Source: Zasmidium citrigriseum (taxonomy: Eukaryota > Ascomycota > Dothideomycetes > Mycosphaerellales > Mycosphaerellaceae). Taken from it: 64,000 bases of DNA. Below the pieces are notes generated by a model. That model was not told the DNA's origin, did not search any database, and was given only the letters and a program-made list of their open reading frames with translations. How positions within the stretch are numbered: position 1 is the stretch's first letter; every line of letters starts with the position of its first letter. A program made the position numbers and the translations under genes. The stretch lies in contig NHNW01000048.1 of NCBI GenBank assembly GCA_002786025.1, forward strand, positions 62,001-126,000, in the 5' to 3' direction. Below are positions 1 to 64,000 of the stretch, one piece after another.

Positions 1-27
1 CTTTCCCTGGCACTACCCTAACGACCT

Positions 28-1756
28 TTGACTATGGCGACGACTCTCGACGAGAAAACAGCCTTCTCAGACGGCAATGGCAACGACAATGCCTCACCAG
101 CGGAAAATGGCGTTTTACAAGCCATCCACATCGACGCCAAAGAAGAAGGCAAACTCCTCCGCAAACTAGACATCTTCCTCGTCCCCATCATCATGCTGGT
201 CTACCTCTCCTGCTTCCTGGACCGCAGCAACATAATACGTCTCCCTTTCCCCCTCCCCACCAATCCAAAGTGCTAACACCCTCCGCAAGGCAACGTCAAA
301 GTCGCCGGCATGCCGTCCGACATCCACGCCACGCCCAACGAATTCTCCACCGCCGTCTCCATCTTCTACGCAACCTACGTCGTCTCCGAAACCCCCTGGG
401 CCATCCTCCTCAAAAAGCTCACCCCGCGCGTCTTGATGACCGGTCTCGCGATCGTCTGGTCTCTAGTCACAATCTTTTCGGGCTTCATCCAGAATATCGC
501 GGGACTTTATGTTGTGAGGCTGATTTTGGGGGCTTGTGAGGGTGGGTTGTTTCCGGGGTTGAATTTGTATCTTACTATGGTTTATCGGAGGGAGGAACAG
601 GCCAGGAGGGTTAGTTATCTTTTTGTTTGTACGGCTGTTAGTGGGGCTTTTGGCGGGTTGCTTGCGTATGGGATTTTGCATATGGATGGGGTTGGGGGGT
701 ATGCTGGGTGGAGGTGAGTAACGCTTCGCAGACGGCTGGTGGGTGATTGACTGACGAGTGTTTGCAGATGGGTGTATATCATTGAGGGCATCTTTAGCAT
801 CATTGTGGCCGCATTGGTATGGTTCGGTCTGCCGAACGATCCTTCCCATGCCTACTTTCTCTCGCCGAGGCAGAGGGAGCTTATGGAGCAGAGGGCTGTG
901 CAGAGGGCGGCGTATATGGGCAGTGAAGAGTTCAGCTGGCAGGAGGTCAAGATTGCTTTGGTTGATCCCAAGGTGTACCTGAGGCATGTACCCCTGCGAC
1001 GAGACTTTGAGTATCCTGCTAACTAAATGCTGCAGTGGAGCTGTTCAATTCTGTCAAGACATCCTTCTATACGGCTTCAGCACTTTCTTGCCATCGTGAG
1101 TCACGCCAGTACGCAAAAGCGATGAACGAAGCTGACTGTCGGCAGCATCATCCGAGAAATGGGCTATGGGACTTATGAGACTCAGTATCTCACCATTCCC
1201 GTGTACATCTTTGGCGGTGCCATGTTTGTTGCGTTTGCCTTTCTCTCGGACAAGTTCACACTACGTGCGCCGGTAAGTATTCATCATGCCCAGAAGATCT
1301 TCACGGTGGCTAAGAGGGTCGCAGTTCCTCATCTTCGCCAACGTCTTCGGTATCATTGGCTACATCCTTCTCCTTTGCGACCTACCCGTCGGCGTTCGAT
1401 TCTTTGCAACCTTCCTCTGCGCCGTTGCTGTCTACACCGGGCCCGGACTGAACCTCACCTGGCTGAACGTTAACGTCGCACCACATTATCGACGTGCTAC
1501 TGCGATCGGTCTTCAACAAACAATTGGCAACTGTGCCGGCATCGTTGCAGGGCAAATCTACAGAAGCTCCCCATACACACTGGGCAATGCCTTCTCACTT
1601 GGGGCTATCTGCGTGAGCCAGCTGGTGATTCTTGCCAAGATGTGGTATATCCGCTCCTGTAGCAAGCAGAAAGAGGCCATTGCCAACGGAGAAGTTGAGG
1701 ACACGAGGAAAGTCAAGACTGGAGACTGGGCATTGGACTTCAAGTATCATCTTTAG
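28..1756 (+). CDS. MFS transporter, Dal5/allantoate permease-like (anion:cation symporter family)
   Basis: Multi-exon gene for a 12-helix plasma-membrane carrier; family members import organic anions such as allantoate, vitamins or carboxylates. Seen: N-terminus with LLRKLDIFLVPIIMLVYLSCFLDRSNI, then KVAGM, TPWAILLKK, GACEGGLFPG and GWRWVYIIEG, all in the order usual for Dal5-like proteins. The second half continues with GYGTYETQYLTIPVY and TAIGLQQTIGNCAGIVAGQIY. Introns lie near 240-298, 716-768, 984-1034, 1096-1144 and 1273-1319. The intron after KVYL starts with GC rather than GT. The first intron has no ideal donor; GTCTCC at 240 is the best, so that joint is uncertain. Substrate cannot be read from the sequence. 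The 3' end converges on the DUF1445 gene 40 bp away. Confidence 0.88.
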
Positions 1757-1795
1757 AATTTGGAACAACGATCAATCACTACGGCCAGCTACTCA

Positions 1796-2689
1796 TTACT
1801 TCCGCAGCACGTCTTCTTCTTTGATATCCAGTACAACCATATGGCCCGGAGCATGACCAATGACAATACCAGGAGTCTTCGCTCTCATCACCGCTTCCTG
1901 AGGCGTAACACCACAACCCCAGAACACTGGAACATATCCATTCTCCTTTCCCTCTTCCTCACTCTGCATCACAGGCCTGCCATCCGGCAAGACCGGCGCA
2001 TCACCCCAATCAAACACATTAACATCATCAATCCCAATATCCCTCATCCCATCCCACCCCCACGCAATCGGCTCGCCATGCGTCGCAACATAAGGCCTCG
2101 TAATCTCCCTCACCTTCTCCACCTCACTCGCTCTATACATCCTCATCGACACAACATACTTCCCTCCAATGAAGCTCCCCGCCGCACAAAGCGGAATATT
2201 CGTCCTGTACATGGTAACATTTCTCCCCTGCAAAACATGTGGCGGCGTCAAACCCGCAGCCGCCAGAGCGTTCTCGAAACTATACGAACACCCAATCAAA
2301 AGCGCAACATGGTCGTCTTGCCAGTACTTCTTCACATTCTCAATCCCTTCTTCGACAAGCTTGCCGTCGGCGTAGATATTGTATCTCGGAGCGTCGGTCC
2401 TGATGTCGATCTCTGCTGCGACCTTTCCGTCGGGGACTCCGGGAACGCAGGATATGAAGTTGGCAAAGTCTCCGGGTGATGCAGATTTCGCCAGGAGTGG
2501 GCAAGGGACTGGATTTCGGGAGCAGAGAATTTCGAAGTCGATTGCGTCCTTTGCGGAGAGCACGATGAGGTTTGCTTGGAGATAGCCTGGAGCTATGCCG
2601 CATGTTGGGGCGTCCCAGGTTTGGTTTCGGGCTGCGAGGCGGGCTGAGAGGCCGGTTGTCGGAGTTTGGAGGGTGAGGGCTGGTGCCAT
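1796..2689 (-). CDS. DUF1445 / D-glutamate cyclase-like protein
   Basis: Single-exon gene of 297 codons, the usual length for the DUF1445 (UPF0317) family. Mammalian members hydrate or cyclise D-glutamate; fungal members are mostly uncharacterised and often called hydro-lyases. Seen: the N-terminal block TCGIAPGYLQANL, the central CSYSFENALAAAG, then MYRTNIPLC, VVSMRM, and the C-terminal FWGCGVTPQEAVMRA and HAPGHMVVLD, which are the family's recognisable blocks. The start at 2689 is the first ATG and lies just upstream of conserved sequence. It ends 40 bp from the MFS gene on the other strand. Adjacency to a carrier of organic anions would suit a catabolic hydro-lyase, but that is inference. 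Confidence 0.88.
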   Translation of the reverse strand: MAPALTLQTPTTGLSARLAARNQTWDAPTCGIAPGYLQANLIVLSAKDAIDFEILCSRNPVPCPLLAKSASPGDFANFISCVPGVPDGKVAAEIDIRTDAPRYNIYADGKLVEEGIENVKKYWQDDHVALLIGCSYSFENALAAAGLTPPHVLQGRNVTMYRTNIPLCAAGSFIGGKYVVSMRMYRASEVEKVREITRPYVATHGEPIAWGWDGMRDIGIDDVNVFDWGDAPVLPDGRPVMQSEEEGKENGYVPVFWGCGVTPQEAVMRAKTPGIVIGHAPGHMVVLDIKEEDVLRK

Positions 2690-3213
2690 TGGGTTGTTTA
2701 TTTAGATCGTAATGATACTAAGATGAAGTGTCGAATGCACAACGTTGATTATCGTCGTGAAAAGTAGATTCGTCGACGTCTCACGGCGATAGGCGACCTT
2801 GGCCGAAGATCTCGGGCAGGCTTGGATGATGCCGGTTGAGCGATTCTGGGGAGGGGATCACCATATCTCTCCGATACTATAGAGTTGGCAGCGGTCGGCG
2901 AGCAGCTATATCTGCCGCACTTTACTTGCAGCACGTCTTTGTTACAGGTGTTCTTGCCACGCTGAGACATCTTTCTGCAGCGAGAACGCTTTCTCTAGGC
3001 TTCGGCCTCGCCCAGTAGGTTCGGCCAAGCGAAATAATGCCGCCTGTGACCGGAATTTCTGTTAGTGCTGGGAAAAGTTGATCATGAGATAGAGATCAGA
3101 GAGAGGGGGTGCACGGACCTATCACATGCCAGCCAAGAGGAGAGTGAATGTGAAGTTATGTCGCTCTGATCAAATGGCAAAGCTTGCTGACCCAGGAAGA
3201 GACCTTAATGTTA
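2690..3213. other. Intergenic region
   Basis: Upstream of the DUF1445 gene and downstream of the SDR gene. No ORF here resembles a known protein and no repeat was seen; it must hold the DUF1445 promoter. Confidence 0.6.
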
Positions 3214-4115
3214 CTATTCTGGATATACAGCACTGCGGGCAATGTGTGCCACCTTCTCAACATTTCCAGAGAAGTCGTCCATCTTGGCCTTGGCTCGGGC
3301 CAAAGCATCTTCCCCGAGTGGAAGTCTCAGCACATCCCGAGCCGCCTCGCCTTGTCCATTGTAAGTGATAGCATCGACAATGGCCTTTGCTGCTCTGATA
3401 GGATCTCCACGCTCTTTTCCGCCATTACCTACGACTCGCTTTAGAATCGTATCGACTGTCGTATCAGCATATGGCGCTGACAGGGCTGGACCAGTGCCAG
3501 CGTTCTGGAAATTTGTCCGGAAAGCTCCTGGCTGGACGACGAGGACACGGATGCCAAATGGTGAGAGCTCGCCAGCTAAAGCTTCAGATGCGCCCTCAAG
3601 TGCAAACTTGCTTGCGGCGTAGAGCGAGAACCCTGGAAAGCCAGTCATGCCGCTCGTGCTACTGATATTGATGATTGTTCCGGTGCCCTGGGCTCGAAAG
3701 TATGGTAGTGCTGCTTTGATGGTTCGTAAAGCTCCAAAAAAGTTGGTCTCCATCTGATCGTGGATGTCTGCCTCGCTACAAGAAGAGTCAGCATCATCGA
3801 CACATGAGTGTGTGATTGAGTGAAAGTATACCTGAAGTCCTCCAATGCGCCTCGAAGAGCGTAACCTGCATTGTTGACCAGAACGTTGACACCATGTTCT
3901 TTCACAGCCGCCCCAACAATCTGTTCAGCTTCTGCCTTCGATACATCCAGCTTAAGCCATGTTCCACCACGTTTACCAATCTGTGGATTTGCTTGTGATG
4001 CTTTTGACACATCGCGAGCGGCCGCGACGACTTTGTGGCCGGCATCCAAAGCAGCCAAGGCAAGTGCTGCACCCAGTCCTGAGGAAGCACCGGTGATCAA
4101 CCAAGTGTAGGCCAT
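3214..4115 (-). CDS. Short-chain dehydrogenase/reductase (classical SDR)
   Basis: Two-exon gene. The protein starts MAYTWLITGASSGLG, giving the TGxxxGxG NAD(P)-binding motif at residues 8-15, followed by LVNNAGYALRGALED (NNAG motif). After an intron of about 60 bp (3775-3834, donor GTATAC, acceptor TTGTAG) it continues with METNFFGALRTIKAALPYF, a conserved Ser in NISSTSG, and the YAASK catalytic Tyr/Lys. It closes with IRVLVVQPGAFRTNF, typical of SDRs with broad carbonyl substrates. Start chosen at 4115 because MAYTW sits right at the Rossmann strand; an upstream in-frame ATG at 4163 would add 16 poorly conserved residues. Cytosolic; substrate unknown. It is divergent from the acyl-CoA ligase gene and shares its upstream region. 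Confidence 0.9.
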
Positions 4116-4862
4116 AGTCGTTGAATAGAAGAGTGAATTGAGATACGAGTGCACAGTTTTCACTTACCTGGCGTCTTTATATCACCTCATCCATGCTGGT
4201 CTCAACATCTGACGAATTTGCATTGTGAGTCCCACCCACGCAGCCTGGTGACAAAGGCTGGAGCACTGACGGACTAGCGGCCGCACACATCTCGAAAATT
4301 GCCATGTTCGGTGTCGAAAATGGAATTTGCGGAGGTATTCGTTAGTCGGTGGTCTCAAGGATCGACGAAATCCATAAGAGGCAAATGCTTGTAGCGTATC
4401 TCCAGGGATGCGGATGATGTCCGATGAGGGCGGACTGTGCGGACGCATCTATCCATGAGTGGAGAGGTCTGCGTCTTCATTTCTCAATACAATGCATATC
4501 GTGGTTGAAAGGTGGAAGAAAACCCTGACACTGTCGATCAACATCTGGAACCCCATGGCTTCGTGGTCCGTATTGAAGGCTGTGATTTGACCTTCAACAT
4601 GGCCAAGTCTCAGCGACCGATCTACAGTGAGTTTCTGGATGCGAGTTTGTGATGGATCATGTGAAAATGGAGGTGTGACGTGCAATCCAAGAAGGAGCCT
4701 GCTGCAGCAGAAGGCTCGGAGTCGGTGTGCCGATCCTTCACCCGAGCTTGCCGCTTCTCTCCTCATCGCGGCCGAAGATAGCCGGACATCTCGGACACAA
4801 CAATCAACTTCATGCCATGGAATCTCATCCATCAACATGTACGGGAGGCACTAAACTACACC
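4116..4862. promoter_or_regulatory. Divergent upstream region of SDR and acyl-CoA ligase genes
   Basis: About 750 bp between the two divergent starts. Open frames here match nothing known. Co-regulation from this region is plausible, but no binding site could be named with confidence. An alternative in-frame ATG for the ligase lies at 4812. Confidence 0.45.
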
Positions 4863-6599
4863 ATGCGGGTCTATAGGTCGCCTCGTGAGGATGTTGACAT
4901 CCCAAGGCTTGATCTGCTAACGCTGTTGTTTGGTGAGTGTCCTGAGATCGCTCATGTGCAGGCGAGCTAATATCAAAATACAGATTCCCCATGGGGACAA
5001 GCCGAAGAGTCTCGCAAAATCCATGTCGAAGCCGCCAATCCGGACAACTTCATCACCAAGGCGGATGCCCGCCATCTCGTCAAGCAACTTGCACATGTCC
5101 TTCGCCACGAATACGGGATAGGAAGATCTGGGCCAGGCAAAGATGTCGTGCTTACCGTTGTCCATGGAAGCCCATTTGCTCCCGTCTTCTTCTACGGAAT
5201 TGTGGCTGCTGGTGGGATCTTTTGTGGAGCAAGCCCCGAGTCTCATGAGGGAGAGCTGGTACGACAAGCCAAGGATGGTGCCGCCAAACTGTTGGTAGGA
5301 TCGCCTGAATGTAAAGAACGGCTGTCAGCCACAGCAAAGCAGTGCGGTATCGAACAAGACAGAGTTTTGATCTTGGACTCAGCAACGCCCAGACGATGGA
5401 CTCTTCGTTCGACCAAAGCCCATTGTCTACTGGCCCAGGCGGCTGGCAAGGAATTGGACTGGCAACGTATCACGGACCAAAAGACTCTGGAGACGACCTC
5501 GATTTGCTTGCTTTTCTCCTCTGGCACAACTGGCCTGCCTAAAGGGGTGCTCGTCTCTCACTCTGGCCTCGTCGCCAACAACGTCTGCACCATGGATCCC
5601 GCTGTCCGATATAAGGAGAAGTGCAAGCGAGAGGGGAAGGATTTCTCCTTTGATACCATTGCTCATTTACCCATGGCCAACATTGCAGGCGTGAGCCTCT
5701 ACTCGACCAATCCATTCTACATGGGTGGCACTACCTACTGGATGAAGAAGTACAACTTCGAAGATTTCATCGAATACCACCGCCGCTTCCGTCCTGCCTA
5801 TCAGTTCACCGTACCTCCGATATGGTTGCGAATCGCAAAGAGTGATCAGATCACAGATCACTTTGATGGACTCCAAGTAGCGGTGACTGGCTCTGCTCCC
5901 ATTGGAGGAGGGACAATGAGAGATGTGCAGAAGAAGTTGGGCAAAGGCAAAGCTCTCATTGCTCAAACTTGGGGGACCACTGAGACAAGTGGCGTTATCA
6001 CCGCACTGGACTGGTCGACCTTCAGGGATGAAGGCATATGGAGTGTGGGTGAGCTTTGCCCCAACATACGTCTTCGTATTGTGAACGACGACAACAACGA
6101 CGTTGAAGAGGGAAAGCCTGGCGAGTTCCTCCTTAGTGGTCCGATCCTCTCCCAAGGATATCACAACAGGCCGAAGGAGACTGACGAAACATTTGTCAAT
6201 GGCTGGTACCGCAGTGGCGATATCGGCGTGTGTGAAAAGGGGCATGTCTACATCCAGGACCGAAAGAAAGAGATGATCAAGGTCAAAGGAGCGCAAGTCC
6301 CCCCAGCCGAGCTTGAAGCTCTACTCAACTCCCATGCCAACATTGCAGATGCTGCTGTGATCGGCGTGTGGAGTGACGAGCAGCAGACTGAGGTGCCGCG
6401 TGCGTACGTGGTGAAGAAAGGCAACATTACCGCGAAGGAGGTGGCCGATTTTGTGAAGCGGCAAGTGACAAGCTACAAACAGCTGCGAGGAGGAGTCTAC
6501 TTCGTCGACGAGATCCCCAAGAGCGCATCGGGCAAAATCTTGCGCAAGGAGTTACGCCAGCAAGCAGCAGCAGAGCAACCATCAAAGGCCAAGCTCTGA
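4863..6599 (+). CDS. AMP-dependent acyl-CoA synthetase, 4-coumarate:CoA ligase-like, peroxisomal tail
   Basis: ANL-superfamily enzyme that adenylates a carboxylic acid and transfers it to CoA. A short first exon encodes RSPREDVDIPRLDLLTLLF; an intron at 4931-4982 joins it to DSPWGQAEESRKIHVEA, the usual N-terminus of fungal 4CL/luciferase-like ligases. Later blocks: P-loop FSSGTTGLPKGV (A3), TWGTTETSG (A5), GWYRSGDIG (A7), DRKKEMIKVKG (A8), and the catalytic lysine in PKSASGKILRKEL (A10). The last three residues are AKL, a canonical PTS1 variant, so import into peroxisomes is likely. Start chosen at 4863 because MRVYRSP leads directly into conserved sequence; ATG 4812 in the same frame would add 17 residues. 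The substrate, aromatic or medium-chain acid, is not determinable here. Confidence 0.9.
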
Positions 6600-6885
6600 A
6601 ATCGCACAAGATTGCCTCCATTCTCTGTTCACGTGTGCACCACAAAGATTGTCCTCGCTAAATACACACCAAAGCACGTGTGCTTCGAAGCCGAACCTTC
6701 GCAAGATGGATTCGGCCCCATGTGGCCGCTTTTCCGGAGGCTGCGGACGAGCTTCAAGGCTCCCGGCCCAGGTCTCCGATCACATGCTTCGTGCCCCTGG
6801 TTGGTCGATTCGGCTACGCCAAATGCATGCGAGTGCTTTGGATAAACGAAAGGTTGCATGCAATCGACCAGATAATGATTGCACA
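6600..6885. other. Intergenic region between ligase and monooxygenase
   Basis: About 290 bp between two genes on the same strand; no protein-like frame seen. It must hold the monooxygenase promoter. Confidence 0.5.
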
Positions 6886-9011
6886 ATGGCGCAAACGAAA
6901 GACGTCGTGACCAACGGCATCAATGTTCCCAATGGTGACATTCCAGATGCACAAATTCCGCTAGATCAAAGACCGGCGTTATACAACTGGAAGACCACGA
7001 ATGAGAGAGGCTACTCGATCAAAGAAGCTCGATCTGGGCAACGACGGCCACTCAAGGTCATATGTGCTGGTGCCGGTGCTTCAGGGATTTGTCTCGCCAA
7101 ATTCATCAAAGATGACGCCCAGAACGTCGATTTGGTCATCTATGAGAAGAACAGCGATATTGGAGGAACGTGGCTTGAGAATAGATATCGTGAGTCCGTT
7201 TTCTGAGAGCCGATAATTGATCAAGACTAATGAAATTGATCGATCAGCGGGAGTTGCGTGCGACATTCCCAGCGTCATATATCAGTATATCTGGAACCCG
7301 GAAGTTTGGTCGAGCTACTATGCCGGTGGCCCTGAGATCTTGCAGTACTTCAAGAACACTGTCAAGAAGTTTGGGCTTGGGCATTATATGAAGCTACTGC
7401 ATCGTGTTGATCGAGCTGAATGGCAAGAAGACGAAGGCAAGTGGCGGGTGCAGGTCACCGATCTCGAGACGGGGGAGCAAAAAGTGGACGAGGCTGAGAT
7501 TTTCGTCAATGCAATGGGGTTCCTGAAGTACGTTGACAGTGTAAGATTTCGTTTGTTTGTCATTCGTTAACAAGTATCGCAGTGACTGGCATCTGCCAAA
7601 GATCCCAGGCCTGGACGAGTTTCAGGGGGTGATTGCCCACTCCGCCTGCTACCCCGAGGATTTGGATTTGAAAGACAAACGAGTGGCTGTCGTTGGCAAT
7701 GGCTCCAGTGGGATTCAACTCGTTGCTAATATCCAACCTTTGGTTTCACGAATGTACACCTGGGTCAGATCGCCGACGTGGATGACTCCTGGCTTTGCTG
7801 CGAAGTGGGCAGGCGCGAATGGTGCAAATTTCGACTGTGAGCCAAACCGTTCTCTTGAAAACTATTCCAGTTCAAGACTGATCCTCAGCTAGATTCAGAG
7901 AAGCAGAAGAAACTCATGCGAGAGGATCCGAAGCATTACCTCAAGTATCGGAAGAATGTCGAGACTCAGATGGTGGCCGGTTTTGAAGTCTTCCACCGTA
8001 ACTCACCAGAGTCAAGAGGCGCTCTCAAGGTGCGTCTTCATTATCTTTAGACGTCTGGGAGCTCGCTAATAACCTTCCTAGTTTGCTTCAACCGAGATGA
8101 GGGCAAAATTGAAAGGCCACGAACAACTGGCGGAGACCCTGATCCCCAAAGACTTCCCAGTGGGCTGTAAACGACCGACGTAAGTCTTCCCATGGGAACA
8201 GGAAATCGCTCAAGCTAATCGAATGCCAGGCCAGGCAACGGATATCTAGAAGCTTTGACGCAACCAAATGTGACCGTCTTCACAGGATCGGGGCTCGAGC
8301 AAATCACGCCAACAGGTGTTTTGGATCCAGAAGGCAACGAACATCAGGTTGATGCTATCATCTGTGCAGTGAGTACTTCCCTCCAAAGTCGAAACGTTGC
8401 AAGACTGATCATGGTGGCAGACCGGCTTCAATACTTCCTGGGTACCACGATTCCCTATCATCGCCAAAGGCGTCAACCTGCAAGACATCTACCGCGAAAA
8501 GCCCATCGGATACCTCGGTGTCGCAGCTCCAAAGATGCCAAACTACATGACCGTCTACGGCCCATATGGACCTCTAGGCCAAGGTAGCGCCATGCCGATG
8601 ATCGACCTCTTCATCAAATACATCATGCAAATGATCCAGCATATCCAAGAAGAAGACGTCAAGAGCGTCACTCCCAAACAAGAAGTAATCGATCAGTACG
8701 CTGAGCATGCAGACCTGTTCAACGATCGGACCGTCTGGAATGCTCCTTGCCGTAGCTGGTTCAAAGGCAACAAGATGGACGGGCGAATCATGCTCCACCC
8801 TGGGACCAGAAATCAGTACATGATGCTCATGTCACGGCCACGTCTGCAAGATTATGATTTTGAGCATCGATCGAAGAATATGTGGAATTGGCTGGGCAAT
8901 GGGTTTTCGGAGCGTGATTACAACGGGCAGGATTTGACTTGGTATTTGGGTATGGTTGATGGAGAGGACAAACAGGAGGAGTATGATGTTCCTGAGTTTC
9001 TGGCAGCATAG
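6886..9011 (+). CDS. FAD/NADPH Baeyer-Villiger-type monooxygenase
   Basis: Flavin monooxygenase of the cyclohexanone-monooxygenase class, converting ketones to esters or lactones. Seven exons; every joint restores the conserved frame. Seen: FAD Rossmann motif VICAGAGASGICLA, then [18 protein letters not shown] and CDIPSVIYQY. The fingerprint FQGVIAHSACYPED is a variant of FxGxxxHxxxW. The NADPH Rossmann motif is VAVVGNGSSGIQLV, followed by VGCKRPTPGNGYLEAL, DAIICATGFNTSW and PNYMTVYGPYGPLGQGS. Introns lie near 7189-7247, 7530-7583, 7837-7891, 8030-8081, 8179-8230 and 8370-8420. Start 6886 (MAQTKD) is the first ATG after an in-frame gap. Two decayed relatives lie at 28.8-30.1 and 31.9-34.1 kb. 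Its 3' end faces the alcohol dehydrogenase 48 bp away. Confidence 0.92.
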
Positions 9012-9059
9012 ATAGTCGGTCAAGGCTTCCAAACACCCATAAATCCGCTGGATCTAGAT

Positions 9060-10575
9060 TTATTCTTTGTTGAAGTCGATGACGATACGCCCCGCGACTT
9101 GGCCGTTCTTGAGCTGCTGAACACTTTCTGCCCATGCTGATCGTCCACGCACCTGCCATTCAAAGGCGCTAATTAGCAATTCTGTTCATATTTGGAACCG
9201 GAACGAATACTGCCTTACTTCGTGTATCGGCTTCAGCAAGCCACGACGGGCGTAATCGAGTGCAGAGGCAATGTCTTGCAACGTCCCGACGATCGTACCT
9301 TGTATGGACATCCTCTTGAGAGCAAGATGGGTTGGACCTTCAACGTCAATTGCCGATCTCAAATCCAATCAGTCAGTTACTTACTGTCTCCGATGATGAC
9401 ATTCTTGTCGTTGGGTGGGAGGCCCACGCATACGACTTTACCTCCAGCACGGTCGCCGAGAAACGATATAGCATCTACGCAAAGAGCATGTCAGCGAAAG
9501 GGTGTTTTCGGTAGTCGTCAAGTGTCAGACCTTTATAAGATTGCCATGCGGTCACAACGACTCCATGGGCACCGATACCGTCTGCGACTTCCTTAATCCG
9601 ACCAGCAACATCAGAAGTTTCTCGAAAGTCTACGAACTCCTCGGCACCGTGCTTCAAACATAAATCCCTTTTCTGCTCACCGCCATCAACAACGATAGGT
9701 CGCATTCCCATGGCCTTCGCCAGTTGAACCCCCTGAATGCCAACGCCGCCTCCTCCGCCCGGGAAGACAACCCAATTGCCTGGCTTGAGATTGGAGTCGA
9801 CGAGTGCTCGATGCATTGTAGCCGCTGAGCACATGATGGGTCCAGCTACCTCATCTGGAACGCCATCGGGAATTCTTGGTGTGTAGATTGCTGGGGAGAC
9901 GACATACTGCTGATAGCTGCCAGGATTCGTGACTCCTGTGTGTCGTGCTTGGGCGCAATATTGCTCGACGCCATTCCAGCATTGCTCGCAGTTGTGACAG
10001 ACGTCCCAGATTGGCTTGATACCTAATGATACGGTCAGAACGCTTCTTTCGTCCAGTACTGAATCGACATACCGGCTCGATCCCCAACTTTCCATTGATT
10101 GCTGTCGACATTTGGTCCAAGTTTCGCAACCACGCCTGCTCCCTGAAGTCCAACATGAGAATCAATGATTTCGAGCATCAATGGAGATTGTTACCTCATG
10201 ACCAGACGAGCACACCCCAAATGCTGAAGGAAGAAAGCCCAGGTCGCCTGACATGTAATGGATGTCGGAGCCGCAGAGGCCGGTGCAGTTGAGCTTGAGC
10301 AGCAGCTCACCAGGACCTACATAACGTCAGCAAGTGTACATGCCTGTCTAAATGTATGTATGATGTTGGACATCGAACTGCGAATTCAGCTCACCGGGTT
10401 CAGGTACATCGATTTCCTTGACTTCGAGCGTGAAATCCGGGCCCTCATTGACTGTTACGCCGGCCCAGCATTTCTTTGGGATGTCGTGCTCTGCCATGTT
10501 TTGAATGCTTTCTGATATGATCTCAAAAACACCTTGATGAATTGATTGAACGTTTGGCGTGGTTTTGTGTGCCAT
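9060..10575 (-). CDS. Zinc-dependent alcohol dehydrogenase (MDR superfamily)
   Basis: Medium-chain zinc alcohol dehydrogenase, oxidising alcohols with NAD(P). At least six exons, read on the minus strand. Seen: catalytic-zinc ligands in CTGLCGSDIHYMSGD, then SSGHE; a structural-zinc loop CHNCEQCWNGVEQYC with four Cys; the cofactor motif VVFPGGGGGVGIQGV; and the C-terminus QQLKNGQVAGRIVIDF. Clear introns include the one after SSGHE (donor GTAACA at about 10195) and the last, where HE joins VRGRSAWAESV. Start at 10575 (MAHKTTPNVQ); an in-frame ATG at 10599 would add eight residues. Next to the Baeyer-Villiger enzyme it could supply ketone from alcohol or oxidise the released alcohol (inference). 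Confidence 0.9.
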
Positions 10576-10755
10576 GTTCCACCCAGACTTCTCCACCACC
10601 GGCTAGTCGGCTACAACAGCCGCAGACAGAATGGCGGCATTCTCACGATGCCATCGAGGCTCAATTGACGTGCATGGAGCTGTAAGAGCGAGTACCTAGT
10701 GTAGCGAATTTAACAATGCCACATACGAATGTATATGTGTGAAGTAGTAGCTGCC

Positions 10756-11574
10756 TCACATCTTCGCACTTGCCTCCTTCGCCCCTTGCCTTGCTGCTGC
10801 CAATTCCCTCCCCCATCCGGCCATCAATGCCCCATTGTCAAAGGTGGAAAGCAGAAAGTCCATGCCTTCACCAGCTCTCTTTTTAGCCACCTCTTGACCC
10901 ATCCCCATTGTGCCTACGACTTTGCCATGCTCCTTGGCCACTGTGCGTATTCGATCCAACGCCTCTACAAACTCTGGCTCCGTCCCGTCCACGGCCGGTG
11001 ACAACCCCAAAGACAGTCTCAAATCAGCAGGTCCGATGAACGTCCCAGATACTTCGGGCATCGACAGAATCTCTTCTACATTCTGCAAACCCTCCTTCGA
11101 TTCGATCATGGGCAAAAGAGCGATTTCACCCGCTTTTGCCCGCGCCATGTATCCTGCAATACCGCTCATGGGACCCTCTGGATGTGCGAATTGGGAGTAT
11201 ATTGGGCCAAATGATCTTCTTCCGCCAGGAGGATAGATGGCCTTACCAATGATGGCTCTCATCTCCGCTGCGTTGTTGACCATTGGCACCACAATGCCAC
11301 TGGCTCCGCTATCCAGTGCCCACTTCACCCACTCCACCCCATGCGAAGGTATTCGAATCAGGGGAAACTTCTGACCAGAAGATGCCGTGGCGTAGCCCGA
11401 CACCATCTGAGTTACGATATCGATGGTCATGGGAGCGTGCTCCATGTCAATCATGACGAATTCTCCATCAACCAACCCGGCTAGCTGGGCGATGACCGGA
11501 CTTGGAATCGTCAAGACTGTTCCGATCAAGGGACCTTTCGACGACTTGATCTTTCCCACGAATGATGGTGCCAT
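10756..11574 (-). CDS. HpcH/HpaI-family aldolase (4-hydroxy-2-oxoacid aldolase type)
   Basis: Intronless gene of 272 codons, the normal length of class II pyruvate/metal-dependent aldolases of the HpcH/HpaI family, which cleave 2-oxo-4-hydroxy acids into pyruvate and an aldehyde. Seen: GTVLTIPSPVIAQL, the conserved FVMIDMEHAP (acidic metal-site region), IRIPSHGVEWVKWALDSGA, GIVVPMVN, RRSFGP, LLPMIESKEGLQNVEEI (conserved Glu) and FIGPADLRLSLGL (conserved Asp). The C-terminus MDFLLSTFDNGALMAGW is also typical. No targeting signal is visible. Gene order with ligase, monooxygenase and dehydrogenase fits a degradative pathway ending in carbon-carbon cleavage, but co-regulation is not demonstrated by sequence. 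Confidence 0.9.
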   Translation of the reverse strand: MAPSFVGKIKSSKGPLIGTVLTIPSPVIAQLAGLVDGEFVMIDMEHAPMTIDIVTQMVSGYATASSGQKFPLIRIPSHGVEWVKWALDSGASGIVVPMVNNAAEMRAIIGKAIYPPGGRRSFGPIYSQFAHPEGPMSGIAGYMARAKAGEIALLPMIESKEGLQNVEEILSMPEVSGTFIGPADLRLSLGLSPAVDGTEPEFVEALDRIRTVAKEHGKVVGTMGMGQEVAKKRAGEGMDFLLSTFDNGALMAGWGRELAAARQGAKEASAKM

Positions 11575-12027
11575 GATAAATCTGTGTGACCGTTACCGCC
11601 CGGAAAGATGTCCGCTGGGATGGTTTACGAGAATGCTGCAGTTGCTCCGCCGGATCTAGATGGTACTCGACTTGATGAAGTGGCTTGGAAGACGTCGGTG
11701 GTAGCGATGTCTCTCCTCTTATGGCTAGCGTCAGAAAGATTATATTGTTGCTCCACGCATGGATTGGTGAAACCGAGCAACCCCGCCGTGTCCGGATATC
11801 ACAGCCTCAAGCCCACTCGGCGTCATCATTGGCGTGTTTTGGTCAGGCCTAGTGTCAAAAGCACCCAGAGGCCCGTCTGAGATGCACTTCTTCTCTGTCA
11901 CAATCATCACCAACCGGAGATACCGTGTGCTGCTCTACAATTCACCCTCGTCTCTGAGAGGCCTGCATCGAGGTGCTATTTTGATGCTAGTTGGGGAAAA
12001 GAAGAAGCCAAGCAATCCAACATCACC
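11575..12027. other. Divergent intergenic region
   Basis: About 450 bp between the divergent aldolase and secreted-protein genes. No coding or repeat signal was seen; it presumably contains both promoters. Confidence 0.5.
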
Positions 12028-12662
12028 ATGTTGGCTTCAACCGCCGGTCTATTCTCTCTTCTCCTCGCCGGAGCCCTTGCTGGTCCTCTTGACAGCCGAG
12101 CGACATGCACGAACCAGCAGAAGATCGATGCCTGCAAGGCTGAAATCCAAACCATTCGATCCCACTCCGCCGCCGACGCTGCAAAAATCCCTCTAGATCC
12201 TCTTGCCAGCCGGACTTTCTACATCACGTATGCTGAACGATTATGGTGTTTCAATGGAAGGTTTGCTGACAGACTCGCAGTCTCGCTGAGGCGAACTTCA
12301 CGATGCTGCCACCCGTCAACGTTGGCTTCACCGCCGAGACTGTTCGAGCTGAGCTGGTTCTCCTGGCCACGATTCTGGATGCTGGCGTGCCTCAAGGCTC
12401 AGATTCGTACATCGTCAATCCCAATGGCACTGTGACGGCCGACTTCATCCAGGTAAACAAATCCGTATCATCTCTCTTGAAAGGGGGCAGCAAGCTGACC
12501 TGTGGACAGACTGATCGACTGGTCCTTCCTGCCGTCAAGGTCCGTGAGATCCACGAGTTCAACAGCGCATGCCAGATTAAAACGATCACTGGAATTTGGT
12601 CATACCACTTTGAAATGAAGCGCTTCAACAGTCGTTATATGGCTGCTCTGAACACTTCATAA
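12028..12662 (+). CDS. Small secreted protein, function unknown
   Basis: Three-exon gene of about 175 codons. The N-terminus MLASTAGLFSLLLAGALAGP is a clear signal peptide. A CTNQQKIDAC segment follows. Intron 1 (donor GTATGC at about 12229, acceptor CTCGCAG at 12279) restores the frame into LAEANFTMLPPVNVGF. Intron 2 (GTAAAC at 12452 to GGACAG at 12510) is a 59-60 bp stretch whose removal joins TADFIQ to TDRLVLPAVKV; it stays in frame if retained, so this joint is less sure. N-glycosylation sequons NFT and NGT are present. I do not recognise the family. Length and signal peptide would suit an apoplastic or cell-wall protein, but effector function is only a guess. Confidence 0.65.
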
Positions 12663-12694
12663 GTCTTTCTCAATATCTGTCCAACCAATCGCAA

Positions 12695-12852
12695 GTCCAT
12701 TTGGCTCAGTGGTAGAGCGCTGATTGTTGCAGGAGCTCGACGCTGCTAAGAAAGATGCCAAAGATGTGCGCGAATTGGCAGACCAGCGTGAAAAGGATAT
12801 CGTGAAGCTCAAGACAAATCAGTGGTCCCTAGTTCGAATCTAGGAATGGACA
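12695..12852 (+). tRNA. tRNA gene with an 86-nt enlarged anticodon loop (Cys-like; identity ambiguous)
   Basis: Every arm is canonical. Acceptor GTCCATT pairs with AATGGAC (12695-12701 / 12845-12851), discriminator A at 12852. T8, G9; D-arm GCTC-AGTGGTA-GAGC (12704-12718). Anticodon stem CTGAT (12720-12724) pairs with ATCAG (12818-12822). Variable loop is TGGTC; T-arm CCTAG-TTCGAAT-CTAGG (12828-12844). A seven-T stretch follows at 12856. Between the anticodon-stem halves are 93 nt instead of 7. Of these, 12734-12813 are 77/80 identical to 25066-25145. The 5' part of the loop is TGTTGCAGG. Anticodons GCA, GTT and TTG can each be read but none places a T exactly at position 33 with a 5-bp stem. 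Variable and T arms most resemble fungal tRNA-Cys. It is either an intron-containing gene with an exotic intron or a disrupted tRNA gene. Confidence 0.8.
12734..12813 (+). repeat. 80-bp partial copy of coiled-coil gene exon inside the tRNA
   Basis: Aligns without gaps to 25066-25145 with three substitutions (A/G, T/C, C/A) and the same orientation. The source segment is internal to the last exon of the coiled-coil gene. The copy has no splice signals at its ends that match the source, so it moved as DNA, or as a fragment, rather than as a whole exon. Confidence 0.9.
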
Positions 12853-12855
12853 ATC

Positions 12856-12862
12856 TTTTTTT
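12856..12862 (+). terminator. RNA polymerase III terminator (T7)
   Basis: Run of seven T on the coding strand, 4 nt after the discriminator base of the tRNA. This is the normal Pol III stop and argues that the tRNA gene was, or still is, a real transcription unit. Confidence 0.8.
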
Positions 12863-13426
12863 GTAAATCCAGCTATGTTCACATTCCACGTTAGTGAAGT
12901 CGAGGTTGGAAAGGCTCAAGCTGTTGTCATGAAGTGGAGTTTGCGAGAATGGGCCGTGGGAAGAGGCCGAGAGGCGATGCTTACGGCGAGAGCTCTAGGA
13001 TCTAGAGAGCTTGAAGGGGCGGACATTGTTCATGCTGTGGTGCGAGACGCTACTGAGCTGGAAAAAGCAGCAATGGGTTCATCGAGCTCTTAAATATTAG
13101 TAGACTAGAAGCTTAGGCGTCGATCAAAGAGATCGCTCGAATGTCAGAGCCCGAGAGGGATAAAGGAATCAAGAAGACGTACGACAGAATGATGCAGCCA
13201 ACTTCAGAGGCTCGATACGGGGTTGAAATGTTCCACGGGAAGCAACGTCCAGACTGGATCAAGTTCTACTCAGACTCGAAGCCGAAGATGTGATTTCAAT
13301 GTCTGACGTTCACTGTATCTCCACAAAAGGCAGGATGACGGAGAGAGTGTAGATACGATTGAGGACTTGAGATGCCTTTGCGTCCATTGGGATAGTTTAA
13401 ATGCTTTGGTCTCCTCTGCCCCCGTA
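12863..13426. other. Intergenic region with weak coding traces
   Basis: Two short open frames (12875-13093 and 13141-13293) look protein-like in composition, for example KQRPDWIKFYSDSKPKM near 13270. Neither is recognisable and neither has splice context. They may be remnants of a lost gene. Confidence 0.3.
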
Positions 13427-14149
13427 TCACGTCAACCCAACCTGCTTCGCCGTTGCAGGATCATTGGCACCCCATGCCCGCTTGCTATCATCGAATGTGC
13501 TAATCCTTCTCATATCTCTCCTATACTGCTCCCCATAGGACCCTACAGTTGCTCTATGCAGCACAGCAGTGTTGTCCCAGAAAGCCATATCGCCTGGCCC
13601 TTCCCAATGCACTGTGAACTTGTACTTCTCTTGCGAAACGTGCTTTATCAGCTCGTCTGTGATTCTTCTTCCCTCTTCGACCGGTAGGCCCTCAATGTGG
13701 TGGTTATAAGACCCAATATATAGGTTGCCTCTCCCCGTTGGCTCGTGTATCTGTGCAATTGGATGCTTCGATAGGGGCACGGTTGTAAAATCGAGATCGA
13801 ATTCGGGCATGTCGGGGCTCGCTTGTCGTCGATTCCAGAGGAGCGTGTTCATGCCAACGTAGTTCTTGATCTCCTCCTTCTTCGATTCAGGGAGGTCTTC
13901 GTATGCTGTTCGACTGTCGAGGAACTCAGTCTCTCCTCCAGTTCCCTTTGACGGCAGTTCTACGGCTCTGACGATCGATATGCCGGATCGCCGTGGATTG
14001 TAAGCACCATCTGCGTGCCACCAGGTGTTGCCTCTCTTGCTCGATGTCCTTACAGGGTCATCCTTTGTGATAATGTTGTCATCTGGGTCGATATTGGACA
14101 CGTCAAAGAGCTCAAAATAGAAAGTTTCGTTTCTCGTACTACATGACAC
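13427..14149 (-). CDS. TauD/TfdA-family Fe(II)/2-oxoglutarate dioxygenase, 5' end missing or unresolved
   Basis: The open part encodes about 235 residues of a TauD-type dioxygenase, which hydroxylates substrates using 2-oxoglutarate, Fe and O2. Seen: YFELFDVSNIDPDDN, metal motif WWHADGAYNPRR (HxD), GGETEFLDSRTAYEDLP, and the distal His in MAFWDNTAVLHRATVGSYG plus the Arg of RRDMRRIS. Family members have 70-90 more N-terminal residues. Upstream on the minus strand the same frame hits a stop within 20 bp, no in-frame ATG exists, and I could not find the missing part in 14150-14560. A splice acceptor (TGTAG) at 14139 could join an unseen exon. Either the first exon is too diverged to see or the gene is truncated. 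Two more TauD copies in the window are clearly broken. Confidence 0.65.
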   Translation of the reverse strand: MSCSTRNETFYFELFDVSNIDPDDNIITKDDPVRTSSKRGNTWWHADGAYNPRRSGISIVRAVELPSKGTGGETEFLDSRTAYEDLPESKKEEIKNYVGMNTLLWNRRQASPDMPEFDLDFTTVPLSKHPIAQIHEPTGRGNLYIGSYNHHIEGLPVEEGRRITDELIKHVSQEKYKFTVHWEGPGDMAFWDNTAVLHRATVGSYGEQYRRDMRRISTFDDSKRAWGANDPATAKQVGLT

Positions 14150-16689
14150 GCGGCTCCATTTCTACCCATTCATCAAAATCATCTACAATCCACTGGCCCA
14201 GAAGTTGAAGGTTCTCTATGTGGCTTTGTAAAGATGGCTTCTCATGACCGACAGTCATTTCTCAGATACAGTTCGAAAGGCAATTCCTTTCGCAGATGGC
14301 ACAATTCTCGTATGTAGACCCTGGACACGGTTAGTATGCACCAAGCATTCAACATGCTGAGGCAACAATTACCTCTTAGGGCAGCTAGCTGCCTGAATGC
14401 CGGAGCTGGTCAAGCACGAGTTAGATATCAATCATCAGATAGTCGGGGGATGTTATACCAAACCAGTGCTCCAAATACCAATGTGATGATCCTCGAAGCT
14501 TAGAGGACGGCTTGCTGTCCGATCGAAGTATTGACGTACACATGATGACCTTGATGAGTCAAACACATGCTGCTCACGGATGACGAGTCGAATCAGTCGA
14601 GACCGTAGGCTGACAGGCATTGCGATCCAGTGACACCAAAGAGTTCCTTGACAGAAGCTGGGACCAGATCATATAACTGCTGATGAACCCCAGACTTTGG
14701 CTTCTCCGTGAGCTGGGAGTGATTGACAATGCGAGTAGATCGATGAGTGCCAGAGACCTATGACTTTCTTGCAGGGCGAAATGGGGTGTAGCTTCACGGC
14801 GTTGAATCAATGTTGCGGCTTGTCTCCAGCCTCCTCTGGATCGATGTACCAGTGACCGGTATGATGTCGACAACTCCCAGGTCATTATTCTTCCAAACCT
14901 GGAACAATGCATGTCGGCTCTTTGTAGGCGTCGCAAATTCTGTTCTTTTCGTTGCTCAAGTTGCGTTGACCTGGTGAAGGCAGATCCGGGTGGCCAACTG
15001 ACCGAAAAATGGCACCCCGTGCCGGTGACCGACCAGACCTCCAATACCCGAAGTAAAGTCGAACTCTTCCACGTTCGACTGCATCGAGTATTGGGAAGGA
15101 TGTGGGCACTTTGAGGTTGACAGGCTGATCGACGGGTACGGTCCAGAAGTACAGTATGAGATCAACCACCAGGCGGTGGTGGACGTTCTGATATTCAAGG
15201 TCATGATGATAGAGTGCCAGGGCAGAGAACGTAGATAGTCAGGGCCGACATGATAGTCCAGTAGCCAGAGCCATGTTACAGAGGAGGACGTGGCAACTCC
15301 TTATTGCCTGCGTGAGTAGACCATTGACCAAAGTCATGTTGACAGACTGTGGAGCAGACGGGGCCAGTCCAGTATGATGTTTTTTGGAAGAAACACCAGC
15401 GAGATGGATAGACTGTTAAGCCAGGACTCGGATCCCTTGGGGCCTTGCAAGCGATCCCGTGAGTCAAGAATGCCAATGCATGCAAGCTGATCGTCGAGTC
15501 CATGCGAAGATGACAGGCGCACCGGTAGAAATCATGCCTGCTCGAGTGGATGCTGCATCATCGTTCGGGGAGCTGATATCAATGAAAAAGGGCCGAAACC
15601 CATTTCGATGAGCGATCGTTGTCGGAACGAAGTTTCTGGCGCGCAATTGTCGTAGATCCTGCAAGCCAGAGAGGAACGCCATAGTAGATAGAGTGATGAA
15701 AAGACGCTGAGCTGGGTTGGCAGATGTGGAATGGTCCCGAGTCCCCAAAATGGTGGAATGAGACACACTGATGATCGTTGATCGCGACGGCTCACGCCCT
15801 CACAACGCGTAGACACAGGCGTGCATGCGTGGATGAGCCTGTATAAGTCGACAAATGTTCCGGACCAGACCGATGGCAACAATATGGCAGAGGATCATTC
15901 ACAGCGTCGACGTATCTCTTCTGACATTCGCGCATGCTGCGAATCGTCTGCCGTCGCCTAGTATTTGGCCAGGTGCTTTGTGTACGACCAACGAGCAGGG
16001 CATATCGGACGGTTGAACTCGTTCTTGTTGCCATCCGGCTCAGCCTAAGGATATGGAGGCAAGTCGCAATACTCTCGTAACTCTCGGATGTCGTCAATAC
16101 GACATGTAGCATCCCAGGCCAAGAATAACAGACTCTGAAATGTATATGCTGGCGAGCAAGACTCCGGATGACCGGGTGTTTTGCTCTATCAGTGTCGCCG
16201 CGAGCGGAAGCGTAATCCTGTCGGATCTTATGTTGGTAGTGTGCGACCTGCCAGATCGTTGAGCATGGCATACCAGTCCACATGTGTTGACCGTGTGCAA
16301 ATCTTGCGCTCTTTGCGCCGCTCAATTTTGGTGCGCGTACCGAGTATCTGCCGTTGTGTCTTGTTATCGCCATGTGACGACGGTGTACGTGTGATGCCCG
16401 CTCTTGTCCATGAAGCCGATTGGAGACAAGTGGTCCTTGATGCGCTCCATCACTGTCGATGCATAGTTGAGCTCCTCGGCTGAACATTCCTTGATTGATT
16501 CCATCTGTGGTGAAGTGAGAAGACGAAGGCGAGATGTATTGATGCTCGGCAACGGTCATAACCCGTCTTGACAACCTGCCCGGGGTGAGGTCTCGGCAGT
16601 GGTGGGTAGAACTAGTGCCGGTGGCGACCATGAGCGGAGGCTTGACCGTTGACATGCACCGACGGGCCACGTCATGACAAAGATGGATC
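14150..16689. other. Gene-poor region, no gene supported
   Basis: About 2.5 kb. Open frames exist, the longest being 292 codons on the minus strand at 15792-16670, but their products are rich in His, Arg and Ser and match no family. Segments near 15125 and 15343 (both with TTGACAG, then GACGGG and CCAGTA) look like diverged repeats of each other. No gene is called. Confidence 0.45.
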
Positions 16690-16833
16690 CATAGGCGTCG
16701 AAGGCGATGACATGGCGATGCCTTCCGGAATCGAAATGCCAGATGGACCTGTCGCGAGATTAGTGTGTGCTCCTAACAAACCCATCGCCTTGAACATTAC
16801 CCCCCAATGCGCATCGTATACCTGCAAATCAAT

Positions 16834-16896
16834 CCCTGACTCCCCTCACACCCTGACTCCCCCCACACCCTGACTCCCCCCACACCCTGACTCCCG
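16834..16896. repeat. 17-bp tandem repeat, about 3.7 copies
   Basis: Unit CCCTGACTCCCCCCACA starts at 16834, 16851, 16868 and 16885. The first copy has one change and the last is partial. It lies inside the decayed coding trace. Confidence 0.9.
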
Positions 16897-17200
16897 TGAT
16901 ATTTCCTCTGGTATAAGCTCCGTTGGCTTGCCACTCTCGTTCTGCGCCCAGCGGCTCAATCTTCCACACGACGAATCCTTGCGAGAACCATCTGGTCCCA
17001 TCACACGCCCTCTGCAATGGGCCATCCTGTCCTCCCGCACCTGTGTACACAATTCTCGGACCATCCAAAACAGGTCACGACGTCTCGTTCCGAATGAACA
17101 CCCTCTCGCCCTTTCGTTCCTCCCAACACCCTCATCCAACAGTCGATACGGATTCCCACCATGAGCAGTGCTCCCATAATGCCTTGAGTACCAAGCGTTT

Positions 17201-17305
17201 CCTTGCCTTGCCTTGCCTTGCCTTGCCTTGCCTTGCCTTGCCTTGCCTTGCCTTGCCTTGCCTTGCCTTGCCTTGCCTTGCCTTGCCTTGCCTTGCCTTG
17301 CCTTG
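17201..17305. repeat. (CCTTG)21 microsatellite
   Basis: Twenty-one perfect CCTTG units, followed by a pyrimidine-rich stretch. Frames through it give artificial ALPCL-type or GKARQ-type repeat proteins that should not be annotated. Confidence 0.97.
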
Positions 17306-18039
17306 CCCTTTTTTCTTTTTTGTCTGTTTGCATCTCAAGTCGTTGCATCTTTTGTTTCCTTCTTCATCTTCCCCTTTTCGGCCGTGGCCATGTTTCCTGA
17401 CTTCACTGTCACCCTCTCCCATCCACAACACACCATATCGCTCATCGCAGATATCTCCAAACCCCAAGACATTCACCTAGCACCACCTGGCTCTTTTTGC
17501 TCCACCATATCTCCACCCCCCTCCGGTTCATCTCGTCCAAGCAAACGTCATTCATGATCTCTGGGTCCCCATTTCCAAAGCGATGGCGCCAACTACGCTG
17601 TCGGATGGTTCGGATCCGAAAGCCGTGGCCGTCATGGAATGATTCCCAAGCATGCGCATACGTAGAGACACTGAAAGTATGAGCGCCACCGGATCAAACC
17701 TCATCTGCTTTCCACTCACCTGTGTCTGCATGCACGGCAGCAGGGAATGCAGGATGGCAACCCCTTCCACTAGCGGTCGAGACCGGACGTCCATAGTTCC
17801 AGAGTACCCGCTTTCCAGGCCGAGCCAGAGTGTCGCCTCCGGCAGTCCGTACTGCATGACATATCACAAGTGAAGGCCCGACACGACTTCAATAATCCTT
17901 TGGCTGGTCTGGTCTCGGCTGATTGTGGATGCAAAGTAACCCAGACTCGCTATGCAGTTTGCCATCATTCACCCACTTGGCTTTAAAGTTGAATTCGTTC
18001 CCCACGCTGTTCCGTTCAGTCTCGACTGGCTGAATTGAC

Positions 18040-18625
18040 GTCATGGATCATGAGAATGTACAAAAGGCCGGTGATGTCCTCGATTTTGCTGTTATGAATG
18101 TCTTTCGGTTGATCCATCGTCGTCGTCGTTGTTATGTTCTCATGTTGATGGCGTATTGCATGCTAGAAAGTGTCCATACGAGATTTGAGGCTGCGCCGTG
18201 CATCGATGAAAGTGTTGATGTCGTCCAGTGCTCTTGACATTGATGTGCAAATGCCGATGTGGTGACCGATAGTCGAAATGTTGGGATTGCGATGTTGCCG
18301 TTTTGATAGCCTGGTTCACGCTGAAATGTGCCGATAAGAGGCGGGAGGATCAGCCGTGTATTGATGAAAGCGTTGATGTCGTGGAGTGCTGTTGACACTG
18401 ATACGAAATGCCGATGTGGTGGATGATAATCGAGAAGTTGCCATTGCGCTACCCTGTCATCTTCGTGGCCTGTTTGACGCTGGAATGTGTCCGCAAGAAT
18501 ACCGAGGATCCGCCGTATAATCGTTCGTACGTGTCGTAAACCGCTGTTACACTGAAATGGCAAATGGTGGTGTGGAGGATGATAATCGAAACGGTGGGTG
18601 CCAGGCTGATTCTGAAGTCCCAATG
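18040..18625. repeat. Diverged ~158-bp tandem repeats, about four copies
   Basis: The landmark CCGTGNAT..GATGAAAG..GTTGATGTCGT occurs at 18196 and 18353, and a more diverged version begins at 18513, giving spacings of 157 and 160 bp. A weaker copy precedes 18196. Shared sub-blocks include TGCCGATGTGGTG and GATGATAATCGA. Copies differ by substitutions and small indels, so the array is old. No gene is visible in 17881-19039. Confidence 0.75.
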
Positions 18626-19039
18626 CTGTTGTGTGCCATAAAGACTGATATGACTTGATGGGTGCTTTCAGGGCATGGGTGATCGCGCGTGATGCAAGAT
18701 AGCGTTTCTCTCCAAGGCCTCTGTCCGAGGGTTAACCCCCATGCAAGTCCAGGACCGTCTGGGACACGCATAGGATAGGGTCAGAGCGGAGATAGCGATG
18801 AGCTGTGATTAGATGCGCCGCCCAGCATCTAGAAAGCACCACTGATGGTAGCGGATGCATCCATAATCGAGTATCGGCATAATCCTCGAGCTCCACCCGG
18901 ATTCTGTGTCGTGCATTCGACAAGCGCCTTGGATTCGAAAGGAGAGAGGATCCAGATGTCACATCAGCATGGATTGAGGCTGGTAATATATCAATCGCAC
19001 TGCAAGAAACCGATTGCCAGACATGGCCGCGGACGGCCC

Positions 19040-22000
19040 TCAATTTCCATCAAAAAAGTCGGTAAAGTCGGCTGCCGTTTTTCGTCTCTGGCGAGTACGG
19101 AGCTCTCGGTTCCATTGCAACCGGCAGCGTTTGCATTGCCATCTCCAGCCGGGATTTGGCCTCGCATCGGGGAAGGGGACCGTCTGCCAGTGCATTTGCG
19201 GGTAACCCACAACTGTTTTGATGAGCTCATCGACGCTATTTAGCGTCGTGTCACAAGTCTTGCAGGTCAATGCTTGGACTTCCAAAATCTCGTTCTGTAT
19301 GGCGGGCCATTTACTCCTAAAGCGGTGGTTAATACCAGCGCCGGTCTCTCGTTTCGACTTGGCGTTGGCAGTACACCTGCGAATGTACTCTTTGGCATCT
19401 GTGTCATTGTCCTGCAATTTGCCACGTCGAACCTGTAGTCTCCACCAGCTCTGGCATTTCTTATGCACCATTGACCCATTAGGTAGAGTGGGAATGTCAC
19501 AGTAGGTCACCTTGTTTTCCAAGCCACTCGAATCCAGACTCGGGAGCTCGTCTTTGCAACAAGGACATTGGTTGTTCTGATCTTGATACAATAGTTGTCT
19601 GACAGCATTAGCTCCGCCATGGGGGATGCCTTGCATGAACGGGCTAGCACCGTTCAAGCGTAGCTTGTCCGGGATGTCATGTTCGCCTTCATCTGGTAGA
19701 GTTGCCCTCGATGCCGCAAGAGTGTCCTCATTCTGGAATCGAGCAGCTTGGCTTTCAGGAGGTGGCATTTTGTTGGTTAGGCATTTCCGAACATCGACTA
19801 GAATGCCCTCGATGAACACCGCAAAGCCTCGTGGGAAACCAAGAGGGAACCTCGTCATCAGCCGGATGTACCAACGTACGCCCTTTCGCAGGGCCACTTT
19901 GAGATGGCGGCCTTTTTGGGACTTGGAGCCATTTCCTTTGGCCTTTCCGTAGTTAGCCAGACGCTGGCCACATCCTGGGATAGCACCAGGACCCGATGCC
20001 AGAGCAGTACCGCTACCGCCATATAAGCCTTCCAGACAGGAGGCAATGGATGATCCATCGTCGTCCGAGAACTCCTCGATAGAGGCGCACTCAGATTGCA
20101 AGACGGATAAGTAAGTGGCCGGTCGGTTGAGCTCTTCGTCTGTTGGGGCTGGAATCGACTCGAATTTGGCAAAGTCAAATTCTACACTTGCCATTACAAT
20201 TCTGCAGAGCGGAGGCGTATAGTCTCTCAACGTGGTCCAAATGCGGTCGAAGCCTAGACGACGGAACATGACGCGGACTGATCGGGCCATGCCTGGATGG
20301 AAATTGGCGGCCTGTTGGCACCGCTGCCTTATCACGCCCTGGATGCGTTCGTCCGCCTGCCTGAGCTCTTCGGGATCGACATCGACATCAAACGCATCTT
20401 GGAAGTCTCGTCTACCCATGTCAATATTTGGAATGTCGGCTAATCGCCACTTTCTGGCCGTCGTTTTTGTCGAGCTGGATTTCAATTTCTTGGAAGACCC
20501 AGATTTTCCGCCTTTGCCCTTGCGTCTGCGCTTTTTGGAGGCTTTGCGAGTAGAGGACCTGGTTGATATGACGATACTCTCACCGTAGTCAGAGCTGGAT
20601 GCATCGTCGGGTTCCGATTCCGAGGCCAGATCTAGATTGGTAGTCTTGTCCTTGCCAAGGAGGTCGATGAGTTCGTTTTCCTCCAGGTCGCGATCTTCTC
20701 CGCCATCAGAGTCATCGTCCTCGTCAACAGCATCTGGCACGCCAGCATCGGAATCATGTTCGGACCAATCATGATATTGGTCGTCAACAGGAATTGGCGC
20801 TTTCCCTTTGCCCTTGGTCCGGCGAGGTTTTGCCAGCGGGGACTCGTTGGCCGAATCGTGCAAGCCATGAGGCTCAACGACCTTGGTACGAGGACGCACA
20901 GCCTTGCGATTACGCAACGACCGTTTTGGCTTCGGTGATATCGACGTGGGTACAGTTGAATCCGAGTCCGATAAAATTGACGCCGAAGATGCATTAGACG
21001 TACGATTGGAAGTCGTGGACGATCTGGTCACCCGTCTGGGGATCACATCGGAGTCATCAGAGTCAGAGCTGAAAGATGGCAAACGGCGGATAGTCCTTCT
21101 ACGACTGTGTTTCGTTGGCGGCTGGGACGAGTCTGAATCGCCCAAGTCGTTCTCAACTTCGACATGATCGAATGAATTGTTCCTACCTTTGTCACGCTGG
21201 TTGACGGGAACGAAAAGATCTGGGACTTGAAGTCCGTGATTTGATGCTCTTGAAGCAATTGAGGCCTTGAGCCTGTTGGTATTGAAGGATATGAACCTCC
21301 CCTTGACTGGTTGGGGGAACTGAGCGCCTTGAGCACTGTCGCCATGAGCGTCGGTGCCGTGAGCACTTGTGCCGTGAGCACTGTCGCCATGAGCGTCGGT
21401 GCCATGAGCACATGTGCCGTGAGCACTATTGCCGTGAGCATTGGTGCCGTGAGCACTGTTGCCGTCGGTATTGGTGCCCTGAGCACTCGTCGCAGCAGGA
21501 GGTGGTGCGATTACGGCCTGAAGCTTTGCGTGATCGAACGGGATGAAATTACCACTGAGTGGCTCAGGGCGCCTGGTGTTGAGGGCAATACCGTCTCGAA
21601 AATAAGTGCCATGAGCACTGGTAGCCGCCGTGAGCGGAGTGGCTCGCTTGCTGGTGCAGTCGGGGCCCGAGTCGTTGTTGAGGTCACCATCTGGGCCAGA
21701 AGCCGTGGATGGCGTGGTCAAGGCCTGGAGCCTAGAAATATTGAAGGGAGCAAATGTTCCCTTGCCAGCAGCACCCGCCTGGTGCCGACTGGAGACAGCT
21801 AGAGATACCGGCGACTTGTTGGAACAGCCTTGGGTAGAAACGAACGGCATGTTTCCGATGGAAGGGGTAAAAACGATGGAAAACGAGAGTGGGGACAAGT
21901 CCTTCGAAGATCGAGTTGGGCGAAAGTCGACAATTGGTCTTGTCGAACGCTTGAGATCCGTGGATCGAAGAGAATCGATTGAATCGGAGTGGCGTTTGGA

Positions 22001-22129
22001 TTGAATGGCTTTCTTGTGATCGGTCTTCGGTGTGCTGTCGTTGTGGTGGTGAAAGTCTGGCTTCACGCGCCAGCATCTTCGAAGCCCAGAGACTGGGCCT
22101 CCCTCCTTCTTTGCCGGTCGAGCCGGCAC
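19040..22129 (-). CDS. Large intronless protein with GIY-YIG-nuclease-like core and two C-terminal zinc modules
   Basis: Single open frame of 1029 codons. N-terminal third: low complexity, with three spaced copies of G-x-F-x-x-F-[ND]-x-x-[RK]-L-[QK]-A at residues 124-136, 193-205 and 277-289, and a 5-residue AHGTx/AHGNS repeat at about 214-268. Middle: acidic stretches and a basic KASKKRRRKGKGGKS segment, possibly nuclear targeting. Residues about 672-790 resemble a GIY-YIG fold: strand TYLSVL, then LYGGSGT (703-708), Arg723 in GQRLANYG, His742, and Glu774 in FIEGILVD. C-terminus: CPCC at 855-858 with C877, H889 and C892, then CKTC (956-959), H980 and CKRC (999-1002). The GIY-YIG reading is inference from motif spacing. 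It sits alone in repeat-rich DNA, which suggests a mobile or selfish origin. Start 22129 is the first ATG. Confidence 0.6.
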   Translation of the reverse strand: MPARPAKKEGGPVSGLRRCWRVKPDFHHHNDSTPKTDHKKAIQSKRHSDSIDSLRSTDLKRSTRPIVDFRPTRSSKDLSPLSFSIVFTPSIGNMPFVSTQGCSNKSPVSLAVSSRHQAGAAGKGTFAPFNISRLQALTTPSTASGPDGDLNNDSGPDCTSKRATPLTAATSAHGTYFRDGIALNTRRPEPLSGNFIPFDHAKLQAVIAPPPAATSAQGTNTDGNSAHGTNAHGNSAHGTCAHGTDAHGDSAHGTSAHGTDAHGDSAQGAQFPQPVKGRFISFNTNRLKASIASRASNHGLQVPDLFVPVNQRDKGRNNSFDHVEVENDLGDSDSSQPPTKHSRRRTIRRLPSFSSDSDDSDVIPRRVTRSSTTSNRTSNASSASILSDSDSTVPTSISPKPKRSLRNRKAVRPRTKVVEPHGLHDSANESPLAKPRRTKGKGKAPIPVDDQYHDWSEHDSDAGVPDAVDEDDDSDGGEDRDLEENELIDLLGKDKTTNLDLASESEPDDASSSDYGESIVISTRSSTRKASKKRRRKGKGGKSGSSKKLKSSSTKTTARKWRLADIPNIDMGRRDFQDAFDVDVDPEELRQADERIQGVIRQRCQQAANFHPGMARSVRVMFRRLGFDRIWTTLRDYTPPLCRIVMASVEFDFAKFESIPAPTDEELNRPATYLSVLQSECASIEEFSDDDGSSIASCLEGLYGGSGTALASGPGAIPGCGQRLANYGKAKGNGSKSQKGRHLKVALRKGVRWYIRLMTRFPLGFPRGFAVFIEGILVDVRKCLTNKMPPPESQAARFQNEDTLAASRATLPDEGEHDIPDKLRLNGASPFMQGIPHGGANAVRQLLYQDQNNQCPCCKDELPSLDSSGLENKVTYCDIPTLPNGSMVHKKCQSWWRLQVRRGKLQDNDTDAKEYIRRCTANAKSKRETGAGINHRFRSKWPAIQNEILEVQALTCKTCDTTLNSVDELIKTVVGYPQMHWQTVPFPDARPNPGWRWQCKRCRLQWNRELRTRQRRKTAADFTDFFDGN
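21335..21490 (-). repeat. 15-bp in-frame coding minisatellite
   Basis: Imperfect repeats of a 15-bp unit (GTGCCGTGAGCACTG-like on the plus strand) encode the AHGTN/AHGNS run of the large gene. Unit length is a multiple of three, so copy-number change keeps the frame. Confidence 0.8.
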
Positions 22130-23795
22130 CTGCAGTCTGAGCGCGCCATGACCGCATGCATTTTATGGCACTTTCCTCTTGGTACAGGAACAGCAGTCGC
22201 GTTCAGTCCCTGAGGCTTGGCATAGCGTGGAGTCTCGTGGCTGCACGTGGCACATCGCAGCTCCCCTAGTACACCAAATGTGAGTTGTTGTCTCCAATAT
22301 GGTCTCTGAATACATGCAAAACGTTCTCATAGTTTGGTGGTTTCCCAAACTGGAAAATCTCCTAATACGGAAGACATCGAAGTCTGATTGTTGGACTTTG
22401 TCGATTGGTCCGTGTGCCTAGCGTGCCCGCCTAGCCCTATTTTGAGAGTAGCTACTGCACTTCACCTCCTTCACCCTTGACCAGACGACCATACCACACA
22501 CCCTTCCGAATGCAGGTCCAGGTGAGTTTCGTGGTAGAGACAGGGATTCGCCCAGGGTACTGGGCTCTTGATCGACCAACCATGGCAACAGAGACCACTG
22601 CTGCCCTTCCTCTTTTCGCTTCAAGCAGCAATTGAGTTGGCAGTTGTCGCTCAGATTGGCTTGCTTTAGGGTAGTCTCCAGGTGAGGTAGGTGAGCGCTT
22701 CGTTGGGTGGTCTGGGTCAAAGTCCAGCGCTCTCCTTCTCTTCTCTTCCTTTCTTTTTCTCTTTGGCACCAAGATTGACGAACGTACGTACCACCACCTT
22801 TCTCGCATTTTGCATACCCCAGCACAGAAAGAATCAAACCACACCACCCTGTATCCTTTTCTCTCCGTTCTGAACATCCGCCACCGATCTCTCGACCTTC
22901 TCGCCAGACCAACAGCGAATCCCAATCCACGCGGAGATCGGCATACCCATCGATGCAGCTCTGTGCATTTGTTCCGACACCAGTCAGATCACCAGCCTGA
23001 GCTGAGAGCTCAGCATGGACGTCTTCGACAACAACACCACGACGATCTCGGATCCTGCGTTACCAACTGTCAAGTCGAACCCGTCATCGATCGATGCACT
23101 CCATTCTCAGATTGCCGGACCCGCTGCGAGGCCAGGGTGTCGTCGCTTCGCGCTTGGTTTTGCTCGAACGGCTTTCGATCTTCCATATGACCGGAGCAAG
23201 GCCGTTCTCCCATTGATGGCCCTCCTCGCAACGACCACGAACCTTCCCATGTCTTCGAAATCAGAGACCTCCTCTCATACATTCTATCGATTCTTTTGTT
23301 CATTTCATTCGAGCATGGCTGACAGTTCTCGCAGAAACCAAACAGACAAACAGTGAGTATCCCATCCATCATCTCCTGGTAGTCGGGTCCGAGTCACATG
23401 CGTCCATCGGCCACGGTCGACCCGCTCCACATCTGTCCGCCTCGGAGATTGCAATCAACTCATCACGCCTGTGCTCGATCCGTCACCGCAGCCTGCTCTC
23501 TACGACTATGCTCGACATCTTTGGCTTGCCACAATTTCTACTCGACTCGGTCTTTACCGATCCTTGTCGAGAATCCAGGCCAAGGGCAAACGCCTCGACG
23601 ACTATGTTTTGTCGACAGCCTCAGTCATCACCAGCCTTCTCATTCGCGACAATCGGATGATCGCCCTTGTTGTCCTCCTGCATAAGGCTCTCTCGCATGC
23701 TGAACATTCTGCTGGACATCCACGATTATGCCCTCTTGAGGCGTGTGGTGTGTGAAGACCAATGCTGACCATATTGTAGCAAACCAAGATTCACA
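22130..23795. other. Long upstream region with CT-rich tract
   Basis: Upstream of both the large gene and the coiled-coil gene. A strongly pyrimidine-rich stretch on the plus strand (about 22728-22765) resembles core-promoter CT tracts of well-expressed fungal genes. An ATG at 23015 opens a 113-codon frame ending at a good donor (GTGAGT at 23353); it may be 5' untranslated or an alternative first exon of the coiled-coil gene. An acceptor ATTGTAG ends at 23779, just before ATG 23796. No recognised protein is encoded here. Confidence 0.4.
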
Positions 23796-25220
23796 ATGGC
23801 TCCCTCTGTAGGTCTCCATTGTTGTCCGCATTAGAAGTGGTCTTGATTGCTGATTGATCCGTAGTACTCTCGTCACAACCCCAACGTACGTCAATCGTTG
23901 ACAGCGGGGCTTTGACATTGATGCTGATGTGCGCTTCGAAAGTGCTCTCGAAACTGCGACGGCCGTCGTAAGTACATCTCACATCACTTCCTCGCAACCA
24001 CAGCCTTCATCCATCATCCCATCCATTCGTGGATTCTCTCTGCAACGACCGCCTGCGACGATCATCTGCGACGATCATCTGCGACGATTATCTGCGACGA
24101 CCACATGCGACGACCACCTGCAACAACCACTTGCAACAGTGGCAGTCCTCTGCACCGCATCGAGCAGATCCAGCTCATGCTGTGGAGTTCGAATCTTCCC
24201 ACGACTGCTGTCGGCCTCTTGTATCTGCCAGTGCAGCCTTCTGGCCTCGCATGTCGTCTTTTCGATCGAATATCTGGATGCCATGAGACGAAAAGTCACT
24301 GTGTCATGGTCTCGACATCGACCATACACCGAAACCGCCTGGACCGCCAATCCCGATTTAGACCTCCGTCGTCTCCGATGACTCTTCTGTCCTTGCTCCC
24401 GTCGTTTCATCGGCCTCACGTCATCAAGAGCTTCGTCGCCTCCGGTCATCTGCCGAATTTGGAACAATATCCCCGTCATCAACCAGGAGCATCAGCATCC
24501 CAGCAACCGCATCGCTTGCACTCGTTGGACAGTCGTCTTGGGATCAAGCTGCTAACTATATCATAGACCATGCCTTGCCGCCGGGTGCCTCCCGTGGGGG
24601 CAGAGTAAGTCATACTACCATGCTCTCTGGTCTTTGAATGTTCGCTGACAATCTCTGAAGCAGAACAACAACAACAAGTAGGTTCCGAAATCGACGTGCA
24701 TGCGCAATGCAAACAACGCTCATTCATCCGGTATAGCAACCGTCGCCGCGCCGCCCCGGCCTCTTCGGCCACGTAAGTACAGATACATGAGACATATGTT
24801 GACACAAGCTCACCATTCAGTAGTACCCAGCGCGAGCTGGAGACCTTCCGTGGGCTTTGTATGTCAGATTGAGGATCCGGGGTAGAGTTCTGGCTGACAG
24901 TTGTCTATTCGAAAGACTTCGATGTCGACGACGAGCGTAAGACCATGTTCCTTGACGGCTGTTTGACACGAATTGTGTCCGAAAGGCATGCTGATTGAAT
25001 CATAGGCAAGGAGTTGAGGAAGCAGCTCGATGAGAAGTCTTCGGACTTAAAAGATGTCAACAAGAAGCTCGACGCTGCTAAGAAGGATGCCAAAGATGCG
25101 CGCGAATTGGCAGACAAGCGTGAAAAGGATATCGTGAAGCTCAAGGAGAAGGTTGCCGAGCTCAAGAAGAAGTGCGGCGAGAAGGAGGATGAGGACACGG
25201 AGATGGATCAGATTGAATGA
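23796..25220 (+). CDS. Small coiled-coil protein assembled from micro-exons
   Basis: Best model has nine exons: 23796-23807, 23865-23885, 23943-23967, 24567-24604, 24664-24677, 24737-24772, 24821-24858, 24901-24936 and 25006-25220. All donors are GTRNGT or GTAAGA type, most introns are 42-69 nt with a CTGAY or CTAAC branch motif, and all phases agree, giving 144 residues. The product begins MAPSYSRHNPN, has an Asn run and RRRAAPASSATS, then STQRELETFRGLF and KDFDVDDERKEL. It ends in a lysine/glutamate-rich coiled coil (about residues 75-135) with acidic tail EDEDTEMDQIE. The last two exons are the surest; exons 1-4, and especially the 599-nt intron 3, are less so. No known function. Part of the last exon is duplicated in the tRNA at 12.7 kb. 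The gene abuts a thiolase fragment 12 bp downstream. Confidence 0.55.
24042..24132. repeat. 13-bp minisatellite, seven copies
   Basis: Unit GCGACGATCATCT with variants, seven units from 24042. Unit length is not a multiple of three, which fits its place in the long third intron of the coiled-coil gene. Confidence 0.85.
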
Positions 25221-25232
25221 GATATGCTTTCG

Positions 25233-25928
25233 GTGACTGTGAGAGACGAGGATGGCAGAGAGACTGTCCTCGCGGAGGACGAGTTCAGATATTGAAGTAT
25301 TGATGAATGGAGCTCGAAGCTCAAAGACTTGTTCCCAGACCACGGCAACGTACCACATGCCATGAACTCAAGACAGCTTACAGATAGTGAGATCAATCGA
25401 GCTAACAACCTGGCCGTTGACGCTGACTCCATCCTAGGTGCCGCTGGAGTACTTCTCATGAAAAGATCAAAGGCTCTTGAGCTCGGCCAACCAATATTGG
25501 CCAAGTTTGTTGCAACATCCATCGCTGGCCTGGCGCCATGGATTATGGACATCGGGCCCGTACTAGCAATCCCAAAGTTGATGTCCAAGTTGAATATGTC
25601 TCTGGAGGATGTTGATGTTGTCGAAATCAACGAGGTATGCATGTACTCATGAGGTTCCGCTCTAGCTCTACGTCAGACTGATGGTGAACAGGCATTTGCT
25701 TCCATGGCTGTGTACTGTCGAGACAATATCAAGGGCTTGACATGGGAAAAGATGAATCCAAGGGGCGGTGCTATTGCACTGGGTCATCCTTTCGGAATGA
25801 CAGGAATAAGACAGATTGTCTGTGGACTGAGCGAATGCAGGAGAACGAAGAAGAAGATATTGCTGACCAGTATGTGCATGGGAACTGGGATGGGAATGGC
25901 AGCGGTGCTTGTGAATGAGCAAGTCTAA
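25233..25928 (+). pseudogene. 3-ketoacyl-CoA thiolase, C-terminal fragment
   Basis: Only the second half of a thiolase is present. Seen: VTVRDEDGRETVLAEDEFRY, a TGA stop at 25293-25295, then SSKLKDLFPDHGN, and a good intron (donor GTGAGA at about 25389, acceptor CCTAG at 25437) joining LTDS to AAGVLLMKRSKALELG. A second intron follows VVEINE and restores AFASMAVYCRDN. The catalytic NPRGGAIALGHPFG (GHP His) and the final TSMCMGTGMGMAAV (second catalytic Cys) are intact. Missing is everything before about residue 200, including the nucleophilic Cys of the first half. The fragment starts immediately after the coiled-coil gene, so a rearrangement junction probably lies at about 25221-25233. Confidence 0.85.
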
Positions 25929-26105
25929 GTATCTGCCTGGGAGAATGAACATGTAGTAGGCTGTCTCTCTGCAATCGACAAACATTGTGCTAATCATATA
26001 GCTCATCGACTTCTGCGATTGTCCTGCACTGCGTGAGATACATCAATCATTGGCATTAGGTACAGCGAATGGGAAACGACAGATTCCATCTTTTGAGGTG
26101 ATCGA

Positions 26106-28308
26106 TCAAGATGACGCTGTCTCAATATGTTCCATCTCAGATTTACCCCGACCCTCATTCAACTTATTCTTGTCTCTTCCATATCCAAGTGAAAGCTTGC
26201 GAATAACGTCGTGTGACAGTTTATCGTCAATGTCTCTGGAGAAGCAGGCGGCAATGAAGGAGAGGACACCGAACGAGATAGTCGCCAACCACGTAACCCT
26301 GAACGCTTGGCCATACGCTTGCGTAAGGGAAGCGATGCCCGTTTGAATGATCGTCGACGAGATTCCAGGAACTTTGGCGATTGCTGCTTGGTTCTGGGCT
26401 TCGACAGCCATCAAGAAAGGCTCGACCGAAGTGACTGGTAGGCCTGCTTGGACCAAAGCTGGGGCCACATTGTTCTTGATGTTGTCTGTCAGCCTGTTCA
26501 TGAAGATGGTTGAGTAGATGGCCGCTGCGGACAATCTCGTTAGTAAAGAGTCATTATGATTGCTCACTCGCCGACTTACTGGCCAGGACACCACCGGCAC
26601 CCCTGAGACTTTCAAAAACACCAGCTCCAGTTCCTAGCTCTGATTGATCGTCCAGCACGATGGTAACAGTTGTGGAAACCATCACCTCGAGAACACCTAC
26701 GCAGATCCCCGCGAGAGTGGCACAGGCTGCGCCAGCAGATTCGTTATCCAGGCATCCAGCCAGGCCTGCTGTGAATGCAGTCAACCCGGCCGTGACAAAC
26801 ATTAATTTCCATTTCATGTGGCCTCCAGGAACAGCGATCCACGATCCGATGAATTGTCCGCAGCACACTCCGCCACCAATGGCACAACTGATCAAGCCGC
26901 CTCGAATAATGTCTTGAGTGTACAGAGCCTGGACCATGATTGGGAATAGAACGTTGGCCGCGTAGTAGACCATACCTCCCACAATGGACAGGATGTTGAC
27001 CATGTCGTAGTCGAAGTTCTTGAACAGATGCATTGGGATCAGCGGGCGATGAAGGGTCATGAAGATCTCGTACAAGTCGAAGATGATGATGACAACGCCT
27101 CCAATGATCAGTGTGCCCAGGACGTAGCCGCTGCCCAATGTATGAAGGACGCCGCCCCAGGAAAGGCCCAAGAGAAACAATAGTAGGCCGCCGGTGAAGA
27201 GTATGATTCCGCAGGCAAGTACGAAAAGCCACGTGAGGTCGATTCCAAGCGGGGAATTAGCGTAAATCTTGACTTGGCTTGGCTCCCCGTGCGGAGGGAT
27301 GCTGTTTTCTCCGCGGGAAAATTATTGGCCGCATTCCATAAGCTCCGAGCTAGCGGTCACTAGCTTCCGGCGCTAAACGCAAGGGTCTGACCAAAGTCCA
27401 GCTCACGCACTTCTTGTCATTTCGTATGATTGCGATGGATGTCCTCGAAGGGAGGAGGCCAGTAGAATCCCAGCCAGCATAGTGTCGCAGCAGCGTCCGT
27501 ACGAAGTGGACCAACGAGGAGCGAGAACAATGCCACAGTCACACTTACCAAGAGCGATGGTCACATTTCGAAATCCTCTCCATCCACTTGAGGTGTTCAC
27601 AATCAGCAGACGAGCGATGTATGGGCCAAGTCCGGCGAAAGGAAAGGTGCACAAAAACACAACTCCGTTGGCAGCATATCTATGCCGCACCGGTACCAGC
27701 TCGCCCAGGACGTAGTTGAAAGAGATCTGTCCGGCGGTTCCAAAGCCCAACAGGACGGAAGCACCAATCAGTCGGTTGATGTCATTCGCAGTGCATCCAA
27801 CGATGCAGCCAATGGTGGTCAGACCAGAGCATCCGGCGAAGAAATACCGCCTCCCAAACAGGTCACTGAGACGACCAACGAGCGTAAAGCCAACGGAAGA
27901 TGTTAGCACCCATGCAAGAGCAACCCGGGTGTAGTTGGACGATGGGCCTTGGAGATCATTTAGCAGGGTCTATCTGATCCATTCGAGGCTGTCACCTTAC
28001 CAACGGCGGCATTGATTAAGGCCAGAGCGGTGACTGGCATGACGAAGCCGGCGAATGCCTATTGGGAGAATTCTGGATCAGTAGGTGATCACAGTCCGGC
28101 TTAGGATGAATATGCTTACCGCACAAGTCGCTAAGGTAATGGCAGCGTAGGTGCCGATGAAGTTGAGTTCGAGGTATGGATTGCCCGTTGTCGTGTGGAT
28201 AACGTCGATCTCGGTCCTCGTCCTGGTCATCTCGTCAAGGTGCTCAGGAAGGCCGTCATGTTTGCCGGCATCGTGTTCGTGGTGATCGGCTTTCTCAACG
28301 TCTGCCAT
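26106..28308 (-). pseudogene. TRI12-type MFS efflux transporter, disrupted in the middle
   Basis: Related to the 14-helix fungal TRI12/siderophore-type carriers, which export toxins or move siderophores. The N-terminal half reads well: MADVEKADHHEHDAG, PYLELNFIGTYAAITL, FAGFVMPVTALALINAAVG, and GRLSDLFGRRYFF (family DxxGRR loop), with introns at about 28071-28127 and 27959-28012. After SSGWRGFRNVTIAL the frame is lost. The expected continuation GFYWPPPFEDIHRNHTK appears in another frame and is followed by a TGA at 27417-27419. About 150 bp of unrelated, AT-richer DNA (about 27240-27400) comes before the second half. That half is intact from LFLLGLSWGGV through an intron at 26525-26578 to SHDVIRKLSLG. 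Two half-proteins could still be made, but a working carrier is unlikely. Confidence 0.75.
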
Positions 28309-28758
28309 GATGTGACCGTCCCTGCACCTCCTTAGGCGCCCCAGTCTACAACCAAGTGTGCGTGAAAGCTTCGACAAAAACAAGACACTGAGCACTGCCT
28401 AGTCACAGCAACACTTTCCACGAGTACACCTGGATATACAGTGGAGCATACTGGAAGTATATGCAACTGCGACGACCCCGGATTTGCGGCGGATATGCGA
28501 GCATCGATCCTGCCGTCGTGAGGGGTTCGCGTGCGGGAGATTGCAAGGCTGCGAACGGCGCCTGTCTTTTCCAACGCAATGGAACATGCCGTGGCCACGT
28601 TTACCGGGGGCGGTCTGTTAGGTTCTAGACCAAGTCACCGAGATCACGAAAGCGACTTGTGGCTTACAAAAATGAAGGTCAGCTGATTGTCTGGCGACCT
28701 CGTTTGCTCGACTCGGAAATGCTCTGCTACTGGCTACTCTTCGTGTGTCTTCTGACTG
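28309..28758. other. Intergenic region upstream of the broken transporter
   Basis: About 450 bp, no protein-like frame recognised. It is the former promoter of the TRI12-type gene and the 3' flank of the monooxygenase fragment. Confidence 0.4.
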
Positions 28759-30057
28759 TCAGCGCGTATCAAAACCCTTCCATCCTTCCAGTGCTTCAAC
28801 GCTTGCTTTGTGCCACGCTGGGACTCCCCCCATGTAGATGAGAAACTCCCTTTTCTTGCCAGGAACATTGGTACCCATATACCATGAGTTAGTCTCCACA
28901 GCCAGCGTTCGATTCGAGATATCCAATGTTTGCTGCCGCCATTTATCTTCTTCGCTCTGCTTGGGCTCTACAGCGTCCAGATCGTCATCTCGTTGCTTTT
29001 TGAGCGCTAAGAGAATCCATTCAACTTGCAGCTCGAGGAAAGGTGGTCCATTTGCAAGTGAAGTAGGGGCTTGAGGGCCATAGATCATGTAGAAGCCTGG
29101 GAAACCGTGGATCATCATTCCAAGGTGAGTAGAGATTCCAGCCTGCCATTTATCGTCGAGAGCCAGGCCATCTGATATTTCGTCAGTGATCGAGACGATG
29201 CGGGAAATCTATCGTCACCTTCGACTCACCTCTCCCAGTAACTCCCATGGTTCTCAGCCCACCAGTGACTGCATCGTATCCTGCACATATTGCAACAACA
29301 TAGAAAGGCCCCTCGTTATCTTCAGTCACAACTACTGTCTCGGTGAAATCAACGATTGGCGATTTGGTGATCTCGACATTGTCCTGGTCGCAGAACCCAT
29401 AGTAGTTTTGTTCTAAGCTAGGTCGTTTCGTTCCTAACCGGTATGACTACTTCTCGGGAATGAGCAATGCTGCCTTCTGTAGGTTCTTCGTTATCGGTAA
29501 CGTCCTTCCCCACCAAAACTTGTAAGCCTCCTCATTTGCGTCGCGATTCATTAATGTTTCTTGGGGATCTGCAATGGACCTGCGTATGATAAGTAATAGT
29601 TGAGGACTGAACGTTGAGATGCTCACCAATTGAAGCCGCCTCGCTTCCAACCTTCTTCCCATATCTTCTTCCTCTCTGCATCTGACATAACAAAAGTCGT
29701 CCTTGGGGTGCCCACTGTTGGTAATGCTGCTGGCGTTGTTCGTATTGATTTCATCGAGTGAGGGAAGTGTGGTCGGTAAGCATTGAGCTCTTCATTCGCG
29801 GGCTGTCGTTGCCTCATGGCAAGCGCCAAATCTGATGTTCGAGTAAATTGTGTGACCTGTGATGCCGCCTTCGAAGACCCTTCCATCACTTCTGAGGTTG
29901 TGGAGCCAGCGCCAATGATCGCAACCCTCTTCGTCGACATGTCGATGTTCTCGTGCCGTGTAGAAAAATGTCCAATGATGCCTTTGAATATCTCCATGCC
30001 CTTCCACTCTGGGATGTGTTGTTTGAATGAAGTGCCAGTCGCACTGATGACCGGTCT
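28759..30057 (-). pseudogene. Baeyer-Villiger monooxygenase, 5'-truncated and nonsense-mutated
   Basis: C-terminal two thirds of an FAD/NADPH monooxygenase. Seen: VISATGTSF, MEIFKGIIGHFSTRHENID (FxGxxxH fingerprint variant), NADPH motif KRVAIIGAGSTTSEVM, YKFWWGRTLP, then an in-frame TAG at 29447-29449. Beyond the stop the frame continues with LGTKRPSLEQNYYG, QDNVEITKSPIVDF, AICAGYDAVTGGLRTMG, GFYMIYGPQAPTSLANGPPF and the C-terminus VEALEGWKGFDTR. Both halves of the usual GPQAPTS block are intact, so decay is recent. The FAD-binding N-terminal third is absent; the preceding bases belong to another small gene. The second Gly of the NADPH motif GAGSTT also differs from the usual GxGxxG. Confidence 0.85.
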
Positions 30058-30579
30058 TCAACCCAACAGCTCAGCGAACGACAACGCAGGTCCATCGTCG
30101 GAGCCAGAGTCTTCTTGCTCATCATCCTCCGACTCTTGCGCATTCCATCCGGATCCAACCCAGAGACAATGTCCGCCCATCTTCACGTCCTGTTGACGAC
30201 CGACGCTCAGATCGGAACGACGGTCGCCATGGACAATGAAGTATTCGGCGACTGCAAATCTGTTAACTCACATCTAATACACCATCGACCAAACGAACAT
30301 ACAGGCAAGGAACTCAGCGGCATAGATGCCAAACTGATCGAGTCTGCCTCGGATGGCAGATTGCTCATCCGGCAGCAACGGCCAAAGCGCAAGGTCTTCT
30401 CCCAAAACACAAAGGGCCATGCGGCCACACAGCAGATCGTCATTGTCTGGCGGCTATCCCACAGAGAGATTAGCATCCGTCTTGAGCAATTGATGCGATG
30501 TCCATACCAGGTGGCGAGCAGCAGCATCCAGACCCGCAGACACTACATCGAATCTCGCACGACTATCCATAATCAGCAT
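30058..30579 (-). CDS. Hypothetical acidic-tailed small protein
   Basis: Three exons with matching phases: MLIMDSRARFDVVSAGLDAAARHL; then an intron with GCTAAT branch (about 30454-30507); PPDNDDLLCGRMALCVLGED to GIYAAEFLA; a second intron ending TTTGCAG; then FAEYFIVHGDRRSDLSVGR, CLWVGSGWNAQ, an acidic ESEDDEQEDSGSDD tail and FAELLG at the stop. About 140 residues, no signal peptide, no recognised domain. A better translation-start context lies at ATG 30708 (MASGIPPAGFFPS), but joining it needs a poor donor (GTTCCG), so the start is uncertain. Its stop codon touches the broken monooxygenase, suggesting the two were brought together by rearrangement. The function is unknown. Confidence 0.5.
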
Positions 30580-30904
30580 GCAGTTACGCACAGAATACTG
30601 CAATTCCTACAAGACAGCGAGCGAAGGAACAAGGCCTCGCGGAACACGAGGCCGGGTGCGCGGAATGCAGGAGGGAAAGAATCCAGCAGGCGGAATCCCA
30701 CTAGCCATTTTCGTTATTCGTTGCTCGTTGCGTCGTTGCTGTGGTTCAGTGCTTGTGGTGATGTTGCAGGCGATTGTGAGAGGTGTGTGAGATGTTGCCT
30801 GGATGGTGGTGTGGAAACAAAGCGAACTTCGAGGTGAAACTGCCCTTGGCTTTTCATGACGCGGGTTCATTCTGAGGAAGGCACAATGCAATTCGATACT
30901 TCGC

Positions 30905-31839
30905 TCGAGTCGTGAACTTCTCTAAGCCAGTGCCACCCGACGTCATTCACGATATCAAGCCAATTTTCAATCCGGAGGAAGTCCTTGTATGTCGAAAGGC
31001 GAATCTGGACAAAGAAGGTGACTTGTACGACGTGTCTGCTCACATCAAGGCCGGTAGAGCAATGGGGTTCCAAATATTCGACGTATCAAACCTTGACGAC
31101 GAGGAAAACATTGTCACGAACGCAGATCCGGCGCGCAAAGAAGGAGACAAGGGCAACTTTCTTTGGCATGCTGATATGACTTACAACCCAAAGCACGCAT
31201 TGTATTCTTTGCTTCGTGCAGTCCAACTTCCACCACCGAATACTGGCGGTGAGACTCAGTACCTCGACTCAAGGACTGCATACGAGGAGCTGCCACAGGA
31301 TCTGAAAGATGAAGTCGAGCATCTTGTGACGAACAACTCTCTCATGCACGATCGCAAGCTCGGCCCTCCAGACTACTTTGCTCAAGTCGAGCCACTGGAC
31401 CAGCGCAAGGCCCGTTATAAACTGGTGGCCCCTCATGAAGGCTCTGGACGCCGAAACCTCTACATGACGACGTATGCTCATCATATTGACGACAAGACTT
31501 AGGAGGAAAGCAAGGTCTTCTTCGATGAGCTATGGGCACACTTGACGCAGGAGAAGTACAATTTGACTGTGCACTGGAATGACAATGGCGATATGGTACG
31601 TGTCATTTCTATCTCTCCAAAGTTCCTCCCATCAGGCTCGCTGACACTGCATTGCACAGGTCATGTGGGATAACACCGCCGTCCTCCATCGAGCCACGTC
31701 AACAAGAAGCTATGGCGAGAAGTATGTCCGTGGTATGCGTCGTACAACGACTAAGGATCATGGCAAGCCTATTCGTGACAATTCCGTGGCAGACTTCCAA
31801 CACCAAGCCAATCTTTTAGCGGAAAAGCTGCCGGCATGA
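30905..31839 (+). pseudogene. TauD/TfdA-family dioxygenase, nonsense-mutated
   Basis: Second TauD-like copy. Seen: VNFSKPVPPDVIHDIKPIF, MGFQIFDVSNLDDEENIV, metal motif FLWHADMTYNPKH, GGETQYLDSRTAYEELP, NLYMTTYAHHIDD, then an in-frame TAG at 31500-31502. The frame resumes with EESKVFFDELWAHLTQEKYN, an intron (donor GTACGT at about 31595), and VMWDNTAVLHRATSTRSYG with the distal metal His, then RGMRRT. No in-frame ATG precedes the conserved part; an upstream TGA closes that frame. About 20 residues between VCRKANLDKEG and GDLYDVSAHIK are shorter than in intact relatives. All metal ligands survive, so loss of function is due to the stop and the missing start rather than active-site change. Confidence 0.85.
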
Positions 31840-31913
31840 AGGAGCACGCGGTGGCATTGATAATGGGTCTCTGCAATCTACATGAGACACGATAACTCGC
31901 TCAAAACGGTAGT

Positions 31914-34050
31914 ATGGTGTTCGACAACAAAGCCACCACATGAGAGCCAAATGGCGAACACATTCCGGACGACCAGCCCGGCGGCAAGTATGGTTACCGC
32001 TTGGGACACTCGGATGGTACATACACCATCCCTGATCGAGTATCGAACACCGTGGATGATCGAAAGGTCCGAGTGTTGACCATTGGAGCTGTCGTCAGTG
32101 GGACTTTGATGGCCTACTTGATCCAGCGAGATTGTAAGAACGTCGAGCATGTCATTTACGAGAAGAATGGAGATATCGGAGGCACGTGGCTTGAGGTAGG
32201 TCGAAATATCGTATGGTTTGAAGCAATAGCTGACTAGATGAATAGAATCGATACCAGGGGTAAGAGCGTCCCGACAACGTTGGAGGTGCGACTAACGCAA
32301 GGCAGGTGTGCATGCGATGTTCCCTCACATGCGTATACTTTCGCCTTCGCCCTGAACTCGGACTGGCCAAAGTATCTCAGCCCTTCAGACGACATCTTTC
32401 GTTATCTCGCTCGGGTCGTCGATTGCTTCGAGCTCCGGCGGTTCATGACCTTCAACACTTCTGTACAGCAATGCGAGTGGAACGAGGACGAAGGCCAATG
32501 GCATGTCACCCTCCGAAACGTCGAGACTGGAGAGACGTTCACAGATACCTGCTATGTCCTCATCGGTGCCAACAGTCTACTCAACTCGTGGAAGTATCCT
32601 GAGGAGGTTGGGGGATTGCACGACTTCAAGGGCAGGCTAGTGCATACCGCACGTTGGCCAGATGATTACGGACCAGAGCAGTGGTCGAAGGAGCGAGTCG
32701 CTGTATTGGGTTCTGGGGCATCGGCGATCCAGGTCGTTCCGGCACTGCAGCCTACAGTCAAGCACATGGATGTGTTTGTCAGAACGCCGGTGTGGTTTGC
32801 TGAGCTTGGAGGCCATTCGGGCAAGAATCATGAGTGTAAGTTGTGTGATCAACAAGACCTGTTGATGCTCGTGTCTCCCGGCTATGACGCCACAAACCCA
32901 GTTCATCAGGAGACCTCTTGGCTGACACTTGCTAGATCCTCCCGAGCAAAGACAGAAGTTCCGTGATGATACCAACGAGCTGCTTTCCACGGCTAGGACT
33001 ATTGAAGGCGGTCTGAACGGTCTAATGGGTATCAAAGCCATGATGAAGCACAGTGCTGAGTCCAGAGCTGTACAAGCCTACTTCACAAAGCGAATGCGGG
33101 AGCACATTCAAGACGAGGCCATCTTTAAGACGCTACTGCCGGACTTTTCTGTTGGCTGCCGGCGACTCACACCATGAGACCCGTACATGAAAGCCATTCA
33201 GGCTGAGAACATCGACTTGCACAAGGCTGCGGTTACCAGGGTCGAGGGGAACAAGGTTTTCGGGACCAAAGGGGATGAGTGTAAAGTGGATACAATTATC
33301 TGTGCGACCGGATTCGATGTTAGCTATGTAAGTGATGTTTTATCTTCTGTACGATTGACGCTGATGAGCAAGGTCCCCCGGTATCTGATGAAAGGTCGCA
33401 AGGGCATCACATTACATGAGAAATGGAAGACAATCCCGGAAGGATACATGGGTCTCGCAGTACCTGACATGTCGAACTACTATGTCTTCCAAGGCCCAAC
33501 ATTTCCGGTCTCCAATGGATCTGTGATGGGCCCTCTCCAAGCTGTGGGAGCATACATTGTGCAGATCATTCAAAAGATGCAAAGAGAGCACATTCATTCA
33601 CTTTCGCCAAAGCAAGACGTCGCTGATGCATTCAACCACCACACGCAGGTCTGGATCTCAGGCAGCACGTGGTCGGATTCCAATTGCCGCAGCTGGTACA
33701 AGAACAACGAAACCGGTCGTGTGAATGCAGTATGGCCCGGCAGCTCGCTGCATTACTGCGAGATGGTCGAGACACCTCGATACGAGGACTATAATATCAA
33801 GTACGACAACGCGGCGAATATGTTCGCCTTCATGGGACTTGGATACACCCAGAATCAAGTCATGGAGAATGGAGATCTTGCTCCTTATATGAGCGATGCC
33901 GTGCTTGAGAAGAAGTTCTATAGCTTTGAGCTGAGTCTGGATGAAGAGGAGAGGATCAAGAATAGGAAGTATCGAGTGCATGATGGGCCGGATCGAGCGA
34001 CGGCGAACACGAATGGAGTGCAGACTAAGAATGTGAATGGAGTACATTAG
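31914..34050 (+). pseudogene. Baeyer-Villiger monooxygenase with two premature stops
   Basis: Nearly full-length relative of the intact gene at 6.9 kb. Reading from ATG 31914: MVFDNKATT, TGA at 31941-31943, [20 protein letters not shown] and TIPDRVSN. The FAD motif has become [14 protein letters not shown], losing the central Gly of GxGxxG. Then [41 protein letters not shown] (FxGxxxHxxxW fingerprint), VAVLGSGASAIQVV (NADPH motif), VGCRRLTP, TGA at 33175-33177, DPYMKAIQ, DTIICATGFDVSY, YVFQGPTFPVSNGS, and an orderly C-terminus. Introns at about 32196-32247, 32264-32305, 32836-32936 and 33328-33373 remain clean. Two stops plus a damaged FAD motif make it a young pseudogene. Confidence 0.85.
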
Positions 34051-34110
34051 ACAGGAAATATAAGCCACGGAGCACATGGTTTCAACTCGATATATTGACT
34101 TCATCGCAAT

Positions 34111-34650
34111 GCTGAAATATAACCCCCAGGCATCAATTTGTGCAGACTTTATGCTGGGCCACAAGAAAGTCATGGGATTGTACAGAAGTCAACTTTCCTA
34201 CATTTTAACTACATGAAACAAATTAGATGGGTGCAAGGATTCTAAAGATTTTGTTCCTTAGTTCTATAGTCCTTCGCAAGATGGAAATGTGACCCCTAGG
34301 CAGATCTTTATGCAAGATTTATGCTGTCCCATGAGAAAGTCATGGGATTTTGCAGAAGTCGATTTTCCTACATTTCAACTGCATAAAACAAATCGGACGA
34401 GTGCAAGGATTCCGAGGATTGTGTTCCTTAGTTCTATAGTCCTTCGCAAGGTGGAAATGTGACCCCTAGGCAGATCTTTATGCAAGATTTGTGCAACATG
34501 TCGAGGAAGCTACGTAATCGCGAAAAGGTGGAAATGTTGCAATCCGATGGAAGGTTAGAGGGCTTCTAGATGCGCAGATTTCAAATATTCTGTTCGCTTG
34601 ACCTCAATGCAACTGGAAGGTAGAAATATGACCCCCAGGCAGATTGAGCT
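34111..34650. repeat. 170-bp tandem satellite, about three full copies plus a partial
   Basis: The landmark GAAATRTRACCCCYAGGCA starts near 34111, 34281, 34451 and 34621. The spacing is exactly 170 bp for the first two intervals and about 170 for the third. Copies two and three are nearly identical over their first 37 bp, and copies one and two share CCTTAGTTCTATAGTCCTTCGCAA at their ends. Each unit is AT-richer than its surroundings. The array starts 60 bp after the stop of the broken monooxygenase. Confidence 0.9.
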
Positions 34651-35925
34651 TGTGCAGTCCCACGAAAACTTTGTGCTCGCGTGCACGTGCCCATGCCTGC
34701 GTCAACTATGCCACACTTCATCGCTGAGCTCCCGACTTAATCAATCAACCACAGCATTGAACGGCGCAAGCCGCTCGCCATGACGCTCATTCGGTCGCAA
34801 GTCCAACAGGAACGGAGGCAGATTCTCCCATAGGATTGGCGACAAACAATCCACAGACTTCACCATCGTCTGCTGTGCCGAAAAACTCCACCCAATCAAT
34901 CACAAAAACAAGTCGCCCACCATGACAGGTGCTGGGTCGCACTTTACAGGAATCCTCAGACAACATTCACCAAACAGACCGTAGACTTCATTGCCGTCGG
35001 TTGCGGCGACGCGGACAAAGTCCCTTTGAACAGGCACTTCAACTACTTCGATCGCCTTTTCCAGAGCGGCTATCAGGTACGAAAACGCGATTATAACCGA
35101 AAGAGGTCCAGAGCCCGCTTCACGAATGACCATATCAGGCCAACAACGGACCCGGCGCACCATTGCTCGGTAGACCACCTCCAACACTGACAGCACCCAC
35201 CACCGAGCCCACCACAACACCAACCGCTCTTGCTACACCACCCCAACATCCACCCGAGCCTTCTCAATACCTGTTCTCGGGACAACATCGAGAGCATGCT
35301 GAACCCGCCACTGCAGGTGATTCAATCCCAGTATTGGCATCTCGCGCCCTGTTGGGAGCTACATTGTGGTCTCACCATGCGCGCTCTCCTGTCGCTATCG
35401 CGGAGGTTCAATCAAGCGGACTCCGCGCCTGACTTTGGCAGGGACCTCCATACCACGACTCTTCCAAGCCACTGCGAACGGATCTCGGCAGGTTCTCTTC
35501 CATCCATGCATTTGCGCTCGGCCACTGTTTGACCCACCTCTGTATTGCAGAAGCCCACAACGGTGCACCCCGAAGAGGGCATGACCTTGAAGGACTTGCA
35601 CGTGACGATCATGGAGTGGCCAGATACTTCCTCCGAAAGTCCTCTAAAAAGGCGTTTCATGCTCTCGGTTGAATATCTCGTCACTCTCGCCTTCAACTCT
35701 TGCACAAACACCAAGGCAGATCTCGGTCCAAGAGCCGAGCGGCCACGCATGGTGCTTTACAAGTGGATGTAGACTAGCTCCATGTGTCTAAAGGCTACCG
35801 TCACGAGCTCACGCTGTTGTGTTGTTGAACAAGTAAATCGTCGCCATGATTGCCAATGGCTTCCGATCCCAATCCCTTGCTGGCGCACTCAGACTTGCCC
35901 GTCGACGATGACTTGCGAGCGTCAG
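34651..35925. other. Region without a supported gene
   Basis: Fragments such as STDFTIVCCAEKL (about 34855) and TVDFIAVGCGDADKV (about 34985), in different frames, hint at a ruined gene, possibly BTB-like, but too little survives to name it. A proline/threonine-rich frame at 35163-35432 looks like low-complexity noise. Confidence 0.35.
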
Positions 35926-36790
35926 CAACGTCCAAGTGAAACGAATCGCAGGATCGTTGGGAGCCGAGATACGGGGTGTTGATGTTCGCCGACTGGACGA
36001 TAATCAAGTCAAAGACATCCATCGGGCATGGCTGGAGCACCAAGTGGTACTTTCTGAGATCAAAAATTAGAGCCAACGGAGTTCCTCAAATTTAGCGCCC
36101 ATCTTGGCAAACCATCACCATAGTTAGTACCAGAGCTGATAGCGTTACCAGAGAGAAATTGACCAGAACCAGTCCATTCGTCCAAGGCATCAATGGGAAC
36201 CCCGAGATCATCGAAGTTCTGAGGCGTGAAGGCGAGAAGCACAACCTTGGTGGTGACCGTGTATCTGGAACAACAATCGAGAGGGATCATGCTGATTGCT
36301 CGAGAATTCCTTCCATTTGGCGGCGACACCCTATCCGCGAATCAAGTGGCCGCGTACGAAGGACTTTCGCTGGGACTGAGAGCCATCCTAGACCAATTCA
36401 CTGCAGTGCACACTTCCGCCAAGTCGGATGTATCGAAGACCAGAGAGAATCGAGTGAAGGACAGCCGGGCCAAGCAGGAAGATCTTGTTTATCCCGCCGT
36501 CCCCACTCATCCCGAGACCGGAGAGAAGAGTCTTTACGTCAACACCGTTCACACAGCGCGGTTTGATCAAGATGGATGGACACCCGAAGAGAGCACCCCT
36601 CTCTCGGCATTCTTGCATCAACATCAGATCAAGCCTGAGTATACCTGCCGCTTCCAATAGGGCGTTGGCAGCATCGCTCTTTGGGACAGTTTGGTTGTGC
36701 AGCATAATCCTATCAAAGACTACCATGAATTCAGGAGTCTGCGCTGGACTGCTATCATTAGGGCTGGCTATACAATGTGTCCAGTGATCA
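35926..36790 (+). pseudogene. Taurine dioxygenase-like (TauD) gene, heavily mutated
   Basis: Third TauD-type copy, of a different subfamily. Seen across several frames: GSLGAEIRGVDVRRLDDNQ, EHQVVLSEIKN, TAG at 36068-36070, FLKFSAHLGKPSP, GNPEIIEVLRREGEKHNLGG. Then, with the WHxD metal motif missing, it continues with VTVYLEQQSRGIMLIAREF, GGDTLSANQVAAYEGLS, PTHPETGEKSLYVNTVH, CRFQ, TAG at 36658-36660, GVGSIALWDSLVVQHN. In intact proteins the last block reads W-x2-G-x-[IL]-A-x-W-D-N-x4-H, so TGG has become TAG and the Asn of WDN has become Ser. Loss of the metal ligands, two stops and at least two frame changes make this a dead gene. Confidence 0.8.
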
Positions 36791-37116
36791 AGCAATCGCG
36801 AGACGACACAGGTGGGGTACAAAAGCCCACCTCGATCGTATACTTGGTTGCAGTGCAGTCGAACATCATACTGGCAGACTCGCAGTATTCGGTTCCTCGT
36901 GTATACTCTCGAACACAGTTCTGCCAATCTCCACGGTTCACTGGTTTCTCGTGGCACTGAAAGCCGCATCGCCCTCTCAGCAGCCGCGACCGTCGCTGAA
37001 ATCGTTGCATGGGTGAGCAGGTATTATAGAAGCATTACATTATGCGAGGGGGGCTCTCGTTGGAGTTGGAGATCCATTTTTGAATCTTGGCTGACCGCGG
37101 ATATCTCCTCTAGGTT
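36791..37116. other. Spacer between pseudogenes
   Basis: About 325 bp with no recognisable coding content apart from the tail of the TauD-like trace. Confidence 0.4.
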
Positions 37117-37530
37117 TCACATCTCTCGCATAGGTAGAACCCACAGATGTAGGAGAATGTCATGGAGAACTGAATCGTTTCGTGGGACGCACTTGTCAAG
37201 TCCATGCTGGTTATCAGCAACGGCACTGAAGTAATTGTCATGCAAAAAGTCGATCATCTCCTGCGACTGTTCGACTCCAACGATTTCGTGATCCGGGCCA
37301 ACGACTTCGCCCAGCTTGTCACGCTCAGCCTTTCCCTTCCGTACATTTGCGTCGGTCCAGCCAGTGTGAAGGATGAGTATATTACCATGCTGAAAGGTGA
37401 CACTTCGCAACCCCCATACAGACCTTCACCTGTTCGAACGTGATTGCATGGCTTGTAAACGGATCATAAGACTTGTTCAGGAAGCTCTATATGTCCAGGA
37501 GGACGCCCCGCTCGACTGCATTAGGCCATG
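37117..37530 (-). pseudogene. Putative cyclase / kynurenine-formamidase-like hydrolase, C-terminal fragment
   Basis: Fragment of the PF04199 cyclase family, metal-dependent amide or ester hydrolases. Seen on the minus strand: GVLLDI, TAG stop, SFLNKSYDPFTSHAITFEQV, then after a short interruption VTFQHGNILILHTGWTD, VGVEQSQEMIDFLHDNYFSAVA and LHLWVLPMREM. The first, metal-binding half (NTQxxSQWDG and HxxxDxxxH regions) is not present; only weak traces such as HWTKYGIG near 37600 remain. It is a dead remnant, and the enzyme class is sure from the GxxLLLRTGW-like and VGVEQSxEMIDWLHDNYFxAVAGD-like blocks. Confidence 0.75.
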
Positions 37531-38284
37531 TTGGCAAGCATGGATGGAAGGGTGTGATACGAGGCTGACGCACCAATGCCGTATTTGGTCCAATGTACCA
37601 TGCCCATCTTTGAAGATGTCTCAATGTCATGTTGCGTGGCTAAAGAGGATTTCAGCATCTTTCAGCGGTTTTCAAGGGCATTCATACGCACTCCATTGTA
37701 AATGCGCGGCCTTTATCAACGATGCAACTGCGGCGGTACGTCCGAGAGTCAAAAGATTTAACCTTCCAAACTATCGATGTGGTGAACGGTCAGCATTGCT
37801 TTACAACGACTCGCACCGACACCATTGAAGACCTACTTCGCCGTCTTCGCTCCAAAGCCATCTCGCACTGGGCCGTTGTCCTGGAGTATCAGTCAACTCT
37901 AACCGCTTCGGCAAGGAGGTAGCGTTCGGATCTAGCCGCATTTTCAGCTGTCATGTGCAGAGGACACAGGCACGACGGGGTCTGGGCGATCAAGATGCGA
38001 AAGAGAAGTGACTGCTGTGTGCGTATTTCGTTTCGACCAAAGTGAGTTGTGCTGCTTGGAGATCTCTTTCCATGTTCCCGACGGAAGTTTGATTCAATCG
38101 GCAGTCGCAAGAAGCGTTGCACTGTCCAAAACACTTGCAGTCTGTGGGAGAAAAAGTGTGTTGCTCCTGACCGAGAGAGCATGCTCGAGTGTTTATTCGA
38201 CGCCTTCCCCCTACAATTGACAAGACAACTCCAACTCGCCATCTCCCATTCTCGATCCCCGTCCAAGCCATCCAAACCGCCATC
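37531..38284. other. Upstream region of the Zn2Cys6 regulator
   Basis: About 750 bp separating the pseudogene block from the first intact gene of the right block. No protein-like frame is recognised. Confidence 0.45.
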
Positions 38285-40250
38285 ATGCCTCGCGAGAACG
38301 ACTCTGAGTTCGAGAACGAGATCAGTGAGAACGAAGCAGCACCCGCAGCTAAGCGTCTCAAGAAGAATGATGGCAAAGGCCGGAATCAGAAGAGAGCATC
38401 GACTGCTTGCTCGAATTGCCGTCAGCGGAAGACCAGGGTAAGTGGAGTACATCTGATCTGGCTATCGTCTCCGTCGGAGGATCAATTCGCTGACTGTCTC
38501 GTAGTGCTGCCCGACTGATGATCCAAACACATGTGCTTCATGCCAGGCGCTGCAGATCCCGTGTGTCGTTGACCCTGCTGGAGATCGCCGCAAGATTGTG
38601 TACAGAGAGCAGATGACGGAGCTCCAAGGTCGTATGCATGAGCTTGAGAGTCGACTGGCGCAGCATGGTCATGACAATGGACCTCCTCCGGCTGCTCAGC
38701 CGTCAATCACCGATCCCACCAGACTGCAGCATGAGCAGGGCGCTTTGGATCGGGACAGCTCCCTGACAGGCCATAATGGAATTGGAGAAGCGGCTCAGAA
38801 TGGCCAGGCCAGGTAAGTAGGCTGATGATCTTTCAACACGAGAACAGTTCTGATATGGATTCAATAGTAGACGAGAGTCAGACGTGGAGCCTTCATTCGG
38901 AGAACAATACGACCCATTCTCGATCACAGCTCAGACTTCAAAGCAGCCCACATACGTATACCGGCCCTTGGATTCTCTTGTTCCCGGCGAGAAGGATGGC
39001 AGCAACATGGACTCCATTCGCATCAAAGAGAGTCTCTTACAGAGCTATTGGGACAGCGTACCGTTGATGCAAGAACTGATCGAGCGACGGAGATACGAGA
39101 GTGGTCGCAAGTCTGGAGTTCGCTCGCCCTTCTGGTCTCCTTTCCTGGAAGACGCTTTGTTGGCTCGCGCCAGTCGCATGCACTCTTCAGCGGATACAAG
39201 GGCTTTGGGACGGCGTTACTGTGAGCGGGCTACATCGGAGATATTGAAGGAACTTCAAGATCCACAGATCTCTTCCATCCAAGGCTTCCTCCTCCTCAGT
39301 GACTTTGAAAAGCATTGCGGAGACGACAGAGCTGCATGGCAGTATAGCGGTAAGCTGGGTCCAGCAAACAATTACAGCATTATGCTAATTCTACAGGCAT
39401 CGGCTGTCGAATGATACTTGATCTCGATCTCCACAATAATCCTCATGCTGATGGCATCCGGACAGAGGAAGACGCCGCTTCCTGTCACTTCTTATTCTTG
39501 AGAGCATTCGTGTACGAGACACTCCTGGGGTTTAATCTTGGACGACCCGGTTCCATACCACGCTTCACAGTCCAGGCTGCTATCAGCCATACCGAAACCC
39601 AGCCCGTGCCGAATCTCCTGAACGAATGGGTCGGCCTTGCCATGGAGATTGTCGCCGTCGCCGAGCTTCTCCAAAACTGTGGTCCCATCTTGAACCCAGC
39701 AGCCATACGACGGTTGGCTGATCTGGACGCTCGAATCTTGAGAAGAGCTGAGAACCTGCCGCCGGAGCTCTCATTCCAAGGCGATCAAATCTCAGAACTG
39801 GCAGGCAATGCCTATGGACTACAAGTCCAGCTACGCAGCACTCGAATGCGGCTCCATAGATGCATTGTCAGCACCTACACACTCAGACCAGATAGAGACC
39901 CCTCTGGAGGAGATGGGCTCGCTATCTCTCAGACCATCGTGCACGACAGTGCCATCATGATCGCCAAGCTGACCTCGAACTATCAAAATTTCTTCGGGAT
40001 CGAGAATCTCGACATTGCCATGCTCGAGAGTGCCACTGTCGCGGCTGCACGGCTCGTCAAACACATTCGCCGCCGCGAGAAGAGCGAGTCCTTGGAATCT
40101 CTTGCGGGCGATATCGAATGGTTGGGATGTCTCTGGAACATGTTCATCGAGGCACTGAAGCACTATCCCGTTGCGGCAGAAGCGCTATTGGATATCTCAA
40201 AGGCGGTCAAGGGTGGAGCTTTGGAGGAGTTGTTCCAGTACGAGGAATAA
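38285..40250 (+). CDS. Zn(II)2Cys6 transcription factor
   Basis: Fungal binuclear-zinc regulator. The cluster is split by an intron (about 38437-38504): ACSNCRQRKTR joins CCPTDDPNTCASCQALQIPC, completing six Cys. A short coiled-coil linker (QMTELQGRMHELESRL) follows, then a long middle-homology region with SYWDSVPLMQELIERR, SPFWSPFLEDALLARASRM and CRMILDLDLHNN after an intron at about 39348-39403. The frame ends at 40250 (LEELFQYEE). A possible extra 50-nt intron (GTGGAG near 40210 to CACAG at 40260) would instead splice into MAGVFGERTHSK to LLSPMEEM, ending at 40522; that tail (WFLDGLGDP) looks genuine, so the longer form is a serious alternative. Nuclear. It could regulate the catabolic genes to its right (inference). 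Confidence 0.85.
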
Positions 40251-40841
40251 GTGGCACAGCAATGGCTGGTGTTTTCGGGGAACGAACGCATAGCAAACCA
40301 CTACCATCTGGAAGTCAAATGCTTGTCCCTACAAACGACCTGACGGGAACAGAAGGAGACTGGTCTATGAATCTTGGACTTGACGACGGCCGGCCGGAAG
40401 GTCAATCTGATCCGTCGAACTGGTTCCTTGACGGCCTTGGAGACCCAACTATGGCTACAGCGCCTGACATGGATCCACGGAACATGATGACATGGCTGCT
40501 GAGCCCCATGGAAGAGATGTGAAATAGAGATGTATAGTTATGCCATCAATGTTTAGAATCCATTACCAAGGTCTTTTCCCGTTGTTTCATTTGTTGCTTC
40601 TACTTTGTGAACCGTCTGCGACTTTCTTTCATCGCCTTCCTTACTCAGCTCTTCACCTCCTCCGTTACGTCGGCTGCTGGCTTCTCATACCCGTTGCTCT
40701 CTACCTTGTTCGCCGCCTTCTTTAACGCACCTTCGACTAAGTTTCCGCACAACACTTGACGATTTGATTGCTGTTCGAGAGTGGGAAACTTTGAATGTAA
40801 CCATTATGTACCTGTATCTCTGTTCTCCCCGCTCTTCACTC

Positions 40842-42467
40842 CTATAATTTGCCAAGAATGAGTTGTCTATTTGCTCGCGGCATCTCAAGCTCCAGTAAAG
40901 CCGTGTTCACATAACTCATGTCCAGCTGGTCAACATTGGTCACTCCCATGAGACGCATAGACGTCTGTATCTCATCGCTGATGACTATCAAGCAAATCAG
41001 TAAAGGTTCGCAAAAAGCTCTCACGAGTCTGACCTACTCTCAATAGCTCTGCAGACACCCTCCGTGCCATAGCCGGAGAGTGAGTACATGAAAGGTCGGC
41101 CCAGGCCGACAGCTCGGGCACCAAGACACAATGCCTTGATTACATCTGTGCCTCTCCTGAATCCGCCGTCGACGTAGATTTCCAGCTTATCGAACAGTTC
41201 GGGTCGAAACAGCCTGATATCCAGTAGTGTGTGCAGCGAGCTCGGCGCATAATCTAACTGACGACCCCCATGATTGCTCAGATAGACGCCTTCGACTCCC
41301 CATTTTGAGGCTTCCTCGACATCTTCTACGGTGGCAATGCCTTTGAGAATGATTGATTTGGAGCCCCAAGCTTCTCGGATCCATTTCAGGTCATTCCAGT
41401 CAAGGGTTGAAGAGTGAGCACCACGGAGTACAAGAGGGTCTCCATTTGGGTTTGGACTTGGTGGTACACTGGGCTGATTTGAAAGTCCCGATTCATAGTC
41501 CAGAATGGCTTTGTACCTCTCGTCTTCCTCTCGCTTCCCAATGACCGCAGAATCGACTGTGACCACCAATGCCCTGAAGTTGAGTCGTTTGCCTCCGCAA
41601 TGAGCTTCAAAGTCCCTTCATGCTTGTTGATGTTTGGATACAGCTGGAAGAAAAGAGCCCCACTGCCGCCATTCTTCTGCTCATCCTCTAAGCACTGGGC
41701 CAGTTCAGCGTGAGCGATGGACGAGTATGTGCTTGGGCAGTGCGGTATATTGTGACGGGCCGCTCCTCGGGTAAGACATAACTCTCCGTCTTCGTGGCCT
41801 AGCTTTGCAAGAGCGGCTGGTGCAACGAATATAGGTAAAGAACTTCGAAAGCCCATGATGGTTCGTTGCATGGAGACCTTCGCCACATTGCGTAGCATGC
41901 GAGGTCTCAGCGGGACTTTTGAAAAGACCGAACGATTGTTGTGGTGAGACCATAGAGTATCCGTCGCCGACGAGTAGTAGATCCAGGCCTTGTCGGAGAG
42001 TACTTTGCGGGCCTCGGTCTCGAAATCGTCCAGATTCTGGAGCACGGATAGAGGAGCCTGCTTGTCTTTGGTCATGGTATGAGGGAATCCTGTCTTGACT
42101 GCCTGATCTTGGGCGTCATCATCGGTCGTCTCGATGCTTCCCAGGTGCTGGTCTATCCAAATGTGAATCAGCATCGGCCGTCGTCAAACAATCCCTGTGG
42201 GTCCAGATACCTTTTCGAAGATGCTTATCCAACGTTCCCTTCGGGTGTATAGGCTCATATTCTTCAGTTGCATCCTGTGACGGAATCAAAAACATATTCA
42301 AAAGACTCAAAATTTTGGTATCGTACTTTGCCTGCAAATCGAAGGATTGTGTTTGCGCCCCCGGGATGCCTTTGTACGAAGTCTGTCACGTCATAGACTT
42401 GGCCAGAGATAATCACCCAGCAGGACTTTCGCGAGCTATGCTGACGAACATCAGCAGCAGTGAGCAT
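40842..42467 (-). CDS. Cytochrome b5-FMN 2-hydroxyacid dehydrogenase (cytochrome b2-like), apparent frameshift
   Basis: Flavocytochrome b2-type enzyme oxidising L-lactate or another 2-hydroxy acid. The heme domain starts MLTAADVRQHSS and has DFVQRHPGG with the heme His. Introns (about 42281-42331 and 42155-42214) link RFAGK to DATEEYEPIHPKG and LRKD to QHLGSIE. The FMN domain shows MLRNVAKVSMQRTIMG, PIFVAPAALAKLGH, LVVTVDSAVIGKREED, IILKGIATVEDV, the catalytic YLSNHGGRQLDYAP, and DGGFRRGTDVIKALCLGARAVGLGRP. The last exon ends LILGKL. Between KLIAEANDS and FRALVVTVD the frame shifts: one base appears missing near 41577-41582, with no usable intron. This is either a sequence error or an inactivating mutation. 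Start at 42467; ATG 42512 is in frame upstream. Confidence 0.82.
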
Positions 42468-42765
42468 GACGAGCTTCAGGAAATGCAAATGTTGAAATGT
42501 CACATGAATCAACGTTGGAGAGGGAAGAGGTGAAGTGAGGACGTCGGAAAAGCAAACCGCGTTTCACCGCAGCCCCACTATGCAAGGCTGTTGCTATTTT
42601 TGGCCATCACAACACAGTGACATTCTGGATATATTCAGACGGCTCTATCTGCGTCGGGATATGACAACGTTGCAATTGCTTGACTCAGACTCCGAGAAGC
42701 CTTCGTGCTCCATTCATTCGGTGAATCGGTCTAAGCTCTTACGCCCCAACCATACCTGCGAAATG

Positions 42766-43636
42766 TCAATGAGATGAAAAGCCGCTGCCAGAACTTATCT
42801 TACCTCCATTGATGGGCAACGCAATTCCGGTGACGAAGCTCGATTGAGGAGAACTCAGCCAGTAAAGTCCTTCCGCAACTTCCTCAGGTTGCCCCTGTCG
42901 TCCGAGGGCCATCTCTTTGGTCATCTCCGCGATATTGGTGGTATCATCGTCCCGGACTTCACCGAGCAGTGGTGTTTTGATCACGCCCGGGCAAACGCAA
43001 TTGATACGAATATGATCTGCGCCATATCTCATGGCATCGGATTTGGTAAAGCCCAGGATGGCGAACTTTGAAGCACAATAAGACGGTAAATTATCGTAAA
43101 CTCGCAAGGCTGCCATGGAGGCCACATTGGAAATGGTTCCTCGAATGGGGGATGGACTGTCAACATGATTGACTGGATCTTGTTTCAGCATCTGAATGAT
43201 CTCCGCCTTTTGGCATAGCCACATGCCACGGGTGTTGATGTTGAACTGCTTGTCGAAGTCCTTGGCCGAGAATTCCGGTGACGTTCCAGGCATAAGAACG
43301 CCGGCTACATTACAGGCATGGTCGATTCGACCGAATGTTGAAACCACTTTGCCGACAAAGGAGTTCACCGAAGATTCGGATGTTACATCGCAAGGCTCGT
43401 CAGCGATCTCGGTCTTCGGGTTCAGATCGAGAATCTGCTTTTTGGTTTCGGCCAGACCAGCTGGGTTGACATCGCCGAGAGCAATCTTGGTACAGCCTCG
43501 TTTGACGAACAGTTGAGCAGTCGCTCTACCAATGCCTGACATGATTCGTTAGCGGAAAGAATTCAGAGCAATGGGCTTCCCTTCGTTGCTTACCTGATCC
43601 CGCTCCGATGATGACACTTACGCCTGGGAATGCCAT
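42766..43636 (-). CDS. SDR-family oxidoreductase (3-oxoacyl-ACP reductase-like)
   Basis: Classical short-chain dehydrogenase. Exon 1 starts MAFPGVSVIIGAGS and a 60-bp intron (about 43533-43588) joins GIGRATAQLFVKRG, giving the GxxxGIG cofactor motif. Asp in ALGDVNPAG after the second strand suggests NAD preference. Further motifs: CNVAGVL (NAG variant with V in place of N), ISNVASMAAL (catalytic Ser), YCASK (catalytic Tyr/Lys), INCVCPGVIKTPL and the C-terminal GIALPINGGKISSGSGFS. About 273 residues. NVAG instead of NNAG is seen in several real SDRs and is not a defect. It lies next to the hydroxyacid dehydrogenase on the same strand and is divergent from the SRPBCC gene. Confidence 0.9.
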
Positions 43637-43971
43637 GTTGAATCAGGCGTCATGAGCAGCGGCTTAATACTCACCAATCGAACAATCGAAAGTATGGCCA
43701 TTTCGACGGCATGTGAGTGCAGTCGCCACGTGATGAAGCCGAAAGCTGCCATTCTCCCGAGTTGGTCGGAAAACGCTCCCGAGCTTCCCTTTTATGACGG
43801 CATCGTAGCTGTTTACAAAGTTTACTTGGTGATTCAATGATGTTACACAAGATCAACAACACATTCTTCTAAATATTTGAAATTCATCAGGAATATTGTA
43901 CACCTTGAGCCTGAGGGAAAGTTGAACAGAACATCCAGACTTCCAAAGACATCAAGCATCCTCGAGCAACC
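43637..43971. promoter_or_regulatory. Divergent promoter region (SDR / SRPBCC)
   Basis: About 335 bp between divergent starts, AT-richer toward 43850-43900. No specific site can be named. Confidence 0.45.
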
Positions 43972-44493
43972 ATGGGGAAATTCAGTATTACCGGCGAGAC
44001 GGTCTTCGACTATCCAGCAGATGTCATATACGACTTCGTCTCGAATCCACACAACTGGGGAAAGACCTACAAAGGCTCTGGTGGCATGCAAGACAAGAAT
44101 CTCAAAGTCCCTCTTCAGATAGGCGATGTCTGGACCGAGAAAGTCAACCTTCCTCCGAATATGTACCTTTCGACTTGGAGGTTAATCACTGCCGAGAGGC
44201 CGAGGAAGTTTGCGTTTCAACAGGTTAACAAGATCGGAATGCTCGAAGACGGGACTGGTGGCGTGGATGGCTTTACTACAATCACTTACACCTTCGAAGA
44301 CAATATTGGGGAAGGCAAGACTTTGTTTACCAGGAACTTGACTGGCGAGCTTCCACGAGGTGTTGGACTTCCAGACGATCTATTGACTGTTTGCTGTCGA
44401 CCGGATGGTATCGAACGGTACCACGACGCCGTCAAGAAGGAACTTGACAAGGAGAGTGGAAAGGCGGAGGCGGAAGCGTCGAAACCTCATTGA
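43972..44493 (+). CDS. SRPBCC-superfamily (polyketide cyclase/START-like) protein
   Basis: Intronless, 173 residues, the usual size of stand-alone SRPBCC proteins that hold a hydrophobic ligand in a helix-grip fold. Seen: FSITGETVFDYPADVIYDF opening strand and helix, SNPHNWGKTYKG, IGDVWTEKVNLPPN, TWRLITAERPRKFAFQQV, FTTITYTFED and ERYHDAVKKELDKE as the closing helix. No signal peptide. Members may be cyclases, lipid or aromatic-ligand binders; the substrate cannot be inferred. The position between an SDR and a regulator suggests a role in the same pathway. Confidence 0.85.
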   Translation: MGKFSITGETVFDYPADVIYDFVSNPHNWGKTYKGSGGMQDKNLKVPLQIGDVWTEKVNLPPNMYLSTWRLITAERPRKFAFQQVNKIGMLEDGTGGVDGFTTITYTFEDNIGEGKTLFTRNLTGELPRGVGLPDDLLTVCCRPDGIERYHDAVKKELDKESGKAEAEASKPH

Positions 44494-45107
44494 TCGCTTT
44501 GTCGGCATATGTCTGGAGCAAAATGGGATCACATTGGAGATGACCACTTTATAGGAATGAGTACAACCTCAATGCATCAAGCGATCTTTGTCATTTCTAG
44601 CCCTCGACAGTGCTTCAAGGGACCATTCAACTTCTTGGAGGCTTCTCACAGGCTTTAGATATAGCTAGCTCGACAGCATATAGCCTAGCTGACGATTTGA
44701 CATAGTCAATGTTTCACCAAGACACAGGTCAACGATGAAAGGTGACGGTGTGGTTGGATGGAAGACGAACTGAAGGGAAGAGGTACGAAACAAATTCATA
44801 CAGTTTTACTTACCTTGATTTGGATCTGTTTACGAATCGTTCTAGCATTGCAACGCATGTCCCCTTGTAGGCAGCCTCGTTGCCATCTTTCTCGGCTTGT
44901 CGGCTTGTCGGTCCAATCTCGGATAGACAAACACAGTTCCAGGCCACCGTAGCTTACCAACTTACTTTCCTCACACCAAACCGTCGCTTCAACGCCACGC
45001 CATCTGGGACATGTTTCTCTTCAGCTGAATCTTTCAGCTTCCATCAACTCTGTTGTACGTTGGCAGGTCCTCAGACGTCGAAACCGTGAGACGTCCAACT
45101 CTCCTGC
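44494..45107. other. Intergenic region upstream of second regulator
   Basis: About 610 bp; no coding or repeat signal seen. It contains the promoter of the Zn2Cys6 gene. Confidence 0.45.
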
Positions 45108-47517
45108 ATGGGCGACCAGCTCCGAAAGCAGGCCGCCTGCATTCCTTGTCGAAGGAGCAAGGTCAAGTGCCAATGGCAACCAGACCAACGTTGCTGCAGG
45201 AGATGTGCTCAAGCGGGCAGTGAGTGTATACGTGGAGAATACCACGCCGGGAGGCAGAAAGGCACGAAGAAGTAAGTTCCGCTGGCAGCTTGCGCATCGC
45301 TCCTACTAAGCGCCTCATAGCAAACGAGTCGGCCTGGACAAGGCTCTCTATCAGATCGAACAAGCAGTTCGACGTACCAGATCTACAGACAGCCCTGCAG
45401 ACGAGGATGGCCAAGTGCTCGATCGTCTACGGAAGCTTCTGAACAGTACGGGCAGTAATGATGGATCGCCAAGCAAGGCCACCGATGTTCAGATCAGCGA
45501 CGAGGACGATATCTCAAGCGACGACATGGGAGATGCTCGTCAACCTCGAATATCGAATGATCGAGACCCTATCGAGTCCGCAGAAAGCCCTCTCCAACTC
45601 CTAGCGGCCTCCCACCGGCATTCGAAGCGAGCAAACGGCGTAGCACAATCGAGCAATGCCTCGAGACTCAGAACATTCTTCGCTCCCGCCCATGTCAGCC
45701 TCGACGTTGGGGAAGATGTAGATCCAATCAATCTTGGCTTGGTCTCCGACGAGGAAGCTGAGTCGCTGTTCACCTTGTGAGATCTACACTACGTCTTCCC
45801 TACCGATAGATGGCTGACTATGCTGGACAGCTTTCACACCAACCTTGCTCACACAAGATGGGGACTCGACTCTCGGATCTACAATACGAACTTTACTCGC
45901 TCTCGATCTGCCTTTCTATTCACTTCTGTGATGGCAGCATCCGCGCTCTTCATGCCAACAGCTGGGGCTCTCTCGAAACGCCTCTCCAACCATGTCAAAG
46001 TCACGGCCCGCAATGTCATCCAATCGAGACACAGATCCGTTGAGATTGTGTTGGCGTTTATGGTTAACGTGCCCTGGATGTTTCCGGGCGAGCAGAGCAC
46101 TGATGACGAGACGGCCTTCTACATTTCCACCGCTGAGACTATCGCGGTCGATCTGTCTCTTCACAAGTCTCTGGTACCTACAAAGATATTGAAAAGCGCT
46201 TCGGGGCTGACTCTAAGTCGTGGAGAGTGTTTAGACACTAAGACCGCCCTTGCCATGGATAAATTTTCTGATGTGGATCCTGAGTCTTTCCAAGGACGGC
46301 TGCTGCTACGAAATCGAGAAAGGTGCTGGATTTCATTGTTCAACTTGGAGCGAGGGTATATTCCATATACTTGAGTGGACTACTGGACACTGACGAAGGT
46401 TTGCAGAATGTGCCTAGCTCGCGGGCGACCATTCACGATCCCTTCGACTCGATTGATCAGAGATTGTAATGGCTGGCACCAGTCTGACCTCGCTGACGCC
46501 CAGGATGGCCATGTTCTATCGATGGCTGTCCTTCGAAGAGACCTGGTAAGTGAGCTGAATGTTGACGGCGATAATTCTGCTTACAATCGAAGGATGGCCT
46601 GCTCAGCAACGTTCGGGCCCTCTGTGACGGCTCTCAAATCATCTCCAGTAGTGGGACACAGCTGGCACAGTCGTAAGTCGCGCGACAATGTCACTAATTT
46701 CAGCTTTGCTAACATAGTACAGCATACACGATTCGATCGAGCATTTCTTCAATCAATGGCATGCGCAATGGCACTCTTCCGTCTGCCTGGCTCAAAGTAT
46801 CTTATATTCTGGACAAGAATCGTCGTTCTTCTTGACTGACAAGGAATTGCAGGCCAACAGCTTCCACCCTACGTGGAGATCATCCTCACGCACACACGTC
46901 TCTCGATCTATGGCGGCTTGATCAACCATCCCACGGCTCCACTTGAAGTTCGCCAGTTCTTCCGCACCGCAGGCCTCTCCTCAGCTCTCAACGTCATGCG
47001 GGCAGCCATCCAAGGCGAAGCTCGCCTGACCTCTATGCCGAACAACACTGCCATCATGATCTCTTTCGCAGCCTGCTTTGCCTTGACACTGAGTGCATAC
47101 GTATCGGGAAATGCGACTCTGGCTCCAAGTATTCGCGAGCTGATTGACCAGACAGCAGGAGTTCTAGAAAGAATTGGGAACGTGACGCCGCATCGAAACG
47201 GAGCTTCTGTTCTCTATGGAATGCAGCTAAGGCAGATCCTCAAGGACCGCGGCAATACGAATGCTCAAGCAGACGCCGGACAAGCGGTTGCGCCGACAGC
47301 AGTGGTACCTGACACACTTGCAACGACCCAGTCACACACCGCTCCAGGCCCACAAAGTATGGAGTGGCCGGATATGTTACAGTTCTCAACAATGTCAGAT
47401 TTGGAAATCGCGCAAGTCCTGAACGAACCTGGCATTGGATTCGAGCCCTATTTCGAAGGAATGTCCTGGGATGATCTCAACGGGTTTGACTGGTTACATT
47501 GGCCCGAATCTATCTGA
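45108..47517 (+). CDS. Zn(II)2Cys6 transcription factor
   Basis: Second binuclear-zinc regulator. MGDQLRKQAACIPCRRSKVKC followed by RCCRRCAQAGSEC gives the six-Cys cluster near the N-terminus. An intron at about 45270-45319 restores NKRVGLDKALYQIEQAVRR. An acidic linker (ISDEDDISSDD) follows, and a second intron (about 45779-45831) joins the regulatory domain FHTNLAHTRWGLDSRIY, AETIAVDLSLHKS, RGRPFTIPSTRLIRDC. Downstream joints between about 46355 and 46855 are less certain; several short introns are needed before LPPYVEIILTHTRLSIYGG. The C-terminus is MQLRQILKDRG to GFDWLHWPES. Nuclear. Surrounded by enzyme genes on both sides, it is a candidate local regulator. Confidence 0.85.
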
Positions 47518-47521
47518 TCTA

Positions 47522-48380
47522 TTACCATTTGTCGGCTTTGGAAATCCACGTCCAGTTCTCAGCAGGTTCTCTGTTGGCTTTCACGCCAAGCATCCCTTCG
47601 ATGTCTTCGCAAATGGAGATGGCCCCATGAATCTCTGCCTTGCCGTTGCCTAGATTATGGCTTCCATACATGTGACCTTTGGCTTGGGCCCAAGACGATC
47701 CGCTATACACCCGAGTCAGCAAGACAGTCGAGGAAGGGCATCAAAATACCCACCCAGTTGCGTAGCACGCTAGGAACTCAAGCAGACCGGTATCCTTCGC
47801 ATTTAAACGAGACTCCTCGGCCATCAGATCCCCGTACACGGAGCTGACAGCAAACTCCGACAAGTCGCCGCCGGACGCCACGGACATATTTTGGAGGACG
47901 CGGTCCGTGTGCTGAGCATATATTCTGGAGAAGAATGCCAACCCGCGAGCATCTTTCTCCGATCTCGAGAGATGTTGGCGTAGCGATGTGTCGCGATCCA
48001 ACTCTCGTTCAATCTCTGGGGACTCTGCCAAGAGGACTTTACGCAAGGCCGTGCATGCGTTAATGCCCTAGACGAGCGTCAGCATTCCCTTGACTATGGG
48101 GATGAGAGATACGACCTACCTTCGGAAAGCCCACAAGCACGCTGGCCTTCAGCAACGCCTCCCGCAGCTTTCTCGCCTTCACGATCTGGTCCTCCGCTGT
48201 GGGTGTGGTTGACTTCAAATACTGCCAAGTCTCGCCAATCAAATCCATCTGGTCGTTGACCTGGAATATAAGACCTGCGTAGACATACCATGGGCTGTCC
48301 GGTGCTTCTGAGAATCGCGATTCCAATCGACGGAAGAATTCAGTGTCTGCTCGCATGTTGCTTGGTAGAATGTACGGCAT
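47522..48380 (-). CDS. AhpD-like / carboxymuconolactone-decarboxylase-family protein
   Basis: Three-exon gene of about 245 residues with the AhpD-like fold features of fungal CMD-family proteins. Seen: MPYILPSNMRADTEFFRRL, MDLIGETWQYLKSTTPT, KLREALLKASVLVGFPK joined by an intron to GINACTALRKVLLAES, then RIYAQHTDRVLQNMS, ARGLAFFSRI and, after a last intron, SYGSSWAQAKGHMYGSHNLG. The CxxC redox pair of true AhpD is not present, so it may be a decarboxylase- or dehydratase-type member, or non-redox. The ends are convergent with the regulator gene only 4 bp away. The start MPYILPSNM at 48380 is well placed. Confidence 0.75.
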
Positions 48381-48831
48381 CTTGTCCCCGGATATGATAA
48401 TGGAACAAAGGTACGAAAGGCTTTATACTTTGCTTTGATCAATACAGAGCAAAGCTGACGGGCCGCAGTACCCCCTTTGGCCACTTCGGTTCTGGCTGCG
48501 ATGATGTCGGACAGCTCGGCTTCCAGAAGTAGCCCCGAATGGCGGCTAACATCGGAAAGACCCGGTGCCTAGATATAGGTCCGGAAATGCTCACGTCGTC
48601 AACAAAGTGGTCGTACTCGTAGGGCTACTGTCATAGAACACAATCGGTCTCCCCGCGCCATGTGTCGCTGCCGTTCTCGGGAAGATCCAAGGCTGCGGCA
48701 AGCTAAGCCTTGCCAACGAAGGGATTATAAGAGGAAGTTATCATTCCCTTCCTCAGCAGCATCACTTCACAACAACCAGCAGTCTACTTGCCATCCTTAC
48801 CAAACGCAATCTCTTTCCATATCTATTGAAC
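48381..48831. promoter_or_regulatory. Divergent region between AhpD-like and CoA-transferase genes
   Basis: About 450 bp. No protein-like frame. The two catabolic-type genes flanking it may share control elements (inference). Confidence 0.45.
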
Positions 48832-50327
48832 ATGGCCTTCAGAAAGGACTTCGAGATCTGCTCCTCCGTAGACGAAGCTCTCCGGGATATCAAACCAGGC
48901 GCCACGATCATGGCCGGCGGCTTTGGCCTGTCCGGAATTCCAGAGACAATGATCGAGTGGACGAGAGAGCACTCCCATCTGAACAACCTCAAATTCATAT
49001 CCACCGAAGCGGGCGACGACAAGTGGGGTCTGGCGCGACTCTATGAAAAGGGCCAGGTCTCCGAGCAGTGGCTGTGCTACATTGGCCGAGCTCGTGTGGT
49101 AGAGAAAGCCTATCTTCAAGGAGACGTCACGCTGCATCTCATTCCGCAGGGCACATTCGCCGAGAAGATCAGATGCTCTGGAGCGGGTATACCGGCGTTC
49201 TACACACGGGCTGGACTGGATACTCTCTATGCTGAGGGCAAGTTACCGACCAGGTTCGACTCCACTGGCAATGTCACAAGCTTCAATCACGCCCCAGAGA
49301 CTAAAGACTTCGACGGGAAGAAGTACCTCCTCGAAGAAGCCTTTCCTACAGCAGACTTTGCCTGGATCAAAGCCTGGAAAGCCGACAAGATGGGCAACTG
49401 CATCTTCAAAGGGACCTCGTACAACTACAACCGCATCATGGCCAGCGCTGCTCGAGTGACAATCGTCGAAGCTGAAGAGATCGTTGAGCCGGGCGAGCTA
49501 GCCCCCGAATCAATCCACCTTCCAGGCTTGAACGTCAACAGACTCTTCAAAGGGCAAAAGTGGGGGAAAATCGAGGTTCTCCACAACGATGAAGGCGATG
49601 ACAAGAATCGTGAGAAGACTGTCAGAGACATTATAGCCCAGCGGGCTGCGAAAGAGTTCGTCCCTGGCTCATCGTGCAATCTCGGTGTCGGCATGCCTGT
49701 TCTCGCCTCAGACTATGCTGCAAAAGATGGCAGACATGTATATGTTCAGTCAGAGAACGGCGTGATTGGCGTTGGGGGATATCCAAAGAAAGGCGAGGAG
49801 CAAAGTGATTGGATCAACGCGGGAAAAGAGACGATCGTGCCCATTCCAGGAGCGAGTACGTTTGGCAGCGACGTTGCCTTTGGGCAGATTCGTGGCGGTC
49901 ATCTTGATATGACTGTTCTTGGGGCGCTGGAGTGCAGTCAATACGGGGACATTGCCAACTACAGTAAGTCTCATCCTCCGAGCAGCTGACCAGCGGCTAA
50001 CGTTCTGCAGTGATACCAGGCAAGATGGCGAAAGGCATGGGCGGCGCCATGGACCTAGTGGCCAACCCGGAGTCAACCAGAATCGTTGTCGTACAGACCC
50101 ATTGCGACAAGAACGGCAACCCCAAGATCAAAGCGCAGTGCGACTTGCCACTCACAGGTCGTCGATGTGTACACACGATCATAACAGAGCTTGCCTGCTT
50201 TGATGTGGATCATGAGAAAGGCTTGACTTTGAGGGATTATAGTCCCCAGACGAGTATCGAGGAGATCCGAAAGAAGACGGGCTGCGGCTTCGAAGTCGCG
50301 GATGGCTGCGGGCCTTGGAAAGTGTAA
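48832..50327 (+). CDS. Succinyl-CoA:3-oxoacid CoA-transferase (fused alpha and beta subunits)
   Basis: Class I CoA-transferase moving CoA from succinyl-CoA to a 3-oxo acid such as acetoacetate or 3-oxoadipate. Alpha part: AGGFGLSGIPETMIE, STEAGDDKWGLARLYEKGQV, LIPQGTFAEKIRCSGAGIPAF, GNCIFKGTSYNYN. Beta part: REKTVRDIIAQRAAKEF, NLGVGMP, the catalytic Glu in YVQSENGVIGVGGYP, FGQIRGGHLDMTVLGALE. One 46-bp intron (49965-50010) splits the codon for Met in NYMIPGKMAKGMGGAMDLV. Both domains are complete, about 483 residues. The protein starts directly at the domain (MAFRKDFEICSSVDEAL), without the presequence expected of a mitochondrial SCOT, so it may be cytosolic or peroxisomal and act in a catabolic pathway rather than ketone-body use. 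Confidence 0.93.
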
Positions 50328-50730
50328 GAGCGTTGATATTGCGTACTGCAAGCGCTGACTTTGCCATTGTTTGTATTCTGTATGTGCTGGCTGACAAACA
50401 ACTCTTTCAATACATAAGGGCCAAGACGGGGTCCAATGAAACCATCAAGCTGTACGTCATTGATGGAGTCAGAGTGCCAATGCAATCCAAGCTCTATTCG
50501 ATATACGATGTCGCCAATTAGAAGTACGTTTTGTACGTCATTGGAGAAATCGGAATGCCAAAGGATTGCTGTGGCCGCAGCAACTACTGATGGTTGATAT
50601 TGGCATTGACGTACGTTGACAGTCATGGCCGTGAAATTCGGCACTGCTAAGTATCCGAGCCGACTTGTCAATTATTTTGGAATCTATAACTACAGAATGA
50701 GATGCTTCCTATGGTCCGATCGACAGCACC
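50328..50730. other. Intergenic region with short direct repeats
   Basis: An imperfect direct repeat (TGTACGTCATTG, then GGARNNNGNNTGCCAA) occurs at about 50451 and 50533, 81 bp apart. A weaker GACGTACGTTGACAGTCAT follows near 50610. No protein-like frame is seen. Confidence 0.5.
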
Positions 50731-51642
50731 ATGGCCTCGTACCTGATCACTGGAGCCTCACGCGGCATTGGTCTCGAGATTGTCCGTCAACTCAGCGAAC
50801 GACCAACAAACGAAGTCTCTAAAGTCTTTGCTGTCACGCGCTCAGCTTCGAATCCCGAATTCGCGTCGCTCGTCGAAAAATCTCAACAGCGAATTGTCAA
50901 CGTAGTGATCAAGGACTTCCTTGACCCAGATGAGATCCAACGAGGTGTAGACGTGGTTCGTGAGCATTTGGGAGATGCTGGATTGGACGTGCTACTGAAC
51001 AACGCTGGCGTGGTATGGCCTTAGAACATGCGACCAATATACTTGAGCTGACCTCTTCATAGTCGCCATATGGCTCCGACGGAATGCAAGGCGTGCCTGG
51101 AAGCCAGCTAATAGAAGTCTTCAACGCCAACGTCGTTACTGCACATCTCATTACCGCCGCATTCCTGCCTTTGCTGAGACAGGGTCGTTTGAAGCACATC
51201 TTTCACATGTACCTCATCGCTCTCTCGCCTTCTTTCAATCAACTGACGTCTTGGATAGGTCCTCCGTGCTGTCTTCGATCGCCTCTGCGAGTCAATTCGG
51301 ATCTTTCCCGCTACACGCATACAAGATTTCGAAGGCGGCGATGAATATGATGATCGTCCAGTACGCTTTGGAGTTGGATCCAGAGGGTTTCCTATGTGTC
51401 GGGATAGCGCCTGGAGTGAGTACCAATTCGACTATGATCGATTGCAATGCGGCTCACAATCATCGCAATAGTGGATCAAGACAGAGTCTTCGGGCGAAGG
51501 GGCATATCTCTCGATCGAAGAGGGCGTGAAAGGTGTCTTGGCTCTCATGCATCGGGCGGACAAATCGATGCATGGCAAGTTGATGAATAACAAGGTCGAG
51601 GGATGGGAGCACTACCATGATGGTGGCCCGATCCCGTGGTAA
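50731..51642 (+). CDS. Short-chain dehydrogenase/reductase (carbonyl-reductase type)
   Basis: Four-exon SDR of about 250 residues. MASYLITGASRGIGLEIVRQL gives the TGxxxGIG motif; VLLNNAGV carries NNAG. Introns at about 51013-51061, 51210-51259, and 51416-51470 restore SPYGSDGMQGVPG, IFHMSSVLSSIAS (catalytic Ser) and, after IAPG, WIKTESSGEGAYLSIEEGV. The catalytic YKISK lies in LHAYKISKAAMNMM. The C-terminal MNNKVEGWEHYHDGGPIPW is typical of fungal C-factor or ketoreductase-like SDRs. NADPH use is probable from the Arg-Ser after the second strand (VTRSASN). Cytosolic, substrate unknown. Confidence 0.9.
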
Positions 51643-51900
51643 GAGGCAATTGATGGCATTCAGAAAAGACTGGAGTCTTCAATGGCAGAAAGATGGGGTG
51701 ATACGATTGTTCTTGCTGGAGATCGAAGAGCCTCGGACCATTGCAATGCCCACATGCGTGCGGGATTTGACTTTGACGCGAGGCGTTCCAGATCGTCATC
51801 GACGACGGGACGAGAACACATAAGAACTTGCTCACATCCTCCTTCTACGTTTGCTTGTAACCATCTCGCAGAAGTCTACAGTACAGTCGAAATCGCCAAA

Positions 51901-52532
51901 ATGGTCGCCTTCACATCGATACTGGCTTTCGCCTCCGCGGCAACACTCGCATTTGCCTCGCCAGTCATTGAGCGAGATGCCGGCACCGACCTTTTGATCA
52001 CTGATCTTTTGCGTCTGGACCGCGCGATCAAGACTATCACGACTGCCGCAAATGGATATACTGGTGGACAAGCCGCGTATCAACCAATTCGCGAGTCGAT
52101 TGCTGAAGTGAACCGAACGAACCGTATCGCCTATTACGATGCAATGACCATCAAGCCTCGTAAGCACCTCACGCATCACTCGAAGTCTGTATATACTCAG
52201 ACACTGACCGTGCATTCTCAGAATCGATCCCCGACAGCAATCGAATCATCGCAGTCGTTGCCAATCCCATCCAGCCAGACATCACCCAAGCAGTCGACGC
52301 TCTCATCGCCAAGAAGGCCCTCATCGAAGCCGCGGGTCTGTCAAAGGAAACTGCCGATGGATTAAATCTCATCTCCTATGACCACGACACTCTGTCGCTC
52401 GTTGCTGTTGCTCCGAAACTGAACCCAGCCACAATTCCCGCTGCGACGCCGCCTGTCTTGCAGATCGATCTGGATTGGCGTAGGGGAGTTGCTGCATTTG
52501 GAGGAGTGCCGCTGGCACCAATCACTATGTAG
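51901..52532 (+). CDS. HsbA-like hydrophobic-surface-binding / cell-wall protein
   Basis: Secreted protein of about 185 residues. Signal peptide MVAFTSILAFASAATLAFAS, then VIERDAGTD. The body has LRLDRAIKTITTAANGYTGG, the characteristic opening of the HsbA/cell-wall galactomannoprotein family. An intron (about 52158-52221) joins TIKP through Q to SIPDSNRIIAVVAN. The second helix pair is QAVDALIAKKALIEAAG with TADGLNLISYDHDTLSLVA. Family members coat hyphae or bind hydrophobic surfaces and help recruit enzymes such as cutinases. It has no GPI signal and no Cys in the mature part. The match is to the family pattern, not to a specific member. Confidence 0.75.
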
Positions 52533-52579
52533 AATGGCCCATAGCGTTGCCCAGAACTAGGCAATGAAAGACTTCACCG

Positions 52580-54381
52580 TCAGCTCCTAAAGCCCCCTTC
52601 CGATATATGTTCTTGCGTACCAGGCAGAGAACCAAACAGCAGATTATCCATCTCACTCTTCTCCTGCGGCAGTATAAGATTCAACATCACGCCAACAACA
52701 GCAGCAATGATAAATGGAGTCTCTACTATGAGATTGACGCCTTGAAGAAATCCTTGAAGTTGAACATTGGGTCCGCTATAATCCAGAACCTTGTCGAACC
52801 AGGTAGGTGTTACGATGTCGATGAAGCCGATGCCAAGTGCTACTGTCAAGATGAAGCGGTTTCGACGTGTGAACTGAATCATTCCCAGGATTCGAATACC
52901 TGCAACAGCCACTGTGCTGTATAGGAAGACTTGCATTCCGCCTAGGACTGAGGGTGGCATAGCTGAGAACACGGATCCGAATTTTGCGAAGAGGCCCATC
53001 AGGATGAGGAAGACTGATGCTGCCCAGCCGGCTCGACGTGACTATGCATGCGTTAGTAATGCATTGGATAACGTGCACGTTTACCTACCGCGCATCCAGT
53101 CAGAACGATAACGCCGTTGTTGCCAGCCTGAGATACCATGGGCAGACCGGTGCCAAGAGCACTGATCAGACTGCCCAGACCGTCACACAGAATGCCACCC
53201 TGAATTCGACTGTTGAATTGTGTGCCTTCGACCTCGACGCCGGAGATCTCAGCAGTGGCAAGAATGTCTGGCATACAGCTGACACCTTCGACAATGAACA
53301 TGATGAGCAGCGGCAAGACTAGCGCTCCGTCCACGGACAGATGGAAGGTGTGAACCCAGAGGAAGGTGACCACGGGCGCCGAGTCAATGCTCTCTCTAGA
53401 CCAGTACCCAGTTGCACCAGAGATAATGCAGCCAATGGCAAGGCCGATCAAGACCGAGGCCGACTTCATCAACGGCGCTCCAATCTGTTCCACTACCACA
53501 ATGCTGACAAACACGCTGAACCCCAGTCCAATGAGCTTTGGATCGGCCCATGGGAGAGGTCTCGGAGCATCGATGCTTGGGCAAAGCGCATAGTACCCTT
53601 CGCCACCATTGCAATTGGAAGAGCCTGCCCAGTTCTGCATCCCATTGCCGATGAGGTACACGCCGACTAGAAGCAGCAGAGATCCAGTGACGACCTTCGG
53701 AAAGACTTTGTTCAAAAAGCGAGGAGGAACAAGCGACATCGCCATCTGGATGAGGACGGTACACAGCATCGTTCCCAGAACAGCTCCCCACGCATCAGCG
53801 CATGGAAGCTGTGTTCCGTCATCGGCGACTGGACAAGTTCCGTTCTTGTATCGCATGCTGCTGTACGAGATGGCCACTGGAATGATGTCGAATGTTGGTC
53901 CGACTACCGATAAGAGGCCTGTGCCCACGTAGAATGGCGACCCTTTGATGTGCAATCGAGTCACTTGAATCGCTGTGGCGATTCCAGTCGTGATGAAGGC
54001 AGCCGAGACGAGGTATGAAGTCTGAGCAGAGTTCAGGTAGAATGCCCCTGATGCAACAGCAAGAGGTGGTGATACAACAGACCCAACCATGATAAGTGCG
54101 TGCTGCAGGCCCAAGATGATGGTCAACAGGATTGGCACTTCGTCATGCAGGCCATAGAAGGGCATGGCCTTGTTCTTGTACTTCCTGTTGAAAGGAGGGA
54201 TGTTGGGTGTCACAAGGTACCAGTAGTCGTAGTCGCCAAGCCAGGCTTCTTTAGATGCAAGGTATGTCCATAATGCGATCGCCTGTTGGTGAAGATTCGG
54301 CTTGGTGATGGTGGCTTCCGCGTGTTCTTGAAGAGGGGCAGGAGTCAAGCTCTCAACCGCAAACTTCTTGCTGTCCTCCAT
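52580..54381 (-). CDS. Nucleobase:cation symporter-2 (UapA/UapC-type permease)
   Basis: NAT/NCS2 permease of about 580 residues, 14 membrane segments, importing xanthine, uric acid or related bases. Seen: GDYDYWYLVTPNIPPFN, LTIILGLQHALIMVGSVVSPPL, TGLLSVVGPTFDIIP, FPKVVTGSLLLLVGVYLIG, FIVEGVSCMPDILATAEISG, EVEGTQFNSRIQGGILCDGLG. The NAT signature region reads SQAGNNGVIVLTGCA, with Gly where most NATs have the substrate-binding Gln (QNNG). One intron (about 53045-53095) joins CA to SRRAGWAAS. C-terminus ISEGGFRS. Start at 54381 (MEDSKKF); ATG 54432 in frame would add 17 residues. It is divergent from the amidohydrolase, so joint uptake and deamination of a heterocycle is likely (inference). 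Confidence 0.9.
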
Positions 54382-54925
54382 AGCCAGGCTACACCTCGAT
54401 GTGAGTGCCTCGATACGTCTTGAATGATCCACTCGACTTCTCTGGCGGCCTCTCTATGTACCGGGTTCTTGGGCCAGCGGATCCAGATGTCCAGATGAGT
54501 TCAGCCTTTCTGATGGCTGACAGCCACCATTCTTGATTGAAGGACATCGCCGCTGCGGACACGAAAATGGTATTTCGCGATGGGTGATGCTTTGTGTCGG
54601 CCTATCTGAAGGATGGTGGCCGTGAGAGCGTCGCCGCGGCTATCAAATGAACCCCTAATCGACGACACGTGATTGGCTGGAGGTCGCCGACGGGGTACCT
54701 GCTCTCGCGCTTCGGGCTTTCGGCAGGGGCTCTTCTCTCCAAAACACCAAACCCAAGATGCGCGAACAGGCGAAAGACGGTCAAAGCCGTCTAGTAGCCA
54801 TGTACGCTTATTTTGGAACGTCGCTGGATATCTGCAGAGCCAGAAGAACTCGATCGAGCCCGGCCCCTACAATTTGATCTGGGATAGTGCAGCAGAGAGG
54901 CAAGATACGACGACCGCAATACGGC
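54382..54925. promoter_or_regulatory. Divergent promoter of permease and amidohydrolase
   Basis: About 545 bp between the starts of two functionally matching genes; a shared nitrogen- or substrate-responsive control region is plausible. No HGATAR cluster or other site was confirmed by eye. Confidence 0.5.
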
Positions 54926-56431
54926 ATGGACCAAGAAGTCACTCTTTTCACTCATGCGACCATCATAACCGTGGACTCGGAGCATACAATCTGGCTCGAT
55001 GGAGCAATACTCGTGCAAGGAGATCGAATCAAGGCCATCGGAAAGACAGCTTCTCTCCTGGAAGATCGACTGGCATCCTCATCCCACATCGTGGACTGTC
55101 GAGGACGAATCATCATCCCTGGCCTCATCAATACGCACGCTCATCTTGGTCAATCGCTTCTCCGAGGCCTTGCAGAAGATCTTCCACTCCACTCTTGGCT
55201 GTGTGATGCCATTTGGCCTCTGGAAGCAAGCTATGAGAAGGACGATGGCTACGTTGCGGCGCGGTTGACGATTGCAGAGATGCTCAGAAGCGGTACTACA
55301 TGCTTTCTTGAAGCTCTGTTGACTCCCACTAGTGGGTTTGAGAATGCTGCCCGTGCCGTCAAAGAGATGGGAATTCGAGGTTGCCTGGTAAGCCTCTGGA
55401 AGATCTCTGTTCATTAAGATTAAGATGTCCATGGAATTCGACACTGATTGTGACAGGGGAAACTTGTCAAAGTCGAAGAGTCCAGTCAGACAGACGCCAT
55501 TGCAGATCCAAGAGACCGACAGATTTCGCAAATGTCCATAGATGCCGCTCTTGCCGCTCATGATGAGCATCATGGCTCCTGCGATGGTCGACTCCATGTA
55601 TGGATGGCTGCAGTGACACCTCGAGGTTCAGCTGAATCGGCTCACAAAGCCATTGGCGATGCTTGCGAAAAGCATGGCATCGGTCTTACGATGCATTGCG
55701 CCGAAGCACCCAAAGATCTTATCATATATCGCAAAAGCTACGGTTGCAGCCCGATGGAGTTTTGCAAGAGAGCAAACCTGATCGCCAAAGGCCGGAAGAC
55801 TGTACTAGCTCACATGGTGAATCTCGATCTAGAGAAAGATCTTCCCTTGCTCCACGAGACTGGCGCCACAGTCGCCCATAATCCCAGCAGCAATTGTAAG
55901 CTGGGATCTGGAATCGCCGCCGTACCGGAGATAATAGCCAGTGGCATCAATGTTGGATTGGGCACCGACGGAGCACCATGTGCAAACACATACGACATCC
56001 TTCAGGAGATGCGCATGGCGGCATTGATACAGAAAGGCTCTCGACAAGACGCTGCGGTGATGACGGCGAACGATGTCTTAACGATGGCGACAATCAACGG
56101 AGCAAAGGCACTGGGGCTTGAAGAGGACATCGGCAGCTTGGAAGTGGGCAAGAAGGCTGACTTTGTTGTCATCAACCCTTCTGGGCCTCACTGTGCGCCT
56201 TTCGACTCCGAACAGGTCCTCGAAGGCGGTATTGACCCTGTCACGGCGGTGGTCTTCTCTTGCTCGGGCGCCGACGTGGAGAAGGTGGTCATTGATGGTA
56301 AAGTTCTTGTGGATGAGCACAAGCTTGTCAACTGTAAGGAGCAGGACATCAAAGAAAGGGCTCGCGTCGCAATACGCAGAATTCGCACAAAGAGTGGAAT
56401 TGGCAGCAAGCTTGGGAGAAATTATCGATGA
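54926..56431 (+). CDS. Amidohydrolase, TRZ/ATZ chlorohydrolase-like deaminase
   Basis: Metal-dependent hydrolase of the ATZ/TRZ group, deaminating purine-like or s-triazine-like rings, guanine-deaminase relatives included. Seen: IVDCRGRIIIPGLINTHAHL with the HxH metal pair, MLRSGTTCFLEAL, an intron (55390-55457), then TMHCAEAPKD (metal His), VLAHMVNLD (His), VAHNPSSNCKLGSGIAAVP and GLGTDGAPCANTYD (metal Asp). The C-terminal segment GSLEVGKKADFVVINPSGPH and VVIDGKVLVDEH closes the composite domain. About 475 residues, complete. Start at 54926 (MDQEVTLF) puts the first beta strand at once; further in-frame ATG at 54887 is less likely. Cytosolic, and presumably it uses what the neighbouring permease imports. 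Confidence 0.92.
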
Positions 56432-56847
56432 GCACTTTAAGGGCGGTGACGCCTCATCGGCGGACATAGTCGGCGTTCTCGTTTTCAGCCATTCACTCAT
56501 CTGCCACAGCAACCCTTGGCTTCCTCAAAAGCTAATTTGGGGCTCAACCGTAGTCGATTCGCTGTCTTCCTGCCTGCTCGGGGACCCCCGACTACACGAG
56601 CCGCCGACGCTGCATTTGTAGGCTGGCCAAGGCAGGCCGCCAACGAGCTCCTCCGCACTGCCACGACCCTGTGTAGACGCAGTTCCCCGTCTCTGATGTC
56701 TTCTGGCAAGCGACGGCTCCACGAATCCCTTTCGTTCTCCGCCCATGCCGAAATTGAGCTACACAACGTCAGCGAGAGTTCTACCCTGGGACCCTGATCT
56801 TTCTTACCTTCACGCCATCTCTGACTCTCGTTCGACATGGCAGCTTC
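56432..56847. other. Intergenic region
   Basis: About 415 bp between convergent genes; open frames here show no protein-like pattern. Confidence 0.4.
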
Positions 56848-57066
56848 TCAACTCGGGCCTCCAGGCTTTGCTCGGATCACTTCTGGTCTTTTACCAGCAA
56901 TCATCGTCTCGATCCGCTGGACCAGGCGAGTGTTTTCCCTTCTGAGCTCCGCAAAGTCGTCATCGAGCTTGTTGTGCCATGGATATAGAACAAAGACCTG
57001 AAATCCTAGGGCCGAAGAAGCGATCAGAAAGTTCGTTATGCTGAAGCGGCGGGCAAGTACAGGCAT
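56848..57066 (-). CDS. Small conserved-looking single-pass membrane protein
   Basis: A 72-codon frame: MPVLARRFSITNFLIASSALGF opens with a basic stretch followed by a hydrophobic helix (residues about 12-30), QVFVLYPWHNKLDDDF, then a charged helix ELRRENTRLVQRIETMIAG. The amphipathic basic start and one membrane span resemble small inner-mitochondrial-membrane proteins of fungi. I cannot name it. No intron is needed. Codon pattern and composition differ clearly from overlapping frames, which is why I accept it despite the short length. Confidence 0.6.
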   Translation of the reverse strand: MPVLARRFSITNFLIASSALGFQVFVLYPWHNKLDDDFAELRRENTRLVQRIETMIAGKRPEVIRAKPGGPS

Positions 57067-57636
57067 ATCGACGTTAACAGACAGACAAGGATTCGTAGTG
57101 AGTAGCCCAGCGTGTAGAAGGTCTCGATCGGCTGGACAGGACGAGTGTTGTCAACAGGAATGGAATTCGAATGCTGAAAAGGGACAATTCAAATGGGCTT
57201 TTAATCAAGCCAAAGGAGATCTTATATACCCTTCGGCGGAGAGGTGAGGTCGGAGATGCCCCGAGAAGACCGACCTCGGCCAGGTTGCAACTCGCTTGAA
57301 TGCGGACTAACACTGCACTCCGAATCGAAGCACATGTGAGCAAGGATTGCGAGAAGAAATAGCGCAAGATTCGTTGCTGGATCAAGAAAAAGTTCCGGAC
57401 AAGGCTGACTTCGAGAGCTTGGTCGGGGAGAAGTGCGAATGATCCGTGCGCTGGGTCCGTGCGCCGGCTTCTGAAACGTCGCGAGATGAATCACTGACTT
57501 CGTTTCTTTGCACCATCAACAACTTCAACATTCCATCAAAGGGGCACCCACAATCATCGTAACATGATCAACACCATCTCTGAATCGCCTTTACAGGACA
57601 TACTTGATCTTTTCCGATGCCCAAACCGTTCACAAT
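57067..57636. other. Intergenic region
   Basis: About 570 bp. No protein-like frame. It holds the promoter of the small membrane-protein gene and the 3' flank of the GMC oxidoreductase. Confidence 0.4.
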
Positions 57637-59746
57637 CTAATCGGCCTGCACAGGAGAGTCCCGCCTCTTCTCGATGCCCAGTTCCCTCATAAACAGATCC
57701 GCCGCTCGCTCGCCGATGACGAATGCAGTATTGCCCGTATTTGCACCCACATTCTCTGGTGGAATACTCAGATCCGCAAGCTTGAGATTCTGCAAGCCAT
57801 GAACGCTCAGTGTATGATCGACTACGCCCTTCTGGTCCCTCGGCGCCATCTTGCAAGTACCCAGAGAGTGCCATGTGGTTGAGAGAATCTCCCGGACTTT
57901 TTGCTCGATGGCCGCATCATCTTCCTTGGTATATGGGATTCTTTCATTGCCTTTGGACAGAGGGCCATCAGCCTTCTCAACTACGGCAGCTTTGCTTCCC
58001 TCAGGGAAGTTGGGGTGGTTGATTGCCAGTTCGCCGCGGAAGATGGGCATACGACGCCACATTTCGCGAGAAAGCTTGTATGCCCAGACGTGCTTCTTGA
58101 CGTCGTTGTCGCCGGGGTCTTTGAGCCAGCCGGTTTCGAAATCTGGCTTGTCGGCCATTGTCTTGCCGGTGATGTGGATGTGGCCCCGTGAGAAGGGGTA
58201 GCCCGTCCAGTTCGCCTGTGAGACGTATTCGGCGTCATCTGGAAGGATAGAGTGATCACCGTAATAGCTGCAAACTACATCAGAAGGTGATTGCAGACAA
58301 TGCTGAACTTGTTGCTTACCAGTTGTACAGGGCGAGAATCATCAACGGTCTGTCTGGGACATCTTTGAAGTCCTGTCATAAATGTCAGCACATACTGCCA
58401 CTAGACGGATCCACATCAGTTACCCTATCCCAAGCTTTCCTGAACTCTGGCCCTAACGCATCGACTTCCTCCTCGGTCGGCCTGAATTTGCCCTCTGCAG
58501 CGGGTCAGCAGTATTTCACGGTGCGGGCCTGAATTGAACTTACGACCATCCATGGCATTCGTACCGAGAAGCTCATCGTTCATGCGAATGGCCTCATCAA
58601 TGTTGAACCTGCCATCCTGGAAGCCATTGATGCATTCTCTCGGATGCAGATTGGTACGATACGCCCAAAGCGAGAGATGGTGGTCCTGGTAGTCCTCGCC
58701 CACGCCGGGAAGGTCTTCAACGCACTCAACACCTGCTTTCTTCAGAACATCTGGGTTACCGACTCCGGACCTTTCGAGAACTCCGGGAGTACCGTTGGCA
58801 CCAGCAGAGACGACCACCATCTTGCGAGCTTTGACGATTCTTGGAGATGTGTATCCGACATCCAAAAATTCTGGGTTCGCCATGTACTTTGGATTTGTCT
58901 GATATTCGACACCCACCGCCTTCTTGCCTTCGAACATCACTCTCAAGACTTGCTTCTCAGTCAAGACATGGAGGTTGGGATACTCGTCACCTTGCAATTT
59001 CGGGTGGATATATCGATGTGCGGCATCTTGTCTCCGCCCATTGGGACCGACGTATCGATAGTACCGCTCGGCGGCATTGTTGTTGTCCAGGTTCTGAAGA
59101 TCTTGCACCTCAGGATAACCCAATGCAGCAGCGGAGTCAATGAACGCATCTTCCGATCGCTTGCAGGTGTAAGTTCCCTTGGACACATTGACCGGTCCAT
59201 CGAAGCCGTGGCGATCTTTGTCGCCTTTGCCGTGATATGTCTCCATCTGAGAGGACTGTCAGTCAGGACATTGAACGGACAGACCCGTCGCCCTACCTTC
59301 TTCAAGAACGGGAGCATGTCGTCGGCAGTCCACCCTTCGGCCTTCCACGAATCAAAGTCAGATCGCTGGGCGCGAGTGTAAACCATCCAATTCATGGCCG
59401 AGCCGCCTCCCAATGTTCCTCCGGAAGGAACAATTGGCCCTCTTCCTGCCAACTCTTTGGACTCATTGCCCTTCCAAAAGAGGGTGATATTGCTATTGGG
59501 AAACAGGGCTCGCGGGTAAAGTGCAGGATGGACGACTTGAGGCAAGCCATAACTGTTAGGTCCTTGCTCGATGATCAAGATCTTGAGGTTGCGGTCAGCT
59601 TCGGCGAGCCTGCCACCTACAACACAACCCGCAAGGCCGCCTAGGACGGAATGTTAGCGTTAACGTGAGCCGAGAACTTGAGACCCACCTCCGGCGATGA
59701 TCACATCGGCTTCAAAGTCGGCAGGCAAACGATGATGATACGGCAT
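57637..59746 (-). CDS. GMC-family FAD oxidoreductase (alcohol oxidase/choline dehydrogenase-like)
   Basis: Flavoprotein alcohol oxidoreductase of about 620 residues. Exon 1: MPYHHRLPADFEADVIIAGG; a 48-bp intron (about 59643-59690) gives GGGLAGCVVGGRLAEA, the FAD GxGxxG-type motif. Then IIEQGPNSYGLPQV, GGTLGGGSAMNWMVYTRAQRSDFD (GMC signature 1), MVVVSAGANGTPGVLERSGVG (signature 2, SAGA plus TPxxLxxSG), LPGVGEDYQDHH. Introns near 59240-59294, 58474-58541, 58375-58424 and 58266-58319 restore frame. The C-terminal catalytic TWHSLGTCKMAP (H-x2-GT-C) and NVGANTGNTAFVIGERAAD complete the active site. Closest in feel to fungal alcohol (methanol) oxidases, which are peroxisomal, but no PTS1 is seen at the C-terminus (QAD). 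Confidence 0.9.
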
Positions 59747-60458
59747 GTTGGAAACTTGAACTGGCTCAAATATTTCTCAGAACAACTCGAGTCAACCAGA
59801 AACATTCACCCCAGAAAATTGGGTCAGATCCCAGACGACTGCGACATTAATGGACGGCCACATGGATGCACCGATCCCCCTCCTCGGTTTCTACCCCTCA
59901 TGCTTGTTGCTGCATGCGATCCAAGATCTTGGAAAGCTGTGAGCTGTGGCAATGGATGTATTGCTGGTACAAGATACTTGATCTTTGGATCTGCACATGC
60001 ACCCCGCAGAGGATGCGTACAGCTTTGAAGGGGAAATGCGGGCAAGAGCCTCACTCGCAGCGAGCTCCGCTTGTGCGCCGTCGTCACGGGGCTCGTGTAT
60101 GGATTGTCGTCATAAGGGCCGTCAGTTATGGAGCATATCGACTCATCGACATGGCAATGTTACGCGGCCATAGCTATACTATCGCCTGTGTTGCGGGCTC
60201 TTGAACAAAGGGGCTAATAGCTTGTTCGCCTTTGTCTGGAGAACGAGAGGCTTTTCGAACAACAATGGCCGAAGGAACTTCCTTTGAATGCCTTGTCGAC
60301 ACATCTCTTTGTTCGACCATGTATATCTGTGGTCGGCCACACCCAAGTATCGCCCGTCGCAACCTACTTTTCTCAGGACGAGACCATCGAAAAGCTCAAC
60401 CAACCCAAGCAAGGTTTAAGTAATCCTTGTGAAGAACATAACTGTCACAACCATCGTG
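59747..60458. other. Intergenic region
   Basis: About 710 bp between divergent genes; no coding signal recognised. It should contain the GMC promoter. Confidence 0.4.
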
Positions 60459-61199
60459 ATGATGGCGAGCTTGAGCGTCCCGTTGCGACAAAGCCTCCTG
60501 GCCGGACCAGAGGCAGGACAGTCGGTCGTCTCGCTGATGCGGGACATGAGACAACACACGTGGGCTTCAGACGATGAGAGCGCCATGAGAGATGCCCTGC
60601 AGAGAATCTTCACCGAGTTGCCAGAGTCGCTGACCGTTGACAGCCTCTACGACGCACTCATTGCCGCAGGAACGTACATCCTCGCCGAGGGCAAGGTCCA
60701 ATACCCGCTTCCCGTGAACGGCAAATTTCGCGCCACCCTTGACGACGACACCATCTACGAGAACATAGCCGCCATCGGCATGCTCATTCCCATGTGCGAT
60801 GGTGCCAAAGGTCAGGAGTGGAGCGAGGAGCGCGAAGACAACTGGGATCTGGTTGTCGACGCTACTTACCAGGTTCTCAAGGAGTTGTGGCAGGAGAATA
60901 CTCACCATGTCTGGTACGGTGAGGAGCTTCTACATGCCATCCAAGAGCGACTATTGCAAAAGGTTACTGTCCTTCAGCTGAGTTACCCAAGCGTTGCACT
61001 ACTGAAGTCTGGAGCACAAGACAATCAGCATCCTTATGCTCGTTTGTTGACCTTCATGCTGCAGGTCTGCCGTGAGCATGCTGATGTGAACGTCTTCGGA
61101 AAACAGGAGATTGCCCGGCCACAGAATGCTGACAAGGCCAAACAGTCTTCTGCCCTGCAGCAGATTCTGAGCAAGCTCAAAGGTAAGTCGTCAAGGTAA
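60459..61199 (+). CDS. Uncharacterised alpha-helical protein
   Basis: Intronless frame of about 246 codons. Starts MMASLSVPLRQSLLAG, then a helical body: HTWASDDESAMRDALQRIF, DSLYDALIAAGTYILAEGK, YPLPVNGKFRATLDDDTIY, WDLVVDATYQVLKELW, LLHAIQERLLQKVTVLQLS and a lysine-rich end SALQQILSKLKGKSSR. Amphipathic, no Cys cluster, no membrane segment beyond the weakly hydrophobic N-terminus. I do not recognise the family. The start is placed at the first true ATG (60459); upstream only GTG occurs in frame. An alternative C-terminus exists: GGTAAG at 61191 could be a splice donor. Confidence 0.65.
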   Translation: MMASLSVPLRQSLLAGPEAGQSVVSLMRDMRQHTWASDDESAMRDALQRIFTELPESLTVDSLYDALIAAGTYILAEGKVQYPLPVNGKFRATLDDDTIYENIAAIGMLIPMCDGAKGQEWSEEREDNWDLVVDATYQVLKELWQENTHHVWYGEELLHAIQERLLQKVTVLQLSYPSVALLKSGAQDNQHPYARLLTFMLQVCREHADVNVFGKQEIARPQNADKAKQSSALQQILSKLKGKSSR

Positions 61200-61336
61200 G
61201 ACCTGCTTTGCTTGGTTCTTCGAGATTGATTCGTTCAGAACGAACATTCGATAGGTAATTGAAAGTTTTCCATTCTTGACATCTGTCGATTCTCTGTTTC
61301 AATCTTTCACGATGCCAGGCTCTTTCGCCTCTTCTT

Positions 61337-62679
61337 TCATATCTTCACCCAACCCCATCCAGCCTTCGCCACACGTGCGAATCCGACCAGAAGAGCCGCA
61401 GCAAGGACACAACACCCGCCGAAGACCTGCAGCCCAACGAACCTGCCTGTATTGCTCAAAATCGCGCCACATATCGGCGTGCCAATCAATACGCCAAAGC
61501 AGGCCGTTCCAAAACATGTGCCAGTGCGAGTCCCAAGCTGACTCATGTCCTTGGTTAGAATTGCTACGGCAGTCGGCGGAAGTGACAAGAATGTGCCCGA
61601 GAAGAATCCGTACAGGACTGCAAACACCACCAGGCCGGCTGCATTGTGGATGCCAATCCAAGCAAGACACAGAGCTCCCGCTATTGCTGTGCATGGCACG
61701 AGTACGTTGAAGGGTCCTGTCTTGTCCGCGATGAAGTTTGGAAGTACTCGTCCCGCTATGGAGCCAGCGTTGATGATTGGAACCAGGTAGAAAGCCAGGT
61801 TGGCGCCGGTATAGCTGTGTTGCAGGGCATAAGAGCCAATGTAGTAGTATGGCACGTATAGGCCGGCGAGTGCGAAGAACAGCCCAAGTGCATTTAGCAA
61901 GAACGGGAGCTCGGTGAGAGCGTGGTAGTCAAACAGCTTCCGGAGTTTCCGAGGTTTAGACTTGCTCTCCATCACGACGATCGAAATGAGACCAAGGAAA
62001 AGGGTCAAGAATCCGATGATGCGTACGGTCCACGGAAAGCCGATCTGAGGCTGAAGCTGTCGAAAGACGATTGGATAGATGAGGCCACCTGAGAAGATCA
62101 GCCCTTGAAGGATATACGAAACTGTAGGGACATACCAAACCCACTCCCCGCAGACGCAATACCGCTCGCAAGTACTCTCCGCTTCACAAAATACTGCGGC
62201 AGAATCGATACCCCCGGTGTAAACAGCAACCCATATCCAATCCCACACGTCACCCCTTGCGCCAGCACCGCTTGCCAATACTCTTTGCAAAGACTCGTCA
62301 TCATCAAGCCAAATACAACAAAGATATTTCCTGCTATTACAAGGGCCTTAAAGTATCCAGCATCGTAGAGAGCGCCCGAGAGGACGCCGACGAAGAGGAG
62401 AAGGAAGGGCTGGAGGCTTCCGATCCATGAGATCTCGCTGGAGGATTTGGAGGGAAAGCCGGCGGCGGATTCGTAGTATGTTTGGAAGACCTATAATTGC
62501 TGTTAGCTATGCCAAGTTAGAGGATTGACGTGAGGTAGACTCACCCCAAACGCATTGCTTAAGCCCCAGGAGTTCGTCCAAATGATGAAGACTCCAAGGA
62601 CTTGCATCCAGCAACGAAGTCCTCGGTCGACAGCCTCCTTCTGCGGAGAATGAGTTCCAGCATCTCTAGTTGATGACAT
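61337..62679 (-). CDS. MFS monocarboxylate transporter-like carrier (MCT/SLC16-like)
   Basis: Fungal MCT-type MFS protein of about 415 residues and 12 helices. Exon 1: MSSTRDAGTHSPQKEAVDRG, RCWMQVLGVFIIWTNSWGLSNAFG. An intron (about 62493-62543) joins VFQTYYESAAGFPS, ISWIGSLQPFLLLFVG and GIGYGLLFTPGVSILPQYFVKRR (family signature around TPG and YFxKRR), followed by ASGIASAGSGFG. A second intron (about 62086-62136) leads to GLIFSGGLIYPIVFRQL, FLTLFLGLISIVVM, AFYLVPIINAGSIAGRVLPNFIADKTGPF and GFFSGTFLSLPPTAVAILTKD. Start at 62679, at the only well-placed ATG. Yeast and fungal members move monocarboxylates or riboflavin-like solutes; the substrate here is unknown. Confidence 0.9.
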
Positions 62680-63231
62680 GATATGGATTTCGCGATGCAA
62701 TCAAATTCCGACATTCAATCCACGCCCATGTCCACTTAATGAAAAGGGACAGGTCAATGAACTTGCTCTTCGGCAGGGTCTTCGAGAAACTACCTGAGTT
62801 GACTGCTTAATCATATTGCGAGCGAGTCTTTCCTTCCACATTGGTAGAAATGTTCCGACTAACAGCCTCTCCATTGAGTGCGGCCGCCCTCTTACACATC
62901 GCGCACGCTTATACCGCATAACCAATGAGGAGTTGCGATTGGAGACGCTAGTACCTGGATTCAATGTAGTAAACCACGTCTTTGGAAGTGACAAATCCTT
63001 CTTAGCCGGACTTGGGTGGTGCTGCGACGCTAGGCTTCGAGGCTGGCAGCCTTGGCGCTACAACTTCCCTTTTCAGCGAATGGTGATAACCTTGTAGACG
63101 GGGAGGTGGCGGAAGGGAACTACCGGTCGGCCGTCTGCTCGACATGCATTCGTTCCATGCATCAATGCAAATGATCCTTTCTGCTGTGGTTCATCACTTT
63201 GCACAAGCCACTTTCCGCGGGACTCCTGAAC
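62680..63231. promoter_or_regulatory. Divergent promoter region (MCT carrier / hydrolase)
   Basis: About 550 bp, no protein-like frame. It lies between divergent carrier and hydrolase genes that may act on one substrate. Confidence 0.45.
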
Positions 63232-64000
63232 ATGTCTACTGAGCTCTTCGATGTCAGAACGCATGTTGTGCCATGCCAGCATGTTCGAGAGTACGCGGGA
63301 GCAACGAGGGACGGAGTCGATCATACCTTGAAGTTAGCAGTGAAGCAATACATCCCGAAGCAACGATCGAAAGCGAAGGATGTCACAATCCTGGCAGCAG
63401 GAGGAAATGGATTCCCAAAGGTCAGTCGTGCCCGGAAGTGACCCCACCTGCTATGACGCTCATAAATACAGGAGATGTACGAGCCTCTGTGGAATGATCT
63501 TTTGAAAGCCTGCCATGTGAAGTCACTCTCCATCCGGTCAATCTGGATCGCAGATATGGTACATCAAGGGAAGAGTGGCGAGCTCAACGAAGATCGCTTG
63601 GGTAGTGACCGTAAGTCATACAGTCCTCCCTTGGCCAGAATCACTCACGTTGGCAGCATCATGGATTGATCACTCGCGCGATCTACTCGCTCTCGTCACC
63701 CACTTTCGCGACGAGTTCTCGATGCCCATCGTTGGCATCGGCCATAGCATCGGAGCTAATGCTCTCATCAACCTAAGCATCATGCATCCTCGCCTGTTCT
63801 CTCGACTTGTACTGTTTGAGCCGATCGTTGGCTATATCGCCGCTGACGGAACCCGATTCGATTGCACGGCAGAAGGAGTGCACTTCGCATACCTTGCAGG
63901 CAAGCAGCCAAGCAGATGGTCGAGTCGAGAAGCTGCGGAGAGAGAAATGTCGAGGAGAAAGCCTTACATCGGGTTCGACAACCCTGTTCTGAAGCGTTGG
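63232..64000 (+). CDS. Alpha/beta hydrolase, toxin-biosynthesis-protein-like (partial, runs off window)
   Basis: First part of an alpha/beta hydrolase like the fungal family often annotated as toxin biosynthesis protein (Alternaria AKT2-type relatives, several of them peroxisomal). Seen: FDVRTHVVPCQHVREYAGAT, LKLAVKQYIPK, VTILAAGGNGFPK; an intron (63421-63471) joins EMYEPLWNDLLKAC, SIRSIWIADMVHQGKSGELNED; a second intron (about 63611-63657) joins PSWIDHSRDLLALVTHFRDEF. The nucleophile elbow is GIGHSIGANALINLSIMHP (GxSxG). The C-terminal catalytic His and any peroxisomal tail lie beyond the window. Family function is a hydrolase or acyl-transfer step; many members are house-keeping, so the toxin label should not be taken literally. 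Confidence 0.85.

Follow-up and report, generated by a model that had tools for sequence, protein, structure and literature searches.

Introns of canonical nuclear tRNA genes lie between nucleotides 37 and 38, and their removal depends on the tRNA splicing endonuclease and a ligase; the mature anticodon loop has 7 nt, with U33 and a purine at position 37. Repair of double-strand breaks, for its part, can leave templated insertions. The mode of tRNA intron gain in eukaryotes is treated as unexplained and as an open question in the pertinent sections of a review, whose authors can hardly picture DNA transposition as a route and propose that anticodon cleavage is followed by polymerase extension of the 5′ half and by reverse transcription (PMC4090602). 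The same sections describe recent gains in yeasts, in Gly-UCC of K. lactis and Ala-UGC of L. thermotolerans, and name Cyanidioschyzon merolae among the exceptions (PMC4090602). Among the titles and abstract openings listed in searches of openly accessible published papers, often the top of a longer list, none describes either a tRNA insert copied from an exon or spliceosomal introns in nuclear tRNA genes.

Here we describe a tRNA gene of Zasmidium citrigriseum that carries a copy of a probable exon in its anticodon loop. It lies in a stretch of 64 kb, positions 62001-126000 of contig C92, which is called the window below.

Results

An intact tRNA scaffold with a 93-nt anticodon loop

The gene and its surroundings contain the following features.

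12695..12852, + strand: tRNA-like gene from the acceptor stem to A73, 158 nt (RF00005 score; ARAGORN intron mode)
12704..12718, + strand: D-arm, GCTC-AGTGGTA-GAGC (A-box region)
12720..12724, + strand: 5′ side of the anticodon stem, CTGAT
12725..12817, + strand: anticodon loop, 93 nt
12818..12822, + strand: 3′ side of the anticodon stem, ATCAG
12828..12844, + strand: T-arm, CCTAG-TTCGAAT-CTAGG (B-box region; RF00005 hit)
12856..12862, + strand: T7 run, a Pol III-type terminator
12658..12662, + strand: TATA-like CATAA, 37 bp upstream of the gene (consensus match only)
12636 (start), + strand: second TATA-like word, TATAT, 59 bp upstream (consensus match only)

An earlier note on this DNA had claimed canonical arms, a 93-nt anticodon loop and a T7 Pol III stop, and all of these hold. 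The 21 stem pairs are all intact: 7/7 in the acceptor stem (GTCCATT/AATGGAC), 4/4 in the D-stem (GCTC/GAGC, with a 7-nt D-loop), 5/5 in the anticodon stem under the standard pairing CTGAT/ATCAG and 5/5 in the T-stem (CCTAG/CTAGG, T-loop TTCGAAT). The variable loop is TGGTC (5 nt) and the discriminator is A73. The covariance check suggested by the note accepted the scaffold: RF00005 scores it at 49.9 bits, where the gathering score is 29 (scan of 351 nt with permissive filters, E 6e-10). The gene was reported neither by the default-filter Rfam scan nor by default ARAGORN on the 64-kb window; ARAGORN detects it in a 501-nt piece once introns up to 200 nt are allowed. Plain ARAGORN missed the interrupted tRNAs that we tested, and tRNA counts in genomes with interrupted tRNA genes may be too low.

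Since the scaffold, the A- and B-box regions and the T7 stop are intact, transcription of the gene by Pol III is plausible. The nearer TATA-like word overlaps the TAA stop (12660-12662) of an open frame. The same 15-base D-arm is found in this genome's tRNA-Cys and in both tRNA-Ala(TGC) genes.

The loop holds a copy of a probable exon

Most of the loop matches a second place in the window, which lies about 12 kb downstream on the same 334-kb contig.

12731..12813, + strand: insert core, 83 bp, copy of 25063-25145 (79/83, same strand)
25063..25145, + strand: donor stretch of the insert
about 25006..25220, + strand: putative last exon of the coiled-coil (donor) gene, drawn by eye from GT...AG signals

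The alignment is ungapped, with 79 of 83 bases identical and both copies on the + strand (E 1.4e-30, DNA search of the 44.4-Mb assembly of 148 contigs). An identity of 77/80 to 25066-25145, reported before, is right and is a subset of this match. Among the matches listed in the assembly search no third place carries the sequence, and outside the 83 bp the flanks have no 12-mer in common (about 330-390 bases compared on each side). The exon copy within the anticodon loop is real.

The donor falls inside the last exon of a multi-exon model of the coiled-coil gene, drawn by eye from GT...AG splice signals, and support for this gene is weak. At E 0.001 none of 53 candidates, all of them proteins of similar length, matched the donor protein (133 residues), and the two Pfam matches, DUF4200 and FapA, are both below the cut-offs. 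The donor reading frame is open throughout the copy, and the four differences fall on donor codon positions 1, 3, 2 and 1. The donor stretch is likely coding. What is observed is the shared sequence; we infer a transfer from the exon into the tRNA gene. Elsewhere the window contains a reading frame with a tandem GKARQ-like repeat (16846-17334, - strand) and a purine permease 89% identical (90% covered) to a protein of Zasmidium cellare, family Mycosphaerellaceae. This one protein is slender evidence for a Mycosphaerellaceae-like fungus.

With four changes in 83 bases, one or two hits would be expected in the 42 stem bases if these were unconstrained; zero are seen, which is compatible with chance (P 0.13-0.36), so the intact arms are no evidence of selection. 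The argument that arms and terminator mark the event as 'recent or still transcribed' is accordingly weak.

Anticodon-loop introns elsewhere in the genome

For comparison, 63 of 1309 tRNA candidates were scored, which gave 42 rows; the window gene is absent from them. Of the 30 rows examined, two mitochondrial-looking contigs account for 16 and the other contigs for 14. The two contigs (C41 and C51) carry identical tRNA genes, so the assembly may have split the mitochondrial genome or contain it twice. Of the 14 other genes, 8 have an anticodon-loop intron of 8-40 nt, and tRNA-Cys, outside that list, has one of 61 nt. One tRNA-Ala(AGC) has a 31-nt intron (C83:812934-813036) and another has none (C108:10722-10793), while their bodies are identical at 70 of 72 positions, which indicates that introns are gained or lost between close paralogues. 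Two tRNA-Thr(AGT) genes (L009 and L014) have introns of 17 and 40 nt, by gain, loss or exchange between paralogues. An AT-rich tRNA hit spanning 163 nt on an 11-kb contig (L029, C49:1634-1796) perhaps reflects RIP mutation.

We searched the genome for sources of these introns with the 10 of 17 cut pieces that have at least 20 nt. Two 24-nt pieces returned no row, and for none of the eight testable pieces was a remote source found, each matching its own place only in the DNA search. Seven of the eight are anticodon-loop pieces; the eighth comes from L032, first taken for Glu-TTC and actually a tRNA-Val(CAC) with a GT-AG insert. Among the intron pieces tested, the window insert alone has a visible source. 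The seven include the pieces of two tRNA-like loci, L052 (C142:46498, +) and L060 (C75:223396, +), whose anticodon loops, flanked by intact or nearly intact arms, gave pieces of 66 and 83 nt when cut. None of the cuts listed gives U33 in either, and they possibly form one class with the window gene.

Putative GT-AG introns in other tRNA genes

Nine other tRNA or tRNA-like genes contain 16 inserts of the form GT...CTRAY...AG, 52-59 nt long, in the acceptor, D, variable or T regions, that is, outside the anticodon loop.

C94:727175-727353: Ala-TGC (L050/L079), inserts at 4/5 and 54/55
C77:216560-216720: Ala-TGC (L048), insert at 54/55
C88:131921-132090: Thr-CGT (L061/L078), inserts at 4/5 and 62/63
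C83:230620-230830: Arg-TCT (L077), inserts at 4/5 and 62/63
C105:884456-884630: Trp-CCA (L046/L080), inserts at 4/5 and 53/54
C83:683880-684050: Asp-GTC (L069), inserts in the D-loop and at 53/54
C116:380506-380635: Val-CAC (L032), insert at about 46/47
C61:851388-851540: Arg-CCT (L051/L075), GT-AG insert(s), model incomplete
C72:126567, - strand: tRNA-like (L059), two GT-AG inserts (4/5 and end of the D-arm); the rest gave no cloverleaf

The first seven genes of the list are the clearest. The inserts were found by reading the neighbourhoods of pattern hits by hand, not blind, and some of the tRNA genes become complete only once such inserts are taken out. All 16 begin with GTNNG (7 of them with GTAAG) and end in AG, with CTRAY at -14 to -17. 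The calling rule itself asked for GT, for AG and, within 25 bases, for a branch site, so these features are partly there by construction, while the tight ranges of length and branch distance and the restoration of the stems were not imposed. Once spliced, with the anticodon-loop introns also out, 7 of 9 models are read by ARAGORN as tRNAs with the stated anticodon. Without splicing, plain mode reads 0 of the 9 and intron mode 1, Val; this control is weak, since plain ARAGORN also misses tRNA-Cys, whose intron is ordinary. In the four complete 4/5 cases we counted how often the 4-mer before a GTNNG, 50-60 bases upstream of an HAG site in the window, pairs fully with nt 69-72; this happens at 0.14%, 0.67%, 1.1% and 0.30% of the 5691 HAG sites. 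Pattern searches gave no enrichment, with 7 places against 19 in the control for CTAAC...AG...T-loop (2 of 7 tRNA genes by eye) and 10 against 10 for CTAAC...AG...A-box (5 of 10). As these counts do not exceed the control, the case for the inserts rests on single hand-drawn gene models. Introner-like spread was rejected, since 14 of the 16 inserts (L059's two left out) were queried and all 13 rows returned lie at their own places.

The extra inserts look spliceosomal, and we treat them as putative introns. The inserts at 53/54 and 54/55 split the B-box region, which makes transcription of their genes questionable. If confirmed at the RNA level, GT-AG inserts with branch sites in tRNA genes would change assumptions about the range of transcripts processed by the spliceosome, and would account for tRNA genes overlooked by standard scanners.

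Splicing options for the 93-nt loop

The two tRNA halves of the window gene were rejoined in silico at successive cuts, under the standard or a shifted pairing of the anticodon stem. Under the standard pairing none of the cuts listed restores U33, and the cut at 37/38 leaves the loop TGTTGCA, with G33 and C37. By eye, two features of a normal pre-tRNA intron can be drawn: a candidate A-I pair of T32 with the A at intron position -3 (T32/C under the shifted pairing), which leaves three nucleotides bulged out, and a TTG/CAA pairing towards the 3′ end. Five other tRNA genes of this genome, whose intron is canonical, keep U33 (Cys TTGCAG/, Ala TTTGCA/, Arg CTTCTA/, Trp TTCCAG/ and Asp TTGTCA/).

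Under the shifted pairing GCTGA/TCAGT six cuts with 5/5 pairs give U33 and a 70-nt product, at the cost of nt 26 and with a 4-nt variable loop. The loops are TTACAAA, TTGCAAA (Cys), TTGTAAA (Tyr) and TTGTTAA or TTGTTGA (Asn), so that the anticodon is ACA, GCA, GTA or GTT depending on the cut. Only TTGTTGA (U33, G37) comes from a cut at 37/38, and it is without the A-I pair by eye; the others require a cut that precedes the anticodon, falls within it or directly follows it. For GCA the inserted piece would be as follows.

12727..12814, + strand: 88-nt insertion between nt 34 and 35, TTGC + 83-bp copy + A (shifted pairing; inferred)

Its removal leaves a complete loop, though these are one among several possible pairs of boundaries. 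ARAGORN in intron mode picks a neighbouring 88-nt GT...AG solution, Cys(aca), and reads the product after removal of 88 nt as tRNA-Cys. Such acceptance is no test, since all 16 rejoined variants were accepted as some tRNA.

The tRNA body gives no isotype. The nearest of 17 bodies, Thr-CGT, is identical at only 48/67 positions, followed by L052 (47/66) and Tyr (47/68), and Cys (42/67) is no closer. Pattern and DNA searches of this genome found no close paralogue or insert-free copy of the gene. A pattern search for nuclear tRNA-Asn, run to settle the Asn reading, found 4 places against 9 control matches, of which three are Ile-like and one Lys-like and none is Asn.

Discussion

The earlier note had left it open whether a tRNA intron was born here or an insertion killed a tRNA gene. 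The copying of an exon stretch stands; under the standard pairing none of the cuts listed yields an ordinary 37/38 intron, and disruption is the likelier of the two. We consider it reasonably probable that the tRNA gene, interrupted by the 83-bp exon copy, is disrupted, its transcript being at most unspliced or non-decoding, since under standard pairing a cut at 37/38 yields no loop fit for normal decoding. In favour of disruption are the lack of U33 in the standard-pairing cuts while five other tRNA genes keep it, the absence of a close paralogue of the tRNA body from the search matches and of CTRAY from the loop, and the 49.9-bit scaffold together with the 79/83 match of insert and donor. 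Against it are the 21/21 stem pairs and intact terminator, though compatible with chance, the features of a pre-tRNA intron that can be drawn (T32-A(-3), the 3-nt bulge and the TTG/CAA helix), the regular loop that shifted pairing gives after removal of 88 nt, even if the Cys call says little, and the length of up to 61 nt reached by other tRNA introns of the genome. Under this disruption a nuclear tRNA gene would have gained, in its anticodon loop, a copy of the probable exon 12 kb downstream, oriented sense to both genes. The copy would most likely have arrived when a break in that tRNA gene was closed by templated repair, during which a few bases may have been added at the junctions.

It is doubtful, though the most probable of the alternatives, that the exon copy is a young functional tRNA intron, removed by the endonuclease at a shifted site to give a working 70-nt product (Cys GCA, or Tyr or Asn). 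CTGATTG and CAAATCAG rejoin cleanly into the loop TTGCAAA with U33 and A37, ARAGORN in intron mode calls Cys(aca), and the genome has several further tRNA introns. The price is that nt 26 drops out and the variable loop is left with 4 nt, four anticodons are all reachable by shifting the cut, and for Cys the cut falls inside the anticodon, while the body is not above Thr-CGT or Tyr in its identity to Cys. Furthermore, U73 is an identity element of tRNA-Cys, and the window gene has A73 where this genome's tRNA-Cys has T73, which speaks against the Cys isotype. The length of 88 nt lies within the 6-133 nt range that the review quotes for eukaryotic tRNA introns (PMC4090602).

We regard as improbable a tRNA-derived Pol III gene for a non-coding RNA, in which the scaffold would be kept for transcription and stability and the loop left free for other sequence. 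L052 and L060 resemble the window gene in their arms, long anticodon loops, downstream T-runs and lack of U33 in the listed cuts, but these are three cases only. In the best fold of the pre-tRNA the acceptor helix and the T helix persist beside a lengthened anticodon helix, yet this fold lacks the native D-stem (forcing the full cloverleaf costs 0.5 kcal/mol), and its energy is unremarkable, with z of -1.61 and 12 of 200 shuffles equally stable.

Rather unlikely, too, is a tRNA intron caught at birth, its source still readable and the insert now removed from the pre-tRNA, with tRNA genes of this fungus being general intron acceptors; the latter is suggested by the spliceosomal introns that they appear to have taken up as well. 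A tRNA cleaved in its anticodon might have been joined to a sense mRNA fragment and the joined molecule reinserted into genomic DNA; alternatively, a break might have been filled by a repair copy of the gene. The insert runs in the same sense as the donor mRNA. Chance alone would give this orientation in one case of two, and it fits both a ligated mRNA fragment and a copy made from DNA. It does not fit the review's route, in which a polymerase would lengthen the 5′ half of the tRNA along an mRNA template and so produce antisense.

An assembly artefact or a chimeric contig is very unlikely: the data come from a single assembly, but the insert differs from its donor at 4 of 83 bases, and a single 334-kb contig carries both, 12 kb from each other. 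An 88-nt spliceosomal-type intron (GTTGCA...CTCAAG), whose removal would leave the anticodon ACA, is scarcely credible. In its favour, the ARAGORN boundaries happen to be GT...AG and other tRNA genes here have GT-AG inserts; against it, the loop lacks CTRAY (at -14 to -17 in those inserts), 88 nt contrasts with 52-59 nt, GTTGCA makes a poor 5′ site and Cys does not normally have ACA as its anticodon.

A tRNA scaffold with an identifiable copied fragment of a probable exon is a concrete case for the question of intron gain. With canonical eukaryotic tRNA introns the window gene shares an insertion in the anticodon loop, intact arms and a length in the quoted range; it differs in that a 37/38 cut under standard pairing yields no normal loop and in that the source of the insert looks like a coding exon. 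Like templated insertions, the insert is a short near-exact copy of a remote sequence with few extra bases, and its flanks are not shared with the donor; the target, in contrast, is a tRNA anticodon loop, and the copy keeps the donor frame open and in sense, which can be chance. The ectopic introns of C. merolae and of nucleomorphs resemble the extra inserts of this fungus in being multiple, away from 37/38 and within one genome, but those of C. merolae are tied to BHB motifs and those of the Guillardia nucleomorph have 3-24 nt in the sections concerned, while the inserts here look spliceosomal (PMC4090602, PMC3978253). In the recent yeast gains, as here, sequence in the anticodon loop was gained in single lineages; the pertinent part of the review names no source for the intron sequence, whereas that of the window insert is identified (PMC4090602).
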